A stretch of 64,000 bases of DNA from Bacteroidota bacterium. Its GTDB lineage: Bacteria > Bacteroidota > Bacteroidia > 2-12-FULL-35-15. Under the pieces are notes generated by a model that did no database searches, had not been told where the DNA came from, and saw nothing but the letters and a program-made list of their open reading frames with translations. The stretch spans positions 310,001-374,000 of the forward strand of contig CANNHN010000002.1 in assembly GCA_947504725.1 (NCBI GenBank), in the 5' to 3' direction. The position numbers and the translations under genes were made by a program. Position 1 is the first letter of the stretch, and each line of letters begins with the position of its first letter. Shown in pieces: positions 1 to 64,000 of the stretch.

Positions 1-145
1 AATAGATTATGTTAGTCGCTGGTGTTTTGTTGATGATAAAAATGACTCTTGCTCCATAGAAACATCAAGAGTGTTGGCAACTCAATTTGATTTGGTTTAT
101 GAGTCGCCACGAAAAAGATTGCAGCTGTTTAAACGAAAAAAGTAA
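1..145 (+). CDS. C-terminal fragment of an unidentified protein
   Basis: An open frame enters from the left edge and reads 47 codons to a TAA at 143-145, ending in a basic tail (LQLFKRKK). The stop is directly followed by the ATG of the next gene with no gap, so this is probably the preceding gene of the same glycosyltransferase operon. Too little is visible to identify a family. Function unknown; only the frame, the stop and the linkage are supported. Confidence 0.6.
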   Translation, partial: IDYVSRWCFVDDKNDSCSIETSRVLATQFDLVYESPRKRLQLFKRKK

Positions 146-2020
146 ATGTCAAAACACATAAATAAAATAATTTTTGGAATAGCATTGTTTCTGTTTGCTT
201 ACACTGCATACAGAGCGCTTGTTTTGTCGATCACGTGGGATGAAGCGTTTTCGTATTTACAGTTTACGCGGCATGAAATTTTTATTCCTGAAAAGTACGA
301 ACAGATGCATGCGAACAACCATTTTTTAAACACATGGATGAGTATTTACTTTATAAAGTGGTTTGGAGTAAGTGAATTTGTATTGCGATTACCTGCTTTA
401 ATAGCACATCTTTTATTTTTATTTTTCTCCTATAAACTGATTAGGAATTTTGAAAACAAATGGCTTGTGCTAGTAGCATTTCTAATCATTAATCTGAATC
501 CATACATTCTCGATTTCTTTTCTCTATCACGAGGATATGCGCTTTCTCTGGGCTTAATGATGACAAGCATCTATTATTTGTATACCTATTTAACAAACGA
601 ATATAAAGCAAAGTATGCCATTTATTCTTCTGTAACTGGCGCCTTGGCCACATTGGCAAACTTTGTTATTCTGAATTATTTTATTGTTTCGTTTGGAATT
701 ATTTTATTGGTAGCAGGATATATTTTTCTGAAGTACAAAGGAAAACTTGCGAACCAAAGTTTGGTTGCAATTGCTGGCACTACTGTAATCGTTTCTTTAT
801 CCTTGTGGTTTTTAGTTCCTGTTGCCATGAAACTAAAGGAAGGAGGCGCCCTATTTTATGGAGGAAAAAGCGGTTTCTGGTCGGATACAATTTGTACAAT
901 TACAGATCGTTGTTTTTACGGACTTCCGTATCCGCATATTTTTCAGCAAGCAGCAAAAGGATTTTTATTTTTTATTATTGCAGCAGTAATTGTTTTTGTT
1001 GGTTATAAGATCATTAAGAAGAAAACGTCTTCTTCTCTCTTGTTTTTGGGAGCACTTCTTTTTCTGATTTTGTTTTGTGCACTTTCCACGCTTGTGCAAC
1101 ATCATTTTTTAGGAACACTTTTATTGATAGACAGAACAGCAATGTTCTTTGTCGTGTTATTTAATCTTTTGCTTGTGTTTTTTATAAATGAGTTATCGAA
1201 ACAAAATTCAAAGGCAATTATTTTATCACTATTGATAAACGGATTGATTGTTGTTCATTTTGTTTGGGCCTTTAATTTAAACTATGTGTTAGAATGGAAA
1301 TCAAATGCCGATATAAAGGAGATGCTTGTAGATTTAAAAAAGGTAGTCGAAATTCCCAAAGAAAAAACCAGCATCGATATTTGTATTCCGCTTTCATTTG
1401 ATCAACCGATTAACTACTACAGAGCCGTTGATAATTTAAATTGGATAAATACAGTTGAAAGAAATTCTACAGCCAATTTTCTGTTTGATTACTTATATCT
1501 AGAACCTTCGGAGTTTACATCCATCAACACCGATTCCATGATTGTTTTTAATACCTATCCAATTACGGGAAACATTTTCGGAAAACCGAAAGAGTCTCCG
1601 AATCTTACGAAAGTGTGTTTTTTGCAAGAGCATGATTTTACTAAAACAAAGGAAGGTGTTTATATAATTGACGAAAAAATAGAATATGCTCAAGGCTTTA
1701 ATTATATCATCAACGATAGCATCACACCAAGCAGAACAGCACAAGTTGCATTTAAAGCAACCGTTTCATCATCTGATGCAAGCACTTGTGATTTGATTAT
1801 TGTTCTTTCTTTAGAGAACAAAGACGGAGCTTATTTATGGAAACGAGCATACATAAAAGACTATGTTAAAAAGTCAAACGAATGGACAGATATCAGTTAT
1901 ACAAGCCTAGTTCCAGATGATGCCAAAGCAGGAGATGAACTAAAGGCATATATTTGGAATCAAAATAAACATTCACTTTCGGTAAAAAAAATGGAACTTA
2001 AATGGTTGGGTAAACCATAG
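146..2020 (+). CDS. GT-C-type membrane glycosyltransferase (ArnT/PMT-like) with C-terminal beta-sandwich module
   Basis: A 624-residue integral membrane protein with about ten hydrophobic segments. An acidic pair (D32-E33, in TWDEAF) lies in the first extracytoplasmic loop after TM1, the position of the catalytic Asp in GT-C enzymes of the PMT/ArnT superfamily. Such enzymes move a sugar from a polyprenyl-phosphate donor to an acceptor outside the membrane. Residues about 512-624 form a soluble tail with a Y-x-W-N signature that resembles the tail of the next gene and two domains of the protein at 13468-15357. The ATG abuts the preceding stop, and the next gene starts three bases after this one ends, so they are co-transcribed. 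Sugar and acceptor cannot be deduced. Confidence 0.8.
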   Translation: MSKHINKIIFGIALFLFAYTAYRALVLSITWDEAFSYLQFTRHEIFIPEKYEQMHANNHFLNTWMSIYFIKWFGVSEFVLRLPALIAHLLFLFFSYKLIRNFENKWLVLVAFLIINLNPYILDFFSLSRGYALSLGLMMTSIYYLYTYLTNEYKAKYAIYSSVTGALATLANFVILNYFIVSFGIILLVAGYIFLKYKGKLANQSLVAIAGTTVIVSLSLWFLVPVAMKLKEGGALFYGGKSGFWSDTICTITDRCFYGLPYPHIFQQAAKGFLFFIIAAVIVFVGYKIIKKKTSSSLLFLGALLFLILFCALSTLVQHHFLGTLLLIDRTAMFFVVLFNLLLVFFINELSKQNSKAIILSLLINGLIVVHFVWAFNLNYVLEWKSNADIKEMLVDLKKVVEIPKEKTSIDICIPLSFDQPINYYRAVDNLNWINTVERNSTANFLFDYLYLEPSEFTSINTDSMIVFNTYPITGNIFGKPKESPNLTKVCFLQEHDFTKTKEGVYIIDEKIEYAQGFNYIINDSITPSRTAQVAFKATVSSSDASTCDLIIVLSLENKDGAYLWKRAYIKDYVKKSNEWTDISYTSLVPDDAKAGDELKAYIWNQNKHSLSVKKMELKWLGKP

Positions 2021-2023
2021 AAA

Positions 2024-4108
2024 ATGATAAAATCAAAACTGATATCATTTAACCTAGCGATAGAAAGCAATAAACAAGAAATTGTGTTTCTCTTCTTTGC
2101 TTTGCTTTTTTATGTCGGGTTAAGCGTTTACAAGGATTATGGAATGTCGTGGGATGAATATGCACAATGGTTCGATAATGGACAAGCAAACTATAATTTC
2201 ATCTTTAATAATGATTCTGCAACGCTTTTAAATGGGATCGACAAATATCATGGTCCCGCCTTTGAATTGTTGCTCATTGGAATAGAAAAGACATTTAGCA
2301 TCACGGATTGGAGAGATGTTTTTTTGATGCGCCACTTGGCGATTTTTATTACTTTCTTTATCTCTTCCATCTTTTTTTATTTAATTGCAAATAAAATATT
2401 TTCTAATTGGAGAATCGCATTTGTTGGCGTTTTAATGTATGTGTTGAGTCCACACATTTTTGCACATGCATTTTACAATTCCAAGGATGCTGTTTTTTTA
2501 GCGTTTTTTACAATCAGCATTTATGCGCTCATTCGTTTCCACGAAAAGCCGAATTATAAACGTGCGCTTGTTTATTCAATTATTACAGCCATTACAATTG
2601 ATATTCGGATAATAGGAATATTGCTTCCAGCCATTTCTGGATTGCTTTTTTTAATAGACTGGATAAAAGCGGTCAAAAGCAAAATGGAAATTCGCTCAAC
2701 ACTTTTGCCTACGCTGTTTTATTTTATAACATTAATTCCGTTCGTTATTTTGTTTTGGCCCGTAATGTGGCTTGATCCCGTTTTTCATTTTATAGAAGCC
2801 TTAAAGGAAAACAGCTCATACCCTTGGGATGGCGAAGTATTGTATTTCGGAATACAAAAAAATGCTTCTGAGCTTCCAAGGCATTATATTCCTTTCTGGA
2901 TCTTTATTTCCAAACCAATTATTTATTCTGTTTTGTTTCTGGTTGGGGCAATTACTTTGTTGTGGGCAGGAATGAAAAAACCCTTCTTATTTTTAGCAGA
3001 AAAAAAGTACGAGACCATAGCGCTCATTTGGTTCTTGCTGCCACTTGTTGCCATTGTAGTCTTTAAGAGTCGTTCGTTTGACACTGGTCGTCATTTATAC
3101 TTTATGAATGGAGGTTTTATTCTAATTGCACTTTTCGGTCTGCAGGCATTGAAAAGAGTTTTTGAAAAACGCATCGTTTTAATTTATGCTTTGAATTTAA
3201 TACTGTTTGTTTCATTCGTGGGGGTTATTTACAAGATGATCAAAATACATCCATATCAGAATCTTTATTTTAATGCTTGCTTGGGATCAGATATGGAAAA
3301 GATCAAAAACAATTTTGAATTTGATTATTGGGGCGTTGGAAACAAAGAGGTTCTCGAAAAAATATTGGCAAACGACAGCGCAAAAATCATTAAAGTATTT
3401 GCCGAAAACATGCCAGGGAAACTAAACCAGAGAATATTAACAAATGCTCAAAGAGCACGACTAGATTATGTGGACACGATAGAAATAGCAGATTATTTTA
3501 TTGCAGATTACAGATGGCACCGGGAAGAAGAATACACGTTTAGAAGAAATGGATATTCTGCTACAATAGGAAATACAGCAATCACAACAGCTTTTAGAGT
3601 GGTGGGGCCAGAAAAATTGTTTGAGCAATCAAAAGGGACTCTTGTAAAAAGTTATGCAACGGGCTTCGACAATTCACAACCTGTTTGGGACAATGATAAC
3701 ATTGTTCAGCCTTATTGTGGAGCGCATTCTGGTATATATGCCGCCATGGTTGACAGTGTAATCGAATACAGTTCAAGTTTAACAATTCCAAATCTTAGTT
3801 ATATTTACAATAAGAAAGGGATAGTATTAAAGGCCTCTTTTTGGAAATATGTTGATCAATTTCCTGCAAACGCAAAGTTGGTCGTTACAATTACAAAACC
3901 CGATGGAAAGCCTTTTTTCTGGGGTTTATTAAAAGAAATAAAGCAGGACTCTATACAAGACAATAAATGGGAAGAGGTTTCTGGAGCAGTTGATCTTCCT
4001 ATAATAAAAGACGGAAATTATCTTTTAAAAATATATCTTTGGAATATCGGAATGAAGCGAATTTTCATAGATGATGTAAAAGTGGATTTTGTACAAGAGG
4101 AACAGTAG
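2024..4108 (+). CDS. GT-C-type membrane glycosyltransferase with C-terminal carbohydrate-binding-like module
   Basis: A 694-residue multi-pass membrane protein. TM1 is followed by MSWDEYAQWF (D44-E45), the acidic loop motif expected in polyprenyl-phosphate-dependent GT-C glycosyltransferases. About ten membrane segments occupy residues 20-400. The last 150 residues (about 543-694) form a soluble module: an opening GFD, an AHSG segment, an EYS segment, an FFWG segment, Y-L-W-N, and a closing DDVKVDF. The same order of motifs recurs twice in the protein at 13468-15357 and in shorter form in the preceding glycosyltransferase. I infer a beta-sandwich that contacts the glycan product outside the membrane. 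It is in one operon with its neighbours. Confidence 0.8.
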   Translation: MIKSKLISFNLAIESNKQEIVFLFFALLFYVGLSVYKDYGMSWDEYAQWFDNGQANYNFIFNNDSATLLNGIDKYHGPAFELLLIGIEKTFSITDWRDVFLMRHLAIFITFFISSIFFYLIANKIFSNWRIAFVGVLMYVLSPHIFAHAFYNSKDAVFLAFFTISIYALIRFHEKPNYKRALVYSIITAITIDIRIIGILLPAISGLLFLIDWIKAVKSKMEIRSTLLPTLFYFITLIPFVILFWPVMWLDPVFHFIEALKENSSYPWDGEVLYFGIQKNASELPRHYIPFWIFISKPIIYSVLFLVGAITLLWAGMKKPFLFLAEKKYETIALIWFLLPLVAIVVFKSRSFDTGRHLYFMNGGFILIALFGLQALKRVFEKRIVLIYALNLILFVSFVGVIYKMIKIHPYQNLYFNACLGSDMEKIKNNFEFDYWGVGNKEVLEKILANDSAKIIKVFAENMPGKLNQRILTNAQRARLDYVDTIEIADYFIADYRWHREEEYTFRRNGYSATIGNTAITTAFRVVGPEKLFEQSKGTLVKSYATGFDNSQPVWDNDNIVQPYCGAHSGIYAAMVDSVIEYSSSLTIPNLSYIYNKKGIVLKASFWKYVDQFPANAKLVVTITKPDGKPFFWGLLKEIKQDSIQDNKWEEVSGAVDLPIIKDGNYLLKIYLWNIGMKRIFIDDVKVDFVQEEQ

Positions 4109-4121
4109 CGAAAACAAAAAA

Positions 4122-4333
4122 TTAAACACATAGACACATAGTTAAAGGGTCTAGGCAAAGCGTAAAGGGATAGAAAAATAAAATTTTTACATAGAGAATG
4201 TCTATGCGACTGAGCGAAGCTCAGCTATGCAAAAAGGAATAGATTGAAAAGCAATTTTAACAGTAAAAATGATTATTCGTTCTTGTATCATTTTTTTAAA
4301 ACAAACAAAAAAGTCTATGTTTCTATGTGTTAA
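4122..4333. repeat. Intergenic inverted repeat of the CACATAGACACATAG type
   Basis: The spacer between the two glycosyltransferase genes and the DPM-like gene begins with TTAAACACATAGACACATAG (4122-4141) and ends with its near-exact inverse (4315-4333). Between them lie AT-rich sequence and a small hairpin, CTGAGC-gaa-GCTCAG. I see no gene in the 261-base gap. It is one of several small repeat families scattered through spacers in this window. Confidence 0.6.
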
Positions 4334-4369
4334 AACCTCACCCAGAAGCAAGCAAACTAGAAAACGAAA

Positions 4370-5089
4370 ATGCAACTAAATAAACTATCCATCATTATTC
4401 CTGCTTACAATGAAGCGGCAACCATTCATTTTATATTAAATAAAGTGATAGCGGTAAAGCTTATTGGCGACATTCAAAAAGAAATTATTATTGTAAATGA
4501 TTGCTCGAAAGATGCAACACAAGAAACAATAGAAAAATACATTGCCGATCACAGCGAGCAAAACATTCGTTTATTTAATCAAGAATATAACCAAGGGAAA
4601 GGAGCGGCTTTACATAAGGGCATTTCTTTGGCGACTGGAGAATATCTAATTATTCAGGATGCCGATTTGGAGTATGATCCGGAAGAATATAATGTGCTTT
4701 TAAAACCAATAATAAATGGCTTTGCAGATGTTGTTTATGGTTCACGTTTTATTGGAGGAAAGCCTCACCGTATATTGTTTTTCTGGCATTCAATAGGAAA
4801 TAAATTTCTGACATCATTGTCGAACATGTTCACCAATTTGAATTTAACAGACATGGAAACCTGTTATAAATTATTTAAAACAGACATTATTCAAAACATT
4901 AAACTAAGAGAAAAACGTTTTGGTTTTGAACCGGAAGTTACCGCAAAAATAGCACGCGTTCCAAAAGTTAGAATTTATGAGGTTGGAATTTCCTATTATG
5001 GAAGAACCTATGAAGAAGGAAAAAAAATTGGCTGGAAAGACGCGTTTAGAGCTATGTGGTGTATTTTTAAGTATAATGTGTTTTCTTAA
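4370..5089 (+). CDS. GT2 glycosyltransferase, polyprenyl-phosphate sugar synthase (DPM1-like)
   Basis: 239 residues with the GT-A fold signatures of dolichyl/polyprenyl-phosphate hexose synthases: [13 protein letters not shown] at the N terminus, VNDCSKDAT near residue 45, the metal-binding DAD at 97-99 followed by LEYDPEEY, a [10 protein letters not shown] segment near 161-170, and [14 protein letters not shown] near 183-196. There is no C-terminal membrane domain, so this is the short soluble form. The family transfers a sugar from a nucleotide diphosphate donor to polyprenyl phosphate on the cytoplasmic face, which is the donor needed by the GT-C enzymes on both sides. The specific sugar is not deducible. 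Confidence 0.9.
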
Positions 5090-5104
5090 ATACTATTTTC
5101 TGAT

Positions 5105-7003
5105 ATGTTTGTAGTTAAAAAAATGTGGCCACTAGATTCAATAAAAACATTTTTTTTAATTCTAATTATTGCACTCGCGATTATTAGAATTAAGTCCGAG
5201 CCCAAAGCATATCCAACTGGAGATGCCATCGAATACACTTTAATGACAGAGGCTTTTTACAATCATTTTGGCCCGGAAGTAAAAACATCTGATTACGAAT
5301 CATTCAAGCAAACATTTACTAGAACAAACAAATGGGAAGAAAATGAAAAGGCATCATATTATGATGCTGTTGGAGCTTTTTTGCAAAAGGTGGACCTTAA
5401 AAATTTGGATTATAATTATGCATTTTTTGTTGACAAACAAGGAAGAAAGTACAGCGCTCATTTTTGGTTTTATTCTTTATTAAATCTTCCTTCCCGATAT
5501 CTCTGTGCAATTGTTCCTTTTAATCCTATTCTTATTTTTCACATCACCAATCTTTTATTAATTGTTGTTTCTTGTTTTGTTTTTTTAAAAACATCGAAGT
5601 TTGATTTTATAGCAACAGGAATATTTTGTGTCTTGTTTTTTTATTCTACAAATTATTGGTACTTCTGTTGGCCCCACCCTGAAGTGTTCACTGTTAGTTT
5701 TGCGTCCATGGGTCTTTGGTTGTTCTTCCATGAAAAGCGATATACCGGTATTCTACTGATAGCGATTGCTGCAATGCAAAATCAACCGCTTGCCACACTT
5801 CCTGTTATTTTATCTCTAGTTGTTCTTTTTGAAAATGGTATTAACATTAAGAATTTAGCAAAACTATTTTTCTGTTGTTTACCTGTTCTTGCACCACCTG
5901 TTTTTTATTTTCTCCATTATGGAACAACCAATTTAATTGGTTATCAAGGGGCATTGAGCACAGATCATATTACCTGGACAAGAGTGTTCGGCTTTTTCTT
6001 TGACATCAACCAAGGAATGATTCTCGCCCTGCCTTTGATCCTTTTGGCATACTTTGCGCTTTATTTCCGAAAGCTATTAAAATTAAAATATGAAGAAACA
6101 AAATGGGACATGTTGATTTTACCAGCACTACTTATTATTGTTTGTGGCGCGAGCACAATTGATAACTGGAATCATGGTCAAGCAGTTGTAAACAGATATG
6201 TTACCTATGTTGGAGGGATTGTTTTAATTCATTTTTATTTTTTGTTAACAGAAGTCGGAAATACGAAATTGAAAAAGGGCTTTTTGGTGCTTGTGGTAAT
6301 TACGCAAATACTAACAGTTGTTTATTATCAAAAGGGAGAAAAATTCGACTGGTCAACCAACCAACCCAAAGCATTGTCAAACTGGGTGCTATCTCATGTT
6401 CCTAAATTATATAATCCAGATCCAATCATTTTTAATTCACGTTATGCCGGTGGAATTGAAATGGATGCATCAGAGTCGCCAAGCTATTTTATGAAGGAGA
6501 ATGGAGAAATAACAAAATTCTTAACGCATAAAAAGCACATGAGTAATCTTCAAAAATTCGGCTTGTCGCAAAAGCAAATAGACTCATTAACACCACAGCT
6601 AAGTTTTATTAACGATTGGGCTTATGTAGATGTTGACGATGCACTTAAGGCACAATTGTCGACAAAGAAGTTGAAACAAATTGACAACAAAAGAAGAATA
6701 GAAAAGCAAATAAAAACAATTAAGGCCGTTCCAGATTGGTACGAAGCGATAAAGAAAAAGGCAATTGAAAAAGGAATAACGGAAGAATCCGCTTTAATTG
6801 AAGACGCGGCATTTGTATTAAAAATTGATTTGCCTCAGAGAGAAAAAACAATGAAAGAAAAAATTACGGAGAAGATAACCGAAATAAAGAAGAATACTGA
6901 TTGGCTGAAAACAATCACAGAAAAATCTATCAAGCAAGGAATAGCGCTTGATAGTGTTATGTATGAAGATGCGAAATGGATCATTGAGCAGGAAACGAAA
7001 TAA
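5105..7003 (+). CDS. Probable GT-C-type membrane protein with two C-terminal helical repeats
   Basis: 632 residues. After one N-terminal membrane segment the first loop carries D40 and E43 (PTGDAIEY), a possible GT-C acidic motif. About nine more membrane segments follow to about residue 405. The C terminus (about 521-632) holds two tandem copies, about 55 residues apart, of a charged helical motif: I..I....W...I...A...GI...S...EDA...... The first copy carries VPDWYEAI and the second NTDWLKTI. A third copy ends the AlgX-like protein at 9682-11040. The gene starts 15 bases after the DPM-like gene and is followed by a strong terminator, so it closes the + operon. Glycosyltransferase function is inferred from topology and neighbours. 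Confidence 0.65.
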   Translation: MFVVKKMWPLDSIKTFFLILIIALAIIRIKSEPKAYPTGDAIEYTLMTEAFYNHFGPEVKTSDYESFKQTFTRTNKWEENEKASYYDAVGAFLQKVDLKNLDYNYAFFVDKQGRKYSAHFWFYSLLNLPSRYLCAIVPFNPILIFHITNLLLIVVSCFVFLKTSKFDFIATGIFCVLFFYSTNYWYFCWPHPEVFTVSFASMGLWLFFHEKRYTGILLIAIAAMQNQPLATLPVILSLVVLFENGINIKNLAKLFFCCLPVLAPPVFYFLHYGTTNLIGYQGALSTDHITWTRVFGFFFDINQGMILALPLILLAYFALYFRKLLKLKYEETKWDMLILPALLIIVCGASTIDNWNHGQAVVNRYVTYVGGIVLIHFYFLLTEVGNTKLKKGFLVLVVITQILTVVYYQKGEKFDWSTNQPKALSNWVLSHVPKLYNPDPIIFNSRYAGGIEMDASESPSYFMKENGEITKFLTHKKHMSNLQKFGLSQKQIDSLTPQLSFINDWAYVDVDDALKAQLSTKKLKQIDNKRRIEKQIKTIKAVPDWYEAIKKKAIEKGITEESALIEDAAFVLKIDLPQREKTMKEKITEKITEIKKNTDWLKTITEKSIKQGIALDSVMYEDAKWIIEQETK

Positions 7004-7025
7004 AAATTAGGCAGAATAATTTTTC

Positions 7026-7068
7026 AAAAAAGAAACACCATAATGAATAATTTTGGTGTTTCTTTTTT
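7026..7068. terminator. Bidirectional intrinsic terminator between convergent glycan operons
   Basis: A perfect stem, AAAAAGAAACACCA with TGGTGTTTCTTTTT, closes a short AT-rich loop. It gives a hairpin with a T-run on both strands. It lies between the end of the + glycosyltransferase operon (7003) and the end of the - acetylation operon (7135), so it should stop both. Confidence 0.85.
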
Positions 7069-7134
7069 ATGTATTTGTTAATATTGCAGGGAGATAAAAT
7101 GGGTTGTTCTAAAATAAATCATTTTTGAAGCAGG

Positions 7135-8559
7135 TTAAAACCTATAATAAATAAAAGGATTAAACCCAGAGGATGTGATCGCGGCTTCGCAGATAATAAA
7201 AAGCATTACACAAATAACACTTGTTATCAGCACTCTTCTTAAACTGTATTCTAAGAACAAAACGTTTTCCTGCATTCTGACAACTCTTGCAAATCCTCCT
7301 GTAAACGAAAAAAGAATTGCAAGAAATAGCATTGTCCAGAAATTCATTTCGAAATAAATATTGTAAGATGAAAAATCAAAAGAGAACATTTTTTTAATAA
7401 ACGCTGTTGCTTGTGTTAGTGTTTCTGTTTTAAAGAAAACCCAGCCAATCATCACAACAATGAAGGTGATGATGGTGCTCGGTATGCGACCAATCTTTTC
7501 GTAAAAAGAAAGGAGAAAAACTCTGTCGGCAATCAAAAATAAGCCGTGAAAACAGCCCCAGACAATAAAATTCCAGGATGCACCGTGCCACAATCCGGAA
7601 AGCAAAAACACTAAGCCCAAATTGAAATACAGGCGTGCTTTGGATTTTACTTTATTTCCTCCTAACGGAATGTATAAATAATCACGCATCCATCTTCCCA
7701 AGGTAATATGCCATCTTCTCCAGAATTCGGTAATACTTTGAGAGATGTAAGGGTTGTCAAAGTTTTCAGGAAATTTAAATCCAATCATTCTTGCAATTCC
7801 AATGGCCATGTCGGAGTACCCAGAGAAATCAAAATAGATTTGAAAGGTATATGCAAGAATTCCTATCCATGCTACAGGTGTATTGAGCGTATTGGCATCC
7901 AGAGCAAATATTTTATCTGCTTCGGCCCCAAGCACATTTGCAATCAATACTTTTTTAGATAAGCCAATTACAAAACGAAATAACCCCAATAGTTTGTTGT
8001 CAATTGTTTCTTGATTTTTTCTGTCAACAATCTGGTCGGCAATTTCATTAAAGCGAACAATCGGTCCGGCAATTAATTCGGGAAAGAGTAAAATGAATAA
8101 ACCATAATCTGTAATTTTTGTAAATGGCTTATGTGTGTTTCTATAGACATCAATACAATAACTCAGTTTTTTAAAAGTAAAAAAGGAAATACCTATTGGT
8201 AGCGCAATCGATGTCCACGCAATGCCATGTGCGCACCAGTTTGCAACGAGTGCATTTATGTTTTCAACAAAAAAATTGCTGTACTTAAAATATGCTAAAA
8301 GGCCTAAATTTAATAAAACAGACAAGAAAAGAAGTTGCTTTCTCATTTTGCCTTCGGAGGAATAAATTTTTTGCACAAGAAAAAAATCTATGAGAATAGA
8401 ACCGAGAACAACAAAAATAAACAATGGCGCCCCCCAACTAAAAAACAGAATGCTGGCGAACAAAGCAATGTTGTTCTTATATTTTACATCAGCTAAATAA
8501 TAGATGATTAAAAAAAGCGGAAAAAAGTAAAGAAGAAATAAGCTGCTGCTAAATACCAT
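7135..8559 (-). CDS. MBOAT family O-acyltransferase, AlgI-like
   Basis: A polytopic membrane protein of about 474 residues. It carries MBOAT signatures: FWRRWHITLGRWMRDYLYIP followed by LGG, and SGLWHGASWNF, which holds the invariant histidine near residue 323. AlgI-type proteins pass acetyl groups across the inner membrane to periplasmic SGNH-type acetyltransferases that decorate exported polysaccharide. I chose the ATG at 8559 over an upstream TTG: the ATG shares one base with the stop of the preceding gene (TAATG), a translational-coupling arrangement. The two preceding genes encode AlgX/AlgJ-like partners, which strongly supports the call. Acetyl as donor is inferred from the family. Confidence 0.93.
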   Translation of the reverse strand: MVFSSSLFLLYFFPLFLIIYYLADVKYKNNIALFASILFFSWGAPLFIFVVLGSILIDFFLVQKIYSSEGKMRKQLLFLSVLLNLGLLAYFKYSNFFVENINALVANWCAHGIAWTSIALPIGISFFTFKKLSYCIDVYRNTHKPFTKITDYGLFILLFPELIAGPIVRFNEIADQIVDRKNQETIDNKLLGLFRFVIGLSKKVLIANVLGAEADKIFALDANTLNTPVAWIGILAYTFQIYFDFSGYSDMAIGIARMIGFKFPENFDNPYISQSITEFWRRWHITLGRWMRDYLYIPLGGNKVKSKARLYFNLGLVFLLSGLWHGASWNFIVWGCFHGLFLIADRVFLLSFYEKIGRIPSTIITFIVVMIGWVFFKTETLTQATAFIKKMFSFDFSSYNIYFEMNFWTMLFLAILFSFTGGFARVVRMQENVLFLEYSLRRVLITSVICVMLFIICEAAITSSGFNPFIYYRF

Positions 8560-9689
8560 TACCAATTATTTTTATAAAGTGAATATGCAGATTCAATAAA
8601 TCCCATTCCAATATTATTATAGTATACCTCAGTTTGAAGTAGAATTATTATGTCTTGCGAGTCTATCTCTTTTCTCAAGTTGTAAGGGTTTACGGGCGCC
8701 TCTTTGTAAGGTGCAACATATGCAATTTTGTTGTAGTACCAAAATGCATTGTTCTTAAATACATTTTTATTTAACCCAAAACCTATGAGTGTCCAAAAAT
8801 GACTGTCTCCAATGGTTAATACATTCGGACGAATCTTGTTCGTGTCAGTATCAAATTTAATTTTTGGATATCCCATTTGATTGTGAGACATTTTTAAAAT
8901 TAAATTCATGCCATCTCCTATATCGTAATCTGAGTCTCTTGTTTCAATTGGTGTATCAATTTCATTAATTGTCATTGTAGGAACGTCAATCTTAAAGTCG
9001 TATTTTATATAGTTTATAATTGAATCCATTGCAAGGGTCGCACCATAGCTACTCCAATGTACTCCTTGTTTTGGGTATAATGGGAATGGTGTTTTGTTTT
9101 TCATTTTTAAAAAGTACCCCTTTAAATCAATATAATTCAGACCCGACCCAGGAAGGTGTTTCGAAAATAGATCGTAATATGAAGTTTTTTTACCTTCGCT
9201 GAGATATCTATCTGGAATGTATTCCGAATAATAAGAGGCCTTTCCGGGCACCAAAAGAATAAGCAAATGTTTTCCTCTTTTTTCTAATTCACGTTGTACA
9301 TATTTAGCCTTTTCAATTTTTAACTTTATTGCCCCTTCGTTTACTCCATCATGGCCAAGATAACTATTAATATATCCTTCTTCAAAGAGATAGCCCTCTT
9401 TGCCAATAACAACGCTTTTGGCGTTCGCTAAATTAAAGAGGCTATAATTAAGCTGGTTGTTTAGTCTAACAAATGCTGGCCGAATTAACATGTTTTGATC
9501 CAAAGCAACTTCTAGGGCTGGTTGAAATGTTCCTAAAAACCAAGAACTCCATGAATATTTTGGAAGTGCCTCTACATTAAATGAGCCATATAGCGGTTTA
9601 ACATTCATGAATTTAATTCGATTTTGAATTGCAGGAATCAGCAATCCAATAAGGAGCAAAGCAAACAAATATTTTTTTACTTTATCCAT
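8559..9689 (-). CDS. AlgX/AlgJ-like SGNH-type O-acetyltransferase domain protein
   Basis: 376 residues with an N-terminal membrane anchor (residues 6-22), then a periplasmic domain with AlgX/AlgJ order: GKASYYSEYIPDRY (near 149-162), GVHWSSYG with His211, and LTIGDSHFW with candidate nucleophile Ser296. In AlgX the catalytic Asp and His are written D-x-H; here the position two before His is Gly, so the Asp is missing or supplied elsewhere. The gene overlaps the preceding paralogue by eight bases and the following AlgI-like gene by one base. The expected role is transfer of acetyl from the MBOAT partner to a glycan. Confidence 0.85.
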   Translation of the reverse strand: MDKVKKYLFALLLIGLLIPAIQNRIKFMNVKPLYGSFNVEALPKYSWSSWFLGTFQPALEVALDQNMLIRPAFVRLNNQLNYSLFNLANAKSVVIGKEGYLFEEGYINSYLGHDGVNEGAIKLKIEKAKYVQRELEKRGKHLLILLVPGKASYYSEYIPDRYLSEGKKTSYYDLFSKHLPGSGLNYIDLKGYFLKMKNKTPFPLYPKQGVHWSSYGATLAMDSIINYIKYDFKIDVPTMTINEIDTPIETRDSDYDIGDGMNLILKMSHNQMGYPKIKFDTDTNKIRPNVLTIGDSHFWTLIGFGLNKNVFKNNAFWYYNKIAYVAPYKEAPVNPYNLRKEIDSQDIIILLQTEVYYNNIGMGFIESAYSLYKNNW

Positions 9690-11040
9690 TCTTTATTTTC
9701 ATCTGTTCTTGTTCATAAATCCAAATGGCATTTATTATAAACTCATCTATAGCAGAAATTTTCTTTTTCTTTGCATTTTCTATTAGCTGCTTTTTCCAAG
9801 TATAATTTTCATTAATTCTTTTGATTGTTGTTACAACACTTCTATGAAATTCTTTGTTTTTTAATGCATAATAATTAGAATCTTTTGCGGCATAGGCTTC
9901 ATAAGCCTCGTCAATAAATCCGAATGGGAAAGAAGTTAATGAAGCATCTGTAGCAAGCAAACAAACAATATCTTGCTTTTCAAGATCTTTTTTAAGCTGC
10001 TTTTTGTCATGATGTTTTGTTTTCAGAAAGGTTTCGGGATATACGCCATCATTATACAGCCAATAGTGATAATCGGTGAAAACGTTCGAAGGAATATCTG
10101 TGTTTATTATTCCAGAAAAATAACTATCCGCAATGCACAAAAAGCGAGGCCTAATAGTAGTTGAGTCAGAAACAAATTCCAGTTTAGGAATTGCATAATT
10201 CGGATGCGGAACAGTTGAAATAATATTCATTAAACTAGCAGCATCGTAATCGCTACTATGGTTTCCCGATAAGGAAGCAATTTTAATAGAATGAACGTTT
10301 ATTTTAGGAAGTTTTATGTTTCTTAATTTTTCAATATAGGAAACGAGTTCTTTTCCTGCAATGAAACAGCCGTATTCCGACCAATGAACACCAGTGTTGG
10401 AATAAAGCGGATGCTTTTCGGTTTGTTTTTTAGATAAAAATATGGAGCACAAATCTAAAAATTTTACTCCACTGTTGGAAAACATTTTTTTATATTCTCC
10501 ATAATTTGTTTTACCGTTTTTTGTTCCTGATGTATTTCTTTTGGGAATGTATTCAGAATAAAAACTTCCTTTCCCTGGAGCAAAAATCACAAAGAAATCA
10601 ATGTTTTTTTTCTTCAATACATCTTGAAGAAATTTTATTTTAGTTGTTTGAATTTCAATGTATTCTTCACCCAAAAAATCACCTCCAGTATATGCGTCAA
10701 TATATGAGGTTAAAAAAAGGACGTCTTTTTCACCAACAACAACCGCTCCAGAAGCAAAACCAAAAAAAGTATAATTGAGTTGATTATACATACGAACAAG
10801 AGAGTTGTGAAACCCAATGTTTTGCTCAAATGCTAGAGAATAGTTTTTTTGGTATTCTTCGTTTATCCAAGTAGGAGGGCTAAAATCTGGAAGTGGAGGA
10901 GCAAGATCTACACCGTTTAAAGGTTTTTCATTTACGAAAGGCAATGCAAGTTGAAATACTGGAGCAACGAACACCAACAAGAATAAAACCAACAAGGCTT
11001 GTTTTGTTTTAATAAGTGTTGTTTTTTCCGAAGAGTTCAT
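9682..11040 (-). CDS. AlgX/AlgJ-like SGNH-type protein with C-terminal helical repeat
   Basis: 452 residues from the ATG at 11040; a TTG one codon upstream is less likely. It has an N-terminal membrane anchor, then GKGSFYSEYIPKR, TGVHWSEYG (His219) and FLCIADSYFSG (Ser306), in the same order as its downstream paralogue. The AlgX-type Asp before the His is Gly here too, and the nucleophile block reads ADS instead of GDS. Unlike the paralogue it carries an extra tail: a copy of the helical motif (YTWKKQLIENAKKKKIS, then AIWIYEQE) found twice in the membrane protein at 5105-7003. Two AlgX-like genes in one operon suggest different sites or a heteromer; this is inference. Confidence 0.83.
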   Translation of the reverse strand: MNSSEKTTLIKTKQALLVLFLLVFVAPVFQLALPFVNEKPLNGVDLAPPLPDFSPPTWINEEYQKNYSLAFEQNIGFHNSLVRMYNQLNYTFFGFASGAVVVGEKDVLFLTSYIDAYTGGDFLGEEYIEIQTTKIKFLQDVLKKKNIDFFVIFAPGKGSFYSEYIPKRNTSGTKNGKTNYGEYKKMFSNSGVKFLDLCSIFLSKKQTEKHPLYSNTGVHWSEYGCFIAGKELVSYIEKLRNIKLPKINVHSIKIASLSGNHSSDYDAASLMNIISTVPHPNYAIPKLEFVSDSTTIRPRFLCIADSYFSGIINTDIPSNVFTDYHYWLYNDGVYPETFLKTKHHDKKQLKKDLEKQDIVCLLATDASLTSFPFGFIDEAYEAYAAKDSNYYALKNKEFHRSVVTTIKRINENYTWKKQLIENAKKKKISAIDEFIINAIWIYEQEQMKIKNG

Positions 11041-11052
11041 CAATTCAAATTT

Positions 11053-13017
11053 TTATTCAATCGTTAAATCGTAGATTTCTCCCGGAATATCATTCAGCGG
11101 AAACGGCAAATTATCTTGTGAATAAGGAGCTCCAGGCCACCATTTTGTATTGTGATATTCTTGTGTAATTATCAATAACATTTGATTGTTTGGAATTGAA
11201 GTAACTTTATCATTCATATATCCAACGACTCTCATTTTATTTGGTTCTGCACCAATTCGCCAAATAATTTCTGTTGGTCGCCAATCAATTTCAAAATAAA
11301 AATATTCTCCTCCAAATAACTCATCATCACTTTCTTCTTTCTTTTCAGTTAGCGCACGATAATTATGATCCCAACGGTGTGTTTCAAATGTTTGATTTTT
11401 ATAAGTTATGGGATTGCAACCCACGCCAAAGTTTTTCGGTTCATGACAAGCCATATCCCAATTTGTACAAGCAACGGTTATGGCGCCATCGTTATTTGTA
11501 ATTTCTTCTGGTAAAGGAATATTCCAGCTGCCAATACTTTTATTGTTGTCGCCTGGGTTTTTAAATACTGGTGGAAAAACATTGTCGGGACAATAAGGAG
11601 GTGTTTTTAAAATTTCGAAATCTATTTCAGAATAATCTACAGAAGGAACACGTTTGTCGTTTGGTCCTCCCCAATAAGTCGCCATGTAACCTCCATCTTT
11701 GTTGCAGTTTCGTCTGTTGTTCCATTCTCCTCCACCTTGCGTAATTAACCAAATCGCATTTGTTAAGCCATTCCACACATTGTTTTTATTTAAGAGCTCG
11801 GTCAATTTTACTTTTACCCTGTATTTGCCATAAGTAAAACCGTGGCGTGTAATAATTCCAACACTTTCTTTTTTCCATTCACCAAATTCTGTTTTCGGGT
11901 TTTTAATGCTAATCTTTTTTTCTTTAGGATCTGAGAAAACAGTAGCGCATGGTTGGCGAGAGGTTTGTAAAATAGTTGGAATCAGTTCATCTTTAGTATA
12001 AAATGCACGATTCCAATTGTAATCCATTTTCGAATAGTTGTCTTTTAAAATATCTGCAATAACAGGGATGTTGTCCATTTTAGTAGACACATCAACATAG
12101 TTGATAAATTGTTGAACGGGTGCATTCTTATATAAATTACTGTCTTGTCCACACGTTGCACAAAAATGCGACTTATCAATTTCACCATTAAAACGTGCAT
12201 CATCAATATAAACACCAGCACCTAAATTTGGTTGTGCTACAACCTTTAATCGTATTTGTGAAACAGTAGAAATTGTTTGTTTTAAATTTTTTCCTTCACC
12301 ATGATTATAGAAAAAATAAGGGCCTGTAAAGTGTTCTTTGTTTTTCTGGTTGATGTTTTGAATGTGTGCAGGAATGTTTTTCAAATCATTTTCTGTGGCA
12401 ATAACAAGCATAAATGAATAGTTGCCCATTCTTGGGTTTCGTTTCCACCTATTGTTTTCTCCTTCGTGAAAGTAGCGCTCTTCGTTTCTTGGATTTCCAA
12501 CTATTCGAAAGGCATCTTCTATTTTATGAAAACGATTGTCGGCATTTACAACAATTGTTTTGAAACCTGTGGATGTGTTTTCCCAGCTACCGTAAAAATT
12601 TTCTTCCGCAAAAACATTTTCAGCTTTTGTAAGGGAGTCGAATTCTTCAAACTTATAAGTTTCGTTTTGATAGTAAATTTTATAGTATAAATTTTGTGTA
12701 GAAGGGCTGTTGTTTTTTATTTCAAATTCAAACGAAAACAATCCATTTGCCACATCTTTAACCGAAGGAATAACAAATCCACTGTTTGCATTATTATAGT
12801 CTAGGAAGATCGTTTTTTGTGTTAGACTATCTTTTTGCCAGTTGCTGATTGGTGAAAAATTTTGTATGCTGAATTCGGAGCATGTTAGCGTTTCGGATAC
12901 AGAATCTGAGTTTTGGTTGCAGGAAATAAGAACGCATGAGGCAGCAATGAACACTGCAGTTTTTACCACAGATTTCTCAGATTTTCTCAAATTATATATA
13001 TTATGAAAAATGTTCAT
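11053..13017 (-). CDS. GH16-type glycoside hydrolase lipoprotein
   Basis: 654 residues. The N terminus has a lipoprotein signal ending in VLISC, so the mature protein is lipid-anchored. A beta-sandwich region precedes a C-terminal GH16-like domain (about 370-654) with YGKYRVKVKL, the catalytic signature E-I-D-F-E (the ExDxE form without the beta-bulge), a YFYFEIDWRPTEIIWRI strand and a W-rich end (TKWWPGAP). GH16 enzymes cleave beta-1,3/1,4 glucans or galactans; here it may trim the polymer made by this locus. The signal-peptide n-region (NLRKSEKSVV) is encoded by an inverted repeat of the adjacent GxxExxY element, so the native start may be elsewhere, for example a GTG at 12969. Confidence 0.78.
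   Translation of the reverse strand: MNIFHNIYNLRKSEKSVVKTAVFIAASCVLISCNQNSDSVSETLTCSEFSIQNFSPISNWQKDSLTQKTIFLDYNNANSGFVIPSVKDVANGLFSFEFEIKNNSPSTQNLYYKIYYQNETYKFEEFDSLTKAENVFAEENFYGSWENTSTGFKTIVVNADNRFHKIEDAFRIVGNPRNEERYFHEGENNRWKRNPRMGNYSFMLVIATENDLKNIPAHIQNINQKNKEHFTGPYFFYNHGEGKNLKQTISTVSQIRLKVVAQPNLGAGVYIDDARFNGEIDKSHFCATCGQDSNLYKNAPVQQFINYVDVSTKMDNIPVIADILKDNYSKMDYNWNRAFYTKDELIPTILQTSRQPCATVFSDPKEKKISIKNPKTEFGEWKKESVGIITRHGFTYGKYRVKVKLTELLNKNNVWNGLTNAIWLITQGGGEWNNRRNCNKDGGYMATYWGGPNDKRVPSVDYSEIDFEILKTPPYCPDNVFPPVFKNPGDNNKSIGSWNIPLPEEITNNDGAITVACTNWDMACHEPKNFGVGCNPITYKNQTFETHRWDHNYRALTEKKEESDDELFGGEYFYFEIDWRPTEIIWRIGAEPNKMRVVGYMNDKVTSIPNNQMLLIITQEYHNTKWWPGAPYSQDNLPFPLNDIPGEIYDLTIE
12961..12990. 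repeat. Left inverted repeat of the GxxExxY unit
   Basis: The + strand reads ACCACAGATT followed by TCTCAGATT-type copies. It is the inverse of the repeat at 13476-13508 and contains two to three degenerate copies of a CACAGATT-like unit about ten bases apart. It lies inside the 5' end of the GH16 lipoprotein gene and encodes its residues NLRKSEKSVV. Confidence 0.6.
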
Positions 13018-13034
13018 TTCCCTATAGATGATAC

Positions 13035-13460
13035 TTACATTATTAATCTTTGGATACCTTCTTTTAAATCAACAGTGTTAAAATTAATCAGTAATCCTAG
13101 TTTTGTTTTAGACAACTTTAAATACGTCAACAATTGTGCTTTGTGAATAGGCGCAAGCGCTTCCACAGATTTGATCTCGATTATTACCGAGTTGTTCACT
13201 ACTAAATCCAATCTATATCCAACATCCATCTTTACTCCATTATAAATCAATTCAAGTTCTTTTTGTCGTTCCACAAAAAATCCAGCATTTGTAAGCTCAT
13301 AATATAAACACGACTCATAAGACGATTCTAACAATCCCGGTCCCAATGCTTTGTGTACTTTAAAGGCGCATCCAATAATTCCATAAGTAATTTCATTCGG
13401 TGTTTTATATTCCAAGGCCCCTTCTTCAACAATACTATATTCCTCAAAAGATATATCCAT
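13035..13460 (-). CDS. GxxExxY family protein, PD-(D/E)XK nuclease-like
   Basis: 141 residues from the ATG at 13460 (MDISFEEYS); a longer frame would run into the preceding gene. The name-giving motif is present as GLLESSY within HKALGPGLLESSYESCL. A nuclease-like core follows: YRLDLVVNN, then VIIEIKSVEAL, giving the D...E-x-K pattern of PD-(D/E)XK folds, and a LLTYLKLSKTKLGLLINF strand. The biochemical role of this family is not established. It interrupts an otherwise functional glycan operon, is bracketed by inverted CACAGATT repeats and has no evident link to its neighbours. I therefore read it as a small, possibly mobile, insertion. Confidence 0.88.
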   Translation of the reverse strand: MDISFEEYSIVEEGALEYKTPNEITYGIIGCAFKVHKALGPGLLESSYESCLYYELTNAGFFVERQKELELIYNGVKMDVGYRLDLVVNNSVIIEIKSVEALAPIHKAQLLTYLKLSKTKLGLLINFNTVDLKEGIQRLIM

Positions 13461-13467
13461 AATTTTT

Positions 13468-15357
13468 TTAATTTTTATCTGTGATAATCTGTGTAATCTG
13501 TGGTGAAAAGTTATACAGCTGTACGCTATTCGGCAAAAACGGCAAGTCCTCAATTTGTTTGCAGTGGTCTCCTACAAAATTTGGATCTGTACAATTACAC
13601 ATAATTACAAGCAATGAAGTTTTATTTTTTGAAATAAAATTACCGGGAACAAGTTTTACAAATTCATAATACTTAGGATTATAATCATTTTGATAACCTT
13701 TAAAATCAACGTTTCCGAGAATTACATCATTTTCAATTAGCTTAAGATCAAATCGCCAACTTTTATCATGTTTAAGTGTTTGGTTTTTGTCGGAAGTAAA
13801 ATTACCAGAATATAAACTAATTGGACTTGCTTGTGAGGAAGAAGCAAGTGTTGCTCTTTGTTCTTTCTCGCGTGTCCACTTTTCGCCATTAAAAATTAAA
13901 GTATAATTCAGAGCTTTATTTTGTTGTTGTATCGTTATAGAGGTTTTGCCGTTGTTGGATGACGCCAAGTAAGTGTTTTCCATATTCCACAATTGGTCGG
14001 TAGGATTTATGTTTTCCCATATTTTTTTGAATGTTTTTAATGACTCATCGTACGCATACATTGCTTGTTTGTTTTTGCTAATGCAGAGCAATTCGTCAAT
14101 ATTATTCACGTCATTATTAAAGTTTGCAGCAACAAAGAAATCGTTGGACGAAAATGTTGTCAGTTCTTTTCCGATTTCCTGTTTTTCCATCCAAATTGTT
14201 TTAAACGGGGGCTTGTTTTTTTCTGACACAAATCGTTTTTCATAAATTGAGACTGGATCAACTTTCGATTCCTCGCCCCTTCTTGGAGCCCCTTCACCAT
14301 AAACAACCTCTATGTCGTCAACAATCACATCTGTTTTTCCTTTATTCCAAACACTTACACCTAACACGTCTTCTGGGTTAAATTTCTCGACAGGTAATTT
14401 AAATAGTGCATTTATTTTTGACCAAGTATTTTTAGAAAAGGCTTTGTTTTCGGTGCTTTTCCCTTCCCAAAATACAGTTTCGTTTTTCGAATTAACTACA
14501 GATGTAACAAGCACAGTATTTGGGTTGTCGCTTAGTGGATAGATCCACATGCTCATGCTAACTGTTTTTGGAAAAGCCGCCCCTAACTCTAAAAATGTTT
14601 TATTTAATGTAGGGCCATATTCTTTCCCTCCGAATAATTCACAGGCCCTTTTTCCTGAATGAGCAGTCGTTTCTTTTGCATTATCAGCAGCAGAAAACCC
14701 GGCTATTGTTTCAAAGTCTAAAAGCAAATTTGAGTTTTCTGATGTACTTATTGCCTTTTCTTTATATACTTCTGTTCCAACAAAATCAATTGATATGTCA
14801 TCTAAATAAAAAATCTTTTTATTTCTGTTCCAGGGATAAATTGTAATTCTGTTGCCCGGAATTAAAAAGTCGGGAGATACTTGAAAAGTAATTTTAGATT
14901 CTTGCCATTCGTTAGTTTTTGAAAAAGGAATTGACTTTCCATCCCAAAAAACATTTTCTCCTTTGCTGTTATCAATTGCCAATACATATAAAGCATCTGG
15001 ATCATCTTTTTCAAAAAGCGAATGGAATTTTATAGAAATACTTTTTAAGCTTTTAAAAGACGGAATGGTTTCAACTAATTTGTTTGAAGAGATTCCGTAC
15101 TCAACTGAGCTAGATAGCCTACAGCTGTTTTTCCCCGATAACGCTTTCTCGTTTGAAACAAAATTCTCGTTGTTGTTTTCTAAATCAAAAAATTCTGATA
15201 GCAGTGAAACCTCTATTATAGAATCTTTTTTTTCAATAGGAGGAGTGGTTGCGTTATTGAGTGCAGGATTGTTTTTTCTAAGAAAAAGAAAGGCCAGCAA
15301 AACACCAAACGAGATAAAAATAAAATAGATAAAAATCCGTTTTTTTTGAATGTTCAT
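13468..15357 (-). CDS. Membrane-anchored protein with two carbohydrate-binding-like modules and a repeat domain
   Basis: 629 residues from the ATG at 15357; the upstream TTG is less likely. One membrane anchor (residues 8-26) is followed by two homologous modules at about 54-193 and 212-353. Each shows SG near the start, an EYG, a VFW-D/E-GKS, an N-x-W, a W-N and a closing (V/L)DDI sequence. The same module forms the tails of the glycosyltransferases at 146-2020 and 2024-4108. The C-terminal half has repeats such as FFVAANFNND...ELLCI and VPGNFISKNKTSLLVIM, which look like FG-GAP/VCBS beta-propeller blades. The final residues (SPQITQIITDKN) are encoded by an inverted repeat of the adjacent GxxExxY unit. 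Probable role: extracytoplasmic glycan binding. Not a named family. Confidence 0.7.
   Translation of the reverse strand: MNIQKKRIFIYFIFISFGVLLAFLFLRKNNPALNNATTPPIEKKDSIIEVSLLSEFFDLENNNENFVSNEKALSGKNSCRLSSSVEYGISSNKLVETIPSFKSLKSISIKFHSLFEKDDPDALYVLAIDNSKGENVFWDGKSIPFSKTNEWQESKITFQVSPDFLIPGNRITIYPWNRNKKIFYLDDISIDFVGTEVYKEKAISTSENSNLLLDFETIAGFSAADNAKETTAHSGKRACELFGGKEYGPTLNKTFLELGAAFPKTVSMSMWIYPLSDNPNTVLVTSVVNSKNETVFWEGKSTENKAFSKNTWSKINALFKLPVEKFNPEDVLGVSVWNKGKTDVIVDDIEVVYGEGAPRRGEESKVDPVSIYEKRFVSEKNKPPFKTIWMEKQEIGKELTTFSSNDFFVAANFNNDVNNIDELLCISKNKQAMYAYDESLKTFKKIWENINPTDQLWNMENTYLASSNNGKTSITIQQQNKALNYTLIFNGEKWTREKEQRATLASSSQASPISLYSGNFTSDKNQTLKHDKSWRFDLKLIENDVILGNVDFKGYQNDYNPKYYEFVKLVPGNFISKNKTSLLVIMCNCTDPNFVGDHCKQIEDLPFLPNSVQLYNFSPQITQIITDKN
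13476..13508. repeat. Right inverted repeat of the GxxExxY unit
   Basis: The + strand reads ATCTGTGATAATCTGTG followed by TAATCTGTGGTGAAA, that is, three copies of an AATCTGTG unit with a 9-10-base period. Inverted, it matches the ACCACAGATT repeat at 12961-12990. It overlaps the 3' end of the module-protein gene and encodes its last dozen residues. Confidence 0.65.
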
Positions 15358-15378
15358 TTTCAGCAATAGCGAATGAAA

Positions 15379-17187
15379 TTAGCGAACACGTAGGCTGTTC
15401 TTTTTATCAATAGAAGCCTTGATGTCTTCTAGTTGTCCTTTAGGAATGGCATTAATTAAACCCTTAGTGTATTCGGTTTGCGGGTTGTTGTAAATTTCAT
15501 CTGCATCACCCATTTCTTCTATTTGTCCTTTGTTCATAACAACCATGCGGTCGCTCATGAATTTTACAACTGATAAATCATGTGAGATAAAGATATAGGT
15601 GAAATCGAATTCGCGTTTCAACTCATTTAGCAAATTTAATACTTGAGCCTGAACAGAAACATCTAATGCAGAAACAGATTCGTCACAGATAATAAACTTT
15701 GGTTTTAAAGCCAGTGCTCGAGCAATGCAAATTCGTTGTCGTTGACCACCAGAAAATTCATGAGGATAACGATAGAAATGCGATTCATTCATATTTACTC
15801 TTTCCAACAATTCAATCACTCTTTCTTTTCTTGCTTTGTCATTTTCTAAAATTCCATGAACCTGCATGGGTTCCATAATCGCTTGTCCAATAGTGATCCT
15901 TGGATTTAATGACGAGTAAGGATCTTGAAAAATGATTTGGATATCTTTACGTAAGCCACGTAGTGTTTTTAAATCAAGTTTTGTAATGTTTATGCCTTCA
16001 AAAATTACATCTCCACCAGTTGGTTCTACAAGGCGTAAAACAGCCCTTCCTAATGTTGTTTTTCCGCAACCAGATTCACCCACGAGTCCAAGTGTTTCAC
16101 CAGGGTAAACATCAAAAGAGACATTATCTACAGCTTTTACGTAATCCTTTGCTTTCCCAAACATTCCTTTTTTGATAGGGAAATAAGTTTTTAAGTTTTT
16201 TATTTGAAGGATTGGCTCTTTTGCATATAGTATTTTGTGAGCGGCATCGCGTTCAGCTTTTGATACGATAAGCTTGTTAGTAACATCTTCAACAGATTGA
16301 CTGCTTTCAATCATCTCTCCCATGTTGCTCGTTTGCATAAAGTCACCAACAGTAGGCAGCCATTTTAAACGTTTGTTCAATGGTGGTCGACAAGCCAATA
16401 GGCCTTTTGTATAAGGGTGTTTTGGGTTAGCAAAAATATCCATTACAGATCCTTGTTCAACAATTTTCCCCTTGTACATTACAACTACTTTGTCGGCAAG
16501 TTCAGCTATTACGCCCAAATCGTGGGTGATAAACATAATTCCCATTTCGTGTTCGCGCTGAAGCTTCAACATTAAATCCAGAATTGTAGCTTGAACTGTT
16601 ACATCGAGAGCAGTTGTTGGTTCGTCCGCAATTAATATATTTGGTTGGCAACTCATCGCCATTGCAATCATTACTCGTTGCTTTTGTCCGCCAGAAATTT
16701 GGTGAGGATAACTATCAAAAATAGCTTCAGGTCGAGGAAGCTGAACCTCCTTAAAAAGATCAATAGTAATTTGTTTTGCAACTTTTTTGTTTACCTTTTG
16801 ATGAAGTAAAATAGCTTCCATTACTTGGTCGCCACACGTATAAACCGGGTTTAAGGAAGTCATTGGTTCTTGAAAAATCATCGCAATTTCGTTTCCACGA
16901 AGTTCACGCATCTCTTTCTCAGAAAGCTTTACAATGTCAATCGGTCCCTTTCTTTTAGAATGATAAATGATTTGACCACCAGTAATTTTGCCCGGAGGAT
17001 TTGGAATAAGACGCATAACAGAAAGTGAAGTTACCGACTTTCCAGATCCGGATTCACCAACAATACCAATGGTTTCGCCCTTAGAGAGCGTAAACGAAAT
17101 ATCGTTAACTGCTTTAACAGTTTCTTCTTCTGTACGAAATTCTGCAACTAAATTTTTTACTTCTAATAATAACGTGTCTTTTGCCAT
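15379..17187 (-). CDS. Fused oligopeptide/dipeptide ABC transporter ATPase (DppD-DppF type)
   Basis: 602 residues from [12 protein letters not shown] (ATG at 17187); in-frame starts upstream add an unlikely tail. There are two complete nucleotide-binding domains. The first has Walker A GESGSGKS, signature SGGQKQR and Walker [13 protein letters not shown]. The second, after about residue 320, has [16 protein letters not shown] and [12 protein letters not shown]. Each ends with the oligopeptide-type extension ([20 protein letters not shown]). In most bacteria these are separate proteins energising a peptide/nickel permease. No permease or binding-protein gene is nearby, so its membrane partners must be elsewhere. 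The next gene on the strand starts 21 bases on, but shared function is not implied. Confidence 0.93.
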
Positions 17188-17309
17188 ACTGCTATGATTT
17201 TTCATCCGAAGGAGTCCTTCGCACAAAGAGTGCTAAAAATACGTTTTGTTGGGGAAATATGCAAGTCCAATAAGACAGGGGGCCTTTAAACACGACAAAA
17301 AACTATAAT

Positions 17310-17855
17310 TTATTGATTATTCTTGTCTGGATATATCCAAAGGGCAATTTTGCCGGGGCTACCCGGAATAGTAAAATCAGCACTTTCATCACTTAAGTTA
17401 ATGCGGACATCACCATATTTTTCTGATTTTACTGTCCAAACCATGAATCCTTGATGATTTTCGTTCGCGCCAAAATGATCGTCAAAGTATGATTTAAAAG
17501 AATTAAATACCTTTTCTGTATTGCTTGGGTTCTGGATGTAAATATCGGATTGAATTTCGTTCAAGCCAGCATCGTCAAAACTGTAAGAAATATTATAAGA
17601 ATTAGAATCTTGAAGTTTAAATTCATAATATAAATATCCTTCATCAGCATCAATTCCTTTCCCTGATTCTTTTACAAGAACAGTATCCATTTTGTCGCCT
17701 AAATTAAATCCACGGAAAGTGCCAAAATCACTACGCATGACTCCTTCTAATTCAGGACCATATTTGCTTAATGCTGATTTCGGTTCGGAACAAGAGCTGA
17801 TAAAAAGGATTATAATAATTGAAAAAAGAGTTTGTGTTTTTCTTTTAAAAGACAT
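17310..17855 (-). CDS. Small lipoprotein of unknown function
   Basis: 181 residues from MSFKRKTQTLF (ATG at 17855); an earlier in-frame start would precede the signal peptide with 26 unlikely residues. The signal ends in the lipobox LFISSC, so the protein should be lipid-anchored. The mature region is acidic, with no motif I recognise: GTFRGFNLGDKMDTV, LYYEFKL and YDISYSFDD-like strands suggest a small beta-rich domain. No operon partner is obvious; the exonuclease gene lies upstream on the same strand with a gap of about 110 bases. Function unknown. Confidence 0.75.
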   Translation of the reverse strand: MSFKRKTQTLFSIIIILFISSCSEPKSALSKYGPELEGVMRSDFGTFRGFNLGDKMDTVLVKESGKGIDADEGYLYYEFKLQDSNSYNISYSFDDAGLNEIQSDIYIQNPSNTEKVFNSFKSYFDDHFGANENHQGFMVWTVKSEKYGDVRINLSDESADFTIPGSPGKIALWIYPDKNNQ

Positions 17856-17969
17856 GTGTGTGATTTGTAAGCAAAGATAGTGAGAAAGCGGATGATGAAG
17901 AACAAGAAGTTGAAATTTTATTCTGATCCCCAACTGTCCTTTTTTTATTGAGTCCCTGCAGAGAGAGGC

Positions 17970-18668
17970 TTAGGTCAACACAACGTTTTTGCTATCAATC
18001 AAGGGTTGACCCATAAAGCGAAGTAAAAGTTGAGCGATGGTTAAAACATCTTTTTGGCAATACGTAACGATGCGCTTTAAATTCTTGTCTTCCCAATAAA
18101 CACGGGCAACATCAGAGCCATCCATGTCATCTTTTGGAGTTGGAATATTAAAAATGCCTGCTAACAAATTCAAAGAGGTGTAATTTTTATAGTCGCCAAA
18201 TTTCCACAACTCCATTGTATCTAAATGGTTTATTTCCCAAGGTTTCTTTCCAGAGATATTAAGTGTTTTAGGAAGCTTAAGCCCATTGATAAGCATTCTT
18301 CTGCACAAAAAAGGGAAGTCGAATTCTTTGCCATTGTGTGCGCACAATTGGTGCTCTTTGCGATTAAAGTGTTTGTTCAACAAAGCGGAGAACTCTTCTA
18401 AAATTATTTTTTCATCATGTCCAGAAAAAGATTTTAATCGGAATGTGCCATCATTAAAAAAGCCAACTGAAATGCAAATTATTTTTGCGAACTCGGCATA
18501 GATACCAGCTTTTTTATAGAGTGCTTCGGGTGTTTCTGTTTTTTGAAAACGAAATTTTGAATCCCAAAGAGGTTTCATTTTTTCAGGTAGGTCTTTGTAT
18601 TTATAAACGAGAGGAGCGGTTTCAACATCTAAAAAAAGAACATTTGTAATTTTGATATTTTCTAACAT
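17970..18668 (-). CDS. Predicted 3'-5' exonuclease related to the PolB exonuclease domain
   Basis: 232 residues with the three DnaQ-like exonuclease blocks: Exo I FLDVETAPL (D-x-E metal ligands), Exo II CAHNGKEFDFPFLCRRM (Asp in EFDFPFL), and Exo III VTYCQKDVLTIAQLLLRF (Y-x3-D). The LDTMELWKFGDYKNYTSL segment between blocks is typical of the PolB-like exonuclease family. Expected activity is metal-dependent 3'-to-5' trimming of DNA or RNA. There is no polymerase domain, and the length fits a stand-alone member. The physiological role is not known from sequence. Confidence 0.88.
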   Translation of the reverse strand: MLENIKITNVLFLDVETAPLVYKYKDLPEKMKPLWDSKFRFQKTETPEALYKKAGIYAEFAKIICISVGFFNDGTFRLKSFSGHDEKIILEEFSALLNKHFNRKEHQLCAHNGKEFDFPFLCRRMLINGLKLPKTLNISGKKPWEINHLDTMELWKFGDYKNYTSLNLLAGIFNIPTPKDDMDGSDVARVYWEDKNLKRIVTYCQKDVLTIAQLLLRFMGQPLIDSKNVVLT

Positions 18669-18684
18669 GTTTTATTTTTTGCTT

Positions 18685-18725
18685 TTGTCATTCTAAACTT
18701 TGTCATTTCGAGCTTGTCGAGAAGT
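18685..18725. repeat. Spacer repeat of the GTCATTTCGAGCTTGTCGAG type
   Basis: Two degenerate copies in tandem: TTGTCATTCTAAACT, then TTGTCATTTCGAGCTTGTCG. Related sequence with the GTCA...GTCGA pattern occurs at 28074-28098 and, as a long palindrome, at 57220-57274. No gene is visible in it. Confidence 0.5.
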
Positions 18726-19129
18726 TATTTAATCATAACACCTTTTTTATTTATATATGGTATAAGAATAAAATGTTCTTCTTTTATAGTTTCAGGTAAA
18801 AAAATATACTTTTTATCATACATAATTTTGTTGATAAAGAAACTCACCCAGTACTCATTGTTTAATCCGAACAAGCTTTCCATAATAGGCTCAAACTTTA
18901 CAAATGATGTTGGGGCAACCTCATCTAAAAAATGCCGAAGAGTAGACGTTTTCACAGGCTCTTCGTTTATCGTTCCATAACCATGCGAAGAAACTAAAAC
19001 ACCTTCAATCTTTTCTTTTTTTAAATTAACGAGATACACATTCCATTCTAATTCATTCAAATCATTTGTTTCTCGAACAACCGCAACTGCAATGTCTTCA
19101 ACTGGAGGCGGTAAAATATCTTTTTTCAT
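18725..19129 (-). CDS. Conserved-looking hypothetical protein, 134 aa
   Basis: 134 residues starting MKKDILPPPVEDIAVAVVRE. No signal peptide or membrane segment. The composition suggests an alpha/beta soluble protein: strands AVAVVRE, WNVYLVNL and EGVLVSSHGYG, then TLRHFLDEVAPTSFVKFEPI and EYWVSFFINKIMYDKKYIFLP. The first half is a frame with normal codon use and it sits cleanly between two genes on the same strand, so I regard it as real. I do not recognise a functional family. It is encoded 56 bases upstream of the exonuclease gene and may be co-transcribed with it. Confidence 0.75.
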   Translation of the reverse strand: MKKDILPPPVEDIAVAVVRETNDLNELEWNVYLVNLKKEKIEGVLVSSHGYGTINEEPVKTSTLRHFLDEVAPTSFVKFEPIMESLFGLNNEYWVSFFINKIMYDKKYIFLPETIKEEHFILIPYINKKGVMIK

Positions 19130-19153
19130 AATAATACTCCAATGAATTGCTAA

Positions 19154-20323
19154 TTAATTTCCGTACATCTCAAGTGCTGCATCAATATAAACAAACACAT
19201 CTTTCGGGTGATCTTCTGTTGGTAATTGCTTTTCGCGTTTTTTTCCTAATCGCACAACAACCATTTTTTTATCTGGAATACATAAAATGTATTGACCCAA
19301 AATACCACGCGCATAAAAAATAGCATGTCCTTTATAGTTCGGAATCAACCACCATGCATATCCATATTTTTGTTGTTTGCCTCCGGTTGCATCAGCCAAA
19401 TCGGCTAGTTTGATTGAGTTTGCAACATACTCAGCAGAAACAATTTGTGTTCCGTTCCATTTTCCGCTATCTAAAAATAGCTCTCCAATACGAGCAAAAT
19501 CTGGCGCGTTTGAATTAAAACAACAATAGGATTTTTCTTCTCCATTTTCATGGTCTAAGCTCCAAAAGGCTTTGTTTTTAGCACCTAGCGGAATCCATAA
19601 TTTTTCAGAAGCATAATCACTTAAGTTTTTACCTGTTGCTTTTTCCAACAGAAAACTTAGTAAAACAGTATTTCCACTTAAGTATTTAAATGTTTTTCCT
19701 GGTTCTTCTGAAACACTATATTTATCAGTCAACACTTTTAAGTCGGTTCCATAATATGCTGCAGCGGGGTAAGCAAGCGGACTCACATAGTTTTCGTCAA
19801 AGTTCACTCCAGACGACATGGTTAATAAATGTTTGATTGTAAGCTTTGCATTTTCGCCAGTTTTATATTCGGGCAAAAAATCGCCAACAAGTTGATCAAC
19901 GCTTTTAATTTTTCCTTCATCTATGGCAATACCAACCAAAATAGATACAAAAGTTTTAGCCATCGAAAATGAGTTTGTGTGAGAATCTTCGCCATAACCA
20001 TCCCAATATTGCTCATGTATCATCGAATCATTTTTGATAATAACGTATGCAATTGATTGCATTGCTTCAACTGTTTTTAGCGCTTCAGCAGGGATCTTCT
20101 TGCTGTTATAGTATTTAGAGTGATGCCATGAAACGGGAGTGCCACTTGCCACTTCTCTTTTTTCGAAAACGGTGTACTCATCAATGCTAGGTCCCGAACG
20201 CCCTTTTAAATAGGTGTTTGCGACAGCTGTGTAGATGTATGTTTTTCCAGAAACGATAATCGCAAGGTTTAGAATGACCAAAATGATTAATAACCATTTT
20301 CCGATTTTTTTAAGCACCTTCAT
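19154..20323 (-). CDS. Serine hydrolase, class C beta-lactamase family
   Basis: 389 residues with an N-terminal membrane anchor or uncleaved signal (WLLIILVILNLAIIVSG). The catalytic S-x-x-K is in SMAKTFVSILVG (Ser near residue 120), and the second motif region reads FKYLSGNTVLLSFLLEKATG. GMxFDENYVSP-like and HAIFYARGILGQYI segments near the C terminus fit esterase or 6-aminohexanoate-dimer-hydrolase-like members of the family, not true beta-lactamases. The active site should face the periplasm. Substrate unknown: peptidoglycan stem peptides, esters or cyclic amides are all possible. The divergent LpxR-like gene starts 124 bases away. Confidence 0.88.
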   Translation of the reverse strand: MKVLKKIGKWLLIILVILNLAIIVSGKTYIYTAVANTYLKGRSGPSIDEYTVFEKREVASGTPVSWHHSKYYNSKKIPAEALKTVEAMQSIAYVIIKNDSMIHEQYWDGYGEDSHTNSFSMAKTFVSILVGIAIDEGKIKSVDQLVGDFLPEYKTGENAKLTIKHLLTMSSGVNFDENYVSPLAYPAAAYYGTDLKVLTDKYSVSEEPGKTFKYLSGNTVLLSFLLEKATGKNLSDYASEKLWIPLGAKNKAFWSLDHENGEEKSYCCFNSNAPDFARIGELFLDSGKWNGTQIVSAEYVANSIKLADLADATGGKQQKYGYAWWLIPNYKGHAIFYARGILGQYILCIPDKKMVVVRLGKKREKQLPTEDHPKDVFVYIDAALEMYGN

Positions 20324-20419
20324 AGCGTTGTGAATTTATTATTGAGTTTCAAAAATACATCATTCTAATAAACAATTGTGATAACTAAGTACTTAATTTA
20401 TGAGCAATTAAAATCTCAT

Positions 20420-20427
20420 TAGCTTTG
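20420..20427 (+). promoter_or_regulatory. Possible -7 box of the lpxR-like gene
   Basis: TAGCTTTG matches the Bacteroidota -7 consensus TAnnTTTG and lies 19 bases before the ATG. I see no convincing TTTG at the expected upstream distance, so confidence is low. Confidence 0.35.
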
Positions 20428-20446
20428 TATTGCGTATATTCATAAG

Positions 20447-21421
20447 ATGAAAAACAAATTTTTCTTATTTATTCCATTGTTTTTTTCGTTTTCGCCAATT
20501 GCTAATTCGCAAGTGGATAGCGCAAAAGCGCCTGATCGATATTATAGACATAACTACGAAAACGATTTTTTTACGGCTACAGACCGCTATTATACGCAAG
20601 GAGTTTATCTAGAGCTTATTTTGCCCATATTTAAAAAAACACTTTTGGCCAAAACACTCATTCCTATTGGTTCAAAACACAATAAAAAAATCTTAAACTA
20701 TTACGGAATGAGTTTAGAGCGACAAGGGTTTACTCCAAAAACGATCCGACATGAAGGAATATTTTACGGAGAACGACCGTATGCAGGCGTTGCCTATATT
20801 ACACATTCATTGATTTCAATTGACACCGAAAAACAACTTCGACTTACATCTAGAATTAATCTTGGTTTTATGGGGCCTAATTTACGAGGCGCAGAAGAGC
20901 AAAAGGGAATTCATTATGCCCTTGGAAATATTCAACCATTGGGCTGGGAAAATCAAATAGAAAACGATTATATTTTAAACTATGATTTGTTTTTAGAAAA
21001 AGGATTGTTGAATACAAAATATTTTGAAATAACGGGGATTGGAGAACTGCGAGCCGGAACATTGTATAGCGATTTTGCAATGGGCTCAATGATTAGAATT
21101 GGTTGGGTGCAGCCCTACTTTAATAATTTAGGAACAACAAGAAAAAAAGATGTGAGAAAAGTTCAATTCTATATTTACGCAAAAGGAAAAATAAAGGCTG
21201 TTGCTTATAATGCAACCATGCAAGGCGGAGTGGTCAATAGAAACAGCATTTATACCATTCCTGCAGCTGATATTGAAAGGCTTGTGGGTCTAGCACACTA
21301 TGGAATTGTGTTTACATATAAACGGTTGGGCTTGGAATATTCAAGAGCAATTATTAGTCCAGAATTCAAAAACGGACTTACACATGAATGGGGAAGAATC
21401 GGAATAAATGTTTGTTTTTGA
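20447..21421 (+). CDS. LpxR-like lipid A deacylase, outer membrane beta-barrel
   Basis: 324 residues with a signal peptide (FFLFIPLFFSFSPIANSQ). The family signature is clear: YENDFFTATDRYYTQGVYLE near the mature N terminus (N-D plus T-D-x-x-Y-T-x-G), ERPYAGVAYITHS near 105, and HYGIVFTYKRLGLEYSRAII near the C terminus. LpxR removes the 3'-linked acyloxyacyl chain of lipid A at the outer membrane with a Ca-dependent Asn/Asp/Thr/His site. Its presence implies remodelling of lipid A. The gene is single, transcribed divergently from the serine hydrolase and convergently with porP. Confidence 0.88.
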   Translation: MKNKFFLFIPLFFSFSPIANSQVDSAKAPDRYYRHNYENDFFTATDRYYTQGVYLELILPIFKKTLLAKTLIPIGSKHNKKILNYYGMSLERQGFTPKTIRHEGIFYGERPYAGVAYITHSLISIDTEKQLRLTSRINLGFMGPNLRGAEEQKGIHYALGNIQPLGWENQIENDYILNYDLFLEKGLLNTKYFEITGIGELRAGTLYSDFAMGSMIRIGWVQPYFNNLGTTRKKDVRKVQFYIYAKGKIKAVAYNATMQGGVVNRNSIYTIPAADIERLVGLAHYGIVFTYKRLGLEYSRAIISPEFKNGLTHEWGRIGINVCF

Positions 21422-21445
21422 GTTTACATTTTCCAAAGAAAGCGA

Positions 21446-21480
21446 ACAAAAAAAGATGTTTCTTTTTACAGAAACATCTT
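21446..21480 (-). terminator. Intrinsic terminator of the adhesin-porP operon
   Basis: A stem of 11 base pairs (AAGATGTTTCT with AGAAACATCTT). Read on the - strand it is followed by a run of seven T. It lies just beyond the stop of the PorP/SprF gene at 21507. Confidence 0.8.
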
Positions 21481-21506
21481 CTTACTGAATTTACTTATTG
21501 TAATTA

Positions 21507-22580
21507 TTAAATAAACTTTGATTTTCCGCTGATACGTTTTCCAAAAGCACTTGGTGATATGAAGCGCAATGAAATTTCGAAACCTCCGCGCGCCTTACTT
21601 ACTGTTTTTAGTTTCGATAAGTTAATATCGTAACTAAATCCAATAGAGTAATTGGAGTATTCAAATTTTGCAACTGCAATAAATGCATCCTGAAGACGAT
21701 AATATCCTCCAATTGAAAAGGCGGCCGGTTTTTTATTCTTAGTATATTTTGATGCTTCTTGTAAAATATATTGGAATGTTAATCCGGGCGTAACTTCTCT
21801 TGTAGCACCTTGTAATAAAACAATGTATGAAGGTTTTAAAACCAAGTTTGTGTTTTTAACTCCTATTGCTGCATTTCCATGAAATACATATTTTGCATGA
21901 AGTATTTCTTTGCTATCACCATAAAAAGTATAAGATGGATTGTGCGGGTGAAAAACGGAAACGCCAATATTTATTCTTCGAGCATCGTTTGCAGAAATAT
22001 ACATTTCACTGTTTCCATAACTGTATTGAATTCCAGCTCCTAAATCGACAAAATTAAATGCTTGGGCGGTTGCGGTTTCTCCAGTTGGAAGAGCGCCATC
22101 GTAGTTCATTCCGTTGTATTGACTTCCCCATTCTAAACCATCAACAGTAATACTACGTTGAGAGAATCCCGTCATTAAACCAGCAGAAATTTTACTGTAT
22201 TCGCTAACATTGATGATTCCCGAAAGGGATAAATTCGCTTGTGTCGATTTTAAATTCGCATCTCCAGCTTTGTCGGAAAACAAATCAAAACCAAGTCCCA
22301 TATAATGTTTTTTATCTCTTAATAAACGTACGTCACCAGACAAAGCAAATGTTTTGTATGGAGAACCAACAGATTGCCATTGATTTTTATAATTGGTAAC
22401 AATCCTAACATCGTGTTGCACTCCTGCATCAGCTGGGTTCAATTGTAATTGCGTTTCATCAAATTGTGAAAAGTGAATGTCTTGACCAAAAACAGAAACA
22501 TTAAAAAAAGTTACAGCTAAAACACTTAAGCAAAATGTTTTTCCGAAGCTGATTGAGCAAATCGATTTTTTCGTATTCAT
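21507..22580 (-). CDS. PorP/SprF family type IX secretion outer membrane protein
   Basis: 357 residues with a signal peptide (FCLSVLAVTFFNVSVFGQ). It opens with the family signature QDIHFSQFDETQLQLNPA, then YKNQWQSVGSPYKTFALSGD, followed by repeated amphipathic strands as in a 14-strand outer membrane barrel. PorP/SprF proteins are dedicated to export and anchoring of large T9SS adhesins that carry a type B sorting domain, and they are usually encoded directly next to their client. That is the case here: the gene starts 19 bases after the 1601-residue adhesin gene ends, on the same strand. Its family length is normal. Confidence 0.95.
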   Translation of the reverse strand: MNTKKSICSISFGKTFCLSVLAVTFFNVSVFGQDIHFSQFDETQLQLNPADAGVQHDVRIVTNYKNQWQSVGSPYKTFALSGDVRLLRDKKHYMGLGFDLFSDKAGDANLKSTQANLSLSGIINVSEYSKISAGLMTGFSQRSITVDGLEWGSQYNGMNYDGALPTGETATAQAFNFVDLGAGIQYSYGNSEMYISANDARRINIGVSVFHPHNPSYTFYGDSKEILHAKYVFHGNAAIGVKNTNLVLKPSYIVLLQGATREVTPGLTFQYILQEASKYTKNKKPAAFSIGGYYRLQDAFIAVAKFEYSNYSIGFSYDINLSKLKTVSKARGGFEISLRFISPSAFGKRISGKSKFI

Positions 22581-22599
22581 TTTTTATCTGTGTTTTATC

Positions 22600-25500
22600 T
22601 TATTTAACTAACGTTATGTTTCCGTGTTTACTAACATCTATTCCTTTTACTTTTCCTTTCAGATAGTAAACAAAAACAGCTGCATCCATCATTTTGCCAT
22701 TGAATCGCCCATCCCAAAAAATTGCAGGATCGGAGATTTCAAATACACGTTGGCCCCAACGGTCAAAAACCACAAACTCAAAATCAACAATACAATTTCC
22801 GTAAACTTGAAGCACATCATTGTTTCCATCACCATTCGGAGAGAATACATTCGGAACAAATAATTCACCACATTCGATTTCAACAAAAACAGTTACTGTG
22901 TCGTAAGAAGTGCAACCATTTATTGTTACGGTAAGCGTATAAGTTGTTGTTTGAGTTGGTGACGCAATTGTTGTAGCGCAAGTATCACAACTTAATGTTG
23001 TTGAAGGCGACCAGCTATAAGTTACTCCCGGGCTTCCAGATCCACTTAATATAGCTGTTCCGCCAGAAACAATCGTACTTCCGGCTCCGGCATTTACTGC
23101 AGGCCCCCCAACAGAACCAACAGTGCCGGAAGCCGAACTTACGCATCCTAAAGAATCAGTAATTGTAACAGAATATAATCCAGTTGGAATTCCTGTTATT
23201 GAAGAGGTAGTTGCTCCTCCAGGAGACCAAACATAATTTAAAGAACCCGTTCCCCCAGATCCTGCAACGTTTGCAGAACCATCACTTAATCCACATGTTG
23301 CAGCAGTTGTGCTTACCACTCCAGCAACTGCTGCAGGTTGAGTGATATTTATAATTGTTGTTGTTGAACATCCAGCACCATCCGTAACTGTAACAGTATA
23401 ACTGCCTGCAGCTAATCCGGTTGCACTTGCGCTAGTTCCTGCTCCACCCGTCCAAGAATATGTATAAGATCCTGCTCCTCCAGAACCAGCTATAGTTGCA
23501 GACCCATTAGTATTTCCATTACAATCAATATTTGTTTGTGAAGTGGTACTTACTGTTGGGCCACCTGTATTGTTTATGGTTACCGTGCTTGTCGAATTAG
23601 GACACGGAGGATTTGAAATCGTCCACATGAATACGTTTGTGCCAATCCCCAATCCTGTAACACCTGTTGATGGAGATGTTGGACTTGTAATGGTTCCAGC
23701 ACCACTTACTAATGTCCAGGTCCCTATTCCAGTTGTTGGAGCATTTCCAGCAAGTGTTGCGCTGTTGCTACAAATGGTTTGTGTTGGCCCTGCAACGGCA
23801 GTTGAAGGTGCGGCAACTCCAGTAATTGTTACGGTTGATGAAGATGGGGTGCAGGGAACTAATGATATCGTCCATTGAAAAACAGTTGGTCCGATTCCAA
23901 TACCTGTAACTCCTGATGTAGGAGAACCGGGTGTAGTGATTGTTCCCGAGCCACTTACAACAGTCCACAATCCAGTTCCTACGGCAGCTGTGTTTCCAGC
24001 CAAAGTTGCTGTTGTTGAACAAACAGTTTGATTAGGACCTGCAACCGAAGTAGTTGGGCCACCAGTAGTTCCAACAACACCTGTAGCAGTTTGCGTGCAC
24101 CCTGCACCATCTGTTATTGTAACTGTATAAGTACCAGCAACAAGACCTGTAATTCCAGTGCCAGTTGCTCCTCCAGGAGTCCATAGATATGTGTATGACC
24201 CACTCGTTCCTCCAGATGCTATAACTGATGCGGTTCCTGTAGATGTTCCACAAGATGTTGAAGTGGTTGAAACACTGCCTGAAACGGCTGATGGTTGAGT
24301 AATAACCACTATGGATGCACTCGTACAACCAACACTATCCGTTACTGTAACTGTGTAAGACCCTGCCAACAACCCCGTTGCTGTTGCTGCTGTTCCTGCG
24401 CCACCGCTCCAAGAATAAGTATATCCTGGAATTCCACCCGCACCAGCTGCTGTTGCAGTACCCGTTGCACCACCATTGCAAGCAACATTTGTTTGTGAAA
24501 CAATACTTGACGTTGGACCACCTGACAAGCCTATAAAAACAGATAGCGTAGAGGTACATCCGTTTCCATCCGTTGCAGTAACGGTATACGTTCCTGAAAC
24601 CGCGAACGAACCACTAGCGGTTGAACCACCTAATGGACTCCAATTATAAGTATAACCCGACCCAACTGTTCCTCCAGAAGCAATAACAGTGGCTGCGCCT
24701 GGGGCTGTTGAACATCCTGTAGGGATGGAAGAAACCAAAGTAACTAGTAAAGGAGAGGTGGGTTGTGTTATTGTGATGGTAGTTGTGCCAGGACAACCAG
24801 CATTATCTAAAATATTTAAAGTATATGTTCCAGCAGGTAAGCCAGTGAAACTTTGTGTTCCGGCAACGTTAGTAAATGTGGCAATTGTAGTTGCCCCTTG
24901 CATTAAAGTATAATCCCAAGGGGTTGCTCCTCCAGTTGTTGAAGCGTTAAAACTTCCTGTTGATGCACCAAAACAAGATACGTTTATTTGTGCGGTAATG
25001 TTTGCTGTTAAAGGAGCACAGCCAGAACATGCAGCTAATGCGGCATAAGCAGCAGCATTTGCAATAGTTATAATTGTTCCGCTTCCATCAACAATTTGAA
25101 TAGGATATGTTCCTGGAAGTGTAACGGTAGTGCCTGTTGCAAAAGTTGTCCAGGTTGTTACTGGCGGACCAACAACAGTAAATGGCCCACCACAGAATCC
25201 TATTCCACCAACACATGGTGTAGTGGTGCTTGAACTTTGCCATTGATATACAGCTGTTCCACCAGAAACCGTTGCAGATAATGCACCAGGACCTTGACAT
25301 AAGTTTAATGCAGTACACGGAGAAACAACGATTGAAACCGATTCAGCTCCGCAAGCCAATGTATACGTAATAACAAAAGTTCCAACTCCTGATACTGCAG
25401 GATTAAATACTCCACCCGCTGTAACACCTGTTCCACTCCAAGTTCCTCCAGGAGTAGCACCTTGTAGTGTAACGGCTGAAGCCGTAACACACATTGTTGC

Positions 25501-27405
25501 TGGAGCACAAATAGTTGCATCACAACAAGTAAGCGCTAGTGTTGCACAAGCACCAGCTGAAATTTGCTGAATATATCCTGTTCTTATTGCTGTTCCTGAA
25601 GTTCCTGTTGTTCCGCAAGCAATGATTTCACCTCCGGTAGAAACGTGCACATCATATACGTTAAAGGATGTTGGGTAAGTGGCCAACACAACAAGATTGG
25701 CATCATACTTAATGACAGAACTTTGAGACCCAACATAAACGTTTCCGCAAGCATCAATATCGATACCGCTGTTTCTTACTTGACCTCCTGAGAATGTTCC
25801 GCCTGTTATCGCAGCTGTATTAATAACGTTAGCCGTTACTAAATTTCGTCTTTCAACATTATTTCCTCTGTGCGTGTAAACAAAATTTGTGTTTGCTCGA
25901 ATGGCATTGATTCCTGTATTGTTATATCTCCAGTTCTCACATTTATACCCTAAACTAAATCCGCTTGTTTTGTGAAATCTAGCCGATGCGCTTCCTGAAG
26001 GACAAAAAGAAAAATTTTGATTAAAGAATCCAATCGAATCGTGTGATAACCAATAGAACTTACCATTTCCACAAGCTGTAATCGAACGAACTTCCTGAGT
26101 TGGAAAAAGTGCTCCACCGGTAACTTGTAAACTGGCTGTCATGTTTCCTGTTGCTACATCCACATTATATACATATGGAAGTGGAGGTAAAAATCCACCT
26201 GTTCCACCAATTACCAATTGTGTTTGATCACAATTAAATGCAATGTTCCAAAATTCAGTACTTGCAAAAAGTCCACCAGGACTAGCATTGTTCCAAATAA
26301 GTGCACCAGCAGGACTTACTTTAATAATAGCGGCAACCGAACCTTGTGTGACATAAGAGTTACCAATGTTATCAGTTGCAAATGTTCCTAACCAGCTGGA
26401 TGTATCGTAAGGAGTATTGTAAGTCCACTGAAGAACACCGGTTGAATTGTATTTTAATAATTGTAATGGAGTTACACCGCCAATAATATAAACGTTACCA
26501 GCACCATCTTTTTCACATTCCCAAACACAATCCCAGTTTGTTGCAAATGCAGGAGTAACCGTCCATGGGTCGATAATTACTGTTTTCGTATTATCATAAG
26601 CATCTAATTGAAACGAAATGCTGTTTCCTGTTTTTACAAATTTTGATTTGATTACAGTAGGCATGTTACCACCATAAAAAGTAATGGGAGCATGATCCGT
26701 AATTTTACCAAGTTCTGTAGCAATAGTTAGGTTACCATTTATAATTGCTAATTTTTTTGAATCATCGTACTTCATTTTTATTGCTGATGGATCAGCGCCT
26801 GGGTGAAGCGTGATAGAATATTTTATTCCTTCAGATGGATGAAAAACGTATTCAACATCAATGTTTGGATATAGATTTTTGTAAGTGATTTTTTCATAAC
26901 CAGCTAAGAAATTTTCATTTACTTCTTTTCCAGATTTATCTTTAAATGTGTAGCTGAAATAACTTGGAATTTTTTGCTCAGCAACAATCTCTACGTTTGG
27001 GTTTGAATTTTCCCATTCGATGGTAATATAGTCAGCAATGAACTTTGCCTTGTGTTCTTCTTCTTCTTTCTTTTTCCAATCTTCAAGTGTTCTTACATCT
27101 TGGAAGTTTGCTTTTTTAATGTCTTTTTCTCTTTCTCCTTCTTCTTCCTGGTCTTTCCACACTTTTAAGAAACTATACGTCAAGCCCTTTTTTGTGAAAT
27201 AGATTCGAGTTGAACTATTGTCATAAGCAAACTCAACATGTTCATTTGTTTTATAAGGCAAGTTAAATTGTCCTTTGTTTTCGATGAAACTTTTAGAGTG
27301 TTCATATTTGGTAGTCCAAGATGGTTCTCCAGAAGCATTTGCTTTAGAAACAGAAAATGCAAACAGCAAGATAGCAATTGCAAAAAATTTAGTGAGTTCT
27401 TTCAT
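22600..27405 (-). CDS. Giant SprB-like T9SS adhesin with DUF7948 N domain and type B sorting domain
   Basis: 1601 residues. A signal peptide is followed by a DUF7948-type domain (SFIENKGQF at about 40, then GLTYSFLK), then a repeat-delivered beta region about 290-620. From about 800 come several SprB repeats (C-x-G-x-x-x-G ... YSWSGGAG ... GLxAGSYTVTVTDxxGC). Two tandem repeats of about 84 residues (GPNQTVC... and GPTQTIC...) occupy about 1120-1288, followed by more SprB repeats. The end (about 1515-1601) is the gliding-motility/type B sorting domain: LFVPNVFSPNGDGNND, FEFVVFDRWGQRVFE and a Y-Y-L-KG segment. It should be secreted by T9SS and held at the surface by the adjacent PorP partner. 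Likely adhesion or gliding. Confidence 0.95.
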   Translation of the reverse strand: MKELTKFFAIAILLFAFSVSKANASGEPSWTTKYEHSKSFIENKGQFNLPYKTNEHVEFAYDNSSTRIYFTKKGLTYSFLKVWKDQEEEGEREKDIKKANFQDVRTLEDWKKKEEEEHKAKFIADYITIEWENSNPNVEIVAEQKIPSYFSYTFKDKSGKEVNENFLAGYEKITYKNLYPNIDVEYVFHPSEGIKYSITLHPGADPSAIKMKYDDSKKLAIINGNLTIATELGKITDHAPITFYGGNMPTVIKSKFVKTGNSISFQLDAYDNTKTVIIDPWTVTPAFATNWDCVWECEKDGAGNVYIIGGVTPLQLLKYNSTGVLQWTYNTPYDTSSWLGTFATDNIGNSYVTQGSVAAIIKVSPAGALIWNNASPGGLFASTEFWNIAFNCDQTQLVIGGTGGFLPPLPYVYNVDVATGNMTASLQVTGGALFPTQEVRSITACGNGKFYWLSHDSIGFFNQNFSFCPSGSASARFHKTSGFSLGYKCENWRYNNTGINAIRANTNFVYTHRGNNVERRNLVTANVINTAAITGGTFSGGQVRNSGIDIDACGNVYVGSQSSVIKYDANLVVLATYPTSFNVYDVHVSTGGEIIACGTTGTSGTAIRTGYIQQISAGACATLALTCCDATICAPATMCVTASAVTLQGATPGGTWSGTGVTAGGVFNPAVSGVGTFVITYTLACGAESVSIVVSPCTALNLCQGPGALSATVSGGTAVYQWQSSSTTTPCVGGIGFCGGPFTVVGPPVTTWTTFATGTTVTLPGTYPIQIVDGSGTIITIANAAAYAALAACSGCAPLTANITAQINVSCFGASTGSFNASTTGGATPWDYTLMQGATTIATFTNVAGTQSFTGLPAGTYTLNILDNAGCPGTTTITITQPTSPLLVTLVSSIPTGCSTAPGAATVIASGGTVGSGYTYNWSPLGGSTASGSFAVSGTYTVTATDGNGCTSTLSVFIGLSGGPTSSIVSQTNVACNGGATGTATAAGAGGIPGYTYSWSGGAGTAATATGLLAGSYTVTVTDSVGCTSASIVVITQPSAVSGSVSTTSTSCGTSTGTASVIASGGTSGSYTYLWTPGGATGTGITGLVAGTYTVTITDGAGCTQTATGVVGTTGGPTTSVAGPNQTVCSTTATLAGNTAAVGTGLWTVVSGSGTITTPGSPTSGVTGIGIGPTVFQWTISLVPCTPSSSTVTITGVAAPSTAVAGPTQTICSNSATLAGNAPTTGIGTWTLVSGAGTITSPTSPSTGVTGLGIGTNVFMWTISNPPCPNSTSTVTINNTGGPTVSTTSQTNIDCNGNTNGSATIAGSGGAGSYTYSWTGGAGTSASATGLAAGSYTVTVTDGAGCSTTTIINITQPAAVAGVVSTTAATCGLSDGSANVAGSGGTGSLNYVWSPGGATTSSITGIPTGLYSVTITDSLGCVSSASGTVGSVGGPAVNAGAGSTIVSGGTAILSGSGSPGVTYSWSPSTTLSCDTCATTIASPTQTTTYTLTVTINGCTSYDTVTVFVEIECGELFVPNVFSPNGDGNNDVLQVYGNCIVDFEFVVFDRWGQRVFEISDPAIFWDGRFNGKMMDAAVFVYYLKGKVKGIDVSKHGNITLVK

Positions 27406-27469
27406 GTCTAGAAATTATTTTAAATAATTATTCTATATCGTGTATTAAATTAGTGCGAAAGGGATATAA

Positions 27470-27502
27470 CAAAAGTAATTCAATGACTATAAAGCAGACA
27501 AG
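27470..27502 (-). promoter_or_regulatory. Promoter of the adhesin-porP operon
   Basis: On the - strand CTTG is followed after 21 bases by TACTTTTG, close to the TTTG/TAnnTTTG form and the same spacing as at gltX and at the sulfur operon. It lies 65 bases before the adhesin ATG. Confidence 0.5.
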
Positions 27503-27585
27503 GGGGGTAGCCCCCTAATATATAAGTGTATTGCAAAAGTGTAGGCTTCTTTTTAAGATAACAAGAAGCGAGAGGGGAATCTTAT

Positions 27586-27602
27586 GAGGTCGCGAGGGGA
27601 TT
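27586..27602 (-). other. Short direct repeat resembling the tRNA-Cys 3' end
   Basis: GAGGTCGCGAGGGGATT here matches 14 of 17 bases of the tRNA-Cys 3' end plus flank at 27761-27777 in the same orientation. On the - strand the following bases (AATTTAATCCCC) look like a degenerate T-arm. It may be a tRNA remnant or an old attachment-site copy; it could also be chance. Confidence 0.3.
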
Positions 27603-27629
27603 AAATTTCCTTCGGGCAAGCCTAAAGTC

Positions 27630-27758
27630 AAAAATCTGATTCCGGCATATGCATGCCGATTTTGTTTTTAGTATTTCTCCAGCTAAAGCCAAAAGGCTTT
27701 ATTGTCTTATCCTAAAAACAAAATTCCATTCGCTTTTCGCGAATGGAATCAGATTTTT
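27630..27758. repeat. Nested palindrome of 129 bases next to tRNA-Cys
   Basis: The outer arms (27630-27643 and 27745-27758) are a perfect 14-base inverted repeat beginning AAAAATCTGATTCC. An inner 13-base inverted repeat (ATTTTGTTTTTAG, 27659-27671, with 27712-27724) encloses a TAAAGCC-aaaa-GGCTTTA hairpin. Between outer and inner arms sit two different hairpins, CGGCAT-atgc-ATGCCG on the left and CCATTCGC-ttttc-GCGAATGG on the right. This fills most of the 356-base gap between the adhesin gene and the tRNA; I see no coding sequence in that gap. Confidence 0.8.
27712..27749 (-). terminator. Intrinsic terminator of tRNA-Cys
   Basis: On the - strand, 12 bases after the mature tRNA end, an 11-base-pair stem ATTCCATTCGC/GCGAATGGAAT (loop of five) is followed by TTTTGTTTTT. 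It is the right hairpin of the nested palindrome. Confidence 0.75.
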
Positions 27759-27761
27759 TTG

Positions 27762-27832
27762 AGGTCCCGTGCGGATTCGAACCGCAGTAGGAGCTTTTGC
27801 AGAGCTCAGCCTAGCCACTCGGCCACAGGACC
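27762..27832 (-). tRNA. tRNA-Cys (anticodon GCA)
   Basis: The - strand folds as a full cloverleaf. The acceptor stem is GGTCCTG/CGGGACC with one G-T pair. The anticodon stem is GAGCT/AGCTC with loop CTGCAAA, giving anticodon GCA. The T-arm is TGCGG-TTCGAAT-CCGCA. The discriminator base is U, the known identity base for tRNA-Cys. CCA is not encoded. Length is 71 bases. Confidence 0.96.
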
Positions 27833-27875
27833 CTATTAATTGAATGCAAAAATACTAAAATTCAGATAAAGAACA

Positions 27876-28058
27876 CTAATTAATTAACTCTTTCAGCGAA
27901 TATTCCTTTAAACAGTTAGGGCACAAACAATTGTCGTATTTCAATTTTAACTCTTTTAAGGTCTGCATATCAAGAAGCAAATCTTCACACCAGCATCCAG
28001 GTTTTTCATTCCCGCATTCGAATGAGGCGTGACACTTAGAACATTTTTTAAAACTCAT
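27876..28058 (-). CDS. Cysteine-rich CWC family small protein
   Basis: 60 residues from MSFKKCSKC (ATG at 28058); the longer frame upstream runs through a spacer repeat. Eight cysteines are arranged C-x2-C-x5-C, then PGCWCEDL, then C-x-C-P-x-C. The CWC signature and length match the small cysteine-rich CWC family. The paired cysteines suggest a zinc-binding fold. Function is not known for the family. It is 43 bases downstream of folB on the same strand, and so may be co-transcribed with it. Confidence 0.8.
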   Translation of the reverse strand: MSFKKCSKCHASFECGNEKPGCWCEDLLLDMQTLKELKLKYDNCLCPNCLKEYSLKELIN

Positions 28059-28073
28059 TTTAAAACAATTAAT

Positions 28074-28098
28074 GTCACCCTGAGCGCAGTCGAAGGAC
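28074..28098. repeat. Spacer repeat GTCACCCTGAGCGCAGTCGA type
   Basis: A single copy of GTCACCCTGAGCGCAGTCGA plus AGGAC in the 43-base gap between folB and the CWC gene. It belongs with the GTCA...GTCGA elements at 18685-18725 and 57220-57274. Confidence 0.5.
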
Positions 28099-28101
28099 AT
28101 G

Positions 28102-28452
28102 TTATGAGGCAATAACAATGCTTACGCGCTCAACATCACCATTCATAGGAGGATTAAGCTTAGTAACTTTTACTTCCACTTTTTTTAGGGTTGCAAATTG
28201 TTTTTTTAATTCGTCAACAATACGTTGTCCAACTTGCTCAATTAATTTCGAACGAATAGCCATTTCTGCTTTCACTACATTGTAAACAATAACGTAATCA
28301 ATGGTTTTGCTTAGGTCGTCAGTTTTTGCAGCTTCTGTAAAATCGGTTTCCATTGTTACATCTACAATGTAATTCGTTCCAATTTTACCTTCTTCTGCTA
28401 AGCAACCGTGGTAAGCATAAATTTTAATTCCTTCTACTAGTATTTTATGCAT
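28102..28452 (-). CDS. folB: Dihydroneopterin aldolase
   Basis: 116 residues, normal length for FolB, which converts 7,8-dihydroneopterin to 6-hydroxymethyl-dihydropterin and glycolaldehyde in folate synthesis. Diagnostic segments are IKIYAYHGCLAEEGKIG (Y-H-G with the acidic pair), KTIDYVIVYNVVKAEM, and the conserved lysine in VEVKVTKLNPPM near residue 98. The cytosolic octamer-type tunnel fold is expected. It lies 55 bases downstream of gltX on the same strand; that spacer is a TATCAAGTATC repeat. Confidence 0.94.
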   Translation of the reverse strand: MHKILVEGIKIYAYHGCLAEEGKIGTNYIVDVTMETDFTEAAKTDDLSKTIDYVIVYNVVKAEMAIRSKLIEQVGQRIVDELKKQFATLKKVEVKVTKLNPPMNGDVERVSIVIAS

Positions 28453-28456
28453 TTTT

Positions 28457-28518
28457 CAAGTATCATGTATCAAGTATCATGTATCAAGTCTTGTGTCTTG
28501 ATACTTGCTACTTGATAC
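28457..28518. repeat. TATCAAGTATC tandem/inverted spacer repeat
   Basis: Three CAAGTATCATGTAT-like direct units are followed by an inverted CTTGATACTTGCTACTTGAT segment. The right end overlaps the last three codons of gltX (S-I-K-stop written AGTATCAAGTAG). A related copy lies after atpG (49967-49993). Confidence 0.75.
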
Positions 28519-30040
28519 TATTTGTTGCTGTTTCTAATCTTTTTACAACTTCATCTTTCCCCAATAATTCTACCATTTCAAATAGCACTGGTCCGCCACC
28601 AACTCCACTCAAACAAACACGAAACAATTGCATAACTTGTCCTGGACCCATTCCTAATTTTTCTGCGGTTGCTTTAAATGTAGCCTCTGTTTCCGCTGTA
28701 GTAAATGTGTTTAAGTTTTTAAATGCTTCAGTTACTTCTTTAATGAATGCTGCACTTTGCTCGTTCCAACGTTTTTTAATTACATCGGCATCGTATGTTA
28801 TTGGTGCAATAAAAAAATAACTTCCATTCGCCCAAAATTCCGAAACAAAATGTGCCTTTTCTTTTACAAGCTTACAAACCTCTTCAACAAATTTCGTCTC
28901 CGCAACAATGTTATGCTCTTTTAAAATTGGGGCAAAAAGAGTTGCAAGTTCTGCATCACTCTTCATTCTCAAATATTGTTGGTTGAACCATTTTGTTTTT
29001 TCAGGATCAAACTTTGCTCCCGACTTGTTCACACGTTCAAACGAAAATGCCTGAACCAATTCATCTAATGAAAATATTTCTTGAGTGGTTCCAGGGTTCC
29101 AGCCTAACATCGCTAACATATTGACAAACGCTTCCGGAAAAAATCCGCTTTCACGATAACCGACATAACTTTCGTTTGTGCGTTCATCAAACCAATCAAG
29201 TGGGAACATTGGTATTCCTGACTTATCACGTTTTGATAATTTTCCATTACCATCTGTTTTTAAAATCAATGGCAAATGAGCAAACTGTGGCATTTTATCT
29301 TCCATTCCTAAGTAGCGATAAATCAAAACATGAGAAGGAGCTGAAGGAAGCCACTCTTCGCCACGAACGGCATGTGACACTTCCATTTCAATATCGTCTA
29401 CAATATGCGCCAAATGGTAGGTTGGCATCCCATCGCTTTTTAATAAAACTTTATCATCTACTTGTGTTGAATTCACAACCACCCATCCACGAATGATATC
29501 GTGAAAACGAATTTCTTCATTACGCGGGACTTTAAGTCTTACTACGTGCGGTGTTCCAGCGTCCAACAATTTTTTCACTTCATCTTCCGATAATGTTAAT
29601 GAGTTGCGCATGTTTTGACGACTCACCGAATTGTATTGCGGAGCAACTACTTTCGCAGCTTCTAATCGTTTGCGCATCGCATCCAATTCTTCGGAAGTAT
29701 CAAACGCATAATATGCATTTCCACTATCGATAAGTTGTTTCGCATACTTCGCATAAATCCCCAATTCCTTTCTTTCGCTTTGACGATAAGGCGCATGTGG
29801 CCCATCTCCAAAACCAACACCTTCATTGGGTTCAATACCGCACCATTTTAATGCAGCTATGATATATTCCTCAGCGCCATTTACATAACGAGTTTGGTCG
29901 GTATCTTCTATTCGGAGAATAAAGTCTCCACCGTGCTTTTTTGCATATAAATAACTAAATAATGCTGTGCGCACTCCACCCATGTGTAAACCACCTGTTG
30001 GGCTGGGAGCGAAGCGCAATCTAACTCTTTTGTTTTCCAT
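28508..30040 (-). CDS. gltX: Glutamate--tRNA ligase
   Basis: 510 residues. The class I signature HIGH appears as HMGG in RFAPSPTGGLHMGGVRTALF, and KMSKS as KLSKRDKSG near residue 265, both as in bacterial GluRS. A FILRIEDTDQTRYV segment binds Glu. The protein charges tRNA-Glu in the cytosol. Length is normal. The last residues (SIK) are encoded inside a TATCAAGTATC repeat, so the native C terminus has probably been replaced by repeat sequence. The gene has one of the best promoter matches in the window. Confidence 0.96.
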   Translation of the reverse strand: MENKRVRLRFAPSPTGGLHMGGVRTALFSYLYAKKHGGDFILRIEDTDQTRYVNGAEEYIIAALKWCGIEPNEGVGFGDGPHAPYRQSERKELGIYAKYAKQLIDSGNAYYAFDTSEELDAMRKRLEAAKVVAPQYNSVSRQNMRNSLTLSEDEVKKLLDAGTPHVVRLKVPRNEEIRFHDIIRGWVVVNSTQVDDKVLLKSDGMPTYHLAHIVDDIEMEVSHAVRGEEWLPSAPSHVLIYRYLGMEDKMPQFAHLPLILKTDGNGKLSKRDKSGIPMFPLDWFDERTNESYVGYRESGFFPEAFVNMLAMLGWNPGTTQEIFSLDELVQAFSFERVNKSGAKFDPEKTKWFNQQYLRMKSDAELATLFAPILKEHNIVAETKFVEEVCKLVKEKAHFVSEFWANGSYFFIAPITYDADVIKKRWNEQSAAFIKEVTEAFKNLNTFTTAETEATFKATAEKLGMGPGQVMQLFRVCLSGVGGGPVLFEMVELLGKDEVVKRLETATNSIK

Positions 30041-30056
30041 AGTTTTTTTAGTTTTG

Positions 30057-30089
30057 CAAAGATAATGGTATATTTAAAACCGAATCAAA
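30057..30089 (-). promoter_or_regulatory. Promoter of gltX
   Basis: On the - strand TTTG is followed after exactly 21 bases by TATCTTTG, a full match to the Bacteroidota -33/-7 pattern. The -7 box ends 16 bases before the gltX ATG. Confidence 0.75.
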
Positions 30090-30105
30090 GAAATACTCCT
30101 TCTCC

Positions 30106-32178
30106 TTGAAAAAATATAAGATTATAATAGTTTTGTTAACCCTGATTTTGCTGGGAAATACCAAAGCATTTTCTCAGGAAGACTCACTAGTTATATATTT
30201 CAACAGAGCCAAGGTGGCTGATCTTGCTTCCGGACAGCGTCTTTTAACAAATTACAAAGCAAAAGATTCCATACAATTATTTTGGGTGGCCTCTAAAATT
30301 TCTAGAAAAGACAACAAAGCAAAATTTTATCATGCAGTTGGTTATCGTTATTATCTAAGTGACGACTATGAAACAGCCATTCTATATTATAACAAAGCGC
30401 TAGAATTTGCCCGACTAACTCTTGATAAAGCCTTAATAGCAGATCAATTGGCAGATGTTGGTGACATGTATCGCTTGCAAGACAAAAACACAAAAGCACT
30501 GAACATGCTTTTACAAGCGATGTATTTATTCAAAGAACTTGGTGCTAAAAAGGAACTAGCGCATACGTATTCATTGATAGGTGATTTAAATAGATGCGTA
30601 GACCAACATCAGGACGCGTTGAAATATTTGAACGAAGGGTTGCATATGGCCATTGAAAACAAGGATACAAAAGATCAAACCTTTTGTTATAGTTCAATTG
30701 GGGGAACATACCAGGCAATGAATAAGTTTGAAATGGCAAATATATCCTATGAGAAAGGATTAAAAATAGCTCTTGAAACAAGGGATACAACAAGAATAAT
30801 AGATTTTTATTATTCTATTGGTGATTTGTTTTTAGATCAAAATGAATTAAATAAGGCGATAGAATATTTAAGCGAAGGAATTAAATTGTGTATATCTCAT
30901 AACGATCGCTATTATCTTGCTTATTGTCGCATCGGTTTATCTCGTGCATATTTAAAGTTGAAAAAATTCGATATGTCAATTGAGGAAGGAACAACAGCAT
31001 TTAAGATTAGTGAAGAGATGAGTGTTTCTGGCTTATGCGCAGAGGCCTCAGAGATCCTATATCAAGCCTATCTTGGCAAAAGTGATTATGAAAATGCATT
31101 TAAATATTTAAAAATTGCGAAGGACAATTCTGATAGCTCTATAAGCTCGTCTATAATAAAACAACAAGCACAGTTAGAAATTAATTTTGAGAATTCGTAT
31201 CAAGAAAAGCAAGATAGCGTTTTGCGATTCTCGGCTCAAAAACAAAAAGATTTAGAACACGAAGCGGCATTACAAAAGCAAAAAATGTTTGCAACGGCTG
31301 TTACAGCAGGTTTGTTGATTGTTCTTGTGATTGCTATTATGGTGTTTAGGTCATATAAAAATGAAAAACGTTCGAGCGAAATTATCAATCAGCAAAAACA
31401 AATTGTAGATATAAAAAACAAAGAAATCTTAGACAGCATTAACTATGCGAAAAAAATTCAGCAGGCAATAATCCCATCCATTGCAGAAGTAAAAAATATT
31501 TTTCCAAATAGCTTTGTTTTGTTGTTGCCCAAGGACATTGTTAGTGGAGACTTTTATTGGGTAACAAAAACAGGACAACAAGCCTTTTTTGCAGTTGCGG
31601 ATTGCACAGGACATGGAGTTCCTGGAGGTTTTATGAGCATGTTAGGCACAGCATTGTTAAATGAAATCATAAACGAAAAAAATATTTATGAGCCAGTAGA
31701 CATTTTGGATATGCTTAAGTTGAAAATTATTATGGCTTTGCGACAATCTGAAAATGCGAATGAAAGCAAGGACGGAATGGACATTGCACTTATCCAAATA
31801 AATTTAAACACGCAAGAACTTACTTTTGCCGGAGCAAACAATTCAATGTATTTGTTGCGAGATAATATCTTGCGTGAGTATAAGGGGGATAAATTTCCGA
31901 TTGGGTTTGTTGGAAAAAATGACAAACAGTTTACTCAACAAAAAATTCAATTACAGTCAAACGATTTGTTATACATGTTTACAGATGGTTATCCCGACCA
32001 GTTTGGCGGACCACAAGGAAAAAAGTTTAAGTATAAGCCACTGGAAGAAATTTTGACGAACATTGCTCCAAGTCCAATGGATGAACAGCGGCAAACATTG
32101 TTGAATAGACACGAAAACTGGAAAGGAACATTGGAGCAAGTCGATGATATTTGTGTTACAGGAATAAGAATAATTTAA
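30106..32178 (+). CDS. TPR sensor with SpoIIE/PP2C-type serine phosphatase domain
   Basis: 690 residues starting with TTG; no in-frame ATG precedes the signal peptide (IIIVLLTLILLGNTKAFSQ), so the rare start is favoured. Residues 30-370 are TPR repeats in the periplasm. One membrane segment lies at about 394-416, a short coiled coil follows, and a cytoplasmic SpoIIE domain occupies about 455-690: ILDSINYAKKIQQAIIP, DIVSGDFYWV, ADCTGHGVPGGFMSMLG (metal-binding D and G-H-G-V-P-G) and LLYMFTDGYPDQFGG. The family dephosphorylates Ser/Thr of anti-sigma-antagonist-type partners. Partner and signal are unknown. It is divergent from gltX. Confidence 0.92.
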   Translation: MKKYKIIIVLLTLILLGNTKAFSQEDSLVIYFNRAKVADLASGQRLLTNYKAKDSIQLFWVASKISRKDNKAKFYHAVGYRYYLSDDYETAILYYNKALEFARLTLDKALIADQLADVGDMYRLQDKNTKALNMLLQAMYLFKELGAKKELAHTYSLIGDLNRCVDQHQDALKYLNEGLHMAIENKDTKDQTFCYSSIGGTYQAMNKFEMANISYEKGLKIALETRDTTRIIDFYYSIGDLFLDQNELNKAIEYLSEGIKLCISHNDRYYLAYCRIGLSRAYLKLKKFDMSIEEGTTAFKISEEMSVSGLCAEASEILYQAYLGKSDYENAFKYLKIAKDNSDSSISSSIIKQQAQLEINFENSYQEKQDSVLRFSAQKQKDLEHEAALQKQKMFATAVTAGLLIVLVIAIMVFRSYKNEKRSSEIINQQKQIVDIKNKEILDSINYAKKIQQAIIPSIAEVKNIFPNSFVLLLPKDIVSGDFYWVTKTGQQAFFAVADCTGHGVPGGFMSMLGTALLNEIINEKNIYEPVDILDMLKLKIIMALRQSENANESKDGMDIALIQINLNTQELTFAGANNSMYLLRDNILREYKGDKFPIGFVGKNDKQFTQQKIQLQSNDLLYMFTDGYPDQFGGPQGKKFKYKPLEEILTNIAPSPMDEQRQTLLNRHENWKGTLEQVDDICVTGIRII

Positions 32179-32231
32179 AAATGACGGATTAAGCCAGTCT
32201 TTTTCTCTTTTAGTCCTCGAGTTTTATTTAA

Positions 32232-32239
32232 TACCTTTG
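32232..32239 (+). promoter_or_regulatory. Possible -7 box of the methyltransferase gene
   Basis: TACCTTTG followed by C matches TAnnTTTG and lies 49 bases before the ATG at 32289. The upstream element is only T-rich. Confidence 0.4.
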
Positions 32240-32288
32240 CTTAGCAATTTCCATAAATAATATATTTTCAAATTTCCAAATTGACTTT

Positions 32289-33164
32289 ATGCAATTACTT
32301 ACACCTCAAAATTTTACGGATTACGAATTAATTGATGTTGGCAACTTTGAAAAGCTTGAACGTTTTGGTCTTTACATTACCATTCGTCCAGAGCCACAAG
32401 CTGTATGGGATAAAACACTTAGCAATGCTGAATGGGAGAAGCGCGCTCATATTAAATTTATGCCTCGCTCCAGTTCATCAGGAGAATGGAAAAAATTCAA
32501 ACAAATGCCAGATCAATGGCATATCAAATACGATATTAATAATTCAGATGCAGCAATAAAATTTCGTTTAGGATTAACATCCTTTAAACACGTTGGCATT
32601 TTTCCAGAGCAAGCATCTAATTGGGATTTTATTTATGAGACAATTAAAAAGATGTCAACTCCTCAACCCAAAGTCTTGAATCTTTTCGCATATACTGGCG
32701 GAGCGTCCTTAGCAGCAAAAGCAGCAGGAGCAGACATTACCCATGTTGATTCAATCAAACAAGTGGTGACTTGGAGCAAAGAAAACATGGAACTTTCGGG
32801 ATTAAATAATATTCGTTGGGTGGTGGAAGATGCTTTGAAATTTGTGAAGCGAGAAGAAAAAAGAGGAAATAAATACAACGGAATTATTTTAGATCCTCCT
32901 GCATTTGGCCATGGACCAAATGGAGAGAAGTGGAAACTAGAAGACAACATTAATGAAATGATGCAAGCGGTTTTAAATTTGTTAGATGATAAAGAACATT
33001 TTTTAATCCTAAATGCTTATTCATTGGGCTTTTCTGCACTCATCATCGAAAACATGCTGAAAGCAAAAGCAGGGAAAGACTTAAATGTTGGCGAATTGTA
33101 TTTACAAGCAACCGAAGGAAACAAGCTTCCATTGGGCGTTTTCGGACGTTGGAGAAATTTCTAA
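32289..33164 (+). CDS. Class I SAM-dependent methyltransferase, RlmI/RlmK-like
   Basis: 291 residues. The Rossmann SAM site is VLNLFAYTGGASLAAKAAGA (motif I), the acidic loop is HVDSIKQVV, and motif IV is IILDPPAFGHGP, the D-P-P-x-F form found in RNA methyltransferases of the RlmI/RlmL type. A FLILNAYSLGFSALI strand replaces the usual motif with catalytic Cys of m5C enzymes. The N-terminal 100 residues form a small lead domain without a recognisable PUA motif. A 23S rRNA base target is likely by family but unproven. It converges on the thioredoxin-like gene with only one base between stops. Confidence 0.85.
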   Translation: MQLLTPQNFTDYELIDVGNFEKLERFGLYITIRPEPQAVWDKTLSNAEWEKRAHIKFMPRSSSSGEWKKFKQMPDQWHIKYDINNSDAAIKFRLGLTSFKHVGIFPEQASNWDFIYETIKKMSTPQPKVLNLFAYTGGASLAAKAAGADITHVDSIKQVVTWSKENMELSGLNNIRWVVEDALKFVKREEKRGNKYNGIILDPPAFGHGPNGEKWKLEDNINEMMQAVLNLLDDKEHFLILNAYSLGFSALIIENMLKAKAGKDLNVGELYLQATEGNKLPLGVFGRWRNF

Positions 33165-33165
33165 T

Positions 33166-34455
33166 TTACTCCGCCAACAACTTCTCTACAAAGCGAGTTG
33201 TTTCTTCCACAAATTTTGTGTGCGCATCTCCTGTTGCTGGGCCATTAAATCCTGTATATATTTTTCTGACAACCCCTTTTTTATCGATGTAAATAGTAGT
33301 TGGGAAAGCCATTACTTCATTCAACATGGGCAATGCTTCGGAGGCTTGATCTTTACCGGTTTTCATGGTAATTAAAAATTCGTACTTCGCATTGAATCGC
33401 GTTTTCGAGCGCTGAATATTACTAACAGCTTTATTAAAATCATCGGTACGCTCAAAAGCCAATGCAACCACTTCTAATCCCTTTGAATTATATTTATCAT
33501 AAAAGGGGGCAAGAAATTTTGTTTCATCCATACAATTCGGACACCATGTTCCCATGATTTGAATGATGACTACTTTGTTTTTAAATTTTTCATCTTGCAG
33601 CGAAACATTTTTTCCTTCTAAATTTTTAAAATTGAAATCGACCTTTGTGAAACCAGGTTTTAAATAAGTAAGTGAATCAGGATTGCGGAGCTGAAATTTA
33701 TCGTTGCGTTTAGCGACCCAAGTTTCGTGGTGGTGCGAGCCAGAATAAAAGTGCCCATCAATAATGGAATCTTCTTTTACTTTTCCTGTAAATAAAAATG
33801 CATGAGAGCCATCAAAGCAAGACAAAGAGAACCACTTTTCGCTGTTGGACGTACCGCTTAAAAAGCGATAATCGCCAGTTTCGGTTAAAAAGGTTCCTAA
33901 GATTGGTTTGCTAGGAATGGGTTGAGAAAACACTCCTTTAGCTTTGCTGGCATCTTTTGTTCCTGGACTAAAATCGCATTCCCAATTTCCTGAAGCAGAA
34001 AAATGTTCTTCAGACATTTCTATTTCATCTTTGCAAATAGGCGCACATACATATGCGGTAAACGGGATGATGTTTTTGTTTTTTCTTGCATGGTTAATCC
34101 AGACTCCTTTCATTGTGTTGGAATCATCTCCTTTTCTGTCTGATGCCACCAATGCACATTTAAATTCAGAATCAAATACAGGCATTTTAATAAATAAGGA
34201 ATCTGATTTTAAAACAACTTCGTCTACAACAATCTGCTCTATTCCATTTACAATTGTCATTTTCCAATTACCGGTTGTGTTTTTTAACTCGAAATTAAAA
34301 GTGAGAGGATGAGTGAGAGAATCGTTGAGCTCTAACAGACCAATCCAGGAACCAGAAACAGGCTTTGTGTTTTGAGCCAATGAAGTATTTAAAAAAAACA
34401 AAAGCGAAACAACCAATGTTATTCCGCTTTTGAAAAATGTTTTTCTTTTATTCAT
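33166..34455 (-). CDS. Secreted TlpA-like thioredoxin-fold protein
   Basis: 429 residues with a signal peptide (LVVSLLFFLNTSLAQ). Residues 25-270 form a beta-rich N domain with a WIGLLELND opening. The C-terminal thioredoxin domain begins near 275 and carries the active site WCPNC in IMGTWCPNCMDET, followed by VVALAFERTDD, AFPTTIYIDKKGVVRKIYTGF and a cis-Pro loop at F-P-T-T. TlpA-family proteins reduce disulfides in the periplasm. The N domain is characteristic of Bacteroidota members of unknown substrate. Single gene; the promoter region to its right carries two spacer repeats. Confidence 0.9.
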   Translation of the reverse strand: MNKRKTFFKSGITLVVSLLFFLNTSLAQNTKPVSGSWIGLLELNDSLTHPLTFNFELKNTTGNWKMTIVNGIEQIVVDEVVLKSDSLFIKMPVFDSEFKCALVASDRKGDDSNTMKGVWINHARKNKNIIPFTAYVCAPICKDEIEMSEEHFSASGNWECDFSPGTKDASKAKGVFSQPIPSKPILGTFLTETGDYRFLSGTSNSEKWFSLSCFDGSHAFLFTGKVKEDSIIDGHFYSGSHHHETWVAKRNDKFQLRNPDSLTYLKPGFTKVDFNFKNLEGKNVSLQDEKFKNKVVIIQIMGTWCPNCMDETKFLAPFYDKYNSKGLEVVALAFERTDDFNKAVSNIQRSKTRFNAKYEFLITMKTGKDQASEALPMLNEVMAFPTTIYIDKKGVVRKIYTGFNGPATGDAHTKFVEETTRFVEKLLAE

Positions 34456-34461
34456 TTGTAT

Positions 34462-34539
34462 GAGATTGCTTCGTTCCTCGCAATGACGATTCTAAAGAAG
34501 AACTCGCTCCCTCTCCTTCGGAGAGGGCTGGGGTGAGAT
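34462..34539. repeat. Two adjacent spacer repeats between thioredoxin-like and ALDH genes
   Basis: First, GAGATTGCTTCGTTCCTCGC plus AATGACG (34462-34488). Then CTCCCTCTCCTTCGGAGAGG plus GCTGGGGTGAG (34507-34537), containing the hairpin CCTCTCC-ttc-GGAGAGG. The latter family recurs at 39583-39610, 50050-50080, 57556-57590 and 57782-57818. Confidence 0.6.
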
Positions 34540-36093
34540 CTAGATATTAAAATTAATTCCTTGTGCTAAAGGCAAACTCGTTCCGTAATTAATCGTGTTT
34601 GTTTGTCTGCGCATATACGCTTTCCAAGCATCGGACCCTGATTCACGTCCGCCACCTGTTTCTTTTTCTCCACCAAATGCACCGCCAATTTCAGCTCCAG
34701 AAGTTCCAATGTTCACGTTAGCTATTCCGCAATCCGAACCAGCTTGTGATAAAAACAATTCCATCTCACGCATGTTGTTTGTAAAGATAGCAGATGATAA
34801 ACCTTGAGGAACGCCATTTTGCATTGCAATTGCTTCTTCAATGGTTTTGTATTTCATTACATATAAAATAGGAGCAAATGTTTCTTCTTGAACAATATGG
34901 AATTCGTTTTTTGCTTCAATGATGCATGGTTTTACATAACATCCGCTTTCATATCCTTCGCCTGTTAAAACACCACCATCCACAATCATTTTTCCACCTT
35001 CTTGTTTTGCTTTTTCAATTGCATTCAAATAGTCTTTAGTTGCATTTTGATCAATCAACGGACCAACGTGATTGTTTGAATCTAATGGATTGCCAATTTT
35101 TAATTGTCCGTATGCATTTTTCAAAACAGCAATTGTTTTATCGTAAACACTTTCGTGGATAATTAATCTACGAGTTGAAGTACAACGTTGTCCTGCTGTT
35201 CCTACTGCGCCAAAAACAGAACCGACCAATACCATACTTAAATCAGAATGTTCTGAAATAATAATAGCATTGTTTCCACCTAATTCTAAAATAGTATTTC
35301 CAAAACGTTCCGCAACAGTTTTTGATACGTGACGACCGATGCGAGTTGAACCTGTGAAAGAAACTAATGGAATACGTTTATCATTATTGATTAAATCACC
35401 TGATTCGTTTCCGATAACTAAACAACTTACTCCTTCTGGAACGTTATTGTTTCTTAATACATCAGCAATGATGTTTTGACAAGCGATTGCACACAATGGT
35501 GTTTTTGAACTTGGTTTCCAAATACAAACATCTCCACACACCCAAGCCAAAGCAGCATTCCAGCTCCATACAGCAACAGGGAAATTAAATGCAGAAATAA
35601 TTCCTACAACACCAAACGGATGCCATTGCTCGTACATACGATGCATTGGGCGTTCGCTGTGCATGGTTAATCCGTATAGCTGACGAGATAATCCAACTGC
35701 AAAATCACAGATGTCGATCATCTCTTGAACTTCTCCTAATCCTTCTTGTAGACTTTTCCCCATTTCATAAGAAACTAATTTTCCAAGAGGCTCTTTGTAT
35801 TTACGCAATTGATCGCCCATCTGACGAACAATTTCTCCTCGTTTTGGAGCAGGCATTAGCCTCCACGTTTTGAACGCTTCATCAGCAGTTTTCATTACGT
35901 TGGTATAATCTTCTGCTGTAGCAGCATTAATGCTTCCAATTAATTTTCCATCGACTGGAGAATACGAATCGATTTTTTTTCCTTTAGTGGAAGTATGTTT
36001 TAATCCGGTAGACGCACCGTAATTATTTTCTTTGATTCCTAATTCTTTTAGAACAGCATCTATTCCAAAAGATTGTTTTGTTAATGTTTCCAT
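34540..36093 (-). CDS. Aldehyde dehydrogenase, ALDH7 (antiquitin-like) type
   Basis: 517 residues from METLTKQSFG (ATG at 36093). NAD-binding and catalytic signatures: FTGSTRIGRHVS, the general base Glu in ILELGGNNAII, and the nucleophile Cys in GTAGQRCTSTRRL near residue 303. The C-terminal block SGAEIGGAFGGEKETGGGRE with RQTNTINY is characteristic of ALDH7/alpha-aminoadipic semialdehyde dehydrogenases. These oxidise alpha-aminoadipic semialdehyde (piperideine-6-carboxylate) to aminoadipate in lysine or pipecolate breakdown. No other lysine-degradation gene is nearby, so the substrate assignment rests on family resemblance only. Confidence 0.92.
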   Translation of the reverse strand: METLTKQSFGIDAVLKELGIKENNYGASTGLKHTSTKGKKIDSYSPVDGKLIGSINAATAEDYTNVMKTADEAFKTWRLMPAPKRGEIVRQMGDQLRKYKEPLGKLVSYEMGKSLQEGLGEVQEMIDICDFAVGLSRQLYGLTMHSERPMHRMYEQWHPFGVVGIISAFNFPVAVWSWNAALAWVCGDVCIWKPSSKTPLCAIACQNIIADVLRNNNVPEGVSCLVIGNESGDLINNDKRIPLVSFTGSTRIGRHVSKTVAERFGNTILELGGNNAIIISEHSDLSMVLVGSVFGAVGTAGQRCTSTRRLIIHESVYDKTIAVLKNAYGQLKIGNPLDSNNHVGPLIDQNATKDYLNAIEKAKQEGGKMIVDGGVLTGEGYESGCYVKPCIIEAKNEFHIVQEETFAPILYVMKYKTIEEAIAMQNGVPQGLSSAIFTNNMREMELFLSQAGSDCGIANVNIGTSGAEIGGAFGGEKETGGGRESGSDAWKAYMRRQTNTINYGTSLPLAQGINFNI

Positions 36094-36114
36094 AGCATTG
36101 TTTTGTTGGGATAG

Positions 36115-36122
36115 CAAATTTA
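36115..36122 (-). promoter_or_regulatory. Possible -7 box of the ALDH gene
   Basis: TAAATTTG followed by C on the - strand, 21 bases before the chosen ATG, matches TAnnTTTG. No clear TTTG lies at the usual upstream distance. Confidence 0.4.
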
Positions 36123-36165
36123 AAGAAAAAGAGCAACGGAATAACTTAAAACAGTAAAAATTCGA

Positions 36166-36951
36166 CTAGTTTTTTTGAGGGACAGGCTTTGGGTTTGCTA
36201 TGGCAGTAAACTTAGCGGCAATATAGGTTGCAATGGGCGAGAAGCATTGTGCAACTATTTTCTTAGGATTGTTTTCTTTCGATGAAAAGCGAGAAGTGGC
36301 TACTCCCGCATTGATTGTTTTTCCCGTTATGTCTAAAATGGAATAGTGCACAACAATTTCTCTTTGATAAGTATCGGTGCTCATGTCATAAGAATTCATG
36401 TCGTTTTTAATATCCAATTGATTGATAAAAACGAAATATTCACTCGCGTATTTTTTGTTCAAATAAGAAAGCACTTCAACGTTTGTAAGCTTCGTATTCA
36501 TAAATTTTTTATCACTACTTTGCTCCACAACAATTTGCCCATTTGAAATGCCCGACTTGCTTGTGTTGGCTGCTTTAGCATCAGTGGGCTTGTTAACAGG
36601 ATCGTACGACAAGCTTGTTGAATTATAAGCATAATCTAAGTCTTTTGCCATTTTAGCTGAGTCAGCATAAAAAGAAAGAACAGAAAAAGTACTTTGAAGT
36701 TTTAATTTTAATTGCGCATCCAGTTCATGTCTGAAATTTTCACGAATGGTTTCCCAATCCCATTTTGTTTGTTGATTGATTTTCTGATCAATTTCACTCA
36801 TGTATAATTTGGGTTCGAAAGGAACAAGACAAATCTTCCCGCTTGATATTTTGCCTGTAGGTTCAGCATTACGAGTTCCTTCTTGAGCAAAAGAAATTGC
36901 AGAAGTAGCAAAAACAATGAAAAGGAAAAAAAATTTAGCTATAGAAATCAT
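36166..36951 (-). CDS. Secreted protein of unknown function, 261 aa
   Basis: 261 residues with a signal peptide (FFFLFIVFATSAISFAQ). Segments include ICLVPFEPKLYMSEIDQKIN, FRHELDAQLKLKLQSTFSVLSF and VVHYSILDITGKTINAGVATSRF. The pattern (small N-terminal strand, amphipathic helix, C-terminal strands) resembles secreted proteins that gather near envelope genes, but I do not recognise a family. It starts 21 bases after rseP ends on the same strand, so it is probably the last gene of a dxr-rseP transcript. Function unknown. Confidence 0.75.
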   Translation of the reverse strand: MISIAKFFFLFIVFATSAISFAQEGTRNAEPTGKISSGKICLVPFEPKLYMSEIDQKINQQTKWDWETIRENFRHELDAQLKLKLQSTFSVLSFYADSAKMAKDLDYAYNSTSLSYDPVNKPTDAKAANTSKSGISNGQIVVEQSSDKKFMNTKLTNVEVLSYLNKKYASEYFVFINQLDIKNDMNSYDMSTDTYQREIVVHYSILDITGKTINAGVATSRFSSKENNPKKIVAQCFSPIATYIAAKFTAIANPKPVPQKN

Positions 36952-36972
36952 TCAGTTAATGATAAGAAAAAT

Positions 36973-38289
36973 TTATTCGAAAATTGCTCTTACTAGATCT
37001 AGCCCATTAGAATACAACAACAATGCCAGTAACAAAAACATTCCAGCATATTGTGCATATTCCATAAGTTTTTCATTCGGTTTTCTGCGAGTAATCACTT
37101 CATATAGCAAGAACATTACATGACCGCCATCTAAGGCAGGTATCGGCAAAATATTCATAATTGCTAAGGCAATACTCAAGAACGCAGTGAATCCCCAAAA
37201 ATTTTCCCAGTCCCATTGTTTGCTGTATGCCGATGCAATGGTTCCAAATCCACCCAATTGTTTGTGTGCATCTTTTACTGTGAAGATGACAGAAAACTGT
37301 TTGATATAATCAACAAATGTTTTTTTTGCCTTTGATATTCCTGCAGGAAAAGCTTCTAAGAAAGAATAATTAATAGTATCAAGCGCTAAAAATTTATTTA
37401 TTGGAGCAGTAATAAATCCAATTGTTCCTTCGCCATTCACCGGTGTTCGCATTAAAACGGTATCATTATTTCGTAAAACCTCTATGTTTGCAACCGTGTA
37501 TGGGTTGGCTTTAAATGCGGCAGTTACTTCATTAAAAAATGCGGTGGGTTTGTTATTAATAGAAATAATCTGATCACCTTTTTTGAAACCAACTTTATCT
37601 GCAGCCAACCCAGGTGCTACCGAATCAACAACACATGGAATACGAGGAGAGATTAAAGGACTTTTACTTTTCTTAATCATCTCACTGATGTTGTCATCAG
37701 AAACATTGATATCTATTTTTTGTCCATCACGTTCTACTTGAATTGTTTTCACTTGACCTAAAACAACTTCTCCCACAATTCTACCGAAGCTTTTTACAGG
37801 TTTGTTTTCAACAGAAAGAATTTTGTCTCCATCTTTTAATCCCATTTTTAAAGCAAGTGAATCACAAGCGATACCATATTTTGCATTTTCGGTAGGAAGA
37901 TATTCTTCTCCCCAAGCAAACAAAACCATCGCATAAATTAAAACGCCTAAAATTACGTTTACGGTAACTCCACCAATCATAATTATTAAGCGTTGCCAAG
38001 CTGGTTTAGAACGAAATTCCCAATCTTGTGGTGGCAGTTTCATTTGCTCTTTATCCATCGACTCGTCAATCATTCCAGATATTTTCACGTATCCGCCCAA
38101 GGGCAACCAACCGATACCATATTCAGTATCTCCCTTTTTTATTTTAAATAAAGAAAAATATGGATCGAAGAATAAATAAAATTTTTCAACACGCGTTTTA
38201 AAAATTCGTGCAGGAATAAAATGTCCTAATTCGTGCAATACGATTAGGATGGAAAGACTTAATATAAATTGTGCTACTTGTACAAACAT
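36973..38289 (-). CDS. rseP: RIP metalloprotease RseP (site-2 protease)
   Basis: 438 residues with four membrane segments. The zinc-binding H-E-L-G-H is at residues 19-23 in TM1 (VLHELGHFIPARIF), and the third ligand motif is in LPIPALDGGHVMFLLYE near residue 395. Two PDZ-like regions (about 115-195 and 205-290, the latter with ADKVGFKKGDQIISINNKPT) lie between TM1 and the C-terminal segments. RseP-type proteases cut membrane-spanning anti-sigma factors and signal-peptide remnants. No anti-sigma gene is adjacent. It follows dxr, a common genomic arrangement. Confidence 0.95.
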   Translation of the reverse strand: MFVQVAQFILSLSILIVLHELGHFIPARIFKTRVEKFYLFFDPYFSLFKIKKGDTEYGIGWLPLGGYVKISGMIDESMDKEQMKLPPQDWEFRSKPAWQRLIIMIGGVTVNVILGVLIYAMVLFAWGEEYLPTENAKYGIACDSLALKMGLKDGDKILSVENKPVKSFGRIVGEVVLGQVKTIQVERDGQKIDINVSDDNISEMIKKSKSPLISPRIPCVVDSVAPGLAADKVGFKKGDQIISINNKPTAFFNEVTAAFKANPYTVANIEVLRNNDTVLMRTPVNGEGTIGFITAPINKFLALDTINYSFLEAFPAGISKAKKTFVDYIKQFSVIFTVKDAHKQLGGFGTIASAYSKQWDWENFWGFTAFLSIALAIMNILPIPALDGGHVMFLLYEVITRRKPNEKLMEYAQYAGMFLLLALLLYSNGLDLVRAIFE

Positions 38290-38319
38290 GGTTATGGATA
38301 ACGAATTAAAATTTTAACT

Positions 38320-38402
38320 GTCATCCCGTGCTACGACACGGGATCTGCCAATTGGCAAATGTGTTCTAAATAATGAGATACCGTGTCGTGGCACGGTATG
38401 AC
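38320..38402. repeat. Imperfect palindrome between rseP and dxr
   Basis: The 27-base arms starting GTCATCCCGTGCTACGACAC (38320-38346) and the inverse (38376-38402) match at 23 positions. The loop holds a perfect 12-base palindrome, TGCCAATTGGCA. Within each arm CCCGTG/CACGGG-type pairing (CCGTG/CACGG in the right arm) also folds alone, with compensating changes. It fills most of the 122-base gap. Confidence 0.75.
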
Positions 38403-38411
38403 GATCTATAA

Positions 38412-39566
38412 CTAAATCAACTCTTCTGCAATTCTTCTTGTTTCTTTATCCGTCTCCACATAATCCGCATAGCTTGGTTTGGCAATGTGAGCAACGGTTT
38501 GCAAACATTTTTCTACAACATCACTCATTTGTAAAAACCCAATTTTATCTTTTAAAAATGCAGCTACTGCAATTTCATTTGCAGCATTTAAAACACAAGG
38601 AGCATTTCCTCCTTTGTTCATCGCTTCAAACGCTAATGCAAGATTACGAAATGTTTTTGTATCCGCTGGTTCAAATGTAAGTTGAGGGTATTTTATAAAA
38701 TCAAAACGAGGGAAATCAGATTTCATTCTATTTGGATAACCGATAGCATATTGAATCGGTAATTTCATGTCTGGCAAACCCATTTGAGCTTTCATGCTTC
38801 CATCGGTAAACTGAACAATGGAATGCACAATGCTTTGTGGATGAACAATCACATCAATTTGTTCGGGTTTTAAACCGAACAACCATTTTGCTTCAATCAC
38901 TTCCAACCCTTTATTCATCAATGATGCCGAGTCGATGGTAATTTTTGCGCCCATCTCCCAATTCGGATGTTTGAGTGCTTGTTCTTTTTTTACAGTGCTT
39001 AAAAACGTTTTATCTTTTCCTCTGAACGGTCCGCCAGAAGCGGTTAAATAAATTTTCTCAATAGGATTGTGAAATTCTCCAGCAAGGCATTGAAAGATAG
39101 CAGAGTGTTCTGAGTCAACCGGATAAAGGTTCACACCTTTTTCTTTGGCAAGTTTTGTTACCAAATCGCCAGCAACAACAAGTGTTTCCTTATTAGCCAA
39201 AGCAATTTGTTTTCCAGCATTGATAGCCGACAATGTTGATTCTAAGCCTGCGTATCCAACAATAGCAGCCAAAACAGTGTCAATGCTATCCATTTGCACA
39301 ACTTCAGCAATCGCTTTCTTTCCCGCAAACACTTTGATATCGTGAGAAGCCAAAGCATCTTTTACATATTGATATTTGATCTCATCAGCAATTACAACTG
39401 TATTTGGATCAAATTCAATCGCTTGTTTGATGAGCAAATCAGCATTCCCATTGCCGGTCAACACCTCCACTGTAAATGAATCTTTGTTAGCACGAATTAC
39501 ATCAAGCGCCTGTGTTCCAATAGAACCTGTACTTCCAAGTATTGCTATGTTCTTTTTTTCTGACAT
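38412..39566 (-). CDS. dxr: 1-deoxy-D-xylulose 5-phosphate reductoisomerase
   Basis: 384 residues. NADPH site: NIAILGSTGSIGTQALDVI at the N terminus. Central catalytic region: LANKETLVVAG, YPVDSEHSAIFQCL (the D-S-E-H metal and substrate ligands) and LTASGGPFR. C-terminal block: KWLFGLKPEQIDVIVHPQSI followed by VHSIVQFTDGS. It makes 2-C-methyl-D-erythritol 4-phosphate in the MEP isoprenoid pathway. Length is normal. Upstream of rseP on the same strand; the palindrome between them may affect read-through. Confidence 0.97.
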   Translation of the reverse strand: MSEKKNIAILGSTGSIGTQALDVIRANKDSFTVEVLTGNGNADLLIKQAIEFDPNTVVIADEIKYQYVKDALASHDIKVFAGKKAIAEVVQMDSIDTVLAAIVGYAGLESTLSAINAGKQIALANKETLVVAGDLVTKLAKEKGVNLYPVDSEHSAIFQCLAGEFHNPIEKIYLTASGGPFRGKDKTFLSTVKKEQALKHPNWEMGAKITIDSASLMNKGLEVIEAKWLFGLKPEQIDVIVHPQSIVHSIVQFTDGSMKAQMGLPDMKLPIQYAIGYPNRMKSDFPRFDFIKYPQLTFEPADTKTFRNLALAFEAMNKGGNAPCVLNAANEIAVAAFLKDKIGFLQMSDVVEKCLQTVAHIAKPSYADYVETDKETRRIAEELI

Positions 39567-39582
39567 ATTTTTCTTTTAACTT

Positions 39583-39610
39583 CTCCCCCTGCCCCCTCGG
39601 AGAGGGGGAC
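39583..39610. repeat. CTCCCCCTGCCCCCTCGGAG spacer repeat
   Basis: C-rich then G-rich sequence able to form CCCCTC-gga-GAGGGG-type hairpins, just upstream of dxr. Same family as 34507-34537 and 50050-50080. Confidence 0.5.
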
Positions 39611-39626
39611 AACCTCCGTAAAATTC

Positions 39627-39668
39627 TTTTATCCGCGTAAATCCGTTTTATCTGCGTCATCCGCGTTC
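39627..39668. repeat. ATCCGCGT tandem spacer repeat
   Basis: Four ATC(C/T)GCGT-like units (the second is truncated to ATCCG) with a 9-11-base period between dxr and the M23 peptidase gene. The layout parallels the CACAGATT repeats around the GxxExxY gene, but no GxxExxY gene is present here. Confidence 0.6.
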
Positions 39669-39670
39669 CA

Positions 39671-40540
39671 TCAGAAGACCATGTATCCCTGCGGATCAAT
39701 AGCACTTCCATTGTACCACAATTCAAAATGTAAATGCGGTCCGGTTGTTTGTTCGCCCGAATTACCTATGATGGCTATTGCTTCACCTGCTTTCACATAA
39801 TCACCAACTTTTTTTAACAATACCGAATTGTGTTTGTAAACCGAAATTAAATTGTTTGTATGTTGAACAGTAATTGTATAACCAGTTTCTGACGACCAAG
39901 TAGCAAGAATAACTGTTCCGTCAAGCGTTACTTTGATGGGCTCGTTTTCTGGCCCAACAATATCAACGCCATAATGACGATCTTGACTTTTAAATTGTTC
40001 CGAAACAACACCTTTTATAGGGGTAAAGAAAAAGAAATTACTTATTCCGCTTTTGTTACTCTCCGCTCCGTAAGCTAAACTGTACTTATCTTGCGACTCA
40101 ATAGAATATTTCAACTGGCCTTCTTTTTGGGAAGCATTAATTTTTAATTTTTCATATTCTTTGCTCTTATCTGGTTTGTTTCCTGTAGTATCAGGTTTAA
40201 TATTTCCTCGTAAAACATTCGCAATATTTTCATTAAACATGTTTTGCTCATTCAGTGCTTGTTCGAGAGAGTCGGAGCGCATTGCGAGTGTGATTAATTC
40301 CCTTCTCATGGCAACATCGGCATAGCCAGGAATATATTCCCGAAGGGGCGTAAAGGCGATAAGCGAAGTTACAATCATAACCATAACAATGGTGATAGCG
40401 CTAACTAAAATCAGCAATCCCAGGGGTGTAAGTCGAAGCGATAAGTTCTCTTCAAACGTATCGTCATTCATTACCACAAGGCGGTAGCGATGGCGTAAAC
40501 GCTGCAAAATTTTTTTTTTATTTTCCTTTTCTTCGCTCAT
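39671..40540 (-). CDS. M23 family metallopeptidase (LytM/NlpD-like), membrane-anchored
   Basis: 289 residues. A cytoplasmic basic stretch precedes one membrane segment (LGLLILVSAITIVMVMIVTSL). A linker with possible coiled coil follows, then a C-terminal M23 domain with H-x-x-x-D in RHYGVDIVGP, and H-x-H in GPHLHFELWYNG; these supply the zinc ligands. All ligands are present, so it may be an active peptidoglycan endopeptidase, though many such anchored members act as activators. Transcribed away from sprE; its stop abuts an ATCCGCGT repeat. Confidence 0.92.
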   Translation of the reverse strand: MSEEKENKKKILQRLRHRYRLVVMNDDTFEENLSLRLTPLGLLILVSAITIVMVMIVTSLIAFTPLREYIPGYADVAMRRELITLAMRSDSLEQALNEQNMFNENIANVLRGNIKPDTTGNKPDKSKEYEKLKINASQKEGQLKYSIESQDKYSLAYGAESNKSGISNFFFFTPIKGVVSEQFKSQDRHYGVDIVGPENEPIKVTLDGTVILATWSSETGYTITVQHTNNLISVYKHNSVLLKKVGDYVKAGEAIAIIGNSGEQTTGPHLHFELWYNGSAIDPQGYMVF

Positions 40541-40557
40541 TCAGGGCACAAATATCG

Positions 40558-40565
40558 CAAAATTA
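40558..40565 (-). promoter_or_regulatory. Possible -7 box of the M23 gene
   Basis: TAATTTTG followed by C on the - strand, 17 bases before the ATG at 40540, matches TAnnTTTG. Confidence 0.4.
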
Positions 40566-40655
40566 TTTGGTTAAAGAGGGCATAAATTGCAGGGTTAAAC
40601 CACCTTATATTGCCGAATTATTAGTATTTTGTGTCGTTTTTAGAGAAAAATAAAA

Positions 40656-40663
40656 TATTTTTG
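40656..40663 (+). promoter_or_regulatory. Possible -7 box of the sprE gene
   Basis: TATTTTTG followed by C, 73 bases before the chosen ATG. A TTTG lies further upstream, at a spacing slightly longer than at gltX. Confidence 0.4.
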
Positions 40664-40736
40664 CAATTCTGCAGTTATATGGTGTTGCGGCCTTACTAGA
40701 CGCTCCCGTTTTTGGCTAAAGAAATTGAATAGGATC

Positions 40737-43403
40737 ATGAAAGAGAAAAGTAACTATTATATTAAATTAGGGTTGTTTGTTTGTTTTGCACTGTTTTTAA
40801 ACGGATGTAAAACCAACAAAAACACTTTAATCCATCGCGGTTGGCACAATATGACTTCTCGTTTCAATGGCTATTTCTATTCGAATGAGAATATTAAGGA
40901 AATGGTAAAGAAGGTAGAGAAGGCCAATAAAGATGATTTTTCTAAAATACTTCCTTTGTTTATTTATACGAACAACACTTCAGCCAAAACCTTTTATAGC
41001 GACTGTGATAAGACGATTAAGAAATCATCGGTTGTAATTCAAAGACACACAATCACAGAAAAGAAATCAAAAAAAGAAATTCCCAATGCTTGTAAATGGA
41101 TTGATGAAAACTATGTGTTGATTGGCAAGGCACATTTTTATAAGCGCGATTTGTTCTCCGCATTAGAAGCATTTGAATATGTTTCGAAAATTTACCCAAA
41201 TCCAGAAGCTAAATATACAGGCATGCTTTGGATGATGCGCACGAACAATGAAATTGGAAGCTACTCATTAACAGAGGGAAGTTTAGATGAAATCAGAAAT
41301 GCAACAGATTTTCCAAAAGACAAATCTTTTCAGCGTGAACTGGCAATTGTAACAGCCGACTATTACATAAAACGTGGTGATTACAATGCCTCTATCAAGC
41401 ACTTAACAAAAGCAATAGCGTTAACACGTAAAAAAACAACAAAAGCGAGGTATACGTATGTTCTTGCACAGATTTATGAGAAGCTAGAAGACAACAAAAA
41501 AGCATCTCAGTATTACTCCCTAGTTCCTGACCTGCATCCTTCTTATGACATGGCTTTTAATGCACAAATGAATCGTGCGAAGTTGTATGATATTAGTTCA
41601 GGTGGAAGTAAAATCATTAAAAAGCAATTGAATAAAATGCTTCGAGATGATAAGAATATCGAATTTCAAGATCAAATTTATTATGCGTTGGCAGTTATTG
41701 CACAAAAAGAAAACGACACCCCCCTTGCTCTTTCATACCTCGCAAAATCAATAAAAGCAAGCACAAGTAATAGTACCCAAAAAGCATTGTCCTATTTAAA
41801 ACGTGCAGATATTTATTTTGAAAAACCAGATTATAAAAACGCACAAGCGAATTATGATAGCACCATGACGGTTTTGCCAAAGGATTATGTGGACTATGCA
41901 ATTATAGATGAAAAGAAAAAAAGCTTGACTGCCTTAGTTGTAAATTTAAATATAATCACCCTTGAAGATAGTTTACAACGATTAGGAAAAATGAGTGAGA
42001 AGGATCGCGAGAAAAAAATTGAAGCGATGATTTCAAGAATCGAAGAAGAAGAAAAACAGAAAGAAGAAGACCGATTGCTGCAACTAACTTTAGCGTCACA
42101 AAACACAACTACACCAGTCGACAATTCGAATTCGGGTTCAAGTGCCTGGTATTTCTACAATCCAGCAACTGTAAGTTTTGGTGCAAGTGCATTTACAAAA
42201 AAATGGGGGGGCCGTAAACTAGAAGATAACTGGAGAAGAAGTGAAAAAGATCAAATAATTGCGAATACAAATCCTGACGAAGAAACAAATGATTTAAGTG
42301 ATTCGGCTCAAACGTTAGGAGCGGGAACCTCTTTGGCTTCAAAAACAAAAACAAAAAACAAAAAGGATAAGAATTATTATTTAAAAAACATCCCTACTTC
42401 GCCAGACGCATTGGCGAAATCAAACATTAAAATTGTAGAAGCATATTATAATGTTGGTTCTATTTATAAAGAGCAATTATTAAACAATCAAAAATCAGTT
42501 GAAGCTTTTGAAGAGTTGCTGCAACGTTACCCTGAGAATAAATACAAGCTCACTTCCTATTATCAATTATATCGTATTTATTTATCTATGAGTAATCAAC
42601 CGAAATCCGACTACTATAAAAACATTTTGTTAAAGGATTATCCCGATTCAGATTATGCTACTATTATAAGAAACCCTAGCTATGCAGCCGATATAGCTGC
42701 GAGCAAAAGTCAAGTAGAAAAGTTTTATACAGAAACGTATCAATTATATACTGGAGCAAACTATTCACAAGCATATGAATATTGTCTAAAAGCAGATTCG
42801 TTGTATTCTAAAAGCACCCTGATGCCTCAGTTTAGTTTTTTAAAAGCACTTTGTATTGGAAGAACACAAGACATTACCGCATTTGAAAATGCATTAACAC
42901 AAGTGGTCGTAAAATTTCCGAAAGATCCTGTTAAAGAAAAGGCACAAGAAATGTTGGAAATGATTAAACAACAAAAAAGTCCAAAAACGCTTGTAACAGC
43001 AGACTCTACAACAACTTCTGTCGTTGTAGAAGCTAAAAAATTTGTTTTTAAAGAAGAGGGAGAATACTATTGCCTTGTAATAGTAGAAAACGGCAAAGGC
43101 GATTTAAATAAATTTAAAACAAAACTATCCGATTTTAATACAGAGCTGTATAGCACTGCTGATATTTCTATAACCAGCATATTTTTAGACATTACACATC
43201 AAATGGTAAGTGTAAAAACATTTGAAGGAAAAGATAAGGCAATGGATTATTTTGATGCTCTAAATTCTAGAAAGAATGTAGTGGCGGATTTAGAAAAAGG
43301 GTCTTTTCAGATATTTGTTATTTCAGCAGAGAACTATGAGATATTTTATAAGGATAAAAACATTGAAGAATATGAGCAATTTTTTACTCAAAATTTCAAA
43401 TAA
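40737..43403 (+). CDS. sprE: T9SS/gliding TPR lipoprotein SprE (PorW)
   Basis: 888 residues from ATG at 40737; an in-frame TTG four codons earlier is less likely. The signal ends in the lipobox FLNGC (Cys24). The mature start, KTNKNTLIHRGWHNMTSRFN followed by GYFYSNENIKE, is the hallmark of SprE/PorW. TPR repeats follow over about 100-400 and 560-760, with a K/E-rich low-complexity linker (about 415-450). SprE is a periplasmic-facing lipoprotein that links the PorL/GldL motor side of the type IX system to its trans-envelope ring. No other T9SS core gene is adjacent. The bactofilin/ATP synthase cluster follows on the same strand. Confidence 0.9.
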   Translation: MKEKSNYYIKLGLFVCFALFLNGCKTNKNTLIHRGWHNMTSRFNGYFYSNENIKEMVKKVEKANKDDFSKILPLFIYTNNTSAKTFYSDCDKTIKKSSVVIQRHTITEKKSKKEIPNACKWIDENYVLIGKAHFYKRDLFSALEAFEYVSKIYPNPEAKYTGMLWMMRTNNEIGSYSLTEGSLDEIRNATDFPKDKSFQRELAIVTADYYIKRGDYNASIKHLTKAIALTRKKTTKARYTYVLAQIYEKLEDNKKASQYYSLVPDLHPSYDMAFNAQMNRAKLYDISSGGSKIIKKQLNKMLRDDKNIEFQDQIYYALAVIAQKENDTPLALSYLAKSIKASTSNSTQKALSYLKRADIYFEKPDYKNAQANYDSTMTVLPKDYVDYAIIDEKKKSLTALVVNLNIITLEDSLQRLGKMSEKDREKKIEAMISRIEEEEKQKEEDRLLQLTLASQNTTTPVDNSNSGSSAWYFYNPATVSFGASAFTKKWGGRKLEDNWRRSEKDQIIANTNPDEETNDLSDSAQTLGAGTSLASKTKTKNKKDKNYYLKNIPTSPDALAKSNIKIVEAYYNVGSIYKEQLLNNQKSVEAFEELLQRYPENKYKLTSYYQLYRIYLSMSNQPKSDYYKNILLKDYPDSDYATIIRNPSYAADIAASKSQVEKFYTETYQLYTGANYSQAYEYCLKADSLYSKSTLMPQFSFLKALCIGRTQDITAFENALTQVVVKFPKDPVKEKAQEMLEMIKQQKSPKTLVTADSTTTSVVVEAKKFVFKEEGEYYCLVIVENGKGDLNKFKTKLSDFNTELYSTADISITSIFLDITHQMVSVKTFEGKDKAMDYFDALNSRKNVVADLEKGSFQIFVISAENYEIFYKDKNIEEYEQFFTQNFK

Positions 43404-43463
43404 ACTGGCTTTTTTGGCAAAAATTGACTAGTTTTACATAAAAAAGAGGTAAAAACGATTAAA

Positions 43464-43874
43464 ATGTTCAATAAAATGGCAAAAAATAACGAATCAGACA
43501 GCCAATCGGTAAATCTAATTGGTGCTGGAACAATGATTGAAGGAGATATTACTACAAATGGTGATATGCGAATAGATGGATCATTAACAGGATCAATCAA
43601 TGTAAAGGGCAAACTTGTAATTGGAGTTTCTGGATTTGTAGAAGGAGAGATAATTTGTCAGAATGCCGATATTTCAGGAACAATTAAAGGAAAGATAGGT
43701 GTAGCAGAATTATTAGCTTTAAAGGCATCTTCTAAGTTGAGTGGAGATATTATCACCAACAAAATAGCGATAGAACCAGGGGCAGCATTTACAGGTACAT
43801 GTAGCATGGGAGGAGTAATAAAAGATATAAAAGGTGAGCGAACAGAAACCCAACTTTCCGAAAAAACAGCCTAA
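43464..43874 (+). CDS. Bactofilin (polymer-forming cytoskeletal protein)
   Basis: 136 residues with a right-handed beta-helix repeat pattern: GAGTMIEGDITTNGDMRIDG, SLTGSINVKGKLVIGVSGFV, EGEIICQNADISGTIKGKI, then VAELLALKASSKLSGDI. No membrane segment. Bactofilins polymerise without nucleotides and scaffold envelope or DNA-organising enzymes. The gene follows sprE by 60 bases and its last 41 bases overlap the start of the AtpZ-like gene, so it is the first gene of the ATP synthase cluster as read here. Confidence 0.93.
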   Translation: MFNKMAKNNESDSQSVNLIGAGTMIEGDITTNGDMRIDGSLTGSINVKGKLVIGVSGFVEGEIICQNADISGTIKGKIGVAELLALKASSKLSGDIITNKIAIEPGAAFTGTCSMGGVIKDIKGERTETQLSEKTA

Positions 43875-44058
43875 CGACTATCTTAAATATTCGGGGATGG
43901 CTTTTCAAATGGCTGCCATCATTGTTTTAGGCGTATTGGGTGGAATTTATTTAGACAAATGGATTTCATTTGAGTTTCCTCTTTTTACACTCGTTTTAAC
44001 TTTACTTTCAGTTTTCATAGCCATGTACTATTTTATTAAGGATGTTATTAAAAAATAA
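43834..44058 (+). CDS. AtpZ/AtpI family small membrane protein
   Basis: 74 residues with two membrane segments (MAAIIVLGVLGGIYLDKWI and LFTLVLTLLSVFIAMYYFI) and the GGIYLDKW signature of AtpZ/AtpI-like proteins found ahead of bacterial F-type ATP synthase genes. They are thought to help ion uptake or c-ring assembly. The start is GTG at 43834, 41 bases inside the bactofilin gene. The next in-frame ATG would remove the first 21 residues, so the overlapping GTG is favoured, with an AAAAGG stretch just ahead. Confidence 0.85.
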   Translation: MSEQKPNFPKKQPNDYLKYSGMAFQMAAIIVLGVLGGIYLDKWISFEFPLFTLVLTLLSVFIAMYYFIKDVIKK

Positions 44059-44094
44059 CTTTTCAAGACACCTGGTTTATTATACATCATACCA

Positions 44095-44475
44095 ATGAAA
44101 GCACTTTCAAAATCATTTTACACTAAACTAGCCATTTTTTCTCTTTTTACACTTGCCCTCCTTTTTGTATGGAAAGGGTTTGCTAGTGAACGCTTTCAAA
44201 GCGATTTGCTTCCTGCTTTGTGGGTATTTTTTGTAGTATCAACAGCATTCATACATTATATGCTAATAAGCGTTTCCGAAAAGGAGCCGAAACGTTTTGT
44301 GGGCTATTATATGGGAATTACTGCCTTCAAATTATTCGGGTATCTGATTATAATAGTTATTTATGCGCTGTTAAAAAAAGAAGCCGCGCTTGGTTTTACA
44401 CTTTGGTTCCTAACCTTGTATCTTTTGTATAGTGGTTTTGAAGTAGTTATGCTTTTAAAGCAATTCAAAAAATAA
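44095..44475 (+). CDS. Four-TM protein of the ATP synthase cluster
   Basis: 126 residues with four membrane segments: KLAIFSLFTLALLFVWKG, LWVFFVVSTAFIHYMLI, FKLFGYLIIIVIYALL and FTLWFLTLYLLYSGFEVVML. Its size, topology and position between the AtpZ-like gene and atpB fit the extra AtpI-like membrane protein (AtpR/I type) often present there, but no diagnostic residues are visible. A role in ATP synthase assembly is inferred from position only. Confidence 0.75.
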   Translation: MKALSKSFYTKLAIFSLFTLALLFVWKGFASERFQSDLLPALWVFFVVSTAFIHYMLISVSEKEPKRFVGYYMGITAFKLFGYLIIIVIYALLKKEAALGFTLWFLTLYLLYSGFEVVMLLKQFKK

Positions 44476-44576
44476 ATTTGTCGTTCATAATCAAGCCTTT
44501 GTATTCTAGTTTTTTCCACTGACAGAAATCATCAAAAAAACCCGTCTAAATTTTTTCAAATCGTTGTTATATTGAC

Positions 44577-44584
44577 TAAGTTTG
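44577..44584 (+). promoter_or_regulatory. Possible -7 box of atpB
   Basis: TAAGTTTG followed by C, 37 bases before the atpB ATG and about 100 bases after the preceding stop. Matches TAnnTTTG; the upstream region is T-rich without a clean TTTG. Confidence 0.45.
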
Positions 44585-44621
44585 CACCCGAATTCAAAAA
44601 ACGGAGAAACGATTTTAGACA

Positions 44622-45794
44622 ATGGCTAATAAAACCAATATATTCAAGCATTTTTTACTCGTTATAACAATGCTTTTTGCCTCGTTTGCAGCATTTGCTT
44701 ACGAACCTCAAGATAAAGAATACAATCCAAACAATACAGCCCCTGTTCATAACGAAGATAAGCACGGTCACGAAGCTGCCGGTTTTGATGCCGGTAAAAT
44801 GATTTTAGAGCACGTTGCTGATAGCCACTCTTGGCATTTATTTGGCCACACAGCAATTTCCTTACCGGTGATTGTAAAAACAGACAAAGGAATTGAGTTG
44901 TTTTCTTCTTCACATTTTGGTCACGAAGGGGAAGAGAACTATCACGGAAGTAATTACAAATATGCATTACACGAAGGCAGTATAGTTGTTATTGATGAAT
45001 TAACTGGAAGTATTGATGAAAAATCAACAGCTACTGTAACCGATTTTTCAATCACTAAAAATGTAGTGTCTATGTTCATCACTATGTTGTTGATGTTATG
45101 GGTGTTTTTAACTGTAGCTAAAGCATACAAAAGAAATCCAGGCAAAGCTCCAAAAGGGTTGCAATCATTTGTAGAGCCTTTAATTATGTTTGTTCGTGAT
45201 GATGTTGCAAAACCTAGTATTGGCGAAAAGCGATATGAAAAATTTATGCCTTTCCTTTTAACGGTTTTCTTTTTTGTAATGTTTAGCAATTATTTAGGTT
45301 TAGTTCCTTTTTTCCCAGGAGGAGTAAATTTAACAGGAAGCATTTCTATTGCTATGGTATTAGCAGGCTTTACATTGGTAATTACATTTTTGGTAGCAAA
45401 TAAGCATTACTGGCGCCACGTATTTGCAATGCCAGGAGTTCCTATTCCGGTATTAATTATTTTAACACCAATTGAAATCTTAGGTGTGTTTTTGCGCCCT
45501 TTTGTATTGATGATACGATTGTTCGCAAACATCACTGCTGGGCACATTATAGCTTTGGCATTTTTTAGTTTAATCTTTATTTTTGGTGAAATGAATACAG
45601 GATTAGGGTTTGGTGTTTCACTTTTCTCTTTAGTATTTACAGTATTTATGGGCTTTCTGGAATTGTTGGTTGCCTTTTTACAAGCATACGTTTTTACATT
45701 ATTATCTGCTATTTATTTTGGTTCTGCTATTGATGAAGGACACGATGTTCACAATCACGTAGACGATCACTCAGTAGAAGGTTCAAAGCATTAA
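44622..45794 (+). CDS. atpB: F-type ATP synthase subunit a
   Basis: 390 residues, longer than the usual 240-270. The N terminus has a signal-like hydrophobic stretch (FLLVITMLFASFAAFA) and a His-rich periplasmic extension of about 110 residues, a common form in Bacteroidota. The core has KFMPFLLTVFFFVMFSNYLG, LVPFFPGG, and the essential arginine in MIRLFANITAGHIIALAF, then FLELLVAFLQAYVFTLLSAI. It forms the proton half-channels against the c-ring. First gene of the structural operon. Confidence 0.96.
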   Translation: MANKTNIFKHFLLVITMLFASFAAFAYEPQDKEYNPNNTAPVHNEDKHGHEAAGFDAGKMILEHVADSHSWHLFGHTAISLPVIVKTDKGIELFSSSHFGHEGEENYHGSNYKYALHEGSIVVIDELTGSIDEKSTATVTDFSITKNVVSMFITMLLMLWVFLTVAKAYKRNPGKAPKGLQSFVEPLIMFVRDDVAKPSIGEKRYEKFMPFLLTVFFFVMFSNYLGLVPFFPGGVNLTGSISIAMVLAGFTLVITFLVANKHYWRHVFAMPGVPIPVLIILTPIEILGVFLRPFVLMIRLFANITAGHIIALAFFSLIFIFGEMNTGLGFGVSLFSLVFTVFMGFLELLVAFLQAYVFTLLSAIYFGSAIDEGHDVHNHVDDHSVEGSKH

Positions 45795-45801
45795 AATTTT
45801 T

Positions 45802-45839
45802 ATTCTAACTGGGGAGCTTTGCCGGCAGTTAGAATTTTA
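45802..45839 (+). promoter_or_regulatory. Hairpin between atpB and atpE
   Basis: A perfect 10-base stem, ATTCTAACTG/CAGTTAGAAT, starts seven bases after the atpB stop and is followed by TTTTAA. The loop contains TTTGCC, which could instead pair with GGCAAA at 45854-45859, next to the atpE start. It could act as a weak terminator, an RNA-stability element or a translation switch. Confidence 0.6.
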
Positions 45840-45877
45840 AACATTTCCGGTAAGGCAAAAACATAAAACAAATAACT

Positions 45878-46126
45878 ATGTTATCATCAGTATTATTAGA
45901 AGCAAGCATGACTTACGGTATTGCAGCATTAGGTGCTGGAATGGCTGCAATTGGAGCTGGTATCGGTATCGGTCGTATTGGCGGATCTGCACTTGAATCA
46001 ATTGCTCGTCAACCAGAAGCTATCAATGACATCCGTTCGAACATGATTCTTGCTGCTGCACTTGTTGAAGGTGCTGCATTCTTTGCAATGGTTATCGGAC
46101 TTTTAGTAGTTTTGATTATCAATTAA
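45878..46126 (+). CDS. atpE: F-type ATP synthase subunit c
   Basis: 82 residues with two membrane helices. Helix 1 is glycine-rich (GAGMAAIGAGIGIGRIGGSA), the polar loop is RQPEA, and the ion-binding glutamate lies in helix 2 (AAALVEGAAFFAMVIGL). The residues around the Glu (E-G-A-A, no Ser/Thr next to it, no Gln in helix 1) fit proton rather than sodium coupling. Hairpins flank it on both sides, which may help the higher expression that a c-ring needs. Confidence 0.96.
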   Translation: MLSSVLLEASMTYGIAALGAGMAAIGAGIGIGRIGGSALESIARQPEAINDIRSNMILAAALVEGAAFFAMVIGLLVVLIIN

Positions 46127-46136
46127 AAAAATTAAG

Positions 46137-46168
46137 ATTGTCTGCAGGGTTGCTGCAGACAATTTTTT
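46137..46168 (+). terminator. Terminator-like hairpin directly after atpE
   Basis: An 11-base perfect stem (ATTGTCTGCAG/CTGCAGACAAT, loop GGTTG) followed by a T-run, 10 bases after the atpE stop. It has intrinsic-terminator form but lies inside the operon, so it may give partial termination or 3'-end protection of atpE mRNA. Confidence 0.75.
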
Positions 46169-46183
46169 AGTAACAGAATAAAA

Positions 46184-46210
46184 GATTCCTCCGCGTTGGT
46201 CGGAATGACA
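46184..46210. repeat. GATTCCTCCGCGTTGGTCGG spacer repeat
   Basis: GATTCCTCCGCGTTGGTCGG followed by AATGACA, between atpE and atpF. Inner arms ATTCC...GGAAT form a stem. It resembles the GCTTCGTTCCTCGCAATGACG element at 34462-34488 in its AATGAC ending. Confidence 0.45.
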
Positions 46211-46232
46211 ATAAAATATAAAAACTAAAAAA

Positions 46233-46727
46233 ATGGAATTAGTAAAACCCTCGATCGGCTTAATTTTTTGGATGGTTGTATCCTTTTCGATTATTCTTTT
46301 CTTATTAAAAAAGTTTGCTTGGAAACCAATCCTAGGAATGATTAAAGAGCGTGAGCTTTCAATTGAAAATGCTTTAGCTGCTGCAGAAAATGCAAAGGAA
46401 GAAATGAAAGCATTACAATCAAGTAATGAGAAAATTTTAGCTGAAGCAAGAAATGAGCGCGATTTAATGCTGAAAGATGCTCGCGAAATCAGAGAGAAAA
46501 TGATTGCTGATGCAAAAGGAATTGCAACAAAAGAGGGAGAGCGATTATTAACATCTGCTCGTGAGAATATTCAAAATGAAAAAATGGCTGCGATTACAGA
46601 ATTGAAAAATCAAGTAGCAACATTGTCAATTGAAATTGCTGAGAAAATTTTAAAATCAGAATTGTCTTCTGACGAAAAACAAAAATCATTAGTGAACACG
46701 TTATTAAAAGACGTTAACTTAAACTAG
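46233..46727 (+). CDS. atpF: F-type ATP synthase subunit b
   Basis: 164 residues: one N-terminal membrane helix (SIGLIFWMVVSFSIILFLL) and then a long charged helix (KKFAWKPILGMIKERELSIE onward) forming the peripheral stalk dimer. The W-K-P-I segment after the membrane is typical. The C-terminal region (VATLSIEIAEKILKSEL) contacts subunit delta. Followed by a repeat spacer and atpH. Confidence 0.95.
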   Translation: MELVKPSIGLIFWMVVSFSIILFLLKKFAWKPILGMIKERELSIENALAAAENAKEEMKALQSSNEKILAEARNERDLMLKDAREIREKMIADAKGIATKEGERLLTSARENIQNEKMAAITELKNQVATLSIEIAEKILKSELSSDEKQKSLVNTLLKDVNLN

Positions 46728-46790
46728 ATATGGGATTTTAGATAGGAGATTTTAGAAAACACATCTCATATCTCATATCTCACATCTTAA
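46728..46790. repeat. ATCTCATATCTCATATCTCA spacer repeat
   Basis: Starts directly at the end of atpF. GATATGGGATTTTAGATAGG with an AGATTTTAG continuation is followed by the inverse-type tandem ATCTCATATCTCATATCTCA and CATCTTAA. It can fold back as a long imperfect hairpin (GATATGGGA/TCTCATATC). Confidence 0.6.
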
Positions 46791-46800
46791 TACTCACACA

Positions 46801-47358
46801 ATGCAAGGAACAAGAGTAGCATCAAGATACGCAAAGGCATTCATCGATTTGACAATAGAGCAAGGCGTGTTAGAGCAAGCATATGCTGATATGAAAGCGA
46901 TTGACGAAGTATGTAAATCGAATAGTGATTTTGTATCCTTCTTAAAAAGTCCAATTGTTAAAACGGATAAAAAGCAAACTGTATTATTGGAGTTGTTTAA
47001 AGGAAAATTTAACAAAGTTACAGATGCTTACATTCATTTAATTACCAATAAAAAGCGTGAAATTTATCTTGCTGAAATTGCAAATGAATTTATTAATCAA
47101 TACAAAACAAAGAAGAAAATTTTAACTGCAATTGTTACAACTGCAAATGGAATTGATGAGGTGACTCGCAAACAAATTATTGAAATAGTAAAAGGGCAAT
47201 CTACAAGTGAAGTAATTATCCAAGAAAAAATTGATAAAAATGTTATTGGCGGCTTCATAATTCGTGTGGGCGATAAGCAAGTAGACGCAACAATTGCGAG
47301 AAAAATTAACAGCTTGAAACGTTCATTTAAAGAAAACCCGTTTATAAAAGAATTTTAG
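46801..47358 (+). CDS. atpH: F-type ATP synthase subunit delta
   Basis: 185 residues. Family landmarks: ASRYAKAFIDLTIEQG near the N terminus, FVSFLKSPIV, and the C-terminal EKIDKNVIGGFIIRVGDKQV with DATIARKINSLKRSF, the G-G-x-x-I-x-V-G-D motif of delta/OSCP. It joins the peripheral stalk to the alpha3beta3 head. Normal length, between atpF and atpA. Confidence 0.95.
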   Translation: MQGTRVASRYAKAFIDLTIEQGVLEQAYADMKAIDEVCKSNSDFVSFLKSPIVKTDKKQTVLLELFKGKFNKVTDAYIHLITNKKREIYLAEIANEFINQYKTKKKILTAIVTTANGIDEVTRKQIIEIVKGQSTSEVIIQEKIDKNVIGGFIIRVGDKQVDATIARKINSLKRSFKENPFIKEF

Positions 47359-47400
47359 GCCCCTCTCGTCCTCCTCAAGGAGGAAGGGAAAGAGCCCATT
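47359..47400. repeat. CCTCCTCAAGGAGG spacer element
   Basis: GCCCCTCTCGTCCTCCTCAA then GGAGGAAGGGAAAGAG directly follows the atpH stop. It contains the hairpin CCTCCT-ca-AGGAGG and resembles the CCCTCTCC...GGAGAGGG family. Confidence 0.45.
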
Positions 47401-47436
47401 AGAATATTTTAATTAATAATTTTTAACTAAATAAAA

Positions 47437-49014
47437 ATGGCAGAAGTAAAACCAGCAGAAGTATCTGCAATCTTAAGACAGCAATTATCCGGGTTTAAAT
47501 CGGAACAAGAATTGGAAGAAGTTGGAACCGTGTTGGAGGTGGGTGATGGTATTGCTCGTATCTATGGACTTTCTAAAGTTCAGTCGGGTGAGCTAATTGA
47601 ATTCGCAAGCGGATTAAAAGGAATTGTATTAAACTTGGAAGAAGATAACGTTGGAGCGGTAATCTTGGGTTCTTCAAACGGAATTAAAGAAGGGGACATT
47701 GTAAAACGTACTGGTAAAATTGCTTCATTGCAAGTTGGTGAAGGAATGTTAGGTCGCGTTGTTGATACAATGGGTCACGCAATTGATGGGAAAGGACCTA
47801 TCACTGGTAAATTATACGAAATGCCATTGGAGCGCAAAGCACCAGGTGTTATTTACCGTCAGCCAGTTACGGAGCCATTACAAACAGGATTGAAAGCGAT
47901 TGATGCGATGATTCCTATCGGTCGCGGACAACGTGAGTTAATCATTGGTGACCGCCAAACAGGTAAAACGGCAGTTGCGATTGATACGATTATTAATCAA
48001 AAAGAATTTTATGAAGCAGGAAATCCTGTATTCTGTATTTATGTGGCAATCGGACAAAAAGGTTCGACTGTAGCAAACATTCAGCGTGTATTAGAAGAGA
48101 ATGGTGCAATGGCGTATACTGTAATTGTAGCAGCAACAGCATCAGATCCTGCTCCAATGCAATTCTACGCTCCTTTCGCAGGTGCAGCAATTGGTGAGTT
48201 CTTCCGCGATTCCGGAAAACCTGCATTAATTGTTTATGATGATTTATCAAAACAAGCAGTTGCTTACCGTGAGGTTTCCTTATTGTTACGTAGACCTCCG
48301 GGACGTGAGGCATATCCTGGTGACGTGTTCTACTTACACAGCCGTTTATTAGAGCGTGCTGCGAAAATCAACTCGAATGATGAGATTGCGAAGAACATGA
48401 ACGATTTACCGGATTCTATTAAGGATATCGTTAAAGGTGGTGGATCATTAACTGCTCTACCAATCATTGAAACACAAGCAGGTGACGTTTCTGCATACAT
48501 TCCTACAAACGTAATTTCGATTACTGATGGTCAGATTTTCTTGGAGTTGAACTTGTTCAACGCTGGTGTTCGTCCGGCTATCAACGTAGGTATTTCTGTA
48601 TCACGTGTAGGTGGTAACGCTCAAATTAAATCCATGAAAAAAGTGGCTGGTACCTTGAAGTTGGATCAAGCGCAATACCGTGAGTTAGAGGCGTTCTCTA
48701 AATTCGGTTCCGACTTAGATGCTGCTACAAAATCAGTATTGGATAAAGGTGCACGTAACGTGGAAATTTTGAAACAAGCACAGTTTTCTCCGGCACGTGT
48801 AGAACAACAAATTGCAATTATTTACTGTGGAACAAAAGGTTTATTGCGTAACGTTCCTGTAAATAAAGTAAAAGAATTCGAAGCAGAATACATCGCATTC
48901 TTAGAAGCAAAACACAAAAATATCTTGAACGATTTAAAAGCAGGAAAATTCACTGACGAAATCACAAACGTGTTGGAAGCAGTAGCAAAAGATTTATCTG
49001 CAAACTATAAATAA
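47437..49014 (+). CDS. atpA: F-type ATP synthase subunit alpha
   Basis: 525 residues. Walker A is [13 protein letters not shown] near residue 170, followed by [18 protein letters not shown], the [20 protein letters not shown] region, [20 protein letters not shown] and the C-terminal [15 protein letters not shown]. This is the non-catalytic nucleotide-binding subunit of the head. Length and motifs are normal. The catalytic beta partner is not encoded in this operon. Confidence 0.97.
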
Positions 49015-49020
49015 TTAATC

Positions 49021-49080
49021 AATTTGAAAATTTGAAAATGGGGCAATTGTCACATTTTCAAATTACCAAATTTTCAAATT
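49021..49080. repeat. AATTTGAAAATTTGAAAATG inverted repeat
   Basis: The atpA-atpG spacer is AATTTGAAAATTTGAAAATG (49021-49040), 12 bases, then CATTTTCAAATTACC and AAATTTTCAAATT. It folds as a near-perfect AT-rich hairpin. A related TTTTCAATTTTCAAT stretch occurs at 57619-57649. Confidence 0.65.
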
Positions 49081-49085
49081 AAAAG

Positions 49086-49964
49086 ATGGCAAATTTAAAA
49101 GAGGTTCGTAACCGAATAGTATCTGTAAGTTCAACGCAACAAATCACAAGCGCTATGAAAATGGTGAGTGCGGCTAAGTTGCGTAGAGCACAAGATGCAA
49201 TCACACAAATGCGCCCATATGCAAGTAAGTTGAAGGAAATTCTGGAAAACTTAAGCGCAAGTTTGGATAGCTCGGATGGAGCGTATTCAAAACAACGTCC
49301 GATAAAAAATGTATTGTTGGTGGTAATTACTTCTAACCGTGGGTTGTGCGGTGGATTTAATGCAAACGTGTTGAAAGCAGCGATGAAATTGGCACGCGAA
49401 GATTACAAAGGAAACAATGTAAGTGTATTGTGTATCGGTAAAAAGGCGGCAGATTATTTTAAAAAGACAGATTACGGAATCATTGGTTCGGACATGCCTC
49501 GTGGCTTAAACGAATTGTTTGATGAATTAACATTTGTAAATGTTGCTCCGGTTGCAGAAAAAATTATGCAAGTATTTGTGGATGGACAATTTGATAAAGT
49601 AGAATTAATCTACAATCAATTTAAAAACGCAGCAGTACAAATCCCTACAACTGAACAATATTTACCGGTTCAAGCACCTGCTGCTTCCGACAATAAAAAA
49701 GTTGGAGAGTATATTTTTGAGCCAAGTAAAGAATTTATCGTTGCAGATTTAATTCCTCGCTCTTTAAAAACACAATTGTTTAAAGCATTATTGGATTCAC
49801 ATGCGGCTGAACATGGAGCACGTATGACATCAATGCACAAAGCAACTGATAACGCAGGAGCATTGATTAAAGAATTGAAATTGACATACAACAAGGCTCG
49901 TCAAGCAGCGATCACAAACGAAATCTTAGAGATTGTTGGTGGAGCTGAAGCGTTGGCTGGATAA
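49086..49964 (+). CDS. atpG: F-type ATP synthase subunit gamma
   Basis: 292 residues. The N-terminal helix LKEVRNRIVSVSSTQQITSA then MKMVSAAKLRRAQ and the C-terminal helix SMHKATDNAGALIKELKLTY then NKARQAAITNEILEIVGGAE are the two coiled-coil halves of the rotor shaft. The central Rossmann-like part includes LLVVITSNRGLCGGFN. It is the last structural gene here; a terminator follows at once. Confidence 0.97.
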   Translation: MANLKEVRNRIVSVSSTQQITSAMKMVSAAKLRRAQDAITQMRPYASKLKEILENLSASLDSSDGAYSKQRPIKNVLLVVITSNRGLCGGFNANVLKAAMKLAREDYKGNNVSVLCIGKKAADYFKKTDYGIIGSDMPRGLNELFDELTFVNVAPVAEKIMQVFVDGQFDKVELIYNQFKNAAVQIPTTEQYLPVQAPAASDNKKVGEYIFEPSKEFIVADLIPRSLKTQLFKALLDSHAAEHGARMTSMHKATDNAGALIKELKLTYNKARQAAITNEILEIVGGAEALAG

Positions 49965-49993
49965 ACGGTATCAAGTATCAGGAATCAAGTATT

Positions 49994-50021
49994 AAGACTC
50001 ATAGGAATATGGGTCTTTTTT
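49994..50021 (+). terminator. Terminator of the ATP synthase operon
   Basis: The stem AAGACTCAT/ATGGGTCTT (one G-T pair) is followed by TTTTT, 30 bases after the atpG stop. A TATCAAGTATC-type repeat (49967-49993) lies between. The terminator supports the view that atpD and atpC are not part of this transcript. Confidence 0.8.
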
Positions 50022-50049
50022 ATTTCAAAAAATTTCTGTTTCGGAGCAA

Positions 50050-50080
50050 GTCCCCCTTTGAAGGGGGCAGGGGGATGACG
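50050..50080. repeat. TCCCCCTTTGAAGGGGGCAG spacer repeat
   Basis: GTCCCCCTTTGAAGGGGGCA then GGGGGATGAC, with a CCCCC-tttgaa-GGGGG-type hairpin, just beyond the CvpA gene stop. Same family as 34507-34537 and 39583-39610. Confidence 0.5.
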
Positions 50081-50084
50081 CGAA

Positions 50085-50684
50085 TTACTCTTTGTCCTTG
50101 AGTTTCACATTCACATCAACTTTTGCAGTGTCTAACAATCTAGCAGGATCAACTTCAATCTCTACTTTCACATCCTCCGCTTTCGGCATCATAGCAGCTA
50201 CTTTACTTTTATCCAATGCAGGAATTAATGTTGGTGCAATTTTTCCGACAGGTCGATAGAGCAATGATTCTTCTTTTGTTTTAAAAGAAATCATCGGATA
50301 ACTTTCTTCGATTGCATCAATCATAAAAATCACAACACTCATCATTAATGCAAATTTCAAGGCACCAAATACAGCACCGCCAATCTTGTTGACAGCACTG
50401 AGCGCAACTCCATCCACCATTTTCTGAATCATTTTTGCGACTAAAAAAACAAAAGCAATAATCACTAAAAAGGTAAGCGCAAACGCAATGATTGGTAAAT
50501 AAGGTGATTTCCAGTCGAACCCTTCCGACAACTTTTGTGCAATGTAATCCGAAAACGTAATTCCACCCCAAACCCCCAAACTGAAGGCAACCAAGGTGGC
50601 GGCTTCAATCACTAGTCCCTTTGTAAAGCCTTTGTAAAGCCCCCAAACAAGCGGAATACAAAGTAAGATATCGATGTAATTCAT
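50085..50684 (-). CDS. CvpA family membrane protein
   Basis: 199 residues from MNYIDILLCIPLVWGLYKGF (ATG at 50684); a longer frame adds an unlikely N-terminal tail. The opening with N-Y-I-D and G-x-x-K-G-F, then VIEAATLVAFSLGVWGGITF and FALTFLVIIAFVFLVAKMI, matches CvpA (colicin V production-like) proteins with four membrane helices. A D/K/V-rich cytosolic tail (KAEDVKVEIEVDPARLLDTA) follows. CvpA proteins affect envelope homeostasis; mechanism unknown. Single gene between atpG and a T9SS cargo gene. Confidence 0.88.
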   Translation of the reverse strand: MNYIDILLCIPLVWGLYKGFTKGLVIEAATLVAFSLGVWGGITFSDYIAQKLSEGFDWKSPYLPIIAFALTFLVIIAFVFLVAKMIQKMVDGVALSAVNKIGGAVFGALKFALMMSVVIFMIDAIEESYPMISFKTKEESLLYRPVGKIAPTLIPALDKSKVAAMMPKAEDVKVEIEVDPARLLDTAKVDVNVKLKDKE

Positions 50685-50846
50685 AAAAATGATTTTTAAA
50701 AGATGACCAGAGCAAATTTTGAATGCAACTAAAATCAAAATTTAAACATCTCTATGCAAAGAAAGCGTGAAACACTTTTTGAAAACCCCTTAAAGGGTAA
50801 AACTTATTAAACAAACATTGTTCAATTACTCTCAAATACTACCCAA

Positions 50847-53800
50847 ATGAAAAAATTTACACTTTCCTGCTTACTTGTTTTTTCAAGTGTAATAGCAGCC
50901 TTTGCAACTGGTCACGTTGCCACAGCTATCGGAACAAATCCTACGTGTAATGGCTCATGTGATGGTTCAGCTATCGCAATGGCATCTGGTGGTATTGGTC
51001 CTTATGGGTATACCTGGACAGGTCCTGCAAGTTATACAGCAACGGGGGCAAATATTTCAGGGTTATGTGCGGGAACGTACATTGTTACAGCCATTGATAG
51101 CAGTGACATGAGTACAGCCATCTATACACTAAATTTAACAGGACCTGCTGCGGTGCTTGTTTCAGTGAATTCCGCGACAACTTGTTTAGGTACAGGACCG
51201 GTAACACTATTTGCTACGGGTGCAACAACGTATGTTTGGAGCACCGGAGCAACAACAAATCCGATTATTGTTACACCTGCAACAACAACCTCTTATACCG
51301 TAACGGGAACAACTGCCGGATGTACAGCAACTGCTGTAGCAACCGTTACAGTAAATACTCCTCCGACAGTAACACTTTCTCCTTTTCCTGATGCATGTGG
51401 AACTTGCAGTGGATCAATTATGACTTCGGCAGTGGGAGCAATTACTTATTCTTGGGTGGGTCCCGGTTATACATCAACAATGATGAACGCTTTTGGATTA
51501 TGCCCTGGTACATATACTTTAACAGCAACTGGCGTTGGAGGCTGTACAACATCAACATCAACATCTATAATACCATCTCTACCTATAGTGGCTACAGTAT
51601 CTACTACTCCAGCTACTTGTGGGGCGTGTGATGGAACAGCAACGGCTTTTGCAACAGGAGGAATGCCTCCATATACATATTTATGGATGACAGGTGCAAC
51701 AACAACAACTTTAACTGGCTTGTGTTCTGGAACATATACTGTTACGGTAGTTGATGGAAACGGATGTACTTCTACGGCTTTGGGAACGGTATCCAGTACG
51801 TCTTCTATCACAGCAATGACAAGTGCAACACCTACCGGTTGTGGGGTGTGTAATGGTAGTGCAAACGTAACGGCTACAGGAGGAACAGGAGGTTATTCGT
51901 ATGATTGGGCACCAGGAGCACCAACAGGAGATGGAACAACAGGAATTTCAAATTTATGTTTAGGAAGTTATACCGTTACAGTAACGGATGGAGCAGGATG
52001 TTCCTCAACTGCTCTTGCAACCATAACGAATACAACACCCATTGTTGCAACGGCAGTAGCAACCCCTTCTGCTTGTGGAGTATGTAATGGTACGGTGAGT
52101 GTATTAGAATCTGGTGGTACTGCCCCATACGTATACGATTTAACAGGATTTCCTCAACAAACCAATGGAAACTTTTCAGGTGTTTGTCCGGGTACCTATA
52201 TAGCAACCGTTACCGATGTGAATGGTTGTATTGGAATCTATACGATTGTTGTTAATTCTGTGAATTCAACAAGCTTTGCGGTTACCAACGTTACTCAAAA
52301 CGAAACCGGATCAGGCTTAGGCAATGGATTTATTGACTTAACCGTTACAGGTTCCGCGCCTCCATATACCTTTTTGTGGAACAATGGTGCAACAACAGAA
52401 GACATTTATTCATTATCAGGAGGAATGTACAGCGTTACAATTACGGATAACAATGGCGAATGCGCCATGTATACATTTTTAATTTCAACGATTCCGGCTT
52501 ACGGATTTATTACAGGATATGTATACAACGACATGAATACCAACTGTGTTTTTGATGCAGGAGATAGTCCTATCGCTGGATATTATGTTACAGTTACCAG
52601 CGGAACAGCAACATTTTATGGGTATACCAATGCTTCGGGATATTATTCTGTTTGGGTACCCAATGGAAGTTATACGGTTACACCAACAACATTAACAGAT
52701 CTGGAAGCCGCTTGTACAGCAACTTATCCTGTAACTGTTACTTCAGGAAGCACGAGTTTAAACAATAATTTTGCATACACATTGCCTCCTATTTATGATG
52801 TTTGTATCACGACCTATAGTACAGGAATTGTTCCCGGATTTAATGGAGCCTATTACACAACGCTTCATAACTATGGAACTCAAACGGCAATTGGCGTGGC
52901 TTATATTGTGCTACCAAGTATCTTAAACTATGTGGCTTCATCACCTTTGGCAAGCAGTATTTCTGGAGATACCATTTTTTGGAATTACACCATCAATCCG
53001 TTTACTGCGCAATTCTTTTCTGTTACTTTTTATACCCCTCCAACTACTCCGCTTGGGACAGTAACAATGGCCCATGTGAATGCCACTGTAACCAATGGAA
53101 CAGATATTAATCCTGGTTGTAATAACTATGTTTATACACGTTTTGTAACCGGTTCGTTCGATCCGAATGCAAAAACGGTTTCTCCATCGGGCTATGGCGC
53201 AACAGGGAATATCGGTTTAACGGAAACAGAATTTACCTATTTGGTTCAATTCCAAAATACAGGTTCTGGTCCTGCAGTCAATATCAATGTGACAGACACC
53301 ATTTCTTCGATGTTGGATTTGTTGAGCTTTGAAATGCTTGAAGCAAGCCATTCTTATGTTGTTGAATTTTTACCGGACAATGTTATTCGTTGGAAATTCG
53401 ATAACATTATGTTGCCGGATAGCACTAGCAATGAACCGGGAAGTCATGGACATGTTTTATTCAGAATGTCGAAAGCAGCAGCACCTGTATATGGTGAAGT
53501 CATTGAAAATAAAGTATTTATTTACTTCGACTTTAATGCACCTGTGATTACAAATACAGCTATCAATACATATACAATGCCGATGTCCGTTGAAGGGCAA
53601 ATAAGTGAAAACGGTAACATTACGGTGTATCCAAATCCATTTACAGACAATGCCACGTTTGTTATTGAATCGGAAAAGGTGAATGAATTGTATTCATTTG
53701 AGTTAACAGACATATTGGGTAAAAAAGTGAAAGTGATGAGTGGAATTTCTCAAAAACAATTTGAAATTTCAAGAGCAGATTTACAAAACGGAATCTATTT

Positions 53801-53858
53801 CTATAAAATATTTACCTCTGAAAGTGTAGTTGGCATTGGGAAAGTGGTGATTAAGTAA
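50847..53858 (+). CDS. Secreted SprB-repeat protein with T9SS type A sorting domain
   Basis: 1003 residues with a signal peptide (FTLSCLLVFSSVIAAFA). Residues 27-540 hold about seven SprB-like repeats, each with C-x-x-C-(N/D)-G then a YxWxxG strand and GLCxGxYTVTVTDxxGC. An SdrD-like B domain (FITGYVYNDMNTNCVFDAGD) is at about 556-625. A DUF7619-like domain (about 770-905, SFDPNAKTVSPSGYG and VFIYFDFNAPVITN) precedes the C-terminal type A sorting domain (about 925-1003: VYPNPFTDNATF, ELTDILGKKV, NGIYFYKIF). The sorting domain should be cleaved during T9SS export. Cell-surface or released adhesin; ligand unknown. Confidence 0.92.
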   Translation: MKKFTLSCLLVFSSVIAAFATGHVATAIGTNPTCNGSCDGSAIAMASGGIGPYGYTWTGPASYTATGANISGLCAGTYIVTAIDSSDMSTAIYTLNLTGPAAVLVSVNSATTCLGTGPVTLFATGATTYVWSTGATTNPIIVTPATTTSYTVTGTTAGCTATAVATVTVNTPPTVTLSPFPDACGTCSGSIMTSAVGAITYSWVGPGYTSTMMNAFGLCPGTYTLTATGVGGCTTSTSTSIIPSLPIVATVSTTPATCGACDGTATAFATGGMPPYTYLWMTGATTTTLTGLCSGTYTVTVVDGNGCTSTALGTVSSTSSITAMTSATPTGCGVCNGSANVTATGGTGGYSYDWAPGAPTGDGTTGISNLCLGSYTVTVTDGAGCSSTALATITNTTPIVATAVATPSACGVCNGTVSVLESGGTAPYVYDLTGFPQQTNGNFSGVCPGTYIATVTDVNGCIGIYTIVVNSVNSTSFAVTNVTQNETGSGLGNGFIDLTVTGSAPPYTFLWNNGATTEDIYSLSGGMYSVTITDNNGECAMYTFLISTIPAYGFITGYVYNDMNTNCVFDAGDSPIAGYYVTVTSGTATFYGYTNASGYYSVWVPNGSYTVTPTTLTDLEAACTATYPVTVTSGSTSLNNNFAYTLPPIYDVCITTYSTGIVPGFNGAYYTTLHNYGTQTAIGVAYIVLPSILNYVASSPLASSISGDTIFWNYTINPFTAQFFSVTFYTPPTTPLGTVTMAHVNATVTNGTDINPGCNNYVYTRFVTGSFDPNAKTVSPSGYGATGNIGLTETEFTYLVQFQNTGSGPAVNINVTDTISSMLDLLSFEMLEASHSYVVEFLPDNVIRWKFDNIMLPDSTSNEPGSHGHVLFRMSKAAAPVYGEVIENKVFIYFDFNAPVITNTAINTYTMPMSVEGQISENGNITVYPNPFTDNATFVIESEKVNELYSFELTDILGKKVKVMSGISQKQFEISRADLQNGIYFYKIFTSESVVGIGKVVIK

Positions 53859-53873
53859 ACTTATTTCAAACAG

Positions 53874-53923
53874 ATTGCTTCAACCGGTAGTTAGTTCTCT
53901 ACTGGTTGAAGCAATTTTATTTT
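53874..53923. terminator. Bidirectional terminator between convergent genes
   Basis: A 17-base stem, ATTGCTTCAACCGGTAG with CTACTGGTTGAAGCAAT (one G-T pair), is followed by TTTATTTT. It ends the + adhesin gene. Its left arm and loop overlap the last codons (L-L-Q-P-V-E-N-stop) of the convergent gene, so it can also act on that transcript. Confidence 0.85.
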
Positions 53924-55396
53924 ATCATTTACCCAACTTGAAAAATCAAAATTGTCTAACAAATTTTTTTCTAGATTGTCTGAAAAAATTTCAACAAAGG
54001 CAGCACTTAATTTCACCAACTGTTGCAATTCCTTTTGTTTGCCAACATCTTCTAGTTTTCGCATTGTAGCCAACAGAGCTGTTTCTGCACGGTATAATTT
54101 TTTCGTGGATTTTAAATAGCGAGTCGTATTTATAATGGCAAATGGAAGTGCTTCCCAATCTTTTGAATCATAATAAATAATAATTTGCAACATTCGTGCA
54201 CAACAATAAATGTCTGAACGCACCTCTTTGTTTGGATTGTTGAGCAGCTTATTTACCCAACGCAACGATTCTTTGTACATTTTGTTTGCGTGCAATAAAC
54301 GTGCAAAAGCAAAGCTGAATTGTAGTTCATGAACCGGACTAACATGTTTTTCTAATCGCTCTAATTCGCTTTGTATTTGAGGGATTAGGGCGATTCCTTT
54401 TGTATAGTCATCCGACTTTATATATACATCCAATTCTAAGGATGAGGTGATGGTGAATAATTTAGTTTGCCAATCGATGCTATTTTTTATGTGGAATGTT
54501 TTGGTAGATGCGCGCAATTTTTCAATTGCAATCAGGGCTTCATCGTATTTTTTAATTTTCGTTAGTCCAATTGCTAAGTTGTTCATCGAGATTAAATAAA
54601 ACAATGGTTTTCTTTGAATCTGGTGAGGGTTTGTTTCTAATAGTGCGACAACTTTTTGTTGATACCCAATTGCTATTTCAATGTCACCTTTTAACGTTCG
54701 ATAAGCCCCATGTAGTTGATAAAAGCTAAGTTTAGAGCGAAAGGTAGTGGCCTTTGCTTCGGATTGCAAAAGTGACGAAAGAGCAATTTTGTCGATGTCT
54801 CGCATTTGTTCTTTATCGCGATACATTCCTTCTGAGCGTAAATTGAAAAACAGATCGCTGGAAATCTTTTTGTATTCAATCGTGTTTTTATGAGCATTCA
54901 AACTATTTAATTCATTTTGATACAGTGTTATATGGTCGGGGAATGATTTGTTGTCTGCCATTACCTGACGGAGTTCGCCATACCAATTATAAACTTCCAG
55001 CAAAACAAAATGATTTTCATATTTCATTGCCGTTTTTTCAATTTGATTTAAAGTGCTTCTACACTGCTGATACAAGCCTTTTCGATATAAAATTTCTACA
55101 TCGTTCAATTGATTTTTTATTTCAATTTCGATACTGCTTTCGGAATGGTAATTACGTAAACACTTTAGAATTGAGTGGTACAGATAGTTTTCAGCTACAT
55201 GAATTTGATTTAAAACTGCTTCTCCTTTAAATTCTTTTTTAATAAGCGCTTCATTGTAAGTCCGCATGCGCTCGTAACAATCAAAGAGACGCGTAGAATT
55301 ACTGTCCTCTCTGAATTCAGTGGATAGTTTGATATAGCGCTTCTCCGATCCGGAAAGTGATTTTATTAAATCAATTATAGATTGTTTTGAAATCAT
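53891..55396 (-). CDS. Helical repeat (TPR-like) protein of unknown function
   Basis: 501 residues, no signal peptide or membrane segment. It starts MISKQSIIDLIKSLSGSEKR, a charged opening, and is helical throughout. Paired-helix spacing fits degenerate TPR units: YRKGLYQQCRSTLNQIEKTA, LFYLISMNNLAIGLTKIKKY then DEALIAIEKLR, and FAFARLLHANKMYKESLRWV. Cytosolic. I recognise the layout from Bacteroidota genomes but not a function. The C terminus is encoded in a terminator stem shared with the convergent gene. Confidence 0.82.
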   Translation of the reverse strand: MISKQSIIDLIKSLSGSEKRYIKLSTEFREDSNSTRLFDCYERMRTYNEALIKKEFKGEAVLNQIHVAENYLYHSILKCLRNYHSESSIEIEIKNQLNDVEILYRKGLYQQCRSTLNQIEKTAMKYENHFVLLEVYNWYGELRQVMADNKSFPDHITLYQNELNSLNAHKNTIEYKKISSDLFFNLRSEGMYRDKEQMRDIDKIALSSLLQSEAKATTFRSKLSFYQLHGAYRTLKGDIEIAIGYQQKVVALLETNPHQIQRKPLFYLISMNNLAIGLTKIKKYDEALIAIEKLRASTKTFHIKNSIDWQTKLFTITSSLELDVYIKSDDYTKGIALIPQIQSELERLEKHVSPVHELQFSFAFARLLHANKMYKESLRWVNKLLNNPNKEVRSDIYCCARMLQIIIYYDSKDWEALPFAIINTTRYLKSTKKLYRAETALLATMRKLEDVGKQKELQQLVKLSAAFVEIFSDNLEKNLLDNFDFSSWVNDKIKLLQPVEN

Positions 55397-55664
55397 AAAA
55401 TATTGAAAAGCAATTGATTGAATAAAAATACTATATATTTAGATAACTACAATCTGATTAATCTAAAATATGCGTTTTTTACGCTGTTTTATGCCATTAT
55501 ATATGACAATATATGAATATATACGTATTCTTAAAATGTTGAAATATAATTATATAGTAATTTTACAACCTTAAATAGAAACCTACAAATGAACAATTAA
55601 ACAATTGCTTCGCTTGTAAGCAGCCATTTTCTTTGCTTCATCAAACCAACAAATCCAATTAAAA

Positions 55665-57215
55665 ATGAAAGCAAGAAAAATTTTATTAATCATCTTTATG
55701 TTGATTTTTCTAATCATTGCAATTACAGAAAGCTCAAATGCACAATGCAATTGTGAAATTGCCTTGCCTCCCGGTCCCGGTGCAGTTGTTACGCTATCCC
55801 CAGCGGTGAGTATTGCAACAATTAATTCTACAATTGCAGCCGCAACGGGGCCAACAACAATTTATCTGGCAGATGGAACGTATAACATTCCAGCGGGAAC
55901 GTATATTCTTGTTTCCAAGCCCGATATTACGATTCGTTCCTTATCTGGGAACAGAGACATGGTGATTATTAGCGGTACCGGAATGCAGTCGCAGAGTGGT
56001 GATTATCATGGAATACAAATAGCAAGAGGCAATTGTACCATTGCGGATATCACGATTAAAGACATTGATTGTCACCCGATCCAAATCAATTTCAACACCA
56101 CATTTGATATCGACAATATACTGATTCATAATGTACATATTGTGGATGGCGGACAACAACTTATTAAAGTGAATGTAAGTGGTACAGGTATGTTTAGTGA
56201 TAATGGTGTAATTCAATGTTCGTTGTTGGAATACACTACTTCCTTGCCCGCAGGATATTGGTATACCAACGGAATTGATTTGCAAGGGGGCAGTAATTGG
56301 GAGATTCGCGACAATACCATCAGAAGAATTAAAGCATCAATGGATCAATATACATCAGGCTTTTCTGCTGGTCCGGCTATTTTATGTTTTAAGCAATCAT
56401 CAAATACATTAGTTGAACGCAATATGATTTTGGATTGTGATGAAGGAATTTTTTTTGGAAATTGGGGAGATGTTGGTCCATCCCATTCGGGTGGAATTAT
56501 TAGAAACAATTTTATCCGAGGTGATAACTACACACGAGCAGGAATAGGTGTTTCCCGTTCTCCCAATGCTTTGATCTTAAACAACACCATCTATTCTCCC
56601 GGCTCAAATGCATATCAAAGTCAGTCGTTAACATCAATAGAAATTACTGGTTCGGAAGCAACGGGCTGTGTTATTCAAAACAACATGATGGATGAATACA
56701 TGAATATTACAGGAGCTGCTCCAACACCATTACAGATTACTAATATTGTCTCTTCAGGTGCTGCGCATTATGTGAATCCAGGTGCAGTGCATCCGTTGTT
56801 TCCTGATTTGCATTTGATTTCCAGCTCTTCTGCAATAAATGCAGGAACATCTCATATTAATAGGGCTGAAGATTACGACTGCCAAACACCAACAGCAACA
56901 GTTGATATAGGAGCAGACGAATTTAGCATCACCACTAGCATTAACAACAATTCAAATACAATAGCCATGAATATATTTCCAAATCCAACAACGGATGAGT
57001 TGAACATCACCTATTCTTTAAATCAATCTCAAAATGTTTTGATAGAACTATTAAATGTTTTAGGTGAGAAAATTGTTCTGTTAAATCAAAAACAATATGC
57101 AGGAGAACGTAGCTTTAACTTGCATTTGAGTGAGTTTTCTTTAAATGCCGGAGTATATTTTGTGCGCATTTCTGTGGAAGGGAATACCTATGTTCGCAAA
57201 ATTGTAAAGCAGTAA
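55665..57215 (+). CDS. Secreted beta-helix protein with T9SS type A sorting domain
   Basis: 516 residues with a signal peptide (LLIIFMLIFLIIAITESSNA). Residues 55-400 are right-handed parallel beta-helix repeats (pectate-lyase-like): IYLADGTYNIPAGTYILVSK, GIQIARGNCTIADITIKDID, NTLVERNMILDCDEGIFFGN, GIGVSRSPNALILNNTIYSP. No clear catalytic residues can be assigned. The end (about 430-516) is a type A sorting domain: MNIFPNPTTDELNITY, LLNVLGEKIV, NAGVYFVRIS. Exported by T9SS, possibly polysaccharide-active or adhesive. Transcribed divergently from the TPR-like gene; the 268-base gap between them is AT-rich with no other feature I can support. Confidence 0.9.
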   Translation: MKARKILLIIFMLIFLIIAITESSNAQCNCEIALPPGPGAVVTLSPAVSIATINSTIAAATGPTTIYLADGTYNIPAGTYILVSKPDITIRSLSGNRDMVIISGTGMQSQSGDYHGIQIARGNCTIADITIKDIDCHPIQINFNTTFDIDNILIHNVHIVDGGQQLIKVNVSGTGMFSDNGVIQCSLLEYTTSLPAGYWYTNGIDLQGGSNWEIRDNTIRRIKASMDQYTSGFSAGPAILCFKQSSNTLVERNMILDCDEGIFFGNWGDVGPSHSGGIIRNNFIRGDNYTRAGIGVSRSPNALILNNTIYSPGSNAYQSQSLTSIEITGSEATGCVIQNNMMDEYMNITGAAPTPLQITNIVSSGAAHYVNPGAVHPLFPDLHLISSSSAINAGTSHINRAEDYDCQTPTATVDIGADEFSITTSINNNSNTIAMNIFPNPTTDELNITYSLNQSQNVLIELLNVLGEKIVLLNQKQYAGERSFNLHLSEFSLNAGVYFVRISVEGNTYVRKIVKQ

Positions 57216-57219
57216 ATGC

Positions 57220-57274
57220 TTCTCGGCTCCTTCTGAAGTGACTTATAGAATGTCATTTCAGGTGGAGTCGAGAA
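57220..57274. repeat. Long palindrome of the GTCATTTCAGGTGGAGTCGA type
   Basis: Arms of 23 bases (57220-57242 and 57252-57274) match as inverted repeats at 19 positions: TTCTCGGCTCCTTCTGAAGT then GAC against GTCATTTCAGGTGGAGTCGA then GAA. It lies five bases after the preceding stop and may act as a transcript end, though no T-run follows. Confidence 0.65.
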
Positions 57275-57352
57275 ACCGAGGTTTAAATGGACTAAATGAT
57301 TGCCTCCCAAAAGGCTTTTAATAGTAAGAAAATCAAAATAATTAAAAATAAA

Positions 57353-57385
57353 TTTGGAAGATTAAAAATTTGCGTCATATATTTG
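57353..57385 (+). promoter_or_regulatory. Promoter of the sulfur assimilation operon
   Basis: TTTG (57353-57356) is followed after exactly 21 bases by TATATTTG (57378-57385). This is a full match to the Bacteroidota pattern and has the same spacing as at gltX. The start of transcription should be near 57392, about 10 bases before the ATG of leader peptide 1. Confidence 0.75.
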
Positions 57386-57402
57386 CAACGCAATAAGAAA
57401 CC

Positions 57403-57474
57403 ATGAACAACAACTTTACATATACGTTAACTACTTCAAACAGCCCAATGATGTGCTGTATGATGTGTGCGTAA
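57403..57474 (+). CDS. Leader peptide 1, 23 codons, Met/Cys-rich
   Basis: ATG at 57403, TAA at 57472-57474. The first part (MNNNFTYTLTTSNS) is ordinary, then the peptide ends P-M-M-C-C-M-M-C-A. Seven of its last nine residues are Met or Cys (four Met, three Cys). It sits about 10 bases after the predicted transcription start, directly before an antiterminator/terminator pair and the sulfite reductase operon. This is the layout of an attenuator leader peptide that measures charged tRNA-Cys and tRNA-Met. Confidence 0.8.
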   Translation: MNNNFTYTLTTSNSPMMCCMMCA

Positions 57475-57478
57475 TTAT

Positions 57479-57550
57479 GGAAAGCCTGTTGTAACAACAT
57501 ATATTTTAAATCACATTTAAAAGGCTTTCCAGAAACGGGAAGCCTTTTTT
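57479..57550 (+). promoter_or_regulatory. Attenuator 1: antiterminator and terminator hairpins
   Basis: Segment A, GGAAAGCCT (57479-57487), starts four bases after the leader stop and pairs perfectly with AGGCTTTCC (57522-57530). The same segment B, read as AAAGGCTTTCC (57520-57530), instead pairs with C, GGGAAGCCTTT (57537-57547), and is followed by T through 57550, an intrinsic terminator. A-B and B-C exclude each other. A ribosome that finishes the leader covers A and lets the terminator form. One stalled at the Met/Cys codons leaves A free. Confidence 0.85.
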
Positions 57551-57555
57551 GCATT

Positions 57556-57590
57556 CTCCCTCTCCTTTGGATAGGGTCGGGGTGAGGTAA
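57556..57590. repeat. Left spacer repeat flanking attenuator 2
   Basis: CTCCCTCTCCTTTGGATAGG then GTCGGGGTGAGGTAA. Its end GGGGTGAGGTAA is inverted as TTACCTCACCCT at 57782-57793 on the far side of attenuator 2. Confidence 0.55.
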
Positions 57591-57612
57591 ACAAACAAAA
57601 CAAAAGAACAAA

Positions 57613-57723
57613 ATGACAATTTTCAATTTTCAATTTTTAATTTTCAATCTAACAATGTGTATGTGTTGTATGATGTATCTGCGAATGCGGAAGGCAACCA
57701 TATTGCATTATTGTAAAAGATAA
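57613..57723 (+). CDS. Leader peptide 2, 36 codons, Met/Cys cluster without nearby stop
   Basis: ATG at 57613, TAA at 57721-57723. The core M-C-M-C-C-M-M-Y lies at codons 15-22. Translation could also begin at the internal ATG at 57655. The DNA around the core (ATGTGTTGTATGATGT) matches leader 1 (ATGTGCTGTATGATGT) almost exactly, so the two units are paralogous. Where leader 1 stops (TAA) this one reads CGA, and the frame continues through segment A for 13 further codons. It may be a degenerate or differently tuned leader. Confidence 0.6.
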   Translation: MTIFNFQFLIFNLTMCMCCMMYLRMRKATILHYCKR

Positions 57724-57780
57724 AAAAAGATAAAGCAAAATTTGAAAGCCCTTCCGCAGCAATGCAGAAGGGCTTTTTTT
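57686..57780 (+). promoter_or_regulatory. Attenuator 2: antiterminator and terminator hairpins
   Basis: Segment A, TGCGGAAGG (57686-57694), pairs perfectly with B, CCTTCCGCA (57750-57758). B in the longer form AAAGCCCTTC (57745-57754) pairs with C, GAAGGGCTTT (57767-57776), and an extended T-run to 57780 completes an intrinsic terminator. The architecture is the same as in attenuator 1, but the pairing sequences differ: both stems are conserved in form, not in sequence. The sulfite reductase ATG follows 92 bases later. Confidence 0.82.
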
Positions 57781-57781
57781 A

Positions 57782-57818
57782 TTACCTCACCCTGCCCTCT
57801 CCTTGAAAAAGGAGAGGG
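57782..57818. repeat. Right spacer repeat flanking attenuator 2
   Basis: TTACCTCACCCTGCCCTCTC then CTTGAAAAAGGAGAGGG, containing the hairpin CCCTCTCCTT-gaa-AAGGAGAGGG-like stem. Inverse of the repeat at 57556-57590 in its first 12 bases. Confidence 0.55.
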
Positions 57819-57872
57819 TTCTAAAAAGAGGTAGTATAAACACACATTAAACCAATAAACAAGTGAACTAAC

Positions 57873-60008
57873 ATGCAAAGCTTTCAAACAGAAATAGAAA
57901 ATCTCCCGAACAAATCGGGACAGGCTCTGGTAGAAAAGGATATAATTGAACTTGAACAAAAAATTCATGCCTTCCGAAATGGCACATTGAACGAAGAAAA
58001 ATTTCGCTCTCTTCGTTTGGCACGTGGTGTTTACGGTCAACGTCAACAAGGTGTTCAGATGATTCGAATCAAATTGCCATTTGGTAAAGTAACCGGGAAA
58101 CAATTGTTACGCATTGCGGATATATCGGATGAATATTCAAATGGTAATCTACATTTAACAACACGTCAGGATGTACAAATCCATTTTGTGAGTTTGGACA
58201 AAACCCCGGAATTGTGGGCGAAACTCGAACAAGATGATATCACCTTGCGTGAAGCCTGCGGGAATACTGTCCGCAACATCACCGCATCTGCAGTCGCAGG
58301 CATCGATCCGAAAGAACCATTTGATGTTTCTCCGTATGCTCAGGAAATGTTTAAATACTTTTTGAGAAAGCCATTCGGACAAGAGTTGGGCAGAAAATTA
58401 AAGTTCGCTTTTTCATCGAACGATGAAGATACTGCTTACACTTTTATGCACGATTTAGGGTTTATTCCAAAAGTGAAAATCATTGACGGGAAAATCACCA
58501 GAGGCTTTAAAGTGCTTGTTGGCGGAGGGTTGGGAGCGCAACCCTTTTTAGCGAAAACAGCATTTGAGTTTTTAGAAGAAGATCAAATCATTCCGTTTAC
58601 GGAAGCATTGGTGCGTGTTTTCGACAGACATGGTGAACGCGCAAGTCGTCATAAAGCAAGGATTAAGTATTTGGTGAATAAAATTGGAATTGAAGAGGTG
58701 TTGCGAGTGGTGGCGGAAGAGCGTTTGGCATTGGGTTATTCAACCTTCCTAATTAATTACGATGCAGTGCCGGTGAAACAAAACACGTCAGCCGCATCTT
58801 TCACGACATTTAAAATAAGTGATAATAAAAAATATCAAGATTGGTTACTTAGTAATGTATTTGAGCAAAAGCAGCAAGGCTTTTATGGTGTGAACATTAA
58901 AATTCAGTTAGGTAATATCAGTTCACACACCGCACGCGAGTTCGTTAGTTTAGTTAATACCTATGCAGCAGACGACATACGCGTAACGGTAAATCAAGGT
59001 TTGTTGTTGAAATTTGTTTTAAAAGAAGCCTTGCCCGCTTTGTTCAAAGCATTGGATAAATTAGGATTAGCAGAACCGGGATTTGATAGCGTGGGCGACA
59101 TTACTGCTTGTCCGGGTACCGACACCTGCAACTTGGGAATATCCAGCAGCACCGGAATCACCAAAGAGTTGGAAAGAGTGGTGAAAGAAGAGTTTCCGGA
59201 ACTATTGTTTAACAATGATATTAAAATAAAAATCAGTGGTTGTATGAATTCCTGCGGGCAACATAGTTTGGCGCAAATCGGATTCCATGGAAGTTCATTT
59301 AAAAATGGAACCGCTGTGGTCCCGGCATTGCAACTGGTTTTGGGTGGTGGAATTGTTGGAAACGGAGAAGGAAGAATTTCTGATAAAATTATCAAAGTGC
59401 CAAGTAAACGCGGTCCGGCTGTGTTGAGAACACTGCTAGTTGATTTCGAAAAGAATGCTGTTGAAGGAGAATATTTTAATAATTATTACGATAAACAAGG
59501 GAAAGATTATTTCTACCAATTATTAAAACCACATGCTGATAATAGCACCTTGACTCCTGAAGAGTATTTAGATTGGGGACATACAGAGGAATTTAAAACA
59601 GAGATTGGAGTGGGAGAATGTGCTGGAGTTATGATTGATTTAGTTGCGACTTTAATTTTTGAAGCTGAAGAAAAATTGGATTGGGCAGAAAATTCGTTTA
59701 ACGAAAATTTATTTGCAGACAGTATTTACCACAGTTATGCAACCATCATTAGTGGAGCAAAAGCGTTGTTGTTAGGAAAAAGTTTGAAGACAAATACGCA
59801 AAATGACATCATCAATGATTTTGATAAACATTTTGTAGATACGTCAGAAATCAATGTAAATGGTACATTCAGAGAGTTTGTATTACAGATAAATAAGAAA
59901 GAGCCATCAAAAGAATTTGCTGAAAAATTCTTAAAAGAAGCGAAAGAATTTATTAAACAAGCAAGTGCATTGAGAGAAATGCAATTGCAGGAGGAAACAA
60001 CAAAATGA
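57873..60008 (+). CDS. Siroheme sulfite/nitrite reductase with C-terminal HEPN-like domain
   Basis: 711 residues. Residues 1-560 are an assimilatory sulfite/nitrite reductase. It shows LTTRQDVQIHFV in the first half-repeat and EACGNTVRNITASAVAGID at the substrate site. The [4Fe-4S]/siroheme ligands are C-x5-C in TACPGTDTCNLG (near 413) and C-x3-C in SGCMNSCGQH (near 456). Context (CysH-type reductase, SUMT, TauE) favours sulfite as substrate. Residues about 580-711 are an all-helical extension (AEEKLDWAENSF, LFADSIYHSYATIISGAKAL, FDKHFVD) resembling a HEPN domain and absent from classical enzymes. Its stop overlaps a 48-codon frame by ATGA. Confidence 0.9.
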   Translation: MQSFQTEIENLPNKSGQALVEKDIIELEQKIHAFRNGTLNEEKFRSLRLARGVYGQRQQGVQMIRIKLPFGKVTGKQLLRIADISDEYSNGNLHLTTRQDVQIHFVSLDKTPELWAKLEQDDITLREACGNTVRNITASAVAGIDPKEPFDVSPYAQEMFKYFLRKPFGQELGRKLKFAFSSNDEDTAYTFMHDLGFIPKVKIIDGKITRGFKVLVGGGLGAQPFLAKTAFEFLEEDQIIPFTEALVRVFDRHGERASRHKARIKYLVNKIGIEEVLRVVAEERLALGYSTFLINYDAVPVKQNTSAASFTTFKISDNKKYQDWLLSNVFEQKQQGFYGVNIKIQLGNISSHTAREFVSLVNTYAADDIRVTVNQGLLLKFVLKEALPALFKALDKLGLAEPGFDSVGDITACPGTDTCNLGISSSTGITKELERVVKEEFPELLFNNDIKIKISGCMNSCGQHSLAQIGFHGSSFKNGTAVVPALQLVLGGGIVGNGEGRISDKIIKVPSKRGPAVLRTLLVDFEKNAVEGEYFNNYYDKQGKDYFYQLLKPHADNSTLTPEEYLDWGHTEEFKTEIGVGECAGVMIDLVATLIFEAEEKLDWAENSFNENLFADSIYHSYATIISGAKALLLGKSLKTNTQNDIINDFDKHFVDTSEINVNGTFREFVLQINKKEPSKEFAEKFLKEAKEFIKQASALREMQLQEETTK

Positions 60009-60151
60009 AAACACAATTTAAACATCACATAAAATTTGGAAGTTGTTGGTATGATAACTTTTTTAAAGTGACAACCAGACAAATTCAAAATAACAAACTC
60101 GACTCGTTGAAGTCGACTAAAAAACATAAAGAAAATGAGCACAAAAAATAA
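60005..60151 (+). CDS. Putative 48-aa small protein overlapping both neighbours
   Basis: ATG at 60005 overlaps the sulfite reductase stop as ATGA; TAA at 60149-60151 lies 17 bases inside cobA. The product is strongly basic (MKTQFKHHIKFGSCWYDNFF at the start, KSTKKHKENEHKK at the end), with no membrane segment. Coupled start and overlapping end suggest it is translated, and it fills an otherwise empty 126-base gap. I do not recognise it, and it could be a chance frame used only to carry ribosomes into cobA. Confidence 0.4.
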   Translation: MKTQFKHHIKFGSCWYDNFFKVTTRQIQNNKLDSLKSTKKHKENEHKK

Positions 60152-60911
60152 TATTATTCCGAAATTAACACTTGTAGGCGCAGGTCCTGGAGATGTTGAT
60201 TTGATTACTGTTAAAGGCGTTGAAGCGATAGGCTCCGCAGATGTAATTTTATACGATGCATTGGTAAATCCAGAGCTATTGAAATATGCTCCATTAGGAA
60301 CATTAAAAATATATGTTGGGAAACGAAACAACAACCATGCATATACACAAGAACAAATCAATTCGTTGATTGTAGATTTTGCTTTTACACACGGCCATGT
60401 TGTTAGATTAAAAGGGGGCGATTCGTTTGTCTTCGGAAGAGGATACGAAGAACTAGCACATGCAAAATTGTTTAATATTGAAACAGAAGTAGTGCCTGGA
60501 ATATCCAGTTCTATTGCTGTTCCTGAGTTACAAGGGATTCCTGTTACAAACAGAGGAACTAGTGAAAGCTTTTGGGTAATCACAGGAACAAAAAGCAACG
60601 GTCAACTTTCTGAAGACATTAAACTAGCAGCAAAATCAACCGCAACGGTTGTTATATTAATGGGTTTAAATAAGTTGAAGGAAATAGCAGATGTATTTAT
60701 TAAAGAAGGCAAAAGCGATACAGCCATTGCGCTAATTCAAAATGGATCATTGCCTACTGAAAATCTTGCTTTAGGAACAATTGAAACAATCGTAAGTATT
60801 GCTGAGGAAGAAAAGATTGGAGCCCCTGCAATTATTGTCATTGGCGATGTTGTGAAGTTGCACGAATCTTTTCCTATAAGTTTAACCGATTGGAAGTATT
60901 TGTTGAACTAG
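60135..60911 (+). CDS. cobA: Uroporphyrinogen-III C-methyltransferase (SUMT)
   Basis: 258 residues. SUMT landmarks: LVGAGPGDVDLITVKGVEAI at the N terminus, YDALVNPELL, the VRLKGGDSFVFGRGYEEL loop, VVPGISSSIAVPELQGIPVT with NRG, and VVILMGLNKL. It methylates uroporphyrinogen III twice with SAM to give precorrin-2, the siroheme precursor required by the sulfite reductase upstream. Oxidation and iron insertion are expected from the siroheme-synthase domain of the protein at 61785-63287. Confidence 0.95.
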   Translation: MSTKNNIIPKLTLVGAGPGDVDLITVKGVEAIGSADVILYDALVNPELLKYAPLGTLKIYVGKRNNNHAYTQEQINSLIVDFAFTHGHVVRLKGGDSFVFGRGYEELAHAKLFNIETEVVPGISSSIAVPELQGIPVTNRGTSESFWVITGTKSNGQLSEDIKLAAKSTATVVILMGLNKLKEIADVFIKEGKSDTAIALIQNGSLPTENLALGTIETIVSIAEEEKIGAPAIIVIGDVVKLHESFPISLTDWKYLLN

Positions 60912-61652
60912 ATGAAAAAGCAAGTTGTTTTACTTCTTTTATTGATAGTTACTACTGTTTCTCTTGCTCAAAAGAATGTGAGTCACAACAACCTTGTTTG
61001 GTTTGGTGATTTTACAAAAGCAAGGTTGAACGATAAATGGAGTATTTATCTTGATTTTGGTTTCAGGCGAACTGAGTGGCTGAATAAGTGGAGTCAAGTG
61101 CTTGTTCGCCCTGGAATTACCTGTCATTTTAATAAAAGTGTTTCGGCAACAGTTGGAGTGGCTTATTTCAGTCACTATACAGCAACTTACATTCGTCCCG
61201 AAGGCAGAGGTTGGCAGCAGTTTTTATTTAATGAAACCTATGGCAGAATTAGTGTGAATCATCGTTTAAGGGCAGAACAGCGTTTTTTTCAAAAGGTGAT
61301 TTCAAGTCAATTGGTTGACGGCTATAATTACAATAACCGTTTCAGATATCAATTGAATATTCAGGCTCCTTTTAATAAGAAACAAATGGACGACAAAACG
61401 CTTTATTTTTCGATTTCAGACGAAGTGTTTATAAATAGTGGCAAAGAGATACGAAACAATTACTTCGACCAGAACAGATTTGCAGTTGGGTTGGGCTATA
61501 AACTAAATGAGAGGCTAAATATTCTGGTTTCTTACACAAAAATATTTGTCCAAAGGGCAAAAGTGGATGCTTTTGAGGACAATAATGTGCTGGTTATCAA
61601 CCTTTATCATAATCTGGATTTCGGGAAAGAAACGCCAAAGAACACGAATTAA
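60912..61652 (+). CDS. DUF2490 outer membrane beta-barrel protein
   Basis: 246 residues with a signal peptide (VVLLLLLIVTTVSLAQ). DUF2490 signatures: LVWFGDFTKARLNDKWSIYL, DFGFRRTEW, VLVRPGITCHFN, YNNRFRYQLN, and alternating strands to a C-terminal LYHNLDFGKE. An outer membrane barrel is expected. The ATG directly follows the cobA stop, so it is firmly in the sulfur operon. Family function is unknown; a link to sulfur-compound uptake or release is inferred only from the operon. Confidence 0.85.
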   Translation: MKKQVVLLLLLIVTTVSLAQKNVSHNNLVWFGDFTKARLNDKWSIYLDFGFRRTEWLNKWSQVLVRPGITCHFNKSVSATVGVAYFSHYTATYIRPEGRGWQQFLFNETYGRISVNHRLRAEQRFFQKVISSQLVDGYNYNNRFRYQLNIQAPFNKKQMDDKTLYFSISDEVFINSGKEIRNNYFDQNRFAVGLGYKLNERLNILVSYTKIFVQRAKVDAFEDNNVLVINLYHNLDFGKETPKNTN

Positions 61653-61689
61653 TAAATATGTAAGCAATATAAGAACAACAGTAAACCTA

Positions 61690-61719
61690 TTTAAACATTG
61701 TTTAAACAAGATTTAAACA
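61690..61719. promoter_or_regulatory. Three phased TTTAAACA direct repeats
   Basis: TTTAAACA occurs at 61690, 61701 and 61712, exactly 11 bases apart, so on one face of the helix. The middle copy forms the palindrome TTGTTTAAACAA (61698-61709). They lie 65-95 bases before the ATG of the fusion gene and could be an operator or part of an internal promoter. Confidence 0.45.
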
Positions 61720-61784
61720 ATAAATCAAACAGAAATCAACATGATTTCAACAGGAAACTAACAAAAAGACTATTTTCGCATACC

Positions 61785-63287
61785 ATGACAAAGAACGCAT
61801 CTTCCAACCATTTATTTCCCGTCTTCTTCAAGTTGGAGAACTTGCATATTCTTATTGTAGGTGGAGGAAACATTGGGTTAGAAAAGATATCAGCGGTTTT
61901 GAATAATAGTCCGGATGCAAAAGTCACTCTAGTCGCCCGCAATGTATTGCCAGAAATAAAAGTATTTCAGGAGAAATCCGAAAAACTCATCACTATTGAA
62001 AGAGCGTTTGAAATAAGCGATTTAGATGGGAAAGACTTGATAATAGCAGCAACAGGCGATAGAGCTATAAGTGAATTGATCCGAGCAGAAGCAACAAAGC
62101 GAAAAATATTAATCAACGTTGCCGATACGCCAGATTTATGTGATTTCTATTTAGGGTCGATTGTACAAAAAGGAGATTTGAAAATCGCTATTTCTACAAA
62201 TGGCAAATCGCCAACCCTTGCAAAACGTTTAAAGGAAGTCTTTAATGAAGCGTTACCTGATGATACTCAGCAAAGCATCGATAATCTTAATAAATTTCGC
62301 AATCAATTAAAAGGAGATTTTACAAACAAGGTAAAAAAGCTAAACGAAGCTACTGCTGTGCTGATAGATCAAAAAGAAAATGTTAAGCAGCAGTTTAATA
62401 AGCGAATTTTGTTTGTTTCTCTATATGCACTATCTGTTATTGCTTTAATGTTAGTTGGACATTTGTTTTTTACACTTGTCCCGCTAACAACCATTGGCAG
62501 CTATTTTTCAAGTTTAGCATCAAGTGTTGACGCTACCATTTTACTTTATATTTTGGGTGGATTTGTTGCTCAAATGATTGATGGGGCATTGGGAATGGCA
62601 TATGGAGTAAGCGTTACAACATTTTTATTGAGTTTGGGAATTCCTTCAATAACTCCAGCTGTGGCGAGTGCGAGTATGCATGCATCAGAAGTTTTTTCTA
62701 CGGGAACATCTTCTTTAGTTTACATGCGTTATAAAAACGTCAACAATAAATTATTTAAAACTCTTTTAATCCCAGGAGCTTTAGGAGCAATAGCTGGTGC
62801 CTTTGCAATTTCTTATATTAGTAAAGACTACGTTAATTATGTAAAGCCGTTCGTTTCGATTTACACTTTATTCTTGGGAGTATTAATTGTTCGTAAAGCA
62901 TTAAACTTGCATATTAAAACTCGTAAAAAGTTTAAAAGGATTAAACCCGTTGCTTTAGTAGGCGGATTCCTTGACTCTGTTGGAGGTGGTGGTTGGGGTC
63001 CAATTGTTACAACAACTCTAATTGCCGGAGGAAGAAATTTTAAATATGCAATAGGTTCTTCGCATGTTGCCAAATTTTTTGTGGCACTTATAAGCACTGT
63101 TACATTTGTTTCAATTATAGGATTGAGCCATTGGCAAATTATTTTCGGATTAGTTATTGGAAGTATGATTGCTGCGCCCATTTCTATTTATGTATCAACA
63201 AAAATTTCAAACAAATGGGGATTAATTTTAGTTGGGATGCTTGTAATAATAGTTAGTTTTAAAACTTTAATTTTTGCTTTTTTATAA
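61785..63287 (+). CDS. Siroheme synthase (Met8/CysG-N) fused to TauE/SafE (TSUP) permease
   Basis: 500 residues from ATG at 61785; an in-frame TTG upstream lies in the TTTAAACA repeats. Residues 10-200 are a precorrin-2 dehydrogenase/ferrochelatase domain: HILIVGGGNIGLEKISAVL (NAD site), LIIAATGD, NVADTPDLCDFYLGSIV (catalytic Asp) and KSPTLAKRLKEVF. Residues 207-500 are eight or so membrane segments of the TSUP family with its two inverted-repeat signatures, GGFVAQMIDGALGMAYGV and GGFLDSVGGGGWGPIV. TSUP proteins move sulfite, sulfoacetate or similar anions. The fusion joins cofactor making and sulfur-anion transport in one polypeptide, next to the reductase that uses both. Confidence 0.93.
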   Translation: MTKNASSNHLFPVFFKLENLHILIVGGGNIGLEKISAVLNNSPDAKVTLVARNVLPEIKVFQEKSEKLITIERAFEISDLDGKDLIIAATGDRAISELIRAEATKRKILINVADTPDLCDFYLGSIVQKGDLKIAISTNGKSPTLAKRLKEVFNEALPDDTQQSIDNLNKFRNQLKGDFTNKVKKLNEATAVLIDQKENVKQQFNKRILFVSLYALSVIALMLVGHLFFTLVPLTTIGSYFSSLASSVDATILLYILGGFVAQMIDGALGMAYGVSVTTFLLSLGIPSITPAVASASMHASEVFSTGTSSLVYMRYKNVNNKLFKTLLIPGALGAIAGAFAISYISKDYVNYVKPFVSIYTLFLGVLIVRKALNLHIKTRKKFKRIKPVALVGGFLDSVGGGGWGPIVTTTLIAGGRNFKYAIGSSHVAKFFVALISTVTFVSIIGLSHWQIIFGLVIGSMIAAPISIYVSTKISNKWGLILVGMLVIIVSFKTLIFAFL

Positions 63288-63291
63288 TAAA

Positions 63292-63939
63292 ATGAATCTA
63301 GAAGAGCTAAATAAAAAGTATTTGTTGCTTAGTCCAGAAGATCGTATTCACGAGCTTTACAAAGATTTTGGTAAAGTATTGTTTACATCATCTTTTGGAA
63401 CAACTTCAGCTTTTTTATTGCATTTGTTTCATAAAGTAAAACCAAACGAAACCATTTATTTTTTAGACACTACCTATCATTTTAATGAAACGATTGAATA
63501 CAAAGAGAACTTGACTCAGCTGTTGAATTTGAAAGTAATAGATGTAAAGCCAGAAGTTTGGAAAAACAACTTTACGAATCAAGATAGAACGTGGAACTCT
63601 GACCCCGACTTGTGTTGCTCGATTAATAAAGTGGAACCAATTGAAAAGATAAAAGTGAATTTTGATGTCTGGGTATCTGGATTAATGACATCGCAAACTA
63701 CTCATCGTCAGAACTTAAAAGTGTTTGAACTGAAAGAAGACATTGTTAAGTTTTATCCATTGATAGATCAAAACGAAAAAATTGCTAAGGAATATATTGC
63801 TCAGCACAATCTCCCACAGCACCCCTTGCTTTCGCAAGGATACAGTTCTGTCGGCTGTTTTCACTGCACTGTGGCCGGCAAAGGGCGAAGCGGAAGATGG
63901 GTAAACAAATCAAAAACGGAGTGCGGATTGCATTTGTAA
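63292..63939 (+). CDS. cysH: [4Fe-4S] adenylylsulfate (APS) reductase, CysH family
   Basis: 215 residues from ATG at 63292; an in-frame TTG six codons earlier is less likely. Phosphosulfate-binding segment: LFTSSFGTTSAFLLHL. Cluster ligands are present: CC at 108-109 and C-x-x-C at 189-192 (GCFHC), the set found in APS-specific enzymes and absent from PAPS reductases. The catalytic Cys211 is in KTECGLHL at the C terminus. It makes sulfite and AMP from APS with thioredoxin. Sulfate adenylyltransferase genes are expected beyond the right edge. After its stop only 61 bases remain, holding a CTCAAT-ttag-ATTGAG hairpin. Confidence 0.93.
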   Translation: MNLEELNKKYLLLSPEDRIHELYKDFGKVLFTSSFGTTSAFLLHLFHKVKPNETIYFLDTTYHFNETIEYKENLTQLLNLKVIDVKPEVWKNNFTNQDRTWNSDPDLCCSINKVEPIEKIKVNFDVWVSGLMTSQTTHRQNLKVFELKEDIVKFYPLIDQNEKIAKEYIAQHNLPQHPLLSQGYSSVGCFHCTVAGKGRSGRWVNKSKTECGLHL

Positions 63940-64000
63940 AGGAATCAATTACTAATAAATAGCTCAATTTAGATTGAGTAACTATAAAGCAAAAACTATT

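Follow-up and report, generated by a model that had tools for sequence, protein, structure and literature searches.

How is sulfite reduction controlled in a member of the Bacteroidota? The question is raised by a 64,000-nucleotide stretch of contig CANNHN010000002.1 (hereafter the window), in which a sulfite-reduction operon is preceded by two short open reading frames (ORFs), each followed by a terminator-like hairpin. To our knowledge, little has been described of how Bacteroidota control sulfur assimilation. The trp, his, leu, ilv, and thr leaders of enterobacteria are the classical ribosome-mediated transcription attenuators, and leaders that carry codons for several amino acids are known as such (ilv and thr). 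On the evidence of the sequence, the operon in the window is very probably controlled by two ribosome-mediated transcription attenuators that act in series behind a single promoter.

The operon downstream of the leaders

The genes assigned to the operon are as follows, with the Pfam matches on which each assignment rests.

57873-60008, + strand: sulfite/nitrite reductase family protein (NIR_SIR), 711 amino acids
60135-60911, + strand: tetrapyrrole methylase of the SUMT/CobA type (TP_methylase)
60912-61652, + strand: DUF2490 protein
61698-63287, + strand: N-terminal part of siroheme synthase fused to a TauE/SafE sulfite exporter (NAD_binding_7, Sirohm_synth_M, TauE)
63274-63939, + strand: PAPS/APS reductase family protein (PAPS_reduct)

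Pfam agrees with the names that a preliminary description of this DNA had given to the sulfite reductase, SUMT, siroheme synthase/TauE, and APS reductase genes. The sulfite reductase also has a C-terminal match to a HEPN-like domain (PF05168, E = 1e-5).

The first leader unit

The promoter is of the Bacteroidota type, and its boxes, which had been placed 21 bases apart, are read directly from the sequence as TTTG-N21-TATATTTG (57353-57385). Unit 1 comprises the following features.

57353-57356, + strand: -33-like promoter box TTTG, from sequence reading; TTTG at a spacing of 20-21 nt is kept in most family unit-1 leaders
57378-57385, + strand: -7 box TATATTTG (TAnnTTTG), located 17-19 nt 5' of the leader ATG in family unit-1 leaders
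57403 (ATG) to 57474 (end of TAA), + strand: leader ORF 1, MNNNFTYTLTTSNSPMMCCMMCA, 23 codons; length and frame are kept in relatives
57448-57468, + strand: regulatory codons ATG ATG TGC TGT ATG ATG TGT; Met and Cys are conserved, with TGT/TGC exchange
57479-57487, + strand: segment A1, 5' arm of the antiterminator, GGAAAGCCT
57522-57530, + strand: segment B1, shared arm, AGGCTTTCC; the hairpin arm starts at 57519-57521
57537-57550, + strand: segment C1, GGGAAGCCT (57537-57545), then a T-run to 57550; intrinsic terminator 1 is 57519-57550

The predicted RNA start lies approximately 10 nt 5' of the ATG of leader 1, and the 23-codon leader, ending in P-MMCCMMC-A, was found where the preliminary description had located it. 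The 9 perfect pairs between A1 and B1 were likewise recovered and are mutually exclusive with the B1:C1 hairpin; this hairpin, given as 11 pairs in that description, has 10-12 pairs with one G-U, and its T-run stood as described. Terminator 1 has a predicted hairpin energy of -14.4 kcal/mol, and the energy of A1:B1 was rarely equalled by dinucleotide shuffles of the A region (p = 0.003, z = -6.7). Read in this way, the locus has the expected parts of an attenuator: sulfur-amino-acid codons, as before other sulfur operons, a predicted intrinsic terminator before the operon, and a putative antiterminator that excludes the terminator and would be freed by a stalled ribosome, a geometry that is clear for unit 1.

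We infer that ribosome stalling, termination, and a response to both amino acids would operate as follows. When Cys-tRNA and Met-tRNA are charged, the ribosome would reach the end of leader 1 and cover A1, whereupon B1 would pair with C1 and transcription would stop at approximately 57550. When Cys or Met is scarce, the ribosome would stall in MMCCMMC and leave A1 free, A1 would pair with B1 while C1 is still to be transcribed, and RNA polymerase would continue to unit 2, which would impose a second test before the operon is transcribed. Folding of unit 1 with a ribosome footprint masked at the Met/Cys block gave the antiterminator, and folding with the footprint masked at the stop codon gave the terminator alone. 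Antitermination was also predicted when unit 1 was folded without any ribosome, which counts against the model.

Conservation of the codons and the amino acids that may be sensed

Scanning 36 family genomes for the 18-base codon block with at most one mismatch detected it in 18 of them; a reversed control pattern was found in 0 of the 36, a control that underestimates coding coincidences among the matches. Some matches were coincidences of this kind (rpsG-like) and were removed from the leader set. Two types of leader were distinguished. Type 1 has 23 codons, ends in MMCCMMC[I/A/F/V], and lies before sulfite reductase, before an aldo-keto reductase gene preceding sulfite reductase, or before homoserine dehydrogenase; type 2 ends in MMCCMMCC[I/D] and lies before the APS kinase gene cysC. 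The genome of the window also has a leader of the cysC type (L003). The preliminary description had staked its reading on conservation of the Met and Cys codons, and their positions proved nearly invariant in 20 unit-1 and cysC family leaders, in which Cys codons swap between TGT and TGC and the N-terminal part of the peptide is variable. In a sample of 14 sulfite-reductase loci picked without use of the motif, 11 had leaders; sulfite reductases without such leaders are those of L080, L085, and L086.

Across 395 genomes of the phylum, the exact 18-base pattern occurred in only 4 and is too strict at this level because most lineages have variant codon blocks. In a scan of named genomes, Kordia, Salinimicrobium, Flavobacterium, and a Saprospiraceae MAG were found to have a leader of the same type upstream of metY, in many cases with metX and hom-like genes next. 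Gene names outside the window operon are readings of translated starts and not results of profile searches; on this basis, leaders were also placed before cysH-cysD-cysN in a Flavobacterium (L054), a serine acetyltransferase gene with cysK (L114), a rhodanese gene from a different class (L101), and one further sulfite reductase gene (L125). Among 22 metY orthologues sampled without use of the motif, 13 had Met/Cys- or Cys-rich leaders, and none were found in 660 mononucleotide-shuffled upstream regions.

These leaders bear on which amino acid is sensed. A tentative alternative, to which we give a modest probability, is that Cys alone is sensed and the Met codons are spacers, in effect a mycobacterial-like Cys attenuator with an intrinsic terminator. 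Every leader contains Cys codons, the one element that all of them share, and the metY leaders of several other families are dominated by Cys (TCCCCCC, SKCCCCTAA, and CWCMCCCCCCMLS). By contrast, the internal Met codons are conserved equally with the Cys codons in the 20 family leaders, and Met-rich versions (MMCMMW and MMCCMMCMMC) recur in Flavobacteriaceae beside methionine genes, both of which count against this alternative. Several of the Cys-dominated leaders 5' of metY orthologues (e.g., TCCCCCC; L140, L144, L147, L150, L154, and L156) have no obvious intrinsic terminator, and the mechanism at leaders lacking a clear one may differ.

Three short ORFs were noted separately. In an Oscillospiraceae MAG, a leader-like MKMMCCMMCSQ ORF precedes cysteine/methionine-synthesis-like genes (L055, 4794-4883, reverse strand coordinates) and is possibly a convergent Met/Cys leader outside Bacteroidota. 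In a Vampirovibrionales MAG (L049, 7175-7300, reverse strand coordinates), an MMMCCMMC ORF is followed by a strong terminator, with A:B pairing that was not significant. At L115 (1450-1539, reverse strand coordinates), a short PCCFAMCCMM ORF and a terminator precede a gene that resembles glutamate dehydrogenase, which would not have been expected as a target.

The second leader unit and the serial arrangement

Unit 2 comprises the following features.

57613-57723, + strand: leader ORF 2, MTIFNFQFLIFNLTMCMCCMMYLRMRKATILHYCKR, 36 codons, conserved in 11 family loci
57655-57675, + strand: regulatory codons ATG TGT ATG TGT TGT ATG ATG (MCMCCMM)
57687-57695, + strand: segment A2, within leader ORF 2
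57703-57713, + strand: candidate protector arm TGCATTATTGT, which would pair with ACAATGTGTA at 57653-57662
57748-57757, + strand: segment B2
57767-57780, + strand: segment C2 (57767-57773) and T-run (57774-57780), forming predicted intrinsic terminator 2

As the preliminary description proposed, unit 2 (57613-57780) is built on the same plan, with stems of its own and a near-identical block (MCMCCMM versus MMCCMMC), but the placement of A relative to the stop codon differs between the units. Terminator 2 has a predicted hairpin energy of -20.7 kcal/mol followed by T7, and the energy of A2:B2 was rarely equalled by dinucleotide shuffles of the A region (p = 0.003, z = -3.6; group median p = 0.008). 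The stop codon lies approximately 26 nt 3' of A2, and a ribosome at the stop (57721) would therefore leave A2 uncovered. Pairing of ACAATGTGTA, at the block start, with TGCATTATTGT, at the leader end, recurs in one register in approximately 8 of the 11 unit-2 sequences, and a protector hairpin of this kind could resolve the masking problem; taken as a group, the unit-2 sequences showed no significance for this pairing against shuffles. The model thus explains only in part how unit 2 would switch.

The TAnnTTTG box is absent at the matching place 5' of unit-2 leaders in the family leaders compared, and Kordia leaders display the same contrast between unit 1 and unit 2. With a box before unit 1 and none before unit 2, both units are most simply read serially from one promoter. 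The serial double arrangement, already pointed out in the preliminary description, is conserved at family sulfite-reductase loci and in metY operons. Allowing for contig and locus ends, the two-unit layout fits all 11 leader-bearing sulfite-reductase loci; the sequence available for locus L077 and contig L083 starts only after unit 1 and before unit 2, and both units are visible wherever the sequence reaches far enough. Most metY leaders, too, occur in pairs of dissimilar leaders placed one after the other (L040, L041, L046, L052, L062, L065, L066, L067, L069, L070, L071, L099, L113, and L117).

It is rather unlikely that unit 2 is mainly a second terminator with a translated spacer and that unit 1 is the sensor. 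The position of the unit-2 stop codon beyond A2 would fit such a role, as would the weaker and more variable A2:B2 pairing; against it, the unit-2 Met/Cys codons, the A2 core GCGGA, and the terminator are conserved at 11 family loci, and a comparable second unit is present in metY operons.

The units are separated by a REP-like intergenic repeat, CCCTCTCCTTTGGATAGGGTCGGGGTGAGGT (57558-57588), which occurs again at 34509-34539 of the window; a related palindromic piece lies 3' of unit 2 (57785-57818), and similar pieces adjoin leaders in relatives (L009 and L012).

Stem complementarity across leaders

A:B pairing was evaluated in 58 leaders in 12 groups, between which the stems are unrelated, with B taken as the arm plus the loop; a test of the terminator arm only misses pairing that extends into the loop, as in Kordia unit 2. 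Complementarity exceeded that of shuffles in 46 of the 58 leaders at p < 0.05. Because leaders inside a group are related, the fair figure is the one at group level (Fisher over the 12 group medians, p = 1e-9). In most leaders, 8-15 nt separate the final Met/Cys codon from the start of A. Given the established size of the ribosome footprint, a ribosome that stalled on the last codon of the block would have its leading edge at about this position, leaving A free. Pairing, whose conservation the preliminary description had also made a condition of its reading, is preserved in that A:B:C complementarity is kept with unrelated stems. Double compensatory changes are absent within the family. There, B is nearly invariant and covariation is one-sided and of the wobble type, since B must pair with A as well as with C.

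These data also bear on whether the products of the short ORFs are themselves functional, as small Met/Cys proteins that bind metal, for example, with ordinary terminators beside them. The Met/Cys peptide is conserved and annotation often misses functional small proteins, but outside the Met/Cys block the peptide is variable, A:B complementarity is maintained although the stems are unrelated, the ORFs are nearly always 5' of sulfur genes, and two different peptides occur in series, which make this explanation very improbable. That chance short ORFs happen to lie beside ordinary terminators has a negligible probability given the conservation in independent lineages, the gene context, and the shuffle tests, although approximately 18 of 23 inspected class-wide matches of a 15-base pattern outside the family were coding or non-leader coincidences, some outside-family pattern matches being Asp-Asp-Val-Leu-Tyr-Asp coding frames.

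Relation to known attenuators

A search of the window against Rfam at the gathering threshold returned only tRNA, with no match to Trp, His, Leu, Thr, or Phe leaders, T-box, or SAM elements, and matches below the threshold were weak and at chance level; this accords with the preliminary description, which could name no described family. The leaders share with the classical attenuators a short leader ORF, codons for the product amino acid, an antiterminator and an intrinsic terminator that exclude each other, and a biosynthetic operon downstream. Unlike the enterobacterial attenuators, they combine Met and Cys codons, form two serial units behind one promoter, and occur in a different phylum.

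Closer parallels involve Cys codons. Polycysteine attenuators in leaderless short ORFs have been reported in mycobacteria (Canestrari et al. 2020, as cited in PMC13236596), and as reported there they resemble the present leaders in that sulfur genes are preceded by a very short ORF containing Cys codons. Rather than a Cys-only run ending a leaderless ORF, the Bacteroidota leaders have alternating Met and Cys. Leaders with Cys runs were also predicted in Actinobacteria, without a conserved terminator hairpin (PMC1262725), whereas the Bacteroidota leaders have Met codons and pairs of intrinsic terminator and antiterminator. The uORFC-8-2 motif upstream of cysS combines a terminator stem and its U-run with an upstream ORF in which two Cys codons stand in tandem (PMC8632094). 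The Bacteroidota leaders similarly pair a Cys-codon upstream ORF with a U-run terminator stem, but uORFC-8-2, compared here by its description, precedes a cysteinyl-tRNA synthetase gene, forms a single unit, and has Cys codons only. Within the same phylum, strong clues for leader-peptide attenuation before amino-acid operons such as pheA and hisG were described in Flavobacterium psychrophilum (PMC9723704); the main text names elements of the pheA/hisG type and not Met/Cys leaders, and the attenuator list of that work could possibly overlap the metY leaders.

In literature searches with thin coverage of subscription papers, no direct description of Met/Cys leaders in Bacteroidota was found. The dual Met/Cys codons, the serial two-unit layout, and the broad spread in Bacteroidota set these leaders apart from known attenuators and seem to be undescribed in the sources searched.

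Implications

On balance, we think it probable that a sulfur-amino-acid regulon of Bacteroidota is under dual-input leaders (Cys or Met) that form a two-stage gate. Lineages including Flavobacteriaceae would have retained this gate at metY, and the family at its sulfite reductase, the same logic being preserved as stem sequences are replaced. If so, raw sequence would have revealed a widespread and testable regulon whose sensor, unusually, reads two kinds of codon and whose two stages are conserved. Many unannotated short ORFs 5' of metY, cysC, cysH, and sulfite reductase genes would be accounted for, and since cultured Flavobacterium and Kordia species carry the leaders, the regulon would be open to experiment.
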